Shown: positions 1 to 39,049 of the stretch, one piece after another | Layout: each line of letters begins with the position of its first letter | Position numbering within the stretch: position 1 is the stretch's first letter | Assembly (NCBI GenBank): GCA_947455865.1 | Contig: CANGQZ010000005.1 | Span: 1 to 39,049, forward strand | DNA: 39,049 bases | DNA from: Sphingomonadaceae bacterium | GTDB taxonomy: Bacteria > Pseudomonadota > Alphaproteobacteria > Sphingomonadales > Sphingomonadaceae | Direction of reading: 5' to 3' | Notes under the pieces: generated by a model | What the model saw: the letters and a program-made list of their open reading frames with translations, nothing else | Told to the model about the DNA's origin: nothing | Database searches by the model: none | Made by a program: the position numbers and the translations under genes

Positions 1-85
1 CTGCCACCGTGCCGCCCTGTGCCAACACGATCTCCGCTTCACGCAGCTTGCCGATGATCTCTTCCGGCTTGTGCCTCCTCGCCAT
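1..85 (-). CDS. IS3-family transposase OrfA, N-terminal part (partial)
   Basis: Translation of the reverse strand from the ATG at 85 gives MARRHKPEEIIGKLREAEI and then VLAQGGTVA, the standard beginning of the roughly 88-residue OrfA of IS3 elements, which carries the helix-turn-helix that binds the IS ends. A strong Shine-Dalgarno sequence (AAGGAGG) lies about 8 bases before the ATG. Only 28 codons are present; the leucine zipper and C-terminus are beyond the window. The C-terminal part of a matching OrfA occurs at the opposite end of the window (38962-39046). Confidence 0.85.
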   Translation of the reverse strand, partial: MARRHKPEEIIGKLREAEIVLAQGGTVA

Positions 86-148
86 TCCATTCCTCCTTCG
101 TGGCCAATTCTAAAATAGAAATTGGGCCACTCAGAAGGGGGCAGATCA
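1..148 (-). mobile_element. 5' end of an IS3-family insertion sequence, cut by the window edge
   Basis: The element reads leftwards out of the window. It holds the first 28 codons of an IS3 orfA (1-85) and a leader. Read on the minus strand, the probable terminus is TGATCTGCCCCCTTCTGAG starting near position 148, which resembles terminal repeats of this IS3 subgroup; the other end is not in view, so the boundary is provisional. The next 183 bp (149-331) before the first catabolic gene hold only a short open frame (156-302) that I do not recognise, so the IS sits directly upstream of the LLM monooxygenase gene and could affect its transcription. Confidence 0.6.
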
Positions 149-331
149 CTTGACAATGGAACGGACCAAGCAGAAATCTTCGGCAATAGTGCGAGGCGCA
201 AAGGCGCCCGCGACGGGACTGAGGATTGCCACACGGTTGGCCGCGATCACGCGCTACCACCAAACCACCGGCGGTGCCGCGTGCTTTGCCACTGCGCCGT
301 AAACTGAAGCTTGCAGGCAGGACAGACGAGC

Positions 332-1435
332 ATGGACATCTACTACACTCCCCTCTGGCAGGACCCGGGCGCCGGCCGCCCTGCACGGCAATTCGTCCAG
401 GACGAAATGTGGCTGATGGAGCAGATTGAGGGATTTGGCTTTGATGCCTGTTGCTCGCCGGAGCATCATTTCGACATCGATTATTCGGCCTGTCCGGACA
501 ATTTCCTGCCGCTCGCGTATCTGGCCGGTAAGACCACGACGTTGAAGCTGTGCCTCGCCGCGGTAATCCTGCCGTGGAACGATCCCCTGCGCGCCGCTGA
601 AAAGCTCGCATTTCTGGATCACCTCAGCAACGGACGCTGCATCCCGGGGTTCGGGCGCGGGCTGGCGCGGATGGAATACGATCTGTTTGGGATCGACATG
701 AACGAATCGCGGGGCCGATTCGATGAATCAGTCGCAATGGTTCTGAACGCTCTCCGCACCGGTGAGATCGAAGGAACCGGTCCCTTTTACAAACAGCCAC
801 GCGCGCCGATACACCCCGCGCCACGCCCCGGTCTGCTCGACAACTTCGTCAGCGTCGGTATGTCGCCGGAATCGGCAGCGATGGCAGGCAAGCTGGGCGG
901 CAAGCTGCTGAGTTTTACCAGCAAGCCGCTTGCCCAGATGATGCCCCTGTACAATTCCTATGCGGATGCCTTGCGGGCCAATCATCCGACCAAGGTCCCA
1001 CATTATGTGATGGCCGATTTCTTCATGGTTCGCGAAAGTGCGGACGAAGCGCTCGATCTGGCGATGAAATATGTGGTTGAGTACTTCCACACCGTTGTCC
1101 GCCACTACGAGATGGATGGGCAGCATTTCGAAAATGCGAAAGGCTATAGCAGCTATGCAGCAGACGCCGCCGCGTTGCGCGAAGCGGGCGCACAAGCTGC
1201 GGCAGAGGCATACGTCCTTTCGCAAGTTGGGATAGGCAGCCCCGCGCAAGTCCTGGAAAAGATAGAGGAGCGTGTGCGCGGTGTCGGCCCCGAGATAAGT
1301 CTGGCCGGCTGCTTTTATTACAGCGGCATGCCGCGCGAACTGGCGCAGGCATCGATGCGCCTGTTCAGCGAGACAGTGATTTCCGAGGCGAAGAGCACGG
1401 CAGCCAAAGCGCAGTTAGAAGGCGTGGTTGCGTAA
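332..1435 (+). CDS. LLM-class flavin-dependent monooxygenase
   Basis: A 367-residue luciferase-like (bacterial luciferase/alkanal monooxygenase superfamily) enzyme that would use reduced FMN and O2 to oxidise an organic substrate in the cytoplasm. The N-terminus MDIYYTPLW, the CSPEHHF motif near residue 45 and GRCIPGFGRGLARMEYDLFG are typical of the TIM-barrel family. The ORF track starts at a TTG (311), but the ATG at 332 aligns with the usual start and is chosen here. It is the first gene after the IS3 end at about 148 and is convergent with the esterase gene. No flavin reductase is encoded in the window, so reduced flavin must come from elsewhere. It is distinct in sequence from the second LLM protein at 14703. 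Substrate unknown; a terpenoid or alicyclic compound is inferred from the neighbours. Confidence 0.88.
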   Translation: MDIYYTPLWQDPGAGRPARQFVQDEMWLMEQIEGFGFDACCSPEHHFDIDYSACPDNFLPLAYLAGKTTTLKLCLAAVILPWNDPLRAAEKLAFLDHLSNGRCIPGFGRGLARMEYDLFGIDMNESRGRFDESVAMVLNALRTGEIEGTGPFYKQPRAPIHPAPRPGLLDNFVSVGMSPESAAMAGKLGGKLLSFTSKPLAQMMPLYNSYADALRANHPTKVPHYVMADFFMVRESADEALDLAMKYVVEYFHTVVRHYEMDGQHFENAKGYSSYAADAAALREAGAQAAAEAYVLSQVGIGSPAQVLEKIEERVRGVGPEISLAGCFYYSGMPRELAQASMRLFSETVISEAKSTAAKAQLEGVVA

Positions 1436-1441
1436 AGACCT

Positions 1442-1552
1442 CCCGCCTCAGCCGAAGGCGGGGCAAGCCGGAAGGCCTGCCCCGGGATGAGCAGAAAAGC
1501 AGGCGCGATTTGCCCTGCCCCGCTGGCTTCGGCTCATCAAGCGGCACCGCTT
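1442..1552. terminator. Inverted-repeat region between convergent genes, possible terminator
   Basis: Two short inverted repeats lie between the converging LLM and esterase genes: CCCGCCT/AGGCGGG (1442-1448 with 1456-1462, 7-nt loop) and AAGCGG/CCGCTT (1539-1552, 2-nt loop). Neither is followed by a clear T run, so transcription termination here is an inference from position and structure only. Confidence 0.35.
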
Positions 1553-1580
1553 CGGGGCGATGGCGCTTGATCATGACCGC

Positions 1581-2471
1581 TCAGTCGGCCCAGCAGGTCC
1601 TTGCAAAATCACCAATCTCGTTGAGCGTTGTCGCAGCAGCACCGATGAACGGGAAGAACGTCCAGATGTGGACGTAGCCATCGACCAGAGACAGCGTGAC
1701 CGTTCCGCCCGCCGCCTCGATCTTGGCCGCCATCCGCACCGAATCGTCGCGCAGCGCTTCGGAATTGCTGGCGGTGAGATAGATCGGCGGCAGACCGGCG
1801 GGATTGCCCCACAGCGGCGAGGCAAGCGGATGCTCGTGCGGATCGATTTCGCCGATATAGACTTTGCCCATGCCCACGATCAGATCGCGATTGATCAGCG
1901 GATCGCTGGGGATGTTGGCGCTGCCTCCCTCACCGGCCAGATCAAGCAGCGGGGCGATGCCGATGCCGCCCGCCGGGAGCGGCACGCCAAGATCGCGCAG
2001 GTTCATCAGCGTGGCGAGGCACAGCCCGCCCCCGGCGGAATCGCCGCTGAGCAGCAGGCTGCCGGGATCGTGCGCGGCGATGAGTGCGCGGTAGACCGCG
2101 AGTGCGTCTTCCACCGGGGCGGGATAAGGATGCTCGGGCGCGAGCCGGTAATCGGGCAGCAGCACCGGCGCGCCGGTGGCGGCCGACAGTCGACCGGCGA
2201 ATTCCCGGTAGGCATTGGCCGAGCCCATCACGTAGCCACCTGAATGGAAGTGGACCACGAGCCGAGCTGCATCGGTGCCGGGCGCGGTCACCTTGATGCA
2301 GGGGACTCCACCGATGGTCAGCGATTCGATCACGAGGTCTGCTGGTAGGCCGAGCTTGGCCGCCATCGCTTCGAACCCGTCACGCCACTCGCTGATCGGC
2401 GCGTCATGATCGGCCGGGGTGCCTTCCTTGAACATCGCGACGCTGAGGGCTTTTGCCGCTTCTTCGTCCAT
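1581..2471 (-). CDS. HSL-family alpha/beta hydrolase (esterase/lactone hydrolase)
   Basis: A 296-residue hydrolase of the hormone-sensitive-lipase (GDXG, Abhydrolase_3) family. It shows the oxyanion-hole segment VHFHSGGYVMGS (HSGG in place of the usual HGGG), the nucleophile elbow GDSAGG, and C-terminal Asp (ALRDDS) and His (YVHIW) to complete a Ser-Asp-His triad. No signal peptide is visible, so it is probably cytoplasmic. The ATG at 2471 has a GGAAGGA ribosome site and starts the conserved part; the longer ORF-track frame is not needed. The gene is divergent from the SDR at 2642. The GDXG family includes monoterpene epsilon-lactone hydrolases, which fits the Baeyer-Villiger monooxygenase in the same cluster; that role is inferred. 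Confidence 0.88.
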   Translation of the reverse strand: MDEEAAKALSVAMFKEGTPADHDAPISEWRDGFEAMAAKLGLPADLVIESLTIGGVPCIKVTAPGTDAARLVVHFHSGGYVMGSANAYREFAGRLSAATGAPVLLPDYRLAPEHPYPAPVEDALAVYRALIAAHDPGSLLLSGDSAGGGLCLATLMNLRDLGVPLPAGGIGIAPLLDLAGEGGSANIPSDPLINRDLIVGMGKVYIGEIDPHEHPLASPLWGNPAGLPPIYLTASNSEALRDDSVRMAAKIEAAGGTVTLSLVDGYVHIWTFFPFIGAAATTLNEIGDFARTCWAD

Positions 2472-2481
2472 CCTGCTATCC

Positions 2482-2593
2482 TTCCCGAAATTCCAATTAT
2501 GTTCGGAAATCATACGGTGAGGTCCGCCGGCAAACAAGCTCTCGCAGATATAAGATTCTGCTTGTTCCCGGCCCGGAAATTCCCGAACATATG
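2482..2593. promoter_or_regulatory. Divergent promoter region with inverted operator-like sites
   Basis: The 170-bp gap between the divergent esterase and SDR genes carries two inverted near-identical sites: ATGTTCGGAAAT at 2499-2510 on the plus strand, and the reverse complement of ATGTTCGGGAAT at about 2579-2590. A further TTCCCGAA lies at 2482-2489. The symmetrical placement next to both start codons suits a local repressor or activator controlling both directions. No regulator gene of the catabolic cluster is in the window, so the binding protein is unknown. Confidence 0.45.
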
Positions 2594-2641
2594 CCGCAAA
2601 TATAGGCCCGGACTGCGGGCTGCAAACCAATGGAGAGCGAC

Positions 2642-3379
2642 ATGGCAGGCAGGCTTGAGGGCAAAGTGGCGATCATCACCGGCGCGGCGCGCGGACAAGG
2701 CGCAGACGAGGCGCGCGCGTTCGTGGCCGAAGGGGCCAAAGTGGTGCTCACCGACGTGCTGCCCGAAGTACACTCGGTGGCTGCCGAGCTGGGCGATGCG
2801 GCGGTGGCGCTGGATCACGACGTGACCGACGAGGCGCAGTGGGGCGTGGTGGTAAAGACCGCGCTTGACCGGTTCGGCAAGCTGGACGTGCTGGTCAACA
2901 ACGCCGGGATATTCCGGCCGGGGACCATGCTCGAAACCACCAAGGAGCAGTTCGTCGCGCACACCAACGTCAACCAGCTGGGCGTGTTTCTGGGCATGAA
3001 GGCAGCGGCGCCGGCGATGATCGCCAATGGCAGCGGCTCGATCGTCAATATCGGTTCGGGCGCCGGGCAGCGCGGCTATCCTGGCATCTTCGCCTATCTC
3101 GCCAGCAAGTGGGCGGTGACCGGCATGACCAAGGCAGTCGCGCGCGAGCTGGCGCCGCACAAGATCCGCGTCAATTCGGTCCACCCAGGGCTGATCGCCA
3201 CGCCGATGATCGCCGGCCCTAACGATCAGGCCGCGCTGGCCGAACTGGCCGCAACCGTGCCGCTCGGCCGCACCGGTATCACCGCCGATGTGGTCGAAGT
3301 GGTGATACACTTGGCTTCCGACAAATCGAGCTACTCGACCGGTTCGGAATTCACGATGGACGGCGGCACCGGGCTTTGA
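2642..3379 (+). CDS. SDR-family NAD(P)-dependent oxidoreductase
   Basis: A 245-residue classical short-chain dehydrogenase, cytoplasmic. It has the cofactor loop TGAARGQG, the VNNAG motif, the catalytic Ser (NIGSGAG), Tyr and Lys (YLASK) and the C-terminal DGGTGL. These proteins interconvert secondary alcohols and ketones. The start at ATG 2642 is preferred over the in-frame ATG at 2630 because GGAG (2632-2635) sits 6 bases before it. The stop codon overlaps an ATG of the PQQ dehydrogenase frame (TGATG), so it probably heads an operon SDR-PQQ dehydrogenase-cupin-GST. In this setting it is a candidate alcohol dehydrogenase for the cyclic substrate; exact substrate unknown. Confidence 0.9.
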   Translation: MAGRLEGKVAIITGAARGQGADEARAFVAEGAKVVLTDVLPEVHSVAAELGDAAVALDHDVTDEAQWGVVVKTALDRFGKLDVLVNNAGIFRPGTMLETTKEQFVAHTNVNQLGVFLGMKAAAPAMIANGSGSIVNIGSGAGQRGYPGIFAYLASKWAVTGMTKAVARELAPHKIRVNSVHPGLIATPMIAGPNDQAALAELAATVPLGRTGITADVVEVVIHLASDKSSYSTGSEFTMDGGTGL

Positions 3380-3435
3380 TGCCCTGGGCGGATGCACGGC
3401 GCGGGGGCGCAGGCCCCGAACAGGGGACAGGCGGG

Positions 3436-5805
3436 ATGACGTTGTGGCCGGCACGGATCGTTGCGGCGATCCTTTTCGCGATCGGGCTGGCTGTGGCCGG
3501 CGGCGGAGCCTACCTACTCTTGCTCGGCGGATCGGCCTATTACCTCGTCGGCGGGATCGCGGTGGCGCTGGCCGGATGGTGGACGTGGCGCGGCGAGGCG
3601 CGCGGCGGATGGTTGTACGGGCTGTTTCTGGCCGCAACGATGGGCTGGGCGCTGTGGGAATCGGGACTTGATGCGTGGCAGCTGACGGCGCGAATCTTCG
3701 GCCCGGCGGTGATCGGGCTACTGTTCGCGCTACCCCCGGTGCGCCGCCCGCTGGGCCGCGGTGGCAACGCCGCAGCGCTGGTCGCGCTGGCCGGGGTGGC
3801 GCTGGTATCGGCAAGCCACTTGCGTTCGCCGATGGAGATCGCGGCGCAGGGTGCGGCGGTGCGCGAGCAGCTGGCGATTGCCGGCAATCCTGGCGAATGG
3901 CGGGTGTGGGGCCGTGACGATGGCGGCACCCGGTTTTCACCGGTCAGCCAGATCACGCCAGAGAATGTCAGCAAGCTCAAGTTGGCGTGGCAGTTCGACA
4001 CCGGGATCGATCCGATGTCGCAGCCGACGCCGAGCCCGATGCAGACGACCCCGCTGATGGTTGATGGCAAGCTGTTCTTCTGCACCCAGACCAACGTGGT
4101 CTTCGCGCTCGATCCCGATAGCGGCAAGCAGGCGTGGCGGTTCGATCCCAAGGTCGACCCAGCCGGCGGCTCGGTCGTGCGCACCTGCCGCGGGGTCGCC
4201 TATCACGATGGCGCACCCGGGTTGGCCGACGGCACCGCGCCGTTCTGCGCCCGCAAGATTATCACCGCGACTTATGGCGCGCAGCTGATCGCGCTCGACA
4301 GCCAGACCGGGCGCCTCTGCCCCGGCTTCGGCAATGCCGGCTTCGTCAATCTCAAGGACGGGCTGGGCGAGGTTGCCACAGGGTATTACTATGTCAGCTC
4401 GGCGCCGGGGATCGTGCGCGACACGATCGTGGTTGGCGGCTGGGTGGCGGACAATGTCAGCACTGACGAGCCTTCAGGCGTGATCCGCGGTTTTGATGTC
4501 GCCACCGGCAAGCTGCGCTGGGCATGGGACGCGGGCAATCCCGGCAACCATGCCGCGCCGGCGCCAGGACAGAGCTACACCCGCTCGACCCCCAATTCGT
4601 GGGCGCCGATGAGCGTCGATGCCGCGCTGGGCCTCGTGTTCGTCCCGACCGGCAACCCTCCGCCCGACCATTTCGGGGCCAACCGTTCGCCGCTGAGCGA
4701 GAAATACGGCAGTTCGGTGGTGGCGATCGATGCGGTGAGCGGCGCGGTGCGCTGGTCATTCCAGACCGCGCATCACGATTTGTGGGACTACGACGTTGCC
4801 TCGCAGCCGACTCTGATCGATTTCCCCGGCCCGGGCGGCCCGATCCCGGCGCTGGTCCAGCCGACCAAGCGATCCGAAGTGTTCGTGCTCGATCGGCGCA
4901 CCGGGGTTCCGCTGACCCGGGTGGAAGAACGCCCGGCGCCGCAGCGCGGAAAAGTGCCCGAGGAGCGGCTGGCGCCGACCCAGCCGTTCTCGGTGGGCAT
5001 ACCCGACTTTTCGGGCGGCGTGCTCAGCGAACGGTCGATGTGGGGGATGACCCCGCTTGATCAGCTGTGGTGCCGCATCCGCTTTCGCCAGCTGCGCTAT
5101 GACGGACGCGAGACCCCGCCGGGACTGGACGAATCGATCATCTTCCCGAGCATCGGCGGAGGGCAGAACTGGGGCGGGGTTTCATATGATCCCGAGCGCA
5201 AGCTGCTGATGGTCAATTCGCTGCAGTATGCCAGCCTGATCTACCTGGTCCCACGCGCGGAAACCGACCGGTTGATCGCCAAGGCCAAGGCCAGCGGCGA
5301 CAGCCATAGCACCGCCAACTTCGACATTCCCCAGCCGATGGCGGGAACGCCTTATGGCGCCAAGCTGCGCGGGTTCACCACCCCGTTCGGGACGCTGTGC
5401 AATCCCCCACCATATGGCCGGCTGACCGCGGTGGACATGACCACCGGCAAAGTCCGCTGGCAGCGCCCGGTCGGGACGATGCAGGACAGCGGGCCGTTCG
5501 GGCTGGAATCGGGCCTGAAGATCCCGATGGGCATGCCCGGGTTCGGCGGCACGCTCGTCACCCGCAGCGGGCTGACCTTCTTCGGCGGCCAGAAGGAGCG
5601 GACGTTCCGGGCCTTTTCCACCGAGAGCGGGGCCGAACTGTGGTCGACGCGGATGCCGGCGAGTGGCAATGCCAATCCGATGACTTACCTTGGCCCCAAA
5701 AGCGGCCGCCAGTTCGTGGTGATCGCCGCCACCGGCCACGTAACCTCGCAATCCCTGCCCTTGGGCCGGACCATCCAAGCCTATGCCTTACCGGAGACGA
5801 AGTGA
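3436..5805 (+). CDS. Membrane-bound PQQ-dependent dehydrogenase, glucose/quinate/shikimate family
   Basis: A 789-residue quinoprotein of the mGDH/quinate dehydrogenase family. About five hydrophobic segments at residues 5-130 anchor it in the inner membrane, and the rest is a periplasmic eight-bladed PQQ domain beginning at WRVWGRDDGGTRFSP. Electrons pass to ubiquinone. Length matches mGDH (about 796 in E. coli). The start at ATG 3436 follows GGGGACAGGCGGG and gives the typical MTLWPARIVAA membrane start; an earlier ATG at 3379 overlaps the SDR stop and is possible. No PQQ synthesis genes are in the window. Because it sits between an SDR and a cupin in a catabolic operon, it may oxidise a cyclic polyol or alcohol other than glucose; this is inference. 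Confidence 0.88.
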   Translation: MTLWPARIVAAILFAIGLAVAGGGAYLLLLGGSAYYLVGGIAVALAGWWTWRGEARGGWLYGLFLAATMGWALWESGLDAWQLTARIFGPAVIGLLFALPPVRRPLGRGGNAAALVALAGVALVSASHLRSPMEIAAQGAAVREQLAIAGNPGEWRVWGRDDGGTRFSPVSQITPENVSKLKLAWQFDTGIDPMSQPTPSPMQTTPLMVDGKLFFCTQTNVVFALDPDSGKQAWRFDPKVDPAGGSVVRTCRGVAYHDGAPGLADGTAPFCARKIITATYGAQLIALDSQTGRLCPGFGNAGFVNLKDGLGEVATGYYYVSSAPGIVRDTIVVGGWVADNVSTDEPSGVIRGFDVATGKLRWAWDAGNPGNHAAPAPGQSYTRSTPNSWAPMSVDAALGLVFVPTGNPPPDHFGANRSPLSEKYGSSVVAIDAVSGAVRWSFQTAHHDLWDYDVASQPTLIDFPGPGGPIPALVQPTKRSEVFVLDRRTGVPLTRVEERPAPQRGKVPEERLAPTQPFSVGIPDFSGGVLSERSMWGMTPLDQLWCRIRFRQLRYDGRETPPGLDESIIFPSIGGGQNWGGVSYDPERKLLMVNSLQYASLIYLVPRAETDRLIAKAKASGDSHSTANFDIPQPMAGTPYGAKLRGFTTPFGTLCNPPPYGRLTAVDMTTGKVRWQRPVGTMQDSGPFGLESGLKIPMGMPGFGGTLVTRSGLTFFGGQKERTFRAFSTESGAELWSTRMPASGNANPMTYLGPKSGRQFVVIAATGHVTSQSLPLGRTIQAYALPETK

Positions 5806-6290
5806 TGATCCTCAACCGCGCCACCGATTTCCGCCCCGCCGAACTGCTCGCCCGCGCCCGCAGCGACGATCCGCGCGAATGGGTGCCGGCCGCGAAAGAG
5901 GGGGTGTGGATGCGCCCCTTGATGTTCGACACCAATGCCGGCGCGTGGGTCAACGTCACCCGCATCCAGTGCGAAGGCAAGATCACCCGCCATGCCCATC
6001 CTTCGCCGGTCCATGCCTATGTCCTCTCGGGCGAATGGCACTATGCCGAGCGCGACTGGGTCGCCCGGGCCGGCGATTTTCTGGTCGAACCGGCGGGCGA
6101 CGTCCACACCCTGATCGGCCGGCCCGGCGGATCCGAAACGCTGTTCAACATCGCCAGCACGCTGATCGAACTCGACGATGACGGCAAGCCGGTCGGCTAT
6201 GCCGATGTCTTCACCCGCATCGAACAGGCCGCGGCACATTTTGAAAAGGTTGGCCTTGGCCGCGATTACGTGCGGCAGTTCATCCGCTGA
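5805..6290 (+). CDS. Cupin protein, 2,4'-dihydroxyacetophenone dioxygenase-like
   Basis: A 161-residue single-domain cupin. The likely metal ligands lie in ITRHAHPSPVH (around residue 65) and in GDVHTL about 40 residues later, the usual two-motif cupin layout. Overall it resembles the 2,4'-dihydroxyacetophenone dioxygenase/ChrR-like cupins, which bind iron or another metal and can cleave C-C bonds next to a ketone. The start ATG overlaps the stop of the PQQ dehydrogenase by one base (TGATG), so translation is coupled. A ring- or side-chain-cleaving dioxygenase is one possibility and a non-enzymatic cupin is another; I cannot decide from sequence. Confidence 0.75.
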   Translation: MILNRATDFRPAELLARARSDDPREWVPAAKEGVWMRPLMFDTNAGAWVNVTRIQCEGKITRHAHPSPVHAYVLSGEWHYAERDWVARAGDFLVEPAGDVHTLIGRPGGSETLFNIASTLIELDDDGKPVGYADVFTRIEQAAAHFEKVGLGRDYVRQFIR

Positions 6291-6304
6291 CCGGAGCGAC
6301 CGCG

Positions 6305-7021
6305 ATGATCGACCTCTATTTCGCCACCAGCCCCAACGTCTACAAGGTGTGCATCGCGCTGGAGGAGATGGGGCTGGAATACCGGCTGGTCCCGGTCGAT
6401 CTCAGCCAGGGCGCGCACCTCGATCCGGGCAAGCTGGGCGGGGCGACAACCGGCAAGGTCCCGGTCATCGTCGATCACGCCCCGACTGATGGCGGCGAGC
6501 CGGCCACGGTGGTCGAATCCGGCGCGATCCTCCAATATCTGGCTGAAAAAACCGGACAGTTCATCGGCGCCACCCCGCGCGAGCGCGGCGAAGTGATGCA
6601 GTGGCTGTTTTGGCAGATGGGCGGCCTCGGCCCGATCGGCGGGCAGCTATGGCACTTCCGCGCCTTCGCCCAGATCATCGCCCCAGAGTTTGACAACAGC
6701 TATGCGCTCAATCGCTACGACCGGATGTTTGCCCGCATCTGGCGGACGATGGACGAACGGCTGGCGGCGGCGGACTATCTCGCCGGGGCCTATTCGGTCG
6801 CCGACATGGCCTGCTATCCCTGGGTCGCCTATCTCGCGCCGGCCGAGGGGGTAGAGGCCTATCCCCACGTCCATCGCTGGCGCGACGCGCTTGTCGCGCG
6901 GCCGGCGGTGGCGGCAGCTTATGCCCGGGCGGCGGCGCTTGACGTCGGGTATGAACGTAGCGAGCTGGGCACCGCGCTGATGCCGTGGGACGGGATCATG
7001 CAGCACGTGATCACGGTTTGA
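6305..7021 (+). CDS. Glutathione S-transferase family protein
   Basis: A 238-residue soluble GST of the Ure2p/YfcG-like type. The N-terminal thioredoxin-like half has the SPNVYKVCIALEEMG start, the cis-Pro segment GKVPVI and the VVESGAILQYLAEK glutathione-contact motif. The helical C-terminal half has YSVADMACYPW. It lies 14 bases after the cupin gene with GGAG before the ATG, so it is the last gene of the SDR-PQQ-cupin-GST operon. Roles in such clusters include glutathione addition to epoxides or enones, isomerisation, and peroxide reduction. The predicted reaction here is open. Confidence 0.88.
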   Translation: MIDLYFATSPNVYKVCIALEEMGLEYRLVPVDLSQGAHLDPGKLGGATTGKVPVIVDHAPTDGGEPATVVESGAILQYLAEKTGQFIGATPRERGEVMQWLFWQMGGLGPIGGQLWHFRAFAQIIAPEFDNSYALNRYDRMFARIWRTMDERLAAADYLAGAYSVADMACYPWVAYLAPAEGVEAYPHVHRWRDALVARPAVAAAYARAAALDVGYERSELGTALMPWDGIMQHVITV

Positions 7022-7035
7022 AGCGCCACAAGAAC

Positions 7036-7053
7036 GGGGGCCACCAGACCCCC
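7036..7053. terminator. Weak G5/C5 hairpin between convergent genes
   Basis: GGGGG and CCCCC flank an 8-base loop between the GST stop and the convergent Baeyer-Villiger gene stop. There is no T run on either strand, so this is only a weak candidate for ending both transcripts. Confidence 0.3.
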
Positions 7054-7062
7054 GCCCCCGCT

Positions 7063-8700
7063 TCAGCTCATCACGAAACCTTCGTAATCGTTGGCTTTGA
7101 CCTTGCTGACCCGCTCGCGGTAGGCCGGGTTGCCGCCGTTGTAGACCAGCAGTTTGTGGCCGCGCTTCGGGCCCTTGCCGAACTCGCCCCAGAACCATGA
7201 GTTGGTGACGGTGGGCAGCAGGGTCTGCGCGGCAACGTCATAGACGTGCTGGGTCCACTCTTCGGCCTTGGCCTCGTCGGCCTCGACCCGTTCGATCCCC
7301 TGCTCGATGATCTTCGTGAACATCTCGGTCACCCAGTTGACCTGGGCTTCCGCGCAGCGCGGGATGTTGCAGTTGGTCGCGCCGTTGTGCGCGCCGACCA
7401 GCGTGAACAGGTTGGGAAACTCCGGGATCTGCAGGCCGAGATACGTGAATGGCCCATCGGCCCACGATTCCTTCAGCGTCTTGCCGCCGATGCCGTGGAT
7501 GTCCATCTGCTTCAGCCCGCCGATGATCGCATCGAACCCGGTGGCATAGATGAGGATGTCCAATTCATGGAACGCGTCACTGGTGCGGATGCCGGTCGGG
7601 GTGAATTCCTCGACCGGGGTTTCCACCAGATCCACCAGCGTAACGCTGGGCCGGTTGTACGTCTCGTAATAGCCCGATTCCATCGGCACCCGCTTCAGCC
7701 CGAAGCCGTGATCCTTGGGGATCAGCTTTTCGGCAATCTTCGGATCCTTGACGCGCTGGCGGATTTTCTTCGCAATGAAATCGGTGATGTAGCCGTTCGA
7801 AACCGGGCTGGTGAACATGTCGGCATAGTGGCCGACCCAGATCTCGAAGCCCGACTGGTTGTACACTTCCTCGAACACCGCCTCGCGCTCTTCAGCGGTG
7901 GTGCCCTCGCTGCTCGCGAACCGGAAATCGTGCTGGAAGCCCGAGGTCGTGCTTTCGCAGCGGGCGAATATGTCGTTGTACCGCGCCTTGATCTCGGCCA
8001 TCCGCTCCGGCTCGATCGGCTTGTTGCATAGCGGCGCGCACCAGTTGGGGTGGCGCTGGAACACGGTCAGGTGCTCGGCCGTCTTGCCGACTTCGGTGAT
8101 GATCTGCACCCCGGTCGAGCCGGTCCCGAACACGCCCACCCGCTTGCCGGTGAAATCCACTTCCTTGCCGCCAAAGCCGCTGCGGGCATGCGGCCAGTAA
8201 TACGAATGGTAGCTTTCGCCGCGGAACAGATCCATGCCGGGGAACGACGGCATGATCGGGTTGGACAGCGCGCCCACCGCGGTCAGCAGCCAGCGCGAGG
8301 AGAGCGCTTCGGCATTGTCGAGTTCGACCGTCCAGCTGTTTGCGGCGTTATCGAACGCGGCCTTCGTCACACGGGTGTTGAAGGTGATGTCCTTGCGCAG
8401 GTCCATCTTGTCCGCCGCGCGGCTGAAGAATTCCATCACTTCGGGCTGCGAGGCGAACTCGTTGCTCCAGTCCCACTCCTGAAGGAGATCGGGCAGGAAC
8501 GAGTAGGCATAAGTATAGCTCTCGGAATCGAGCTTGCAGCCGGGATAGCGGTTCATGTTCCAGGTGCCGCCGACATCGCCGTTCTTCTCGATGATGCGGA
8601 CGGAAAGGCCCAGCTGGCGCAGCTTCCACATCGTGTACATCCCGGTCAGTCCGGCCCCGATGATGATCGCGTCGTAATCGAACTTTGCTGCTTCTGCCAT
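7063..8700 (-). CDS. Baeyer-Villiger monooxygenase (FAD/NADPH)
   Basis: A 545-residue class B flavoprotein monooxygenase. It has the FAD Rossmann motif GAGLTG (about residues 15-20), the Baeyer-Villiger fingerprint FRGESYHSYYWP (159-170, matching FxGxxxHxxxWP), the NADPH motif GTGSTG (192-197) and the late ATGFD segment. These cytoplasmic enzymes insert oxygen next to a ketone to give an ester or lactone. The start at ATG 8700 follows AGAGGA; the longer ORF-track frame has no support. It is transcribed alone on the minus strand. With an esterase, SDRs and an ene-reductase nearby, it is the best candidate for ring expansion of a cyclic ketone. It could also act on a linear or steroid ketone. 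Confidence 0.93.
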   Translation of the reverse strand: MAEAAKFDYDAIIIGAGLTGMYTMWKLRQLGLSVRIIEKNGDVGGTWNMNRYPGCKLDSESYTYAYSFLPDLLQEWDWSNEFASQPEVMEFFSRAADKMDLRKDITFNTRVTKAAFDNAANSWTVELDNAEALSSRWLLTAVGALSNPIMPSFPGMDLFRGESYHSYYWPHARSGFGGKEVDFTGKRVGVFGTGSTGVQIITEVGKTAEHLTVFQRHPNWCAPLCNKPIEPERMAEIKARYNDIFARCESTTSGFQHDFRFASSEGTTAEEREAVFEEVYNQSGFEIWVGHYADMFTSPVSNGYITDFIAKKIRQRVKDPKIAEKLIPKDHGFGLKRVPMESGYYETYNRPSVTLVDLVETPVEEFTPTGIRTSDAFHELDILIYATGFDAIIGGLKQMDIHGIGGKTLKESWADGPFTYLGLQIPEFPNLFTLVGAHNGATNCNIPRCAEAQVNWVTEMFTKIIEQGIERVEADEAKAEEWTQHVYDVAAQTLLPTVTNSWFWGEFGKGPKRGHKLLVYNGGNPAYRERVSKVKANDYEGFVMS

Positions 8701-8812
8701 GTGGTCCTCTTGATCCCGTGCCTGCCACCTTCCGCATCGACGCGCGGGATTGGGCTTCTCCACTTATCCGAATTACTGTCGGATTTCAAAACGAATATTG
8801 CCGGGAGGAGAA

Positions 8813-9003
8813 GCCCACCCCGCTGCGCCGATGCCCACCCCGCTGCGACTAGGCGCGCCTGCGGCTCACCAAGTCTCGCGCCCCTCCCGCCTGCGGGAGG
8901 GGGAAGTATCATCCTTACTAGACTCCCGCTCATCCTGAGCTTGTCGAAGGACGGGAGGGGCAATCAGCGCAACGTTAGACTCCCCTCCCGCAGGCGGGAG
9001 GGG
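8813..9003. repeat. Palindromic and direct repeats in the BVMO-TonB gap
   Basis: The 398-bp gap 8701-9098 contains no gene. It holds two perfect palindromes with 10-bp arms, CCCCTCCCGC-CT-GCGGGAGGGG (8881-8902) and the same with an AG centre (8982-9003); they are inverted copies of each other. Between them is TCATCCTGAGCTTGTCGAAG, a segment I associate with dispersed repeats in sphingomonads and relatives. Upstream are two direct copies of GCCCACCCCGCTGCG (8813-8827 and 8833-8847). ATCCGA/TCGGAT, a 6-bp inverted repeat just before the BVMO gene (about 8766-8784), may be regulatory. Confidence 0.75.
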
Positions 9004-9048
9004 CTGGGGGTGGGCACGCGACCAACCCCAAGCCTCGCCCCCAACGAA

Positions 9049-9076
9049 AAAGGGCGCAGCTCGCGCTGCGCCCTTT
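9049..9076 (-). terminator. Rho-independent terminator of the TonB receptor gene
   Basis: A 12-bp perfect stem (AAAGGGCGCAGC/GCTGCGCCCTTT) with a 4-nt loop lies 22 bases past the TonB receptor stop and is followed by a T run on the minus strand (CTTTTTCG). Confidence 0.85.
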
Positions 9077-9098
9077 CCGTTGTCAAAGAAACCAGTGC

Positions 9099-11744
9099 TT
9101 AGCGGATCTTGAATCCAAGGGTGATCCCGTAAGTCACCGGCTTGCCGGCCAGGCGCGCCGAGCTGTCGCTCGACGGGATGACCGCAGTCCAGTAGTACTT
9201 GTTGAACAGGTTCTTGCCCCAGAGCATCACCCGCCATGCGCCGTCCGGACCTTCGTAACCAAGCCGGGCGTCGACCGTGGCATAGCCATCGATCATGTAG
9301 GGATACTTGCCCACGCCCGGAGCGATCCGATAGCGGACGTTGTCGCCCACCGGCAGGGTGGTGTCTTCGCCACCGATCGCCGCAGTCTGGTTGCTGCGGG
9401 CGCTGACGGTGAAGCCGGCGAACGGCGCGCCGCCGTTCGACAGTTGGTGACGATAATCGACGCTGACCGAGCCCGACCATTCCGGCGTGTACGGAATACG
9501 CGAACCGGCAAGGTTTTCAGTGTTCGGCGTCCCACCGGTCGGATCGAAGTTGCCCGGACGCGAGTCGATGTTGTTGTCGACGCCGCCGAAGATGTCATAG
9601 CCGGTGAACTTCGTGATCTTCGAGTTGAGGTAGGTCACCGCGCCGGTGATCGTCAGGCCTTCGACCGGACGGATCGTAGCATCGGCTTCCACACCCCAGA
9701 TGCGCGACTTGGGTACGTTGACCAGTGCGTCGAGCGTGCCGAAGATGAAGTCGAAGATCTTGCCGCGAACCTGCTTGTCCCGATAGTCCATGTAGAACCC
9801 GGCGAGGTTGAAGCTAATCTTGCCGTCCATCGCCTGCGCCTTGAGGCCGGCTTCGTAGGCAGTCACCTTCTCCTGAGTCACCGGCAGCGCCGAGGTGAAA
9901 GCAGCCGCGGCGAGTGCCGGGAAGCTGCCAGCCTTATAACCGCGCGAGACGTTGGCATAGAACAGCACCTTGTCGGTGATCTTGTAGTCCATGCCCAGAC
10001 GCCACGAGAAGTTGTGCTGCTTCAGCGTAGCTTCAAACGGGATACCTGGGACGCCGAGACCAAGGAAACCGTCGGTGGTGTAAGGCGAGGTAACGGTGAC
10101 GTCCTTCGGAATAGGCCCGACGATGCCATTGACGGAGTAGCAATCGCTCGGCCCGATCGGATCGAATTCGAACCCGGAGAGGCCGCCGATGATGTTGAAC
10201 AGCTTGTCAACGTTGCCGTTGGTGGCTGTGTAGCCGCAGTTGTAGGCCTTGATTTCGGAGTGCGTATAACGGCCCGAAGCCTTGACGGTAAACTGATCGC
10301 TCACATCGTATTCAAGGTTACCGAACACGGCGGCGTTCTTGATCTTCTGGTTCAGAATGTCGCCGCTGTGGTTGATGTAGAGGTTGTTCGAGAAGAAGTT
10401 CGAGTTGGCCCAGTAACGCAGTTGCTGGTCCTCGTGGGTCTTGCTGTCTTCATAGTTGCCGCCGATCAACCAGCGCAGCGGGCCCTTGCCATTGTTGGCA
10501 ATGCGCAGTTCCTGCGTGAAGCTCTTGATCGAACCTTCGCCGCTCTGAAGGTCATAGGCGACCAGCGCCATGCCGTCACCGTCGGTGCGCTGCTGCTGCT
10601 TGTAATCGATGTACGAGGTGAGCGAGGTGATCGTGGCAAAACCGACATCAAGGTCAGCGCGCAGCGATCCCTGAACGAACTTGCGGTTACCATAAGGGCT
10701 GAACTGGGTCGCAGTCGCGGTGGTCGGGTCGCTGACGCCGAAATTGCCCAAACCGTTTTCGCTCAGGTCAAGCGTAGCCGTGTTGGGGTCAAGCGCCTGC
10801 GCAGTCCAGTCTGCCGCACGCGAGTTGAACGGCGAGAACGGATAGCAGATCTGGCCTGAGGCACAGCCGGCCGGAGTCACCGAATAGCCGTTACGCTGCG
10901 GATCGACGAGCGGCGTGGCGTCCAGTGCCTTGCCGCCAGTGCCGATCTGCTCGTGCGTAGCGATCAGCTGCTGCGCCTGCGGTTCGGAATTGTCATGCCA
11001 GGCGTTGGCCGACAGGTTCAGCTTGAGGTTGCCCACTTCCGCTTCGATCTGGAGACGACCGGCCAGGTACGAATCCTTACCGTTGGTGTCGTTGCGGGTG
11101 TAGCTGTACTGCCAGCCATCGGCGTTGCGCGCGGTGATCGCCAGACGGGCGCGGACGTTGTCCGAGAGCGGGCCGCTGATGTAAGCATTGGCATCAACCG
11201 CGTTGAACCGGCCGAAGCTGACGTCGCCGCCGGCCTGGAAGGTCTTGGTCGGCTTGGCGGCGATGTAGTTGATCGCGCCGCCGGTGGAGTTCTGGCCGAA
11301 CAGGGTGCCCTGCGGACCCTTCAGCACTTCGATGCGCTCAAGGTCATAGGCCGAGTGCGAAGCGAGCACCGGGAACGACAGCGGCACCTGATCGACGTAG
11401 ACCGAAACCGCCGGATAGACGCCCAGCGAGCTTTCGTTGAAGCCGATGCCGCGCAGCGTGAAGATCGGGGTGTTGGTGGTCGAAGGCGTATAGATCAGGC
11501 CCGGCGCGATCCCGGCGACGTCTTCGAGCGAAGCGACGCGGCGGGTCTGCAGTTCGGCGGCGCCGATCGCGGTGATCGTCAGGCCGACCTTGCTGAGGTT
11601 TTCCTCGCGCTTGTTGGCGGTAACGACGATGTCGTTGCTGCTAGCTTCATCAGCGGCGTTCTGCGCCTCCTGCGCCTGCGCCATCGTGGGCAGGATGAGC
11701 CCCGCACACAGACCGGCCGAAACGTACAACCAGACTTTTTTCAT
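9099..11744 (-). CDS. TonB-dependent outer-membrane receptor
   Basis: An 881-residue TonB-dependent transporter. A signal peptide with cleavage after AQA (about residue 25) is followed by a DIVVTANKRE segment near the TonB box, the plug domain (RRVASLEDVAGIAPG, then LRGIGFNESS, then LERIEVLKGPQGTLFGQNSTGGAIN) and a beta-barrel ending in a terminal aromatic-poor GFKIR. It moves a ligand across the outer membrane using TonB-ExbBD energy. The start at ATG 11744 follows GGAGAGG; the ORF-track start is 12 bases earlier. In sphingomonads such receptors often import hydrophobic or plant-derived substrates. Its position among oxygenase genes suggests it takes up the substrate of this cluster. A siderophore role is possible, but no iron genes are near. 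Confidence 0.94.
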   Translation of the reverse strand: MKKVWLYVSAGLCAGLILPTMAQAQEAQNAADEASSNDIVVTANKREENLSKVGLTITAIGAAELQTRRVASLEDVAGIAPGLIYTPSTTNTPIFTLRGIGFNESSLGVYPAVSVYVDQVPLSFPVLASHSAYDLERIEVLKGPQGTLFGQNSTGGAINYIAAKPTKTFQAGGDVSFGRFNAVDANAYISGPLSDNVRARLAITARNADGWQYSYTRNDTNGKDSYLAGRLQIEAEVGNLKLNLSANAWHDNSEPQAQQLIATHEQIGTGGKALDATPLVDPQRNGYSVTPAGCASGQICYPFSPFNSRAADWTAQALDPNTATLDLSENGLGNFGVSDPTTATATQFSPYGNRKFVQGSLRADLDVGFATITSLTSYIDYKQQQRTDGDGMALVAYDLQSGEGSIKSFTQELRIANNGKGPLRWLIGGNYEDSKTHEDQQLRYWANSNFFSNNLYINHSGDILNQKIKNAAVFGNLEYDVSDQFTVKASGRYTHSEIKAYNCGYTATNGNVDKLFNIIGGLSGFEFDPIGPSDCYSVNGIVGPIPKDVTVTSPYTTDGFLGLGVPGIPFEATLKQHNFSWRLGMDYKITDKVLFYANVSRGYKAGSFPALAAAAFTSALPVTQEKVTAYEAGLKAQAMDGKISFNLAGFYMDYRDKQVRGKIFDFIFGTLDALVNVPKSRIWGVEADATIRPVEGLTITGAVTYLNSKITKFTGYDIFGGVDNNIDSRPGNFDPTGGTPNTENLAGSRIPYTPEWSGSVSVDYRHQLSNGGAPFAGFTVSARSNQTAAIGGEDTTLPVGDNVRYRIAPGVGKYPYMIDGYATVDARLGYEGPDGAWRVMLWGKNLFNKYYWTAVIPSSDSSARLAGKPVTYGITLGFKIR

Positions 11745-12534
11745 TGCCCTCTCCACTTCATCAAAAACAGTTAATCAGGTGACTTACGCGATGGTCCGAA
11801 ACGCTGCCGAAACCGGCTGTTGGATCAAGTTCGGACCGATAGTATTCCAAATGCCCAGTGAAACGCCGCGCCGATGTTCGGCTGGAATGGCTGCAAACAG
11901 CAACGCTGACGGTATCGCCCGGTCTCCTCTCCTGCCCTGTCCGCGCGCCGCCTGAAGCGGGTTCACAGACCAATTCTTATGCTCTGCAGCGGCGCATATA
12001 TCGGTTCGACCATTGCGACAATCCAAAACACGACGGCTTGTCGGTTCCGGCACACACAAACTTCTGCGCCTGTGGCAAGAATACATCGCTTTGCCGAACT
12101 GAGCCGCCGCGGCCACTTCAGCGTGCCCTCGGCACGGTGAACGCGGCGCCGCTGCCGGGGGCCACGCCAGTCAGCACCGCAGCAGCAGCGCATATCAGCC
12201 TTGATCGTGCCCGGACGGCGCCCTCGATCATCGTATCCCCCAATTCGGCCCGGGCCATGCCCATCACCGGCTATTATTTGCATCCGTGCGCGAAACACTC
12301 CGCACTGACAAGTGACTGATCCCCGCTAGTCGGAGCAGCGCGGACTGCCTTTAGCAAGCGCCCGGCGCGATGCCTTATAGCATCCCATTATGCGCGCCAT
12401 CCCGGCTTGCCATAAGCCGCAAACCCGTTCGGCTGTGCGCAGCAATTGGCGCATCGACAGCGCCCGGCGCATCCGATAGGCACTCGGAAAATGCCGCGTG
12501 GGCACCTTCGCCCCGGCCAGCACGGAGGATCGCC
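11745..12534. promoter_or_regulatory. 790-bp divergent intergenic region with inverted repeats
   Basis: I see no convincing gene in this gap between the divergent TonB receptor and ene-reductase genes. It contains an 8-bp inverted repeat GGTCCGAA (11793-11800)/TTCGGACC (11830-11837) upstream of the receptor gene. It also contains CGGTTCGACCATT (12002-12014), which shares the 12-base core GGTTCGACCATT with a site at 17593-17604 and fits the TGGTnnnACCA pattern of FadR-type GntR operators. The ribosome site GGAGG (12524-12528) belongs to the ene-reductase. Promoter boxes could not be assigned with confidence. Confidence 0.45.
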
Positions 12535-13773
12535 ATGCCCGCACATCTCAACAGCCCGTTGACCCTACCCTGCGGCGCGGTGCTGAAAAACCGCATCGCC
12601 AAGGGGGCGATGACCGAGGGGCTCGCCAACCCGCTCAATCAGGCCACCGAAGAACATGTTACGCTCTATCGCCGCTGGGCTAAGGGCGGCTGCGGCATGC
12701 TGCTGACAGGCAACGTCCAGGTCGATCGCCGCCATCTCGAACGCCCCGGCAATGTCGCGATCGACGGCAACGACGGGCTCGCCGCGTTGGCGGCTTATGC
12801 CGCGGCAGGCCGCGAGAACAACACCCACATCTGGATGCAGATCAACCACCCGGGCCGCCAGGCCGGCGTAACTGCGGAAGGGCTCGCCGGCCCCTCGGCA
12901 GGGACGTACGGTGATGCCCCGGTGCGCGCGCTTGATGGCGCAGAGGTCGAAGATCTCGTCCGGCGTTTCGTCCATGTCGCACGCACCGCGCAGCAGACCG
13001 GGTTCACCGGCGTGCAGGTCCACTCCGCGCACGGCTATCTGATGAGCCAGTTCCTCAGCCCGCTGACCAACCACCGCACCGATGCCTGGGGCGGCAGCCT
13101 GGAAAACCGGGCCCGTCTGCTGGTCGATGTCACCCGCGCGATCCGCGCTGCGGTGGGCGCGGAGTTTCCGGTCTCGGTCAAGCTCAACAGCTCGGACTTC
13201 CAGAAGGGCGGGCTGACCGAGGACGAATCCTGCGAAGTGGTCCGCTGGCTGTGCGACGCGGGGATGGACCTGCTCGAGATTTCCGGCGGCAATTACGAAT
13301 CGCAAGTGATGGTCGGCCGCGATCAAAGTGGCGAGCTGATCAGCCGCACCAAAAAGGCCTCGACCATCGCGCGCGAGGCCTACTTCCTCGAATTCGCCGC
13401 CAAGCTGCGCCCGCAGGTCACCGTGCCGCTGATGGTCACCGGCGGCTTCCGCACGCTCAGCGCGATGGAAGCGGCGCTGGCTTCAGGTGAAGTTGACGTG
13501 ATCGGCCTCGCCCGCCCGCTCTGCATCGACGCCGATCTGCCCAACCAGCTGCTCGCCGGCACCATTGCCCGCCTGCCCTCGCCCGAAGAGGAAACGACAG
13601 TCGATACCGGCTCGTCGATCGCCTATTACTTCAATCAGGTGCGCAAGCTTGCCGCCGGCGAGGACGCCGATCGCGACATTGACTGGGCCGAGCAGCTCCA
13701 GCGCCACAGCGATTTCGATGGCGCGGCCGAGGTGCGCTACCGCGCGGCGCTATCGGAGGCGGCAACAGCCTGA
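12535..13773 (+). CDS. NADH:flavin oxidoreductase, Old Yellow Enzyme family
   Basis: A 412-residue FMN-binding TIM-barrel oxidoreductase. It shows NRIAKGAMTEG near the N-terminus, MQINHPGRQ, and the signature HGYLMSQFLSPLTNHRTDAW followed by GGSLENRARL. The phosphate-binding end has VTGGFRTL and GLARPLCID. Family members reduce the C=C bond of alpha,beta-unsaturated ketones. No C-terminal FeS/FAD domain is present, so it is the short form rather than the 2,4-dienoyl-CoA reductase type. The start at ATG 12535 has GGAGG at the right distance; the 55 residues added by the ORF track are not conserved. It begins the operon ene-reductase, SDR, LLM. An enone reductase ahead of Baeyer-Villiger oxidation is the inferred role. 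Confidence 0.9.
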   Translation: MPAHLNSPLTLPCGAVLKNRIAKGAMTEGLANPLNQATEEHVTLYRRWAKGGCGMLLTGNVQVDRRHLERPGNVAIDGNDGLAALAAYAAAGRENNTHIWMQINHPGRQAGVTAEGLAGPSAGTYGDAPVRALDGAEVEDLVRRFVHVARTAQQTGFTGVQVHSAHGYLMSQFLSPLTNHRTDAWGGSLENRARLLVDVTRAIRAAVGAEFPVSVKLNSSDFQKGGLTEDESCEVVRWLCDAGMDLLEISGGNYESQVMVGRDQSGELISRTKKASTIAREAYFLEFAAKLRPQVTVPLMVTGGFRTLSAMEAALASGEVDVIGLARPLCIDADLPNQLLAGTIARLPSPEEETTVDTGSSIAYYFNQVRKLAAGEDADRDIDWAEQLQRHSDFDGAAEVRYRAALSEAATA

Positions 13774-13815
13774 GCCGGCGACAGCCTCCAGACCAACAAT
13801 AATCAGGAGAGGCAC

Positions 13816-14583
13816 ATGGCAGGAACGCCGCTGGTCGATTTCACCGGCCGCCACATCGCCGTGATCGGCGCGGCCGGAGATATCGGCTCGAGCATCGTTG
13901 CCCAGTTGCTCGATCTCGGCGGCCGGGTCACCGCGCTTGACCGGGATGCCGCCGCGCTCGGCCGGCTCGCGGCGTTGCCGGGGGCGCGAGGCGCACTGGC
14001 GACGGTCGCGGTCGATGTCGCCGACGAAGAGGCAATGGCCGCGGCCTTCGCCGGGCTTGGCCCGATTGACGGGCTGGTCAACGGCGCCGCGATCGAACAT
14101 CGCCCTGCTGCCACGCCCGAATTCGATACCACGTTGTTCCGCAAGGTGATGGACGTCAACGTCACCGGTGTGTTCCTCGGCCTCAAATACGGCATCCCGC
14201 TCTTGCGCCGGCCGGGCGGATCGGTGGTCAACTTCGGCAGCACCGGCGCGATCAAAGGCGCGAACGGGATGAGCGCTTATGTCGCCTCGAAGCACGCCGT
14301 GCTCGGCCTCACCCGCTGCGCCGCGATCGAATTCGGGCCCGAAGGCCTCCGGGTCAACGCGATCTGCCCGGGGCCGGTCGAAGGTCGCATGATCGATGCG
14401 ATCATGGGCAGCGAGCCCGGCCAGCCCTCGGCGGCGGCAGAGGCGCGCATGGCGGTCATCCCCAGCCGCCGCTTCGCCCGCCGCGAGGAGGTCGCGCGGG
14501 TCGTCGCGTTCCTGCTGTCCGACGCCTCCGAATACGTCAACGGCGCCACTTATATGGTCGATGGCGGCATTTCGGCGATTTGA
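13816..14583 (+). CDS. SDR-family oxidoreductase with NGAA in place of NNAG
   Basis: A 255-residue classical SDR with cofactor loop GAAGDIGSS, catalytic Ser in NFGSTGA, the Tyr-Lys pair in AYVASKHA and DGGISAI at the end. The usual NNAG motif reads VNGAAIEHR, so the structural Asn that shapes the active site is altered; enzymes with this change are often still active. The start follows AGGAGAGGCAC. It lies 42 bases after the ene-reductase gene and 119 bases before the second LLM gene, in the same direction. Probably an alcohol/ketone oxidoreductase of the pathway; substrate unknown. Confidence 0.88.
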   Translation: MAGTPLVDFTGRHIAVIGAAGDIGSSIVAQLLDLGGRVTALDRDAAALGRLAALPGARGALATVAVDVADEEAMAAAFAGLGPIDGLVNGAAIEHRPAATPEFDTTLFRKVMDVNVTGVFLGLKYGIPLLRRPGGSVVNFGSTGAIKGANGMSAYVASKHAVLGLTRCAAIEFGPEGLRVNAICPGPVEGRMIDAIMGSEPGQPSAAAEARMAVIPSRRFARREEVARVVAFLLSDASEYVNGATYMVDGGISAI

Positions 14584-14702
14584 TCCAACCATTCCCCGCC
14601 AGCCGATTGACACTGGCCGGAACCTCTGCGTAATTTCGACAAAACATCGGAAATCTGCGAGCCGTTCGCAAACGCGCGGCCGCCCAGCGAGGATGAGGCA
14701 CC

Positions 14703-15860
14703 ATGAAATTCATCGAAGAGCCCATGCGTTTCGGCCTGTTCTCCGGCCCGTACCATCGCCCGGACATCAGCCCGCTGATGGCCTTCCAACAGGACATGGA
14801 ACTGATCGAGAATCTTGACCGGGTCGGCTTCGATGAAGTCTGGATCGGTGAGCACCACTCCGGCGGGGTCGAAACGATCGCCTGTCCCGAACTGATGATC
14901 GCCGCTGCAGCCGAGCGGACCAAGCACATCAAGCTCGGCACCGGCGCGGTGACGATCCCCTATCACAACCCATTCCAGGTAGCCGAGCGGATCGTCCAGC
15001 TCGATTACATGACGCGCGGGCGGATGATGTTCGGCGTCGCCCCAGGCCAGCTGGTGCAGGATGCGCAGATGGTCGGGCTCGATCCGATGAACAACCGCCG
15101 CATGCTGCAGGAAGCGCTCGATGTGATCATCGCCCTGTTCAAGGGTGAAACGGTGACGAAGAAGACCGACTGGTTCAACATGGTCGAGGCGCGGCTGCAG
15201 CTGCTGCCCTATTCCAACTTCGACATGGCCTGCGTCAGCGTGATGTCGCCGTCTGGTCCGATCACCGCGGGCAAGTACGGTATGGGCATGTTGTCCGTCG
15301 CTGCAACCAATCCGATCGGCGTCGAAATGCTGCTGGAACAGTGGCAGATCGTCGAGAATGAATCGGCCAAGCATGGCCACGTCGCCAACCGGCGCGACTG
15401 GCGCCTGCTGGCGCCGATGCACATCGCCGAAACCTATGAGCAGGCGGTTGACGACGTGCGCTACGGCCTGTGCAAGATCGAAAACTACCGCGATCACATC
15501 AACCCCGGCGCGGGGATAGACTGGTCGAGCACCGAAAAGGCGGTCGAGCAGCTCAACGAGAATGGCTTCGCCGTGATCGGCACGCCTGAGATGGCGCGCA
15601 CCCAGATTCGCCGGCTGCAGGAAAAATCGGGCGGGTTCGGCTGCCTGATGCTGATGGGCGCAGATTGGGCCTCGCACTCCGCCACGCTGCACAGCCACGA
15701 ACTGTTCGCGCAGGAAGTGATCCCCTACTTCCGCAGCGGCTTCCTCGCCCCGCAAAAGAGCTTCGATGAAGTGATGGCGACCGGCTATTCCGGCGCCGAA
15801 ATCACCGCCAAGGCGCAGCAGGCGATGATCGCATCCTACAAGCAAAAAGAACACGGCTGA
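14703..15860 (+). CDS. LLM-class flavin-dependent monooxygenase, limonene monooxygenase-like
   Basis: A 385-residue luciferase-family monooxygenase. The start MKFIEEPMRFGLFSGPYHRPD, the IGEHHSGG motif near residue 50, LGTGAVTIPYHNP and GRMMFGVAPGQL are typical of the subgroup often labelled limonene 1,2-monooxygenase or alkane/terpene monooxygenase. It would consume reduced FMN and O2. GAGG lies just before the ATG. The upstream gap has ACATCGGAAAT, similar to the ATGTTCGGAAAT site near 2500. It is followed by a hairpin and then the second hydrolase gene. The terpene label is a family resemblance, not proof of substrate. Confidence 0.88.
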   Translation: MKFIEEPMRFGLFSGPYHRPDISPLMAFQQDMELIENLDRVGFDEVWIGEHHSGGVETIACPELMIAAAAERTKHIKLGTGAVTIPYHNPFQVAERIVQLDYMTRGRMMFGVAPGQLVQDAQMVGLDPMNNRRMLQEALDVIIALFKGETVTKKTDWFNMVEARLQLLPYSNFDMACVSVMSPSGPITAGKYGMGMLSVAATNPIGVEMLLEQWQIVENESAKHGHVANRRDWRLLAPMHIAETYEQAVDDVRYGLCKIENYRDHINPGAGIDWSSTEKAVEQLNENGFAVIGTPEMARTQIRRLQEKSGGFGCLMLMGADWASHSATLHSHELFAQEVIPYFRSGFLAPQKSFDEVMATGYSGAEITAKAQQAMIASYKQKEHG

Positions 15861-15880
15861 GCCCAGGACTGGGATGACAC

Positions 15881-15915
15881 CGACACTGCCGCCGGGTAAC
15901 CTTGCGGCGGTGTCG
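15881..15915 (+). terminator. Stem-loop between LLM and hydrolase genes
   Basis: A 12-bp stem with one G-U pair (CGACACTGCCGC with GCGGCGGTGTCG) and an 11-nt loop lies 20 bases after the LLM stop. No T run follows, so it may be a transcript-stability or attenuation element rather than a complete terminator. Confidence 0.45.
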
Positions 15916-15953
15916 ATAACAAGCGCCCGTGCAAGGGCGAAGAGGTGACGAGG

Positions 15954-16772
15954 ATGCAGAAAGTTACCCTGCCGACCGGGCCGACCGTTGCCTATGAAGA
16001 CAGCGGCGGCTCCGGCACCGCCATCGTGTTCAGCCACGGCTACATGATGAACCGCACGATGTTCGATGCCCAGTTCGCCGGCCTCGCCGACCGCTGGCGC
16101 TGCATCGCGTGGGACGCCCGCGGCCACGGCGAGACCGACTGGGAAGGCTCGTTCAATTACTGGGATTCGGCGCGCGACATGCTCGCGCTGTGTGATGCCC
16201 TCGGGCTCGACAAGGTGGTGCATGTCGGCATGAGCCAGGGCGGGCTCGTAGGCATGCGCGCGGCGCTGCTTCATCCCGAGCGGTTCTACGGCATCGTCCA
16301 GCTGGCGACTCAGGCCGGGGTGGTGCCGGAGAACGAGGCCAACGCCGGCTTTGGCGATCACGTCATGGCGTGGATCGATCAGGGACCGAACGAAGCGCGG
16401 CTGGCGTTCATGGGCAACCTGATCCTTGGCCCGGGCGTCGACCATGCTTACTGGCACAAAGCGTGGAAGGCGATGCCGCTCGCCAAAGTCCGCGACGCGA
16501 CCAGCGCGCTGATGACGATCGACGAGCTGTGGGACCAGCTGCACGAGGTGAACGTCCCCCTCGCCACGATCCACGGCCTCGCCGATATCGCCACCTCGCA
16601 CGAGCTGGGCTTGCGCACGCCGATGGCGGCGCCCGATCCGCGCGGGGTAACGCTGATCCCCGGCGGACCACATGCGGTCAACGTCAGCCATCCGGCGCGG
16701 GTCAACAAGGCCATCGCCGATTTCATCGAGGAACTCGCGGCTGAAAACCCCGCGATCAGGGAGAATGCATGA
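15954..16772 (+). CDS. Alpha/beta-fold hydrolase
   Basis: A 272-residue alpha/beta hydrolase without a signal peptide. It has the oxyanion segment FSHGYMM, WDARGHGETDW, the nucleophile elbow VGMSQGG and a late His in GGPHAVNVSHP. The ORF track begins at GTG 15945, but ATG 15954 has AGAGG about 8 bases upstream and is preferred. The stop overlaps the next SDR start (ATGA), so the two are translationally coupled. It belongs to the family of lactonases, esterases and C-C hydrolases. With the HSL esterase it gives the cluster two different hydrolases, one of which may open a lactone. Confidence 0.88.
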   Translation: MQKVTLPTGPTVAYEDSGGSGTAIVFSHGYMMNRTMFDAQFAGLADRWRCIAWDARGHGETDWEGSFNYWDSARDMLALCDALGLDKVVHVGMSQGGLVGMRAALLHPERFYGIVQLATQAGVVPENEANAGFGDHVMAWIDQGPNEARLAFMGNLILGPGVDHAYWHKAWKAMPLAKVRDATSALMTIDELWDQLHEVNVPLATIHGLADIATSHELGLRTPMAAPDPRGVTLIPGGPHAVNVSHPARVNKAIADFIEELAAENPAIRENA

Positions 16773-17512
16773 TGAGCTTGGGTATTGAAGGCAAAGTCGC
16801 GCTCGTCACCGGCGGCGCATCGGGGATCGGCGAAGCCTGCGTCAGGCTGCTGCATGCCGAGGGCGCCAAAGTGCTCGTCGCCGATATCGACGAAGCCGCC
16901 GCCACGGCGCTCGCCGCCAGCCTCGGTGCCAATGCCGCCGCCGTGCGCACCGACATTGCCGACGAGGCTTCGTGCCAGGCGATGGTCAAGGCCGCGATCG
17001 ATCATTTCGGCGGGCTCGATATCGCGGTCAACAACGCCGGCATTTCGAGCGTGCTGACCCCGCTCGAGGAACTCTCCGCGGCCGAATGGCGCCGGGTGGT
17101 CTCGATCAACCTCGACGGCCAGTTCTACTGCCTCAAGGCCGAGATCCCTGCGATGAAGGCCAACGGCGGCTCGATCATCAACATTGCCTCGATCATGGGC
17201 GCGATCGGGCGTGATGGCGCCGCAGCCTACATCGCCGCCAAGCATGGCGTCGTCGGGCTGACTAAGGCCGCCGCGCTCGAATGCGTGGCTCACAACATCC
17301 GCGTCAATTCGGTCGGCCCGGGCTATGTCGATACCCCGCTGCTGCAGAAGGCCACGCTCGACAAGCTGAACGAGATTGCCGCGCTGCACCCGATGAACCG
17401 GCTGGCCCGCCCGTCCGAGATCGCCGCGATGGTCGGCTTCCTCGCGTCATCCGGCGCTAGCTTCGTCACCGGGGCCTACTATCCGGTCGATGGCGGCTAT
17501 CTCGCCCAGTAA
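16769..17512 (+). CDS. SDR-family NAD(P)-dependent oxidoreductase
   Basis: A 247-residue classical SDR with TGGASGIG cofactor loop, ADID after beta-2 (suggesting NAD preference), VNNAGISS, catalytic Ser in NIASIMG, YIAAK and the terminal VDGGYLAQ. The start overlaps the hydrolase stop by four bases; a second ATG follows immediately (16772). It is the third SDR of the cluster and, being paired with a hydrolase, may oxidise the hydroxy acid released when a lactone is opened; this is inference. Confidence 0.9.
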   Translation: MMSLGIEGKVALVTGGASGIGEACVRLLHAEGAKVLVADIDEAAATALAASLGANAAAVRTDIADEASCQAMVKAAIDHFGGLDIAVNNAGISSVLTPLEELSAAEWRRVVSINLDGQFYCLKAEIPAMKANGGSIINIASIMGAIGRDGAAAYIAAKHGVVGLTKAAALECVAHNIRVNSVGPGYVDTPLLQKATLDKLNEIAALHPMNRLARPSEIAAMVGFLASSGASFVTGAYYPVDGGYLAQ

Positions 17513-17591
17513 GCCCGCAGGCAGGCCGCAACTGTGAACTTTGCGCCGGGCAGCGCGGCGGTGGTTGACCGCGCGCCTTGCTCGGCATAAT

Positions 17592-17602
17592 TGGTTCGAC
17601 CA
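17592..17602. promoter_or_regulatory. Candidate GntR/FadR-type operator TGGTTCGACCA
   Basis: TGGTTCGACCA fits the TGGTnnnACCA pattern of FadR-subfamily GntR regulators. The core GGTTCGACCATT recurs exactly at 12003-12014 in front of the ene-reductase operon. No GntR gene is present in the window. Confidence 0.4.
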
Positions 17603-17607
17603 TTCAA

Positions 17608-17653
17608 GCATCGTGCAAAAAAGTGGGAACCGGTTTTTTGCGAAAAACGATGC
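17608..17653. repeat. Long imperfect hairpin repeat (REP/BIME-like)
   Basis: GCATCGT at 17608 pairs with ACGATGC ending at 17653, and the inner GCAAAAAA pairs with TTTTTTGC around GTGGGAACCGG. I recognise this AAGTGGGAACCGG-centred palindrome as a dispersed repeat of alphaproteobacterial genomes. It lies between the SDR and the DUF7064/7065 gene and might also end the upstream transcript. Confidence 0.6.
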
Positions 17654-17739
17654 GGGAGCAAAGACCTATCGCCGTGTGCGTGATTCTTGAATTACCCAAA
17701 CGGCTTTAGGCGGGCGAACCGCCGGGGAGAGGACCGACC

Positions 17740-18663
17740 ATGCACGCGTTCAAGCCGACCGACCATCTGCGTCACCCGCCGAGCCCCGACGGGCGGATGC
17801 GCGATTCGCTGTTCTGGCAGACGGTGATCGCCGAAGAACGGCTTTGCTTCCAGACTTACTTGTTCCTCACCGCCGAGGGTAAGGCCGGGCTCAACATCGC
17901 GCTGTGGGGCGGCGAGGACGAGAAATACCGCTGCGCCGAGTTTCAGCAGGGCGAAGTGCCCGCAACGATGGACTTCGACGATTTTGCCTTCGAAGGCTTC
18001 AAGCTCGGCAAAGTCCGTTTCGGCGGTCCGGCCAAAGTCTCGTTCAGTGGAAAGCGGCTCAAAGCAGAATTCGAGTTCACCGGCCTCCACGATGCGTTCA
18101 GTTATCGCAGCAACCCTGATGGCCTGCCTAGCTGGATGGCGACTGACCGTTATGAGCAGACCGGCCGGATCAAGGGCTGGATCGAAACGCCCGATCGACG
18201 GATCGAGCTCGACCGCATCGGCCACCGCGATCATTCGTGGGGCAACCGCAGCTGGGGCCTTCCGCAGCACTGGAAATGGTTCTGCGCCTATACTCCCGAT
18301 GGGTCGATCATGCTCAACGGCTGGTTCTGGATCGCCCGCGGCGAATATGGCTGCGCCGGCTATGTGGTGAAGGACGGCGAACTTTCCGCCATCGCCCATA
18401 TGCGGCCCAAGGCCGGCTACGATCCCGACATGAGCCAGCGGCGGATGAGCGTGGCGATCCACGATGTCGCCGGCCGCGTTACGCAGCTTGAGTTTGAGCG
18501 TTTCGGCAACTTGCGCCTCCCCGCCAACGACAAGGTTGGCACGATCATTCAGGAATCGGGCTGCTTCGCCACGATCGACGGCAAGGACGGCAGCGGTCAG
18601 TTCGAAACCCAGTGGCAGCAGGCCTACATCGATCATCTGGCGGAATCAGGCCTGACCGGATGA
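17740..18663 (+). CDS. DUF7064/DUF7065 protein, CrtC/AttH-like lipocalin fold
   Basis: A 307-residue protein of uncharacterised type now filed under DUF7064/DUF7065 and distantly like the AttH/CrtC (carotenoid hydratase) beta-barrel family. The central GHRDHSWGNRSWG motif (about residue 165) followed by WKWFCAY is its hallmark. No signal peptide is seen. The ATG follows GGGGAGAGG. Its stop overlaps the start of a phosphotransferase gene (ATGA), a pairing that implies joint function. CrtC-type proteins add water to isoprenoid double bonds, so a hydratase acting on a terpenoid is conceivable, but the family has no assigned reaction that I can name. Confidence 0.75.
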   Translation: MHAFKPTDHLRHPPSPDGRMRDSLFWQTVIAEERLCFQTYLFLTAEGKAGLNIALWGGEDEKYRCAEFQQGEVPATMDFDDFAFEGFKLGKVRFGGPAKVSFSGKRLKAEFEFTGLHDAFSYRSNPDGLPSWMATDRYEQTGRIKGWIETPDRRIELDRIGHRDHSWGNRSWGLPQHWKWFCAYTPDGSIMLNGWFWIARGEYGCAGYVVKDGELSAIAHMRPKAGYDPDMSQRRMSVAIHDVAGRVTQLEFERFGNLRLPANDKVGTIIQESGCFATIDGKDGSGQFETQWQQAYIDHLAESGLTG

Positions 18664-19664
18664 GCTGGGACTGGGATGACGCCAGCCGGGCGAAACTCGC
18701 CGAGTTTCTGGCCCGGCATGGCCTGATGGACGGCATGCCGCAAATCACCCCGATCGGCGATGGGCACTCCAACCTCACCTACCGGCTCACGCGCGGCGGC
18801 CGCGCGCTGGTGCTCCGTCGCCCCCCGCCGCCACCGCTCCCGCCCGGCGCGCACGATGTGCTGCGCGAGGCACGGCTGCTCAGCGCACTGGGGCCGGCCG
18901 GCCTTGCTGTCCCGCGCATCTTTGCCACCGGCGCAGCGGGCGACCTGTTCGACGTTCCGTTCTACCTAATGGACTATGTCGAAGGTACTGTGATCACCGG
19001 GGCGATGCCCGCCGATTTCGTCGCACCGGCGGCGCAGCGCGAGCTGGGCGAAGCCTTTGTCGACGGCCTGATCGCGCTTCACCGGATCGATCCCGCGACA
19101 GTCGGGCTCGCCGATTTCGGACGGCCCGAAGGGTTCAACGCGCGCCACCTCAAACGGATCGCCGGGCTGGTGACCGAAGCTGGCGCGATCCGCCCGGAAT
19201 TCGCCGAAGTCCACGGCTGGCTCGCCGCCAATGTCCCGGCCGAAACCGGAGCGGCGATCATCCATAACGATTATCGCCTTGGCAATGTGATGTGGGCCAA
19301 GGGCCGCCCGGCGCGGCTGGCGGCAATCCTTGATTGGGAACTGGCGGCGCTGGGCGATCCGGTAATGGATTTCGCTTATCTGCTCGGCTCGCTCCCCGAA
19401 GGTGGCCGCTCGAACACTCCGGTGCAGGATTTCGCCTCAGAAGCCTACGGCCCCGGCTTTCCCTCCCGCGCCGAACTGGTCGCGCGTTATGCCGCCGCGC
19501 TGCCCTACGATACCTCGGCGCTCGATTGGTTCATGGCCTTCGTCCACTGGAAGCTGGCGACGCTCTACGATTATTCGCGCCGGCGCGGGGCCGATCCCTA
19601 TTATGCCGACGAAACGCAGGTGCCGCGATTCCTGGCCGAGGCCCGCAGGTTTACAGGGTTGTAA
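18660..19664 (+). CDS. Phosphotransferase family protein (APH/ACAD10-like kinase)
   Basis: A 334-residue kinase of the aminoglycoside phosphotransferase (APH) fold. The N-lobe has GDGHSNLTYRL and VLRRPP; the catalytic loop is IIHNDYRLGNVM (H-N-D in place of the common H-G-D) and the metal-binding segment is AILDWELAALGDP. Such proteins phosphorylate small-molecule hydroxyl groups; relatives sit beside acyl-CoA dehydrogenases in lipid and terpenoid degradation. The start ATG overlaps the DUF7064/7065 stop, so the ORF-track start at 18612 is rejected. A hydroxy-acid or alcohol kinase working on the product of its partner is inferred. It is not evidence of antibiotic resistance. Confidence 0.85.
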   Translation: MSWDWDDASRAKLAEFLARHGLMDGMPQITPIGDGHSNLTYRLTRGGRALVLRRPPPPPLPPGAHDVLREARLLSALGPAGLAVPRIFATGAAGDLFDVPFYLMDYVEGTVITGAMPADFVAPAAQRELGEAFVDGLIALHRIDPATVGLADFGRPEGFNARHLKRIAGLVTEAGAIRPEFAEVHGWLAANVPAETGAAIIHNDYRLGNVMWAKGRPARLAAILDWELAALGDPVMDFAYLLGSLPEGGRSNTPVQDFASEAYGPGFPSRAELVARYAAALPYDTSALDWFMAFVHWKLATLYDYSRRRGADPYYADETQVPRFLAEARRFTGL

Positions 19665-19726
19665 GCTTCCTATCGATCGGTATAGACCGTGCGCACCCGA
19701 CACCGGGGCAGCAAGGGCCGCGCACG

Positions 19727-19858
19727 ATGACGATGAGACAACTGATCGCCTACGGCCTGATCGCCGTACTGGTGATTAGCACCACGCTCTGGATCGTCCT
19801 CAGCGAACGGCGCAAACGCGCCGAATTTGAGCGCCGCCACGGCCCGCGCGAGGATTGA
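19727..19858 (+). CDS. 43-residue single-pass membrane peptide, hypothetical
   Basis: A short frame, MTMRQLIAYG then a hydrophobic stretch (LIAVLVISTTLWIVL, residues 8-25) then a charged tail SERRKRAEFERRHGPRED. The arrangement, one transmembrane helix with a positive cytoplasmic tail, is typical of small membrane proteins. It follows the kinase gene by 62 bases. No strong ribosome site is apparent. Function unknown; I do not recognise a family. Confidence 0.5.
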   Translation: MTMRQLIAYGLIAVLVISTTLWIVLSERRKRAEFERRHGPRED

Positions 19859-19865
19859 GCGGGCG

Positions 19866-20831
19866 TCAGCTGTCCTCCGCCTGCGCCGCATAAGCCCGGG
19901 CTATCACCGCGCAGGCGATCAGCTGAAGCTGGTGGAACAGCATCAGCGGCAGGATCACCACCCCCACCTGCGCCGCCGGGAACAACACCCCGGCCATCGG
20001 CACCCCGCTGGCAAGGCTCTTCTTCGATCCGCAGAACAGTAGCACGATAGCATCTTCGCGGTTGAAGCCTAGCGCGCGGCCCGCCGCCCAGGTGATGCCC
20101 AGCACCAGCGCCAGCAGCACTGCCGAAAGCAGCGCGATCAGCACCAGCACGCTCAGCGGAATCCGCTGCCACAGCCCTTCAACCACCGCGGCACTGAATG
20201 CGGTATAGACCACCAGCAGGATCGAGCCGCGGTCGGTCCAGCCGATCACCTGTTTGTGCCGCGCCACGAACGCTCCGATCAGCGGGCGCAGCAAATGGCC
20301 GGTGACGAACGGGACCAGCAATTGCAGCACGATCTTTTCGACCGCACCCCATGAAAACCCGCCGGCGGTCGCGCCCATCAGCAAGGCCACCAGCAGGGGT
20401 GTCAGGAAAATACCGAGGAAGTTGGAGAACGAGGCGCTGCACACCGCCGCCGCAACATTGCCGCGCGCGATAGAGGTGAACGCAATCGCGCTCTGCACGG
20501 TCGAGGGGAGCAGGGTCAGGAACAGCATTCCGCTCGCCACCACCACCGGCAAGCCGGGCAGCGCGGCAATTCCGAGGCCAAGCAGCGGGAACAGCACGAA
20601 AGTCGCCGCCAGCACGGTCAGGTGCAGCCGCCAGTGCCCCAGCCCGGCCAGGATCGCCTCACGCGAAAGCTTGGCCCCGTGAAGGAAGAACAGCAGCACG
20701 ATGCCGGCGTTGGCGATGATTTCCATCGTTTTCGCAAACCCGCCCTGCGCCGGCAGGAACGAGGCGAGGACAACGGTGCACAACAGCGCGACGATGTAGG
20801 GATCAAGCGCCCCCTTGAGCTTGTCGATCAT
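19866..20831 (-). CDS. Bile acid:sodium symporter (SBF-like) family transporter
   Basis: A 321-residue integral membrane protein with about nine to ten hydrophobic helices, of the SBF-like subgroup (PF13593 type). Conserved segments include [19 protein letters not shown] and [16 protein letters not shown], which form the crossover sodium/substrate region in this fold. Bacterial members transport organic anions or keto acids with sodium; substrates are mostly unknown. The start ATG overlaps the stop of the adenosine deaminase gene by four bases, so the two are co-translated. Whether it imports nucleosides or an organic acid is undetermined. Confidence 0.88.
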
Positions 20832-21856
20832 GCCGCTTCAGACCCCCCGGCCAGCGCCGCGATTGCCGCCAGATGCGGCGCCTGCTCGGCAGCCGACATG
20901 AACGAGCCGGTGAAGCTGTTGCGGGCGAGCGTGAGGATCTCGGCCCGGCCGATCAGCCCGGCAGCGGCAAGGGCACGAAAATTGTCGTTCACATAGCCTC
21001 CGAAATAGGCGGGATCGTCCGAATTGACCGTCACCGCAAGCCCCGCCTCCAGCATCGCCGGCAGCGGATGCGCCGCGATATCCTTGACCACGCAGAGCTT
21101 GAGGTTGGAGAGCGGGCACACCGTCAGCGTCATTCCGCTCGCGGCAAGGCGGCGGACCAGCCCCTTATCTTCAAGCGCGCGGTTGCCATGGTCGATCCGG
21201 TCGATATGCAGCAGATCGAGCGCTTCATAGACGTATTCCGGCGGGCCTTCCTCGCCGGCGTGTGCCACCCGCTTCAGCCCCATCTCGCCGGCGCGCGCGA
21301 AAACCCGCGCAAACTTGCTCGGCGGATGGCCCAGTTCCGACGAATCGAGCCCCACCCCCAGCAGGCGGTCAAACCACGGCTCGGCCGCGCGCAAGGTCGC
21401 GAACGCCGACTCCTCGTCGAGATGACGCAGGAAACACAGGATCAGCCCGGAAGTAATCCCATGCCGCTCGCGCGCCCCGTCCATCGCCGCCAGCAGCCCT
21501 TGCATCACCGTTGCAAGCGGGATGCCGCGGTCAGTGTGAGTCTGCGGGTCGAAGAATATCTCGGCATTGCGAACGTTGTCGGCAGCAGCTCGGGCAAAAT
21601 AGGCCTCGGCCAGGTCTTGAAAATCCTCAGCCTCCTGCAGCACCGCCGCACCGGCAAAATAGATATCTAGAAAGTCCTGCAGCCGGCTGAAACTGTAAGC
21701 CGCACGAACCTGTTCCACGCTGGCGAACGGAATTTCGATACGATTGCGGCGGGCCAGCGCGAACATCTGTTCGGGCTCAAGGCTACCCTCGATATGAAGG
21801 TGAAGTTCCGCCTTGGGAACAGCCGCAATTAGGGCCTCCAGAGTCAATTCAGACAA
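20828..21856 (-). CDS. add: Adenosine deaminase family protein
   Basis: A 342-residue zinc hydrolase that would deaminate adenosine (or adenine) in the cytoplasm for purine salvage. It has the metal motif [10 protein letters not shown] (His19, His21), [15 protein letters not shown] with the catalytic Glu, RIDHG, CPLSN and the paired Asp in [11 protein letters not shown]. The ORF-track start at 22003 adds 49 unconserved residues. The TTG at 21856 (LSELTLEAL) has GGAG about 9 bases upstream and gives the family length, so it is chosen. Adenine deaminases of the same fold cannot be excluded. The gene is divergent from the amidotransferase gene. Confidence 0.88.
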
Positions 21857-22077
21857 GCGCGCGCTCCATCGGGACACATCGGCATAGCCGCAAATTTGGG
21901 CGCGGTCACTTCGCAAGTGCAGCAAGCATGGCGCAGACCCCGCGCGATTTGCTCTTGGCAGCTTCGTCGGCCACGATGCACCCTCCCGCCGCAACGTCGA
22001 CAAAGCTGCGCTTGACCACCGCGCAGGATAAATTGAATGTCTACTGTTTCGATTGGCATTAAAGGTGTTCCACCGCG

Positions 22078-22779
22078 ATGACCACCCGCACCGCCCTTGT
22101 GATCCGCCACGTCCCCTATGAAGGCGTCGCCGCGTACCGCGAACCGATCGAGGACGCCGGCTACGTGATTGACCGGGTCGATGTTGCCGACCCCGGATTC
22201 GCCGCGGTCGATCTGCGCGAGCCCGAACTGGTGATCATGATGGGCGGACCGATGGGGGTTTACGAGCAGGAGGCGCATCCGTGGATCGCCTGCCAGCTCC
22301 GCCGCCTCGCGCAGCGGCTCGCCGCCGAGCGGCCGACGCTGGGCGTGTGCTTCGGCGCGCAGATGATCGCCGCCGCGCTTGGCGCCGAGGTCTTCCCAGG
22401 GCCGGTGGTCGAGATCGGGTTCGATCCGGTGGCAATCCACTGCCCCGAAAGCCCGCTGCAGCATCTTATCGACGTCCCGGTCCTGCACTGGCACGGTGAT
22501 ACCTTCGCCCTCCCGGCAGGCGTCGACCTGCTCGCCTCGTCGCGCCACTATCCGCATCAGGCTTTTGCCCGCGGCGCCAATATCCTCGCGCTCCAGTTCC
22601 ATGCGGAAATGGGGCTCGATCCGCGGTTCGAGGCGTGGATCGAGCAAAGCCCGGAGGCGCTCGCCCGCGCTGGCACCGATCCGGAAACGCTGCGCGCGGC
22701 GCACGCCGCCCACGGCCCGCGCGCGGTGGCAGCCGGCCAGACGATGATCGCCGCATGGCTCGCCGGTCTAAAAGCTTAG
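22078..22779 (+). CDS. Class I glutamine amidotransferase (GMP synthase-like)
   Basis: A 233-residue stand-alone GATase1 domain. The catalytic triad is visible: Cys91 in GVCFGAQ, His175 and Glu177 in [18 protein letters not shown] forms the oxyanion strand. These proteins hydrolyse glutamine or gamma-glutamyl compounds and are often annotated as GMP synthase-like without a synthetase partner. It is divergent from the adenosine deaminase gene across a 221-bp gap with no other gene. A role in purine or gamma-glutamyl-amine metabolism is possible. Confidence 0.87.
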
Positions 22780-22948
22780 GCTGCGACTGCCCGCGCTAGC
22801 GGGCGTATGTCCAATTTGTAATCTCCGGATAACCCTGCCGCATTTGGCGCGCCTCTATGAGGGCGCCAGACGATCCGGTGCATGGGCCGACTACCAGCCC
22901 CAGTTTACCCGTGTCCGGATCGTCACCTCACCAGACAGCTTCGCTCCG

Positions 22949-25900
22949 ATGCGGGAAAGTGCGGCTTTCGTGACACGTCCTGTTTTCTACGACCCCTCCG
23001 GCCGACGGCGGCGGATGACCCGCCGCGGGGTGTTCGGCCTGCTGCTGGCGCTCATCGTCGGCGCCGCCATCTTCGCCACCACCGTCCTCGATGTCCCCGC
23101 GCCATCGGCGCTGCCGATCGGCTATGAGCGGCTGCGCGCCCTGCCCTTCCGGGCGCAGGTCAGCCGGATCAAACACGGTATCGTCGGGCTCCTCCACCGA
23201 CCGGCACCGATCGTCCAGACTCGCTCCGGCCCCAAGCCGCTGACAGTGGCGTTCTACAGCGCCGATGCCCGCGACAGCGTCAGTTCCCTGCAACACAACA
23301 TCAACCAGATCGATTGGGTCGCGCCGACCCTTATATCGCTCGGCCCCGATGGCCAGCTCGCGGTCAGCGACGATGCGGCGCTACGCCGGGTGGTCGCCAG
23401 TTCGCTGCATCGCCCGGCGATCGTGCCGGTGATCCAGAACTTCGCCAACGAAGCATGGGACGGCACCGGAGCCGCCCGCGTGCTCCACGATCCCGCCAAG
23501 CGCGCCCGCCTGATCGCTGCCATCAGCGCCGATCTTGCGCGCACCGGCGATGCCGGGGTGATGTACGATCTGGAAAACCTGCCGGATGCCAGCTTGCCCG
23601 ATCTGGTCCGGCTGGCGAGCGAAACCCGCGCCGCTCTCTCCCCGCACGGCAAGGTGGTGGCGGTGACGATGCCGGTCGACAACCCTGTCTGGCCGACCCG
23701 GGCGCTTGCGCGAGTCTCCGACAAGCTGATCCTCATGGCGTACGACGAGCATTGGCAAGGCGGCCAGCCCGGCCCGATCGCCTCGGACGGGTGGTTTGCC
23801 GACAAGCTGGGACAAACGCTCAAGGGGGTGCCCGCCGATAAGGTGGTCGTTGCCCTCGGCAACTATGCCTATGATTGGCACAGCGGCCACGCCGATGCGT
23901 TGTCGGTCGAAGAAGCCTGGCTGGCAGCGCGTGATAGCGGAACCGTGCCGGTCTTTGCTCGGGCCCAGGGCAACGCCGGGTTTTCCTATGCCGATGGCGG
24001 CGTTCGCCACGATATCTGGCTGCTTGATGCGGCCACCAGTTGGAACGAGCTGCAAGCGCTGCGACACATGGGCATCGAAAGTGTCGGGCTGTGGCGGCTC
24101 GGCACCGAAGACCCCGGCTTCTGGACCGCGCTCGGCGATTGGCGCGCCAATCGCGCGCAGGCCAATCTCGCCGACATTTCGCAGGCCCAGAATGTCGACG
24201 TCGAAGGCCAGGGCGAAATCCTCCGCATCGCCGCTGAGCCGCACTCGGGCACGCGCGCGATCACCTTTGATCCGCGCAGCCACCTGATCACGGCCGAAAC
24301 GTACACCGATCTCCCCACGCCTTACGTAGTCCAGCGCACCGGGGCGCGGCCCAAGCTGGTAGCCCTCACTTTCGACGACGGTCCGGACAAGGAGTGGACC
24401 CCGCAGATCCTCTCCATCCTTGAACGCTATCATGTCCCCGGCACGTTCTTTGTGATCGGCGAAAACGGCGTCGGCAACTCCGGGTTGCTCCAGCGCATGG
24501 TTGCCGGCGGCAGCGAGATCGGCAACCACAGCTACACGCACCCGAACATGGCGGATGAGGCCGCGACCGGCATCGGGCTTGAGCTTAACGCCACCCAGCG
24601 CCTGATCGAAGCCTATACCGGCCGCTCCACTCGGCTGTTTCGCGCGCCCTACTTCGGCGATGCCGAGCCGACCACGCCCGATGAATTGACCCCGGCGCTG
24701 ATCGCGCAGCACCGCGGCTACACCGTCGTCGGCCTCCACGTCGATCCGGGCGACTGGCAGCGGCCCGGGGCGCAGGCGATTTTCGATCGCACCATCGACC
24801 AGATCGAACATCCCGATCCTGATCGTTCGGCCAATGTCATCCTGCTCCACGATGGCGGCGGCGATCGCTCGCAGACCGTCGCGGCGCTCCCCGCGATCAT
24901 CGAACAGCTCGAACGTGACGGCTACCGCTTCGTGCCGACCTCGACCCTCGCCGGGCTTGGCCGCGATGCGGTGATGCCGCCGATCGAGGGGATGGACCTC
25001 GCCGCCGTCCGCGCCGATGTTTTTGCGTTCACCGTGATCGGAATCGTGCTCGCCGCGCTGAAATGGATCTTTTTCTTCGCGATCGCGCTGGGGGTGATCC
25101 GCGCGTTGGGGCTGACCGCGCTGGCCTTGATACCCAATCGGCGCAAACCGCTTATCCCCAATGCACCTTACCAACCCAAAGTCACCGTCATCATCCCCGC
25201 CTATAACGAAGAGCGGGTGATCGAATGTTCGATCCGGCGCATCCTCGAAAGCGATTATCCCGAGATCGAGGTGATCGTGGCCGACGATGGGTCGAAGGAT
25301 CGGACCAGCGCCATCGTGGCCGAAGCCTTCGGCACCGATCCGCGCGTTCGGCTGATGACGATGGTCAACGGCGGCAAGGCCTCGGCGCTCAACCGCGCAC
25401 TCGAAGTGGCGCATGGCGAAATCGTGGTTGCGCTCGATGCCGATACCCAGTTCGAACGCGAATGCGTCAGCCGGCTGGTGCGCTGGTTCACCGATCAGCG
25501 GATCGGCGCGGTGGCGGGCAATGCCAAAGTGGGCAACCGCGTAAACCTCGTCACCCGCTGGCAGGCAGTCGAATACGTCACCGCCCAGAACATCGAACGC
25601 CGCGCGCTAACCCGGTTCGATGCGATCATGGTCGTCCCCGGCGCAGTCGGGGCATGGCGGCGCACGGCGCTGAACGAAGTCGGCGGCTATCCTGAGGACA
25701 CCCTCGCCGAGGATCAGGACCTGACGATCGCGATCCAGCGCTGCGGCTGGCGGATCGCCTATGACGAGCAGGCCGTCGCCTGGACCGAGGCTCCCGAAAC
25801 CTTCCGCGCCCTCTCCAAACAGCGCTTCCGCTGGTCGTTCGGCACGCTCCAGTGCTTGTGGAAACACCGGGCGGTCACGCCGCAGGGTCATCCCAGCGGG

Positions 25901-26374
25901 ATTGCCTTTGTCGGCGTGCCGCAGGCGTGGCTATTCCAGATCGTGTTCGCGGTGATCTCGCCGCTGATCGATCTCGCCTTGCTCATTTCGATGGGCGATA
26001 CGGTGGTGCGCATCCTCCAGCATGGCTGGGCCCAGACCCAGACCGATGTGCTGCGCATGGCGTTTTACTGGGGCTGCTTCACCCTGATCGATCTCATCTG
26101 CGGGCTAGTCGCCTATCGGCTCGATGTGCGCGAGGAAAAGTTCCGCCCGCTGCTGCTGCTTGCCCAGCGGTTCGTCTATCGCCAGCTGATGTATGCGGTG
26201 GTGATCCGCGCCGTCGGCGCGGCGCTGGCCGGGCTCGGGATCGGCTGGGGCAAGCTCGAACGGACCGGCCGTGTCACTTCGCCCAATGCCGGACCACCGG
26301 TCGCAGAGCCTCCATCAGGCTCCGGGGATGCGGAAACGGGCAAGCAGACCGCCAGCCCCTCCCTCGCCGCCTGA
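22949..26374 (+). CDS. GH18-like / NodB polysaccharide deacetylase / GT2 glycosyltransferase fusion
   Basis: A 1141-residue inner-membrane protein with three modules. Residues 27-46 are a membrane anchor. Residues 95-410 form a GH18-like domain, but the DxxDxDxE motif is reduced to GVMYDLE: only Asp207 and Glu209 remain. Residues 468-670 are a NodB deacetylase with all motifs intact (TFDDGPD 474-480, NHSYTH 526-531, RAPY, LHD 633-635). After two hydrophobic helices (690-725), residues 743-1000 are a PgaC-like GT2 (IIPAYNEE, DAD 830-832, AEDQD, QRFRW), followed by membrane helices. It probably polymerises and deacetylates an N-acetylhexosamine polymer for the cell surface. The ATG at 22949 is chosen over the upstream TTG. 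It overlaps the kinase gene tail-to-tail by 60 bases. Confidence 0.9.
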   Translation: MRESAAFVTRPVFYDPSGRRRRMTRRGVFGLLLALIVGAAIFATTVLDVPAPSALPIGYERLRALPFRAQVSRIKHGIVGLLHRPAPIVQTRSGPKPLTVAFYSADARDSVSSLQHNINQIDWVAPTLISLGPDGQLAVSDDAALRRVVASSLHRPAIVPVIQNFANEAWDGTGAARVLHDPAKRARLIAAISADLARTGDAGVMYDLENLPDASLPDLVRLASETRAALSPHGKVVAVTMPVDNPVWPTRALARVSDKLILMAYDEHWQGGQPGPIASDGWFADKLGQTLKGVPADKVVVALGNYAYDWHSGHADALSVEEAWLAARDSGTVPVFARAQGNAGFSYADGGVRHDIWLLDAATSWNELQALRHMGIESVGLWRLGTEDPGFWTALGDWRANRAQANLADISQAQNVDVEGQGEILRIAAEPHSGTRAITFDPRSHLITAETYTDLPTPYVVQRTGARPKLVALTFDDGPDKEWTPQILSILERYHVPGTFFVIGENGVGNSGLLQRMVAGGSEIGNHSYTHPNMADEAATGIGLELNATQRLIEAYTGRSTRLFRAPYFGDAEPTTPDELTPALIAQHRGYTVVGLHVDPGDWQRPGAQAIFDRTIDQIEHPDPDRSANVILLHDGGGDRSQTVAALPAIIEQLERDGYRFVPTSTLAGLGRDAVMPPIEGMDLAAVRADVFAFTVIGIVLAALKWIFFFAIALGVIRALGLTALALIPNRRKPLIPNAPYQPKVTVIIPAYNEERVIECSIRRILESDYPEIEVIVADDGSKDRTSAIVAEAFGTDPRVRLMTMVNGGKASALNRALEVAHGEIVVALDADTQFERECVSRLVRWFTDQRIGAVAGNAKVGNRVNLVTRWQAVEYVTAQNIERRALTRFDAIMVVPGAVGAWRRTALNEVGGYPEDTLAEDQDLTIAIQRCGWRIAYDEQAVAWTEAPETFRALSKQRFRWSFGTLQCLWKHRAVTPQGHPSGIAFVGVPQAWLFQIVFAVISPLIDLALLISMGDTVVRILQHGWAQTQTDVLRMAFYWGCFTLIDLICGLVAYRLDVREEKFRPLLLLAQRFVYRQLMYAVVIRAVGAALAGLGIGWGKLERTGRVTSPNAGPPVAEPPSGSGDAETGKQTASPSLAA

Positions 26375-27682
26375 AGCCTGCGCCAATTCGAAAGTGCCGC
26401 CGTGGAGCTGGGCGACGGCGCTGACCATCGCCAGTCCCAACCCGGCACCGGGCCGGGTGCGGGCATTGTCCAACCGAGAGAACCGGTCCATCGCCCGTGC
26501 CCGGTCGCTTTCGGCAATGCCGGGACCGTTGTCTGCCACTTCGATCACCGCCCAGGGCCCTTCGCGCCGGACCGCCAGCGCGATGTGGTCACCGCCATAC
26601 TTGAGCGCATTGTCGATCAGGTTCGCCACTGCGCGCGAAACCAGTTCGCGATCGGCCAGCGCCATCACCGGGCGCGGCGCCGCCACGGCCAGCGTGGTCC
26701 GGGTCTGCTCGGCCAGCGGCTCGTAGAGTTCAATCAGATCGACGGCGATCTCGGCGAGGTCGAGCCGCGTCCGCCGGTCGCCAATGGTTCCGCTGTCCAG
26801 CCGCGCCAGTTCCAGCGCAGTCGCGATCATCGTCTCCAGCGCGGCAGCGTCTGACAGCGCGAGTTGCAGCGCTTCGGCTGCCGGGCCTTCGGGCACCGCG
26901 GCATGGGCCGTCTCGATCGATGCGGTCAGCCGCGCCACCGGTGAGCGCAGATCGTGCGCCAGCGCGCCGGCCATCGATTGCAGCTCACGCACCAGCCGGT
27001 CGATCCGCTCGGCCATGAAATTCATCTGCTGGCGAAGATGATCGAAGCCGTCGCCATGATCCTCGTTGTGCACCCGGGCGGCGAAATCCCCGGCGGCCAG
27101 CGCCTGCGCGGTTGCAGCGATGGCATGCGTGCGCCGGCTGATCATGAACCCGACGAACAGCGCTCCCCCCAGCGCGAGGCCGATCGTCAGCAGCACCGTC
27201 ACGGTGATCGCCTCGGCGAACGCCAGATCGAAGCGGCGATCGGGTGCAGTCAGCGCTCCCACCACCAGCCGCGTACCGTCTGACAAGTCGGTGGCAATGG
27301 CCAGTCCGTCCAGCGGTTCTGCACCGGGTGCCGGCACCACCGCGACCGGAGCCGGCCGCGGGCCCGCCGACACCGCCGGAACTTGCGCAAGGTGGACCAG
27401 TTGCGGCGGACCGCTGCCGGAAACCGCAACGAAAATCAGCGGATCTACCGTGCTGCCGCGGCGTGCGGCGATGAATTCGGTCAGCCCCTCGCGCCCGCCC
27501 TCGTAATAGGCTGCAAGCAGATCGTCGCGGACGTCGAGGATCTGGCGCGTGCGGTCGCTGGCGATAACCTGCAGCATCTGGCTGTGCAGCAACGCCAGTG
27601 CCACCGCCCCCGATGCCAGCTGCAGCACGAAGATCGCCGCAACCAGCCGCGCGACTGTCGAGGTGAACAGCCGCCGCAGCAC
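26315..27682 (-). CDS. Sensor histidine kinase
   Basis: A 455-residue membrane kinase. Transmembrane helices at about 13-32 and 159-181 bracket a periplasmic sensor region; a HAMP domain follows, then HisKA with the phospho-accepting His243 in ALAHDLRSP and an HATPase domain with NLIDNALKYGG, VADNGPGI and GAGLGLAMV. The gene starts at GTG 27682, 3 bases after the response-regulator stop, so the two form one operon. The C-terminal 60 bases overlap the convergent polysaccharide gene. Divergence from the virJ-mprF operon suggests it may sense envelope stress, which is inference. Confidence 0.92.
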   Translation of the reverse strand: MLRRLFTSTVARLVAAIFVLQLASGAVALALLHSQMLQVIASDRTRQILDVRDDLLAAYYEGGREGLTEFIAARRGSTVDPLIFVAVSGSGPPQLVHLAQVPAVSAGPRPAPVAVVPAPGAEPLDGLAIATDLSDGTRLVVGALTAPDRRFDLAFAEAITVTVLLTIGLALGGALFVGFMISRRTHAIAATAQALAAGDFAARVHNEDHGDGFDHLRQQMNFMAERIDRLVRELQSMAGALAHDLRSPVARLTASIETAHAAVPEGPAAEALQLALSDAAALETMIATALELARLDSGTIGDRRTRLDLAEIAVDLIELYEPLAEQTRTTLAVAAPRPVMALADRELVSRAVANLIDNALKYGGDHIALAVRREGPWAVIEVADNGPGIAESDRARAMDRFSRLDNARTRPGAGLGLAMVSAVAQLHGGTFELAQASGGEGGAGGLLARFRIPGA

Positions 27683-27685
27683 TGT

Positions 27686-28372
27686 TCAGTCCGCCGCCAG
27701 CCGATAGCCCGCGCCGCGCACCGTGTGCAGCAGATCACCGCCTTCGCCATCGTCGATCTTGCGCCGCAGACGGCTGATGTGCACGTCGATCACGTTGGTT
27801 CCGGGATCGAAATGGTAATCCCACACCGCCTCGAGCAGCATCGTGCGCGTAACCACTTCGCCGGCGTGCAGCATCAGGTATTCGAGCAGGCGGAATTCGC
27901 GGGGCTGGGTGACGATCTTGCGCGCGCCGCGGCGCACCTGCCGGGTGAGCCGGTCCAGCTCGAGATCCCCGCAACGCAGCACCTGCGCCTGCGCTTGTGC
28001 CGCGCCCGTGCTGCGGCGCTGCAGCGCGTGAACCCGGGCCAGCAATTCGGCGAAAGAGAACGGCTTGCCCAGATAATCGTCTGCCCCGGCGGTCAGCCCC
28101 TCCACGCGGTGATCGGTGTCGCCCAGCGCGGATAGAATGATGACCGGGGTCGCAACCTCGGCCGCACGCATCGCCTTGAGCACGGCCAGACCGTCCATTC
28201 CGGGCAGCATCCGGTCGAGGATCACAGCGTCGAATTCGCTGTCCGTTGCCAGAAACAGCCCGTCGCGCCCGTTCGTCGCCCGATCGACGGTATAATTCTG
28301 CTCGGTCAGCCCGTGGGCGATGTAATCGGCAAGGCGGTCATCGTCCTCGACAACCAGAATTCGGCCTGACAT
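27686..28372 (-). CDS. OmpR/PhoB-family response regulator
   Basis: A 228-residue regulator with a receiver domain (acidic pair in VVEDDD, phospho-acceptor Asp53 in ILDRMLPGMDG, conserved Lys in YLGKPF) and a C-terminal winged helix (TQPREFRLLEYLMLHAG and the NVIDVHISRLRRKI recognition segment). The ATG at 28372 follows GCGAGGATTGCTG; the ORF-track TTG six bases upstream is less likely. It is co-transcribed with the kinase and divergent from virJ across an 82-bp gap, the probable binding region for self-regulation and control of the divergent operon. Confidence 0.93.
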   Translation of the reverse strand: MSGRILVVEDDDRLADYIAHGLTEQNYTVDRATNGRDGLFLATDSEFDAVILDRMLPGMDGLAVLKAMRAAEVATPVIILSALGDTDHRVEGLTAGADDYLGKPFSFAELLARVHALQRRSTGAAQAQAQVLRCGDLELDRLTRQVRRGARKIVTQPREFRLLEYLMLHAGEVVTRTMLLEAVWDYHFDPGTNVIDVHISRLRRKIDDGEGGDLLHTVRGAGYRLAAD

Positions 28373-28454
28373 CAGCAATCCTCGCTATGCATGACAGCGC
28401 GTTAATCTGTTCCTCACCGCAAGGATAGGGACAGGCTGGCACGCAAACAACGTG

Positions 28455-29186
28455 ATGCCTTCGTTTGTCCGCAGACCTGTCGGCCCGCTCGTCGGCAAAA
28501 TCGCCGTCGGCTTTATGGTCCTCGTCGGCGCGGTGCTGCTGGCCGGCGGCTATTTCGAAAGCCGGCCTTACGCCCTTGCCCCCGGCACTGCGCGCGGACG
28601 GCTTGCAGCAGTGTACTGGTCGGGCGACATGGGCATGCGGCTGGGCGTTGGTCAGGGGGTGGTGGACGCGTTGACCGCGCGGGGCATCCCCGTGCTGTCG
28701 GTCAGCTCGCCGATGCTGTTCGGTCAGGCCCGCGACCGCGCCTTCGTTGACGATGCCGTGGCCGATTCGGTCCGCACAGCCCTCGAACGAACGGGGGCGG
28801 CGCAGGTCGTCGTGATCGGCAATTCGTTCGGCGCCGATATTGTCGGCGCCGGTCTGGGGCGGGTGCCGTCCGATCTGCGCCGACAGATCGCCTCGGTGGT
28901 GCTGATGGTCCCTGGAAACGATGTCTATTTCCACGCCAACCCCATCGGGATCTGGTACCGCGGCCCGGTCGCCGCCGACCCGGTGCACACCATCCCGCTG
29001 CTGCGCGGGCTGCCGGTCACCTGCATTTACGGCACCGAGGAGAGCGGCAGCCTGTGCCGCGCGCCAGTGATGCTCACCGCCAGCCGAGTGCCGATCGCGG
29101 ACGGCCATCTCATGCTGTGGAGCACCGACCAGCTCCACGCTGCGGTCGTCGATGCGGTGTTCCATCCGCCATCGCCGATCCAATGA
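28455..29186 (+). CDS. virJ: AcvB/VirJ-family serine hydrolase
   Basis: A 243-residue exported or membrane-anchored protein (hydrophobic segment at about 15-35) of the VirJ/AcvB family. It shows the YWSGDMGMRLG segment (the SGDGG-like motif of the family), the nucleophile elbow VIGNSFGADI and a late His in DGHLMLW. In Agrobacterium the AcvB protein hydrolyses lysyl-phosphatidylglycerol made by its neighbour MprF/LpiA. Here the mprF gene is two genes downstream, which supports the same periplasmic role. The ATG at 28455 is used; GTG 28452 is directly in front. Ribosome site weak. Confidence 0.82.
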   Translation: MPSFVRRPVGPLVGKIAVGFMVLVGAVLLAGGYFESRPYALAPGTARGRLAAVYWSGDMGMRLGVGQGVVDALTARGIPVLSVSSPMLFGQARDRAFVDDAVADSVRTALERTGAAQVVVIGNSFGADIVGAGLGRVPSDLRRQIASVVLMVPGNDVYFHANPIGIWYRGPVAADPVHTIPLLRGLPVTCIYGTEESGSLCRAPVMLTASRVPIADGHLMLWSTDQLHAAVVDAVFHPPSPIQ

Positions 29187-29632
29187 TCGCCGCGATGTCG
29201 ACCGCCGCATTCCGCCGGGCATTGCTCATCGCCGCCGCCCTTGCCAGCAGCCCGGCCGGCGCGCGCACCTGCTCGCCCAAGCCGCTGCCTCCGGCCAACG
29301 CGGCGATCCACGGCGTCTGGCGCAATCCCTACAACTCGGTCGACGTGCGTATCGAAGACTGCGGCGACCAGTTGTGCGGCGTCGTCGTCGGCGCCACCGC
29401 CGAGGCGCTCACCGACGCCCGGGACTCCGGCTATCCCAACCTGATCGGCCTGCAACTGCTGCGCGATTATCGCGCCGATGGCCCGTGCCATTGGAGCGGG
29501 ACCGTGCTGGTCCCCGATCTCGGGCACAGCTTTTCCTCGCATCTCGTGCTGATCGATCCCGGCCATGTCCGGATCGCCGGCTGCCTGTGGCACCAGTTTC
29601 TCTGCAAGAACCAGATATGGCGCAGGCTCTAG
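29183..29632 (+). CDS. DUF2147 secreted protein
   Basis: A 149-residue protein with a signal peptide (ALLIAAALASSPAGA, cleavage near residue 27) and a DUF2147 domain: IHGVWRNPYNSVDVRIEDC, LCGVVV, then a short beta-rich C-terminus ending in KNQIWRRL. Several Cys residues (CGDQLCG, AGCLW, FLCKN) could form disulfides in the periplasm. The start ATG overlaps the virJ stop by four bases; a second ATG at 29195 is possible. The family has no firm function. Co-translation with virJ and mprF suggests a part in envelope lipid handling. Confidence 0.82.
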   Translation: MIAAMSTAAFRRALLIAAALASSPAGARTCSPKPLPPANAAIHGVWRNPYNSVDVRIEDCGDQLCGVVVGATAEALTDARDSGYPNLIGLQLLRDYRADGPCHWSGTVLVPDLGHSFSSHLVLIDPGHVRIAGCLWHQFLCKNQIWRRL

Positions 29633-29664
29633 CCGCCCGGCCGTCCGCCGGTCTTTCGCAAGGT

Positions 29665-32220
29665 ATGCGCATGGTGCGGCGTTTTGCCCCCGCCGCCCTC
29701 GCGATTATGGTCGCCCTGATCGCCGGGGCTGCGATCGTCCATCTTGGCAATGCCTTCTCGCCCGTCCGCATCGCTGCGGCGCTCGCCGGTCTGCCGGGAT
29801 GGCGGATCGCCGCCTCGCTTGCCTTCACCCTCGCCAGCTATCTGCTGCTGACCTGCTACGATCTCGTCGCGCTCGGCAGCCTGGGGGTGAAAGTGCCGTG
29901 GCGCACCGCCGCCCGCGCCGCTTTTACATCTTATGCGCTCAGCCACAATCTCGGCTTTGCCGCGCTCACCGGCGGGTCGGCGCGGCTGCGGATCTACGGG
30001 GCGATCGGAGTACCGCCGGCCACGGTCGCACGGGTTGTGCTGATTGCCGGGATCGCCTTCTGGGGCGGCGTCGTCGCGGTCACCGCGCTCAGCCTCACGC
30101 TCGGCACGCACGCATTCACGCTTGGCACGCACACCTTTCATCCAGGCGCAGCCCGTGCAGCAGGAGCGGTGATCCTGCTGACGATGATCGCGCTGCCGCT
30201 GGCCGCTCGCCGGCTGCCGGGACCTCGCGGCCTGCTCGCGCGCGCCATCCCCGTCCCGCACCCGGGCGCGCTGGCGCTGCTGCTTGGGCTTGGCGCACTG
30301 GATCTCGCGTTCTCCGCGCTGGCTCTGTTCGTCCTCATTCCCGGCCTGTCGCTGGCCGATTTTCCGCAGCTCTACCTCGTCTACGCGCTGGCAATCGTCG
30401 CCGGGCTCGTCACCCATGTGCCCGGTGGGATCGGGGTATTCGAGGCGGTGGTGCTCGCCGCCTTGCCCGGCGGCGGCGCATCCAGCGCCGAAATTGCTGC
30501 GGCGCTCGTCGCCTACCGGGCGATCTACTACCTCCTCCCTCTCGCCGCGGCATTACCGCTCAACGCGGCCGCCGAAGCGCACGGCCTGCGCCGCCGCGTC
30601 CAGCCGATGCTCACCGCGCTCAATCTGGTGCTGTTCGAAGTCGCCCCATGGGCGATGGGTGCGCTGACTTTTGGCGGCGGACTGGTGCTGCTGCTCTCGG
30701 GCGCTTTGCCCGCAGTGCACAGCCGCATGCGTGCGCTGGTCGAACTGCTGCCGCTGCCGTTCATCGATGGCTCGCATCTCGCCGCCAGTCTGGTCGGCAC
30801 CGCCTTGCTGCTGGTCGCCCCGGCACTGGTGGCGCGGCTCGAAAGCGGCATGCGCGCCGCGCGCCTGCTGTTCATGCTGGGCGCGGCGTTCTCACTCGCC
30901 AAGGGGCTCGACTTCGAGGAGGCGGGGGTGATGCTGGTGCTGGCCGGCGCACTCCAGTTCGCTGCTCCGGCGTTCTACCGGCGGAGCGCGGGCGCGTTCT
31001 CGGCCGCCGGCCGGGGCTGGCTGATCGCCGCTGCCGCAGCCGTCGCGATGTCCGCAGCCAGCGGGTTCATCGCGCACCGCCATCTCCCCTACGACAGCGA
31101 ACTGTGGTGGGAATTCGCACTGCGCGGCGATGCCCCGCGGTTCCTGCGCGCCAGCTTTGCGGCTGGCATCCTCCTTGCCGGATATGCCCTTGCCGAGCTG
31201 CTCCGCCGCCCGCAGCGCGGTGCCGGGCTGGCCCGCCTGCCCGAGGGCGTGTTCGCGCGCGCGACCGCCCGCCATGGCCGCAGCGACGCGGCGCTGGCCT
31301 TCACTGGTGACAAGCGCTTCCTCGTCCACCCTCAAGGCGATGCCTTCGTCATGTTCAGCGCGCGCGGCCGCACCTGGGTGGTGATGGGCGATCCGGTCGG
31401 GCCGACCGAGCGGTGGGCCGATCTATGCTGGGAGCTGCGCCGCCAAAGCGACGCCTGCTACGCGCGGCTATGCTTCTACCAGCTCAGCGAGGCTCTGCTC
31501 CCGCTGATGGTCGATCTGGGCCTTCGGCCGATCAAGTATGGCGATGAGGCGACTGTCCCCGTCCAGCGCTTCACACTCGAGGGGCCGCGCATGAAGACCT
31601 TGCGCAACAGCCGTGCCCGCGCCGGGCGCGAAAGACTGCAGCTGAAGATCATCTCGCCGGGCGATTTCCCTGTCTGGCAATCGGTGCTGCGCAGTCTGTC
31701 CGATGACTGGCTCGGCTCGCGCCGCCACGCGGAAAAGAATTTCAGCCTCGGCCGGTTCGATCCGGGATACCTCGCCCATTTCGAAACCGCAGTCGTCGTG
31801 CGAGCCGAGGCTCCGATGCGGCCCGTGGCTTTCGCCAATCTGTGGCGTTCGGGCGATGGGCAGGAAATGTCGGTCGATTTGATGCGTCAGTCACACGAAG
31901 CGCCGCCGGCGACGATGGACTTCCTCTTCGTCGAACTGATCGAACGGGCCCGCGCCGCCGGCTGCACCCGCTTCAACCTTGGCCTGGCCCCGCTGTCCGG
32001 GGTGCAGGGCGGCAAGCTCGCGCCAGGCTGGGCGCGCCTCGCCAATCTGGCCTTTTCGGTCGATGCCGGGGCCTACGGCTTTGCCGGGCTGCGCCGTTAC
32101 AAGGACAAGTTCGCGCCCACATGGCAGCCACGCTATATAGCCACGCCGCAAGGTCTGGCCGGCCTGCGCGCGTTGGTCGATCTCGTCGGCCTGATCGCCA
32201 ATGGCCCGGCGCGGGGCTAG
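29665..32220 (+). CDS. mprF: Bifunctional phosphatidylglycerol aminoacyltransferase/flippase MprF
   Basis: An 851-residue membrane protein. The N-terminal 500 or so residues are many transmembrane helices of the flippase module (SHNLGFAALTGGSARLRIY and HVPGGIGVFEAVVLA are recognisable). The C-terminal DUF2156 domain (from about 545) transfers an amino acid from tRNA to phosphatidylglycerol: FTGDKRFLVHPQGDAFVMF, VVMGDPVGP and FNLGLAPLSG are typical. Adding a positive charge to the membrane protects against cationic peptides and acid. Starts at 29617, 29665 and 29671 are all in frame; AAGG best serves 29671, so the N-terminus is uncertain by a few residues. It is the last gene of the virJ operon. 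Confidence 0.92.
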   Translation: MRMVRRFAPAALAIMVALIAGAAIVHLGNAFSPVRIAAALAGLPGWRIAASLAFTLASYLLLTCYDLVALGSLGVKVPWRTAARAAFTSYALSHNLGFAALTGGSARLRIYGAIGVPPATVARVVLIAGIAFWGGVVAVTALSLTLGTHAFTLGTHTFHPGAARAAGAVILLTMIALPLAARRLPGPRGLLARAIPVPHPGALALLLGLGALDLAFSALALFVLIPGLSLADFPQLYLVYALAIVAGLVTHVPGGIGVFEAVVLAALPGGGASSAEIAAALVAYRAIYYLLPLAAALPLNAAAEAHGLRRRVQPMLTALNLVLFEVAPWAMGALTFGGGLVLLLSGALPAVHSRMRALVELLPLPFIDGSHLAASLVGTALLLVAPALVARLESGMRAARLLFMLGAAFSLAKGLDFEEAGVMLVLAGALQFAAPAFYRRSAGAFSAAGRGWLIAAAAAVAMSAASGFIAHRHLPYDSELWWEFALRGDAPRFLRASFAAGILLAGYALAELLRRPQRGAGLARLPEGVFARATARHGRSDAALAFTGDKRFLVHPQGDAFVMFSARGRTWVVMGDPVGPTERWADLCWELRRQSDACYARLCFYQLSEALLPLMVDLGLRPIKYGDEATVPVQRFTLEGPRMKTLRNSRARAGRERLQLKIISPGDFPVWQSVLRSLSDDWLGSRRHAEKNFSLGRFDPGYLAHFETAVVVRAEAPMRPVAFANLWRSGDGQEMSVDLMRQSHEAPPATMDFLFVELIERARAAGCTRFNLGLAPLSGVQGGKLAPGWARLANLAFSVDAGAYGFAGLRRYKDKFAPTWQPRYIATPQGLAGLRALVDLVGLIANGPARG

Positions 32221-32404
32221 CAGCCTTCCATCGTGACCATGGGTGGATTCGACCGGATTCAGACAATTCGGATCCTGCCCGGAATGCCAAGAGTGTCGGC
32301 CTCGCCAAGGCCATAATGGGCCGCCACCAGTCTCGGATAGAGGCTGTCCGTCAGCTTCCCACCCGCAGGCCGACAGCCGAAAGGCACCTTACCTCAGGAC
32401 AACA
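32221..32404. other. Intergenic, nothing recognised
   Basis: The 184 bases after mprF hold no convincing gene; the ORF-track frames here run across the island border and show no family. The bases just after it are the terminator and tRNA fragment. Confidence 0.5.
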
Positions 32405-32430
32405 AAAAACCCGGCCGAAGCCGGGTTGTT
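32405..32430 (-). terminator. Rho-independent terminator of the tRNA-Met gene
   Basis: On the minus strand an AACCCGGC/GCCGGGTT stem with a TTCG loop is followed by a run of T. It lies 8 bases past the CCA end of the tRNA fragment and would have ended the original tRNA transcript. Confidence 0.8.
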
Positions 32431-32435
32431 TTGCG

Positions 32436-32482
<47 letters not shown>

Positions 32483-32510
32483 TGGCAGTCGCAAGTGATT
32501 GTAAATACTG

Positions 32511-32550
32511 CGATATACCCGACATAAGCACGATATAACCGACACATGCG
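32511..32550. repeat. Two tandem 20-bp repeats beside the att site
   Basis: CGATATACCCGACATAAGCA is followed directly by CGATATAACCGACACATGCG (16 of 20 identical). Their place, 29 bp inside the att core and upstream of the integrase gene, suits arm-type integrase or excisionase binding sites. The next 360 bases before the integrase hold no other recognised feature. Confidence 0.6.
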
Positions 32551-32913
32551 CGGGCGTCTAGCAGGTCCCCTGCCCCGCTGGTTTGCGACGGCATTTGCCG
32601 CCTTTTGCCCCCTCTTGCTTCCACAGTGCTTACAGCCTGTCCGGCCTAGGTGCCCCAAATACCTGCTGTGATTCGAGCGGGATGCCTTCGGGCGTGCCTT
32701 GCGCCGCTCTTTAACCAACTCGCCGCATACGCCCTAGCACGCCGATTTTCCTTTTATTGCTTATTTTCAATATGTTCGTTGACTCCAAGAGCACTGATAA
32801 GCACCCGTGTTGTCGGCCAAGGCATGACCGGTCGCATCGAGGTGGGCCGCCAACCACCGAGATGCAACCTGCCTGCTACGGTCGAAAATCCGATCGACAA
32901 AAGTGACACGGAC

Positions 32914-34071
32914 ATGGCCAAGATAACCAAACGCACGGTCGAGACGGCCGCCCCTAGGGACAAGGAGTATTACATCTGGGACGAGGACATCCCGGGCCTT
33001 GGCCTGCGGGTTCTACCCTCCGGCCGCCGGCAGTATATTGTCCAATATCGCGCTGGACGGCGATCACGCCGGATCTCGCTCGGCCCCAGCACCATCCTTA
33101 CCACCGAACAGGCACGCAGCCGGGCTCTCGCCATACTTGCTGATGCCCGCAGTGGCAAAGATCCCGCTGCAGATAGAGAGGCGCGCCGAGACGCGTTGCT
33201 GGTCAAGGATCTCGCCGAGCGGTTCGACCAGCAGCACATCTCGCTGCGGATCAAGGCCAGCACCGCCAAGGGTTACAGGCGTTCGCTCGCCAAATTCATC
33301 CTGCCCAAGCTAGGGCAGATGGTGATCACGGACGTCACCCGCGCTGACGTTGCCAAGTTCCATCATGACCTGCGGCACATCCCCTATGAGGCGAACCGCT
33401 GCCTCGAAATCATCTCCAAGATGTTCAACCTGGCTGAGCTGTGGGGGCTCCGCCCCGACGGCAGCAATCCTCGCCGCCTGATCCAGAAGTACCCCGAGGT
33501 GAAGCGAGAACGGTTCCTTAGCCTCGACGAGATCAAGCATCTCGGGGACGTGCTGCGGGAGGTCGAGCAGGAGGGGCGTGAGATGCCCTCTGCCATCCTC
33601 GCGATCCGGCTGCTTCTTTATACCGGTTGTCGGCTCAGCGAGATCATGACCTTGCAGTGGGACTTTGTTGATCTCGAAGAGCGGGTATTGAACCTTCCGG
33701 ATTCAAAGACCGGCGCCAAGAAGGTGTTCCTCGGGAAGCCGGCTCGCGAACTGCTGGAGAACGCCCCTCGCCTGCCCGACAACCCATGGGTGATTACAGG
33801 GACAATACCTGGTCACCGGTTAACCGATCTACAACCGTTCTGGCAGCGCGTGCGTGCTCGCGCGGGTCTCACCGAAGTACGGATCCATGACCTGCGCCAT
33901 ACCTTCGCGTCGACGGCGATTGCTGCTGGACACTCTCTACCCATCATCGGGAAGCTGCTCGGGCATACCCAGGTGCAGACCACAGCCCGCTACGCCCACC
34001 TGGCAGCCCAGCCCGCCATGATTGCGGCGGACTCGATTACCGATGTGCTGGATCGCGCCCTGGCCGCCTGA
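32914..34071 (+). CDS. Tyrosine-type site-specific integrase
   Basis: A 385-residue phage/island integrase. It has an N-terminal arm-binding region (VETAAPRDKEYYIWDEDIPG), a core-binding domain from about residue 95 and a catalytic domain with Arg240 (TGCRLSE), a Lys in DSKTGAKK, His325 and Arg328 (IHDLRHTF), His351 (LLGHTQ) and the nucleophile Tyr360 (TARYAHL). All catalytic residues are present, so it is probably active. The ATG at 32914 gives the family start; the ORF-track start 264 bases upstream lies in non-coding sequence. It reads away from the tRNA-Met att site and converges with the Abi operon, the two stop codons being adjacent (34071/34072). Confidence 0.95.
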   Translation: MAKITKRTVETAAPRDKEYYIWDEDIPGLGLRVLPSGRRQYIVQYRAGRRSRRISLGPSTILTTEQARSRALAILADARSGKDPAADREARRDALLVKDLAERFDQQHISLRIKASTAKGYRRSLAKFILPKLGQMVITDVTRADVAKFHHDLRHIPYEANRCLEIISKMFNLAELWGLRPDGSNPRRLIQKYPEVKRERFLSLDEIKHLGDVLREVEQEGREMPSAILAIRLLLYTGCRLSEIMTLQWDFVDLEERVLNLPDSKTGAKKVFLGKPARELLENAPRLPDNPWVITGTIPGHRLTDLQPFWQRVRARAGLTEVRIHDLRHTFASTAIAAGHSLPIIGKLLGHTQVQTTARYAHLAAQPAMIAADSITDVLDRALAA

Positions 34072-34503
34072 TCAGGATTGCTTAGATGTCCAAGCGCTCA
34101 CTGCATCGGGATATCCATCCAGGAACGCATCCTCATCGATGCGTATACCCCTATAAACTATGATCTTTTCGTACTTTCGCTTTTCATATTCGAAGTACGA
34201 ATAAATGACGAAGTCGCCTCGGAGGCTCTGATTCGAGATCATTTTTCCGAATGATATGCAGTCGTCGTCTTCGTACCTGTGATCGACCGAGACCAAGTCG
34301 CGAAGAAAATTATCAGCGTCGTCCTCAGTCATTTTTCTCAATGGGAGCAGCAAATCCATGGGGATCTGCGCATCAGCAGGAAGATCGCACACACTCCCTG
34401 TAATCGCATCGGGCGGTATCCGCTCGAATAGCTTCTGCAAATCGAGCGGATCAGCCCCCCTAAGGCCTATCCGACGGCACGCTTCCCCCGGTGAAATCAA
34501 CAT
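34072..34503 (-). CDS. Hypothetical protein coupled to the Abi gene
   Basis: A 143-residue soluble protein with no family I recognise. It begins MLISPGEACRRIGLRGADP (perhaps a small helical DNA- or protein-binding start) and has an acidic middle (MTEDDADNFLRDLV) and a beta-like C-terminal half rich in Tyr and charge (DFVIYSYFEYEKRKYEKI). Its ATG overlaps the Abi stop by seven bases, so it is translated from the same message. Base composition of 34080-34330 is clearly more AT-rich than the chromosome, consistent with transfer. It may be a modulator or partner of the Abi protein; there is no direct evidence. Confidence 0.65.
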   Translation of the reverse strand: MLISPGEACRRIGLRGADPLDLQKLFERIPPDAITGSVCDLPADAQIPMDLLLPLRKMTEDDADNFLRDLVSVDHRYEDDDCISFGKMISNQSLRGDFVIYSYFEYEKRKYEKIIVYRGIRIDEDAFLDGYPDAVSAWTSKQS

Positions 34504-35429
34504 TGCCAGCAAGGCCTCGCTTCCCAGTTTTCGGGAAATCCCATTGACCGTTGATTGGCTGACGACCGCGAGTTGATCAAATCAGCTACCCGCTGCGGGA
34601 ATGTAGTGTCCTGGCTCTGATGCCGCAGCATATGGATCAGAGCCACGAGCGCATTGTAGATCTGGTTCGCAGGCTGATTTTGAATGCCGCTGCCAGTCTC
34701 GACCTGCCCGATAACCAGGTCGCCGCTGAATCGTTTGATCAACGGCAGCCGCTTGACGGTATGCCGGTTCCAGAGCCTGCCGTGATGCGCGCAGATATTG
34801 CGGATGTAGGAGAGCAGTTGCAGCGTACCTTCGAGCACCTCACGAGACGGCAGGCCGAGGTCCTTAGCCACCGCGCTCCTGATTTTCGGGTCTTTTGTGG
34901 CCGCGAACCAACGGGAGAGTTCGCCAAAGGTCATCAGCTCCGTGACGATCCATAACGGCGGCATGAACGGGGCGGTATATTTGCGACGGTAATGGTCAAC
35001 AAACACCTCGTTGCTATCTTTGGCCCTGTTCGCAAGGGCCGACAGCAATGCGATATGATCATAACCCGATTGGAATACCGAGGCATCCAGGTGCGCATGT
35101 GAGCCGTGAGCTAGCGCCAATCTGTTTGTCCAACGGGCCCGCAACGCGATCTCGATGCGCTCGATCGCTTCCATGATCAACAATCGCAGCTTTCGGTCGA
35201 ATACATAGATGTCGACGATCGTGTCGAATTGGAGGTCATTGGCAAACTGCTTGGACCGGGTCTGGCCATCTGTTGGCGGAACCTCGAAGGGCAACCAGTA
35301 AGCGCTGAGCCGGTAGTATCCAACCGTCTCCAACCAACGACGCATCAGCGATTGGTCGCCCTGCATCCCCCGCTCTATCAGCAGGGTGATTTGATCATCT
35401 ATCGTGGTTGGCAGTTTGTTGAAATGCAT
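34497..35429 (-). CDS. Abi_2 (AbiD/AbiF) abortive-infection protein with HEPN motif
   Basis: A 310-residue protein of the Abi_2 family (PF07751 type). The conserved start (FNKLPTTIDDQITLLIERGM, then YRLSAYW) and the HEPN ribonuclease motif R-x4-H in LLSYIRNICAHHGRLWNR (Arg210, His215) are present. Such proteins are RNA-cleaving toxins that stop phage growth by halting the host. The start codon at 35429 is immediately preceded by a 13-bp stem-loop that contains its GAGG ribosome site. Family members are often found next to a conserved non-coding RNA, and the leader here is highly structured. It is the first gene of a two-gene operon on the island. Confidence 0.9.
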   Translation of the reverse strand: MHFNKLPTTIDDQITLLIERGMQGDQSLMRRWLETVGYYRLSAYWLPFEVPPTDGQTRSKQFANDLQFDTIVDIYVFDRKLRLLIMEAIERIEIALRARWTNRLALAHGSHAHLDASVFQSGYDHIALLSALANRAKDSNEVFVDHYRRKYTAPFMPPLWIVTELMTFGELSRWFAATKDPKIRSAVAKDLGLPSREVLEGTLQLLSYIRNICAHHGRLWNRHTVKRLPLIKRFSGDLVIGQVETGSGIQNQPANQIYNALVALIHMLRHQSQDTTFPQRVADLINSRSSANQRSMGFPENWEARPCWQC

Positions 35430-35527
35430 GGGGCCTCATCGACTACTCGACGAGGCCCCAAAAAGTAACCCCCCGGTGTTGGGCAAGCCGAAGCTCTAGG
35501 CCTGGGGGGTGTTGTTGCCCCCCATGT
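35430..35527 (-). ncRNA. Structured leader of the Abi gene, candidate AbiF-type non-coding RNA
   Basis: On the minus strand three G/C-rich elements occur in order: GGGGGG (rc of 35518-35523), CCCCCC (rc of 35504-35509) and GGGGGG (rc of 35469-35474), so the middle arm can pair with either neighbour. An inner GAGCTTCGGCTT hairpin lies between the last two. Then a T5 run precedes a 13-bp stem (GGGGCCTCGTCGA with TCGATGAGGCCCC, GTAG loop, one G-U pair; 35430-35459) that ends at the ATG. No reading frame explains this gap. I recall a catalogued AbiF RNA motif upstream of Abi genes; whether this matches it needs a covariance search. Confidence 0.5.
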
Positions 35528-35617
35528 ATGCCCACAAATCCTAATGGTCAATGAATGAATGAGCGGCGCCAGACACTGACTCTCGCCCCCTTGGCGCCCA
35601 TCACGAGCCCCAGATTA

Positions 35618-36259
35618 TCACGGCATAGCGTCGTCCACGGACACATAAAAGCCTCGGCGATGAGACCCTCTGTAGCGAATGAGTCCGCGGTCCTTTAGCT
35701 CGGCAATGTCGCGTTTGGCAGTGCGTCCGCTCACTGCCCAGCGAGCAACAATGTCTTCGAAGGTGCAACGATAACCGCTCGCGACTCGAGCCAAGAGCCA
35801 CTCCTGGCGCTCGTTCAGCGGCACATTATTGGTGACATGCATGTCACCAATAATGTCACCATTCGTGTCACCATTAATCTGGGCACTCCGGGTAGTCTGC
35901 GATGGTGACACGGCCGCATCTGGCCGGCTGGAACTTGGCTCCTCGGAACCATCTTCCAGCGCAATGATTGGAGGTTTTATCACCTCAAGCTCTGTCAAAT
36001 GCGCCAGAACCAATTCCCGAGCGGCCTGAGATTTTACGCAAAGTCTCATTAGAAAATAGCCGCTTGGGCCAATCTCCCCGCTGAGCCAATTCTTCACGCT
36101 GCGCTCACTGGCGCCAGTCCACCTCATGATGGTTTTCACCGACCGGTGGGTCTCATCGTGCTCGAGGCGCAATGCCTCGGCAATGAGCTCTGCATAGTCC
36201 TTCGCCGACTTCGCCAGCCCGTTCCACGGGTGCAACATCTTGCCCTTTTTCGGCAACAT
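35618..36259 (-). CDS. HTH-type regulator of a serine-recombinase element
   Basis: A 213-residue protein with two DNA-binding-like ends. The N-terminal 60 residues (MLHPWNGLAKSAKDYAELIA, then TIMRWTGASERSVKNWLSG) match small regulators commonly encoded opposite serine recombinases on alphaproteobacterial mobile elements. The C-terminal 65 residues (ERQEWLLARVASG, TFEDIVARWAVSGRTAKRDI) form a DeoR-like winged helix. The linker contains NGDTNGDIIGD, encoded by the 12-bp repeats described separately. The ATG at 36259 follows AAAGGAG. It is divergent from the recombinase across 120 bp, so it probably controls that gene and itself. Confidence 0.72.
   Translation of the reverse strand: MLPKKGKMLHPWNGLAKSAKDYAELIAEALRLEHDETHRSVKTIMRWTGASERSVKNWLSGEIGPSGYFLMRLCVKSQAARELVLAHLTELEVIKPPIIALEDGSEEPSSSRPDAAVSPSQTTRSAQINGDTNGDIIGDMHVTNNVPLNERQEWLLARVASGYRCTFEDIVARWAVSGRTAKRDIAELKDRGLIRYRGSHRRGFYVSVDDAMP
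35823..35878. repeat. 34-bp perfect palindrome plus 12-bp direct repeats inside the regulator gene
   Basis: Positions 35823-35856 form a perfect palindrome, each half being ACATTATTGGTGACATG or its complement. The right arm continues as three direct 12-bp units, GTCACCAATAAT (35843), GTCACCATTCGT (35855) and GTCACCATTAAT (35867); the left arm holds one inverted unit (35825-35836). This looks like an operator or iteron cluster, yet it lies in coding sequence and encodes the low-complexity linker of the HTH protein. Confidence 0.85.
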
Positions 36260-36379
36260 CCTCCGCTCCTTTCAACGCTAAATTCACGTGCGAGCGGAAC
36301 GGTAGGCAGAGGTGCTCTTCGGGCTGCAGTTGGTGGATGCCCTGGACTGCTGCAGCGGCTGAACCGGAAAGGGCGACGC

Positions 36380-37438
36380 TTGAAGGATTGGAAGAACGAA
36401 CGGGACCGAAACAGCGACGACCCGCCAGCGCGCGCTGTGCGGGCTGCGGAATATGTCCGCATGTCTACCGACCATCAAAAATACTCGACGGAAAATCAGG
36501 CCGACGCGATCCGTAAATACGCGTCCACCCGCGGGATCGAAATTGTCCGCACTTATGCCGATGATGGCAAAAGCGGCCTGTCGATCGATGGACGTGCCTC
36601 GCTTCAGCGCCTGATCGCCGATGTTGAGGCTGGCGCCGCCGATTTCGAGATGATCTTGGTTTATGACGTGAGCCGCTGGGGCCGCTTCCAGGATGCGGAC
36701 GAAAGCGCCTATTACGAATACATATGTCGGCGATCCGGGATCCAGATCGCCTATTGCGCCGAACAGTTCGAAAACGACGGCTCTCCGATGAGCACCATGT
36801 TCAAGGGCTTCAAACGAGCCATGGCCGGCGAATACAGCCGGGAACTCTCAGTAAAGGTCTTCGCCGGGCAATGCCGGCTGATCGAGAAAGGCTATCGCCA
36901 AGGTGGTCCAGCCGGCTTCGGCCTTCGCAGAACACTGATCGATGAGCACGGAACAGCCAAGGCAGTACTCGGGCGTGGTGAGCAAAAGAGCCTCCAGACC
37001 GATCGCGTAATTCTGACGCCAGGGCCGGCCGATGAGATTGCCATTGTCGGGGAAATCTACCGCGCTTTCGTCCATGAGGGGCGGTCAGAACGCGAGATAG
37101 CCGACGATCTCAACACCCGCGGAATTCTGACAGATCTCCAGCGTCCGTGGACCAGGGGCACCGTCCATCAGCTGCTGGTCAACGAAAAATATGTCGGCGA
37201 CAACGTATGGAACAGACGCTCGTTCAAGCTGAAGCAGAAAAGGGTCCAGAACGTTCCTGACATGTGGATCAGGGCGTCGGGTGTCTTCGAGGGGATCGTG
37301 GAACGCGACCTCTATGACGCCGCCCATTCGATCATCAATGCTCGGTCTTTCCGCCTGTCCGATGCCGAAATGCTGGAGGCGCTCCAGACCCTCTATGCGC
37401 AGAAGGGGCTGCTCTCTGGCATCATCATTGACGATTGC
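36380..37438 (+). pseudogene. Large serine recombinase, C-terminally truncated by an IS
   Basis: About 353 native codons of a resolvase/invertase-type recombinase remain. The catalytic Ser lies in AAEYVRMSTDHQ, and VYDVSRWGRFQD, GQCRLIEKGYRQGG and the recombinase domain (YVGDNVWNRRSFK) follow. The frame then runs into the IS at 37439 and stops 11 codons later (37471), losing the C-terminal zinc-ribbon/coiled-coil region (full-length relatives are about 550 residues). The conserved part begins upstream of the first ATG (36464), so the TTG at 36380 with AAAGGG before it is the likely start; the 5' end is uncertain. The protein is probably inactive. Confidence 0.82.
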
Positions 37439-37464
37439 TGTCCGCCGTCAGCACCAATGGCACA
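37439..37464 (+). repeat. Left inverted repeat of the IS
   Basis: 26-bp terminal repeat starting TGTCCGCCGTCAG; pairs with the right repeat at 38936-38961 with six mismatches. Confidence 0.85.
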
Positions 37465-37523
37465 GATTTGAGGTTGTGAATTAAGGAGGGTTGGGGCTTC
37501 GTCGTAGTGACGAAGGAACGAAG

Positions 37524-37910
37524 ATGAAGACCCAACCCTCCTTGAAAAAATCGCCGGTGAAGGCCCCCGCTGAGCGAGTGGTGAAGGACATTCGCCGTGC
37601 TACCCGTCGGCACTTCTCAGCCGAGGACAAGATCCGCATTGTGCTGGATGGCTTGCGCGGCGAAGACAGCATTGCCGAGCTTTGCCGTAAGGAAGGCATC
37701 GCCCAGAGCTTGTATTACACCTGGTCGAAGGAATTCATGGAGGCTGGCAAGCGTCGGCTTGCTGGCGACACTGCCCGCGCCGCGACCACTGGTGAGGTGC
37801 AGGATCTGCGCCGCGAAGCCCGTGCCCTGAAGGAATGTGTTGCCGATCTCACGCTCGAGAACCGCCTGCTCAAAAAAAGCATGATCGCGGATGGGGGCGA
37901 CGAAGAATGA
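37524..37910 (+). CDS. IS3-family transposase OrfA
   Basis: A 128-residue OrfA. The helix-turn-helix part (HFSAEDKIRIVLDGLRGEDS, then CRKEGIAQSLYYTWSKEF) binds the IS ends, and a leucine-zipper-like C-terminus (LRREARALKECVADLTLENR) mediates multimerisation. The ATG at 37524 follows GAAGGAAC. Near the end, CTC AAA AAA AGC contains seven A residues (37872-37878), a classic -1 slippage site that allows an OrfAB fusion. The stop overlaps the orfB ATG. Confidence 0.92.
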   Translation: MKTQPSLKKSPVKAPAERVVKDIRRATRRHFSAEDKIRIVLDGLRGEDSIAELCRKEGIAQSLYYTWSKEFMEAGKRRLAGDTARAATTGEVQDLRREARALKECVADLTLENRLLKKSMIADGGDEE

Positions 37911-38887
37911 GGTATCCTGCCGCAGAAAAGCTGGAGATCATCCGGATCGTCGAGCAGTCGCACCTGCCCGCCAAGCAGACGCTGGATAAACTCGGCATCG
38001 CGCGTCGGACGTTTTATCGCTGGTATGATCGCTACCTTGAGGGCGGGCCGGCAGCGCTGGAAGATCGGCCATCGGCGCCGAGCCGGGTGTGGAACCGCAT
38101 TGGCGAGGACATTCAGGGCCAGATCGTCGAGATGGCGTTGGAGCAGCCCGAGCTGTCGCCGCGCGAACTGGCAGTGCAATTTACCGATGAACGCCAATAC
38201 TTTGTGTCAGAGGCCACGGTTTACCGCCTGCTCAAGGCCCATGATCTAATCACCAGCCCGGCCTATGTCGTGATCAAGGCCGCCGATCAGTTCCACACCA
38301 AGACCACGCGGGTGAATGAGATGTGGCAGACCGACTTCACCTACTTCAAGATCATTGGCTGGGGCTGGATGTATTTGTCGACCGTGCTCGACGATTACTC
38401 GCGCTACATCATCGCCTGGAAACTGTGCACCAACATGCGGGCCGAGGATGTCACCGACACGCTGGACCTCGCCCTCAAAGCCTCGGGCTGCGATAGTGCC
38501 ACGGTGCTGCACAAGCCCAGGCTGCTCAGCGATAACGGTCCCAGCTACATCGCCGGCGAACTGGCGGAATACATCGAGGCCCGGAAGATGAGCCATGTGC
38601 GCGGTGCCCCGATGCACCCGCAGACCCAAGGCAAGATCGAGCGCTGGCACCAGACCCTGAAAAACCGCATCCTGCTGGAAAACTACTTCCTGCCCGGTGA
38701 CCTCGAGGCCCAGATCGAGTCCTTCGTTGAGCACTACAACCACCAGCGTTACCATGAGAGCCTGAACAACGTGACGCCCGCCGACGCCTACTTCGGCAAG
38801 GCCCCAGCCATCATCAAGCAGCGCGAAAGGATCAAGCGAAAGACCATCGAGCTTCGGCGCTTGCAACACCGCAAGCTCGCCGCCTAA
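37907..38887 (+). CDS. IS3-family transposase OrfB (DDE)
   Basis: A 326-residue catalytic subunit with an N-terminal helix-turn-helix (KQTLDKLGIARRTFYRWYDR), an HTH_21-like region, and the DDE integrase core: first Asp in WQTDFTYFK, second in LLSDNGPSY and Glu in QGKIERWHQTLK. It is expressed as OrfAB by -1 frameshift at the A7 run or from its own ATG (ATGA overlap). The frame is intact, so the element may still move. Confidence 0.93.
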   Translation: MRYPAAEKLEIIRIVEQSHLPAKQTLDKLGIARRTFYRWYDRYLEGGPAALEDRPSAPSRVWNRIGEDIQGQIVEMALEQPELSPRELAVQFTDERQYFVSEATVYRLLKAHDLITSPAYVVIKAADQFHTKTTRVNEMWQTDFTYFKIIGWGWMYLSTVLDDYSRYIIAWKLCTNMRAEDVTDTLDLALKASGCDSATVLHKPRLLSDNGPSYIAGELAEYIEARKMSHVRGAPMHPQTQGKIERWHQTLKNRILLENYFLPGDLEAQIESFVEHYNHQRYHESLNNVTPADAYFGKAPAIIKQRERIKRKTIELRRLQHRKLAA

Positions 38888-38935
38888 CATCAACCCCCAG
38901 ACGAGGCCCGCACTCCGCTAATTTACGCCGCGAGT

Positions 38936-38961
38936 TGCGCCAAATGTTCTGACGACGGACA
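38936..38961 (-). repeat. Right inverted repeat of the IS
   Basis: 26-bp terminal repeat; read inward it begins TGTCCGTCGTCAG. Confidence 0.85.
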
Positions 38962-39046
38962 GGAGAACGCCCGGCTGCGTCGGGCGGTATCCGATCTGAC
39001 GCTGGACAAGCTAATCCTGCAGGAGGCTTCCAGGGGAAACTTCTGA
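38962..39046 (+). pseudogene. C-terminal fragment of a second IS3 OrfA
   Basis: The frame ENARLRRAVSDLTLDKLILQ then EASRGNF-stop is the standard C-terminus of the 88-residue OrfA whose N-terminus is at 85-1. The first 60 or so codons are missing because the upstream IS (ending at 38961) abuts it. An orfB would be expected beyond the window. Confidence 0.85.
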
Positions 39047-39049
39047 GCC

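Follow-up and report, generated by a model that had tools for sequence, protein, structure and literature searches.

The window analysed here, a 39,049-nucleotide stretch of Sphingomonadaceae DNA (contig CANGQZ010000005.1), carries two overlapping genes on its forward strand. The first (17740..18663, from the start ATG at 17740 to the stop TGA at 18663) encodes a 307-aa DUF7065/DUF7064 protein, a candidate phosphate-eliminating C-O lyase resembling 25-phosphosteroid lyase (25-PSL) according to Pfam, profile and fold matches. The second (18660..19664, forward strand) encodes a 334-aa small-molecule kinase with a predicted APH fold, placed in the ACAD11/LvaA type by its Pfam APH match, PDB matches and catalytic residues. 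The stop TGA and the start ATG share an ATGA at 18660..18663 (forward strand), and similar overlaps occur in orthologues. A mechanical ORF call starts the kinase at GTG 18612; comparison with orthologues favours ATG 18660. Against Pfam, the first protein scores 68.5 bits for DUF7064 (cut-off 24.7) and 26.7 bits for DUF7065, just under the cut-off of 27; the second scores 158.5 bits for APH (cut-off 23.2). Coordinates and Pfam results agree with the first-pass annotation, which described a DUF7065/DUF7064 gene coupled through ATGA to an APH-fold kinase. A literature search for DUF7064 returned no mention of the family. The 227-bp gap 5' of the DUF gene contains AAAGTGGGAACCGGTTTT, an 18-base sequence with a palindromic core (window 17620-17637). 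A check on whether it might be a repeat or an operator gave only two genomic copies, the second at C99:444-461.

The neighbouring genes encode redox enzymes, hydrolases and a transport receptor, most of which have counterparts in the closed genome G090 (percentages below refer to the cluster in that genome). They include a PQQ-dependent membrane dehydrogenase (3376..5805, forward; 67%), a Baeyer-Villiger monooxygenase (BVMO; 7063..8763, reverse; 74%), a TonB-dependent receptor (9099..11756, reverse; 52%), an Old Yellow Enzyme (OYE) family FMN oxidoreductase (12370..13773, forward, its true start probably downstream; 60%), and an SDR oxidoreductase (13816..14583, forward; 66%). These are followed by a luciferase-like flavin monooxygenase (14703..15860, forward; 76%) and an alpha/beta hydrolase (15945..16772, forward; 61%), whose gene overlaps that of a further SDR oxidoreductase upstream of the DUF gene (16769..17512, forward; 70%). 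In total, the window holds three SDRs, two hydrolases and also a second luciferase-like protein. The best PDB match of the BVMO is OTEMO of the camphor pathway (3uov, 576 bits), an enzyme whose substrate is a CoA ester. The luciferase-like protein best matches 3,6-diketocamphane 1,6-monooxygenase, a weak match of 71 bits over residues 8-126. An orthologue of this luciferase-like gene elsewhere (L097, G072 C147) is 77% identical and carries one in-frame TAA. Farther along the same contig (window 32650-38887), a phage-type integrase, an Abi_2 protein, a serine recombinase and an integrase-core transposase-like ORF constitute a mobile element.

In G090, the counterparts of the OYE, SDRs, luciferase-like monooxygenase, hydrolase, BVMO, PQQ dehydrogenase and TonB receptor cluster within 30 kb. 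The orthologous DUF/kinase pair is absent from that cluster; its position in G090 is 708591, among genes for aromatic ring cleavage. The G090 cluster instead encodes two different DUF7064/7065 proteins and three different APH-type kinases, with one DUF7064 gene followed directly by a kinase gene. Because an otherwise conserved cluster has the same type of module in non-orthologous form, the step performed by the module appears to belong to the pathway. This arrangement argues, at the level of gene content, that the module is tied to an alicyclic, possibly terpenoid, pathway. The terpenoid-like breakdown setting proposed earlier is supported to the extent that the pair probably acts on a hydroxyl in an alicyclic or terpenoid-like pathway.

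Orthologous pairs remain adjacent in several other replicons, with identities of 48-59% for the DUF protein and 48-55% for the kinase. These occur in Novosphingobium colocasiae (L007), a Novosphingobium MAG (L008), the Novosphingobium resinovorum plasmid pSA1 (L085), G090 (L033, at 708591) and, in a different phylum, a Mycobacterium paragordonae plasmid (L083). Their gene junctions overlap or abut, as ATGA, TTGA or TGATG. A contig scan with the DUF protein gave three loci, and further loci were gathered by genome searches and plasmid tblastn. Among 47 DUF7064-family loci collected regardless of kinases, some of them non-independent and some partial, a same-strand APH-kinase domain lies within 300 bp at 19 and within 1.2 kb at 11 more (30/47 in total). 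About one third of the 47 thus have no adjacent APH kinase on the same strand within 1.2 kb; eight of those lacking a kinase share the motif RDHSWGPR(V/I) and belong to a single subfamily. Of the 11 DUF7064 genes in the closed genome G090, seven lie no more than 1.5 kb from an APH gene on the same strand, where null means are 0.15-0.18 such neighbours (0.15 under random placement). When all positions were rotated together, seven was reached in 0.04% of trials. In each of the 11 plasmid records that contain a DUF7064 relative, an APH or EcKL kinase is adjacent or in the same gene run; the kinase of H1, an unannotated record, was placed by a separate search, and H3, a near-copy of H4, was left unopened. 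Moreover, pairwise distances in a set of 18 DUF proteins track those of the partner kinases (r=0.87, Mantel p=2e-4). The pairing is therefore real and beyond chance. The neighbour count called for at the outset shows the two families to be conserved neighbours, and the claim that they form one unit is borne out by this adjacency together with their co-divergence.

The relationship of the DUF protein to 25-PSL becomes apparent at sequence level with a broad profile only. A profile of 40 diverse family members matched 25-PSL in the PDB (9fzn, E=4.2e-11; 9g4c, 1.9e-9), the next match being AttH at 0.014. A profile of seven close orthologues gave weak matches, namely a CrtC-domain structure (E=0.016) and 25-PSL (0.11). 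Neither one remote DUF7064 member searched with phmmer nor a type-B member had a match in the PDB. In the reverse direction, an N-terminal fragment of 25-PSL matched DUF7065 alone in Pfam, below threshold. An AlphaFold model of moderate quality (four sequences; pLDDT 72, pTM 0.78) predicts a two-domain barrel fold, in accordance with the PDB matches. Foldseek placed 9g4c and 9fzn first against the PDB (2e-12, TM 0.69-0.70 on the query), with about 13% identity to 25-PSL in the structural alignment. AttH scored almost equally, followed by kievitone hydratase and fungal Diels-Alderases. The 25-PSL structures were released in January 2026, and 9g4c shows the enzyme bound to phosphate and to desmosta-1,4-dien-3-one, the alkene product.

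Conserved residues point in the same direction. In the motif R163-D-H-S-W-G-N-R170 (18226..18249, forward strand), D164, S166, W167, G168 and R170 are retained by all 40 family members of the profile. The corresponding 25-PSL motif is RDRSWG, and D164 aligns with its second position, which is Asp in 9fzn and Asn in 9g4c; the depositors presumably made this change to stop catalysis. One DUF7064 protein of the G090 cluster (L108 18810-19820) has the Trp of SWG replaced (WRDISAGPR) and keeps the Asp. By profile and predicted fold, the nearest characterised function to the DUF protein is phosphate elimination. Lyase and hydratase are inseparable by fold alone because kievitone hydratase has the same fold, but the sequence profile and the kinase partner separate them in part. 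Pfam CrtC (PF07143) had no match on the DUF protein, which matched DUF7064/7065 only, and a CrtC carotenoid hydratase identity was rejected on that basis. A PF07143 search in 142 genomes of the class returned one match, too few for a profile comparison. The earlier label "CrtC-like" thus holds for the fold but not for the family, the CrtC-domain structure being reached at E=0.016 at best.

The kinase was compared with the PDB through a profile of eight orthologues and relatives. The strongest matches were 9o56 (2e-71), 3dxp (9e-56) and ACAD11 (5e-48), followed by Rv3168 (3ats, 2e-28) and 25-hydroxysteroid kinase (25-HSK; 9fsg, 2e-24). The catalytic residues D204 and N209 and the Mg-binding D225 are present. 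ACAD11 D220, N225 and R176 align with D204, N209 and R162 of the window kinase, R162 being invariant; in ACAD11, D220 and N225 are catalytic and R176 contacts CoA (PMC12440821). A structural model of moderate quality (three sequences, pLDDT 66) matched 3dxp first, 25-HSK second and fourth, and Rv3168 third. The 25-HSK matches include 9ft5, which contains ADP and a 25-phospho-steroid. An orthologue of 25-HSK was considered and rejected, as the kinase is closer to ACAD11 and others by profile score. Profile ranks, aligned residues and model matches together therefore point to the ACAD11/LvaA type and away from orthology with 25-HSK. Kinases of this type require CoA thioesters, and the window kinase may act on a CoA ester as well.

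Many terpenoids and steroids, and pollutants such as tert-butanol, contain a tertiary alcohol group, which is not directly oxidisable. Sterolibacterium denitrificans dehydrates cholesterol metabolites at their tertiary C25 alcohol at the expense of ATP, by way of a 25-phospho intermediate (PMC7411048). In this route, 25-HSK phosphorylates the tertiary C25-OH, and a separate C-O lyase, for which no candidate lies near the 25-HSK gene, was predicted to eliminate the phosphate; the tertiary phosphoester has a phosphoryl transfer potential close to that of ATP (PMC8449060). The ACAD10/11 and levulinate pathways use a related kinase to phosphorylate a 4-hydroxyacyl-CoA, from which the phosphate is subsequently removed by an acyl-CoA dehydrogenase (PMC12440821). 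Since the hydroxyl is phosphorylated before it is lost in all these cases, the same order is proposed here. By sequence, modelling and analogy, the pair is probably a kinase/lyase module for ATP-dependent alcohol dehydration, which first phosphorylates its substrate and then eliminates the phosphate.

Under this proposal, the kinase (18660-19664) would transfer the ATP gamma-phosphate to the hydroxyl of an alcohol, most likely a tertiary or otherwise non-oxidisable one, present either free or as a CoA thioester. The DUF7065/7064 protein (17740-18663) would bind the phosphoester in its CrtC/AttH-like two-domain barrel and eliminate phosphate. The probable catalytic residue is Asp164, which is invariant within the RDHSWG motif. 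The resulting alkene would be usable by downstream enzymes. Baeyer-Villiger oxidation and lactone hydrolysis could generate such an alcohol, as a lactone formed beside a quaternary carbon would yield a tertiary alcohol on hydrolysis, a situation we infer for the window. Two elements of the first-pass annotation are not supported here. It had considered a hydratase-like first reaction, while the nearest characterised relative of the DUF protein, 25-PSL, eliminates phosphate in what amounts to a net dehydration. Its order of hydration before phosphorylation should likewise be reversed, given that the kinase acts first in the nearest relatives and the partner removes the phosphate. Its description of the step as undescribed is accurate in part: the reaction type has been published for cholesterol side chains (PMC7411048, PMC8449060), and what would be new is the coupling of the genes, the aerobic-type cluster and the ACAD11-type kinase. 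Literature searching turned up no relevant work on the phosphorylation of tertiary alcohols during the breakdown of terpenoids.

Alternative explanations differ considerably in plausibility. Hardly credible is an antibiotic-type phosphotransferase lying by accident beside an unrelated gene: the APH fold and weak NCBIfam matches to resistance kinases are compatible with it, but all NCBIfam resistance models fall far under their cut-offs, and the pairing is kept across two phyla with translational overlap and with the G090 statistics described above. Accidental pairing was consequently dropped as contradicted by the conserved neighbourhood. An aminoglycoside, macrolide or peptide-antibiotic resistance kinase was also rejected, the best NCBIfam resistance model reaching 27.8 bits against a cut-off of 390. 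Less remote, though still improbable, is a sequence in which the DUF protein, acting like CrtC or kievitone hydratase, hydrates an alkene and the hydroxyl so formed is the target of the kinase. Kievitone hydratase is indeed among the fold matches, and a CrtC-domain structure tops the weak matches of the seven-sequence profile. However, the DUF protein has no Pfam CrtC match, the E-value of 25-PSL with the broad profile is eight orders of magnitude below that of AttH, the nearest kinases act ahead of elimination (PMC8449060; PMC12440821), and a tertiary phosphoester with a transfer potential near that of ATP would be an odd end point (PMC8449060).

The kinase might instead phosphorylate a gamma-hydroxyacyl-CoA, as LvaA and ACAD11 do, with an acyl-CoA dehydrogenase encoded elsewhere performing the elimination and the DUF protein serving as an accessory or isomerase. 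The profile match to ACAD11 (5e-48) and the alignment of its CoA-contacting Arg176 with the invariant R162 speak for such a role, as do acyl-CoA dehydrogenases near orthologous or related kinases at L007, L083, L084 and L088, the last being an Arthrobacter locus where the kinase gene overlaps an acyl-CoA dehydrogenase gene. We regard it as unlikely all the same, as neither an acyl-CoA dehydrogenase nor a CoA ligase was found in the window, and the DUF protein, the constant neighbour of this kinase orthologue group, matches a known phospho-lyase. A variant of the kinase/lyase proposal, whose probability overlaps with that of the proposal itself and is not additive to it, has the module act on a tertiary or gamma-hydroxy acid in CoA-thioester form, which the kinase would recognise as ACAD11 does. 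The conserved Arg of an ACAD11-type kinase, the beta-oxidation neighbours in the Mycobacterium operon and the CoA-ester substrate of OTEMO, the nearest BVMO structure, make this variant a tentative option, against which stand the lack of a CoA ligase in the window and the free steroid substrate of the sole characterised lyase relative. Phosphorylation followed by elimination by the DUF protein remains the preferred interpretation.

The genomic settings of the pair are diverse. In other genomes, the orthologous pair lies in clusters with ring-hydroxylating dioxygenase and extradiol genes or, in M. paragordonae, in a beta-oxidation operon with HMG-CoA lyase. A Rhodococcus ruber megaplasmid (L084 3572-19035) carries a similar operon, with acyl-CoA dehydrogenases, a thiolase, a CoA-transferase, HMG-CoA lyase and enoyl-CoA hydratases, in which the kinase is kept and the DUF gene is absent. 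Differing settings, together with the R. ruber and Arthrobacter loci, suggest that the substrate may vary and that the kinase can work with different partners. A second, divergent pair type (L086 11926-17382, L087 10988-14605, L034, L046, L049, L052) consists of a DUF7064 protein, a larger kinase and a small protein of about 160 aa without a Pfam match. It often lies next to alkane monooxygenase genes, together with a second DUF7064 protein, a zinc alcohol dehydrogenase and a Y_phosphatase3 phosphatase. Ecdysteroid-kinase-like (EcKL) proteins take the place of plain APH kinases beside DUF7065/7064 on a Mycobacterium avium plasmid and a Diaphorobacter plasmid (L090 3585-6807, L095 4728-8848). 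A cytochrome c oxidase subunit III-like protein and a Pfam-less membrane protein also recur near DUF7064 loci (L052 3739-5074, L048 2331-3703, L083 3718-5093), in sphingomonads and on a mycobacterial plasmid.

To our knowledge, one dedicated kinase/lyase pair was known before, in an anaerobic bacterium where the surroundings of the kinase gene revealed no lyase gene. This chemistry had been known from the anaerobic breakdown of cholesterol alone, but the pair of genes is found repeatedly in clusters for aerobic degradation in two phyla. What is most likely new, as read from gene content, is a tertiary-alcohol kinase/lyase dehydration that is gene-coupled, set in an aerobic-type cluster and served by an ACAD11-type kinase. 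The halves are translationally coupled in Pseudomonadota and Actinomycetota, with several copies per genome. An evenly balanced proposition is that DUF7065/DUF7064 proteins are general phosphate-eliminating lyases that, with neighbouring APH or EcKL kinases, act as modular ATP-dependent dehydratases opening tertiary-alcohol dead ends in aerobic terpenoid or alicyclic breakdown, possibly including Rv3168-Rv3169. Two Pfam families lacking a function, and many genes annotated as "phosphotransferase family", would thereby gain a testable one, for which the coupled loci supply ready-made enzyme pairs.

Several known systems resemble parts of this locus. Among solved structures, the window BVMO and luciferase-like protein come closest to OTEMO and the diketocamphane monooxygenases of the camphor pathway, respectively, the latter match being weak, and the window has no P450 or CoA ligase. 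A plain camphor pathway was rejected, as OTEMO-like and DKCMO-like relatives are the only ones of its enzymes in the window (P450cam and OTE-CoA ligase are absent there), and we know of no kinase/lyase pair in that pathway. Rv3168 of Mycobacterium tuberculosis is a solved APH-fold relative of the window kinase with a distant score, and the NCBIfam family of Rv3169 is the best, sub-threshold, match of the DUF protein. Rv3168 and the Rv3169 family are thus distant relatives of the two halves (L083 17974-19931; NCBIfam NF053593; PDB 3ats). Judging from their locus numbers, the two are presumably neighbouring genes and may be a kinase/lyase pair; the titles and abstracts of the literature naming Rv3169 give no function. 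The CrtC/AttH/kievitone hydratase superfamily shares the two-domain barrel fold with the DUF protein, which differs in having no Pfam CrtC match, a profile far closer to 25-PSL and a kinase partner.

LvaA/LvaC and mammalian ACAD10/ACAD11 have kinases of the same subfamily and follow the same logic, in which a hydroxyl is phosphorylated so that phosphate can leave (PMC12440821). Their eliminating partner is an acyl-CoA dehydrogenase, whereas that of the window kinase would be the DUF7065/7064 protein. The 25-HSK/25-PSL system of anaerobic cholesterol breakdown has a kinase gene without a nearby lyase candidate (PMC8449060), while the window genes overlap. It is also an anaerobic steroid system, in contrast to an aerobic BVMO cluster with no evidence of steroids, and its kinase belongs to a different subfamily from that of the window, which is nearer ACAD11. 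Nonetheless, both halves of the window pair are relatives of 25-HSK and 25-PSL in family and fold, and the Asp of the DxSWG motif is common to the two systems.
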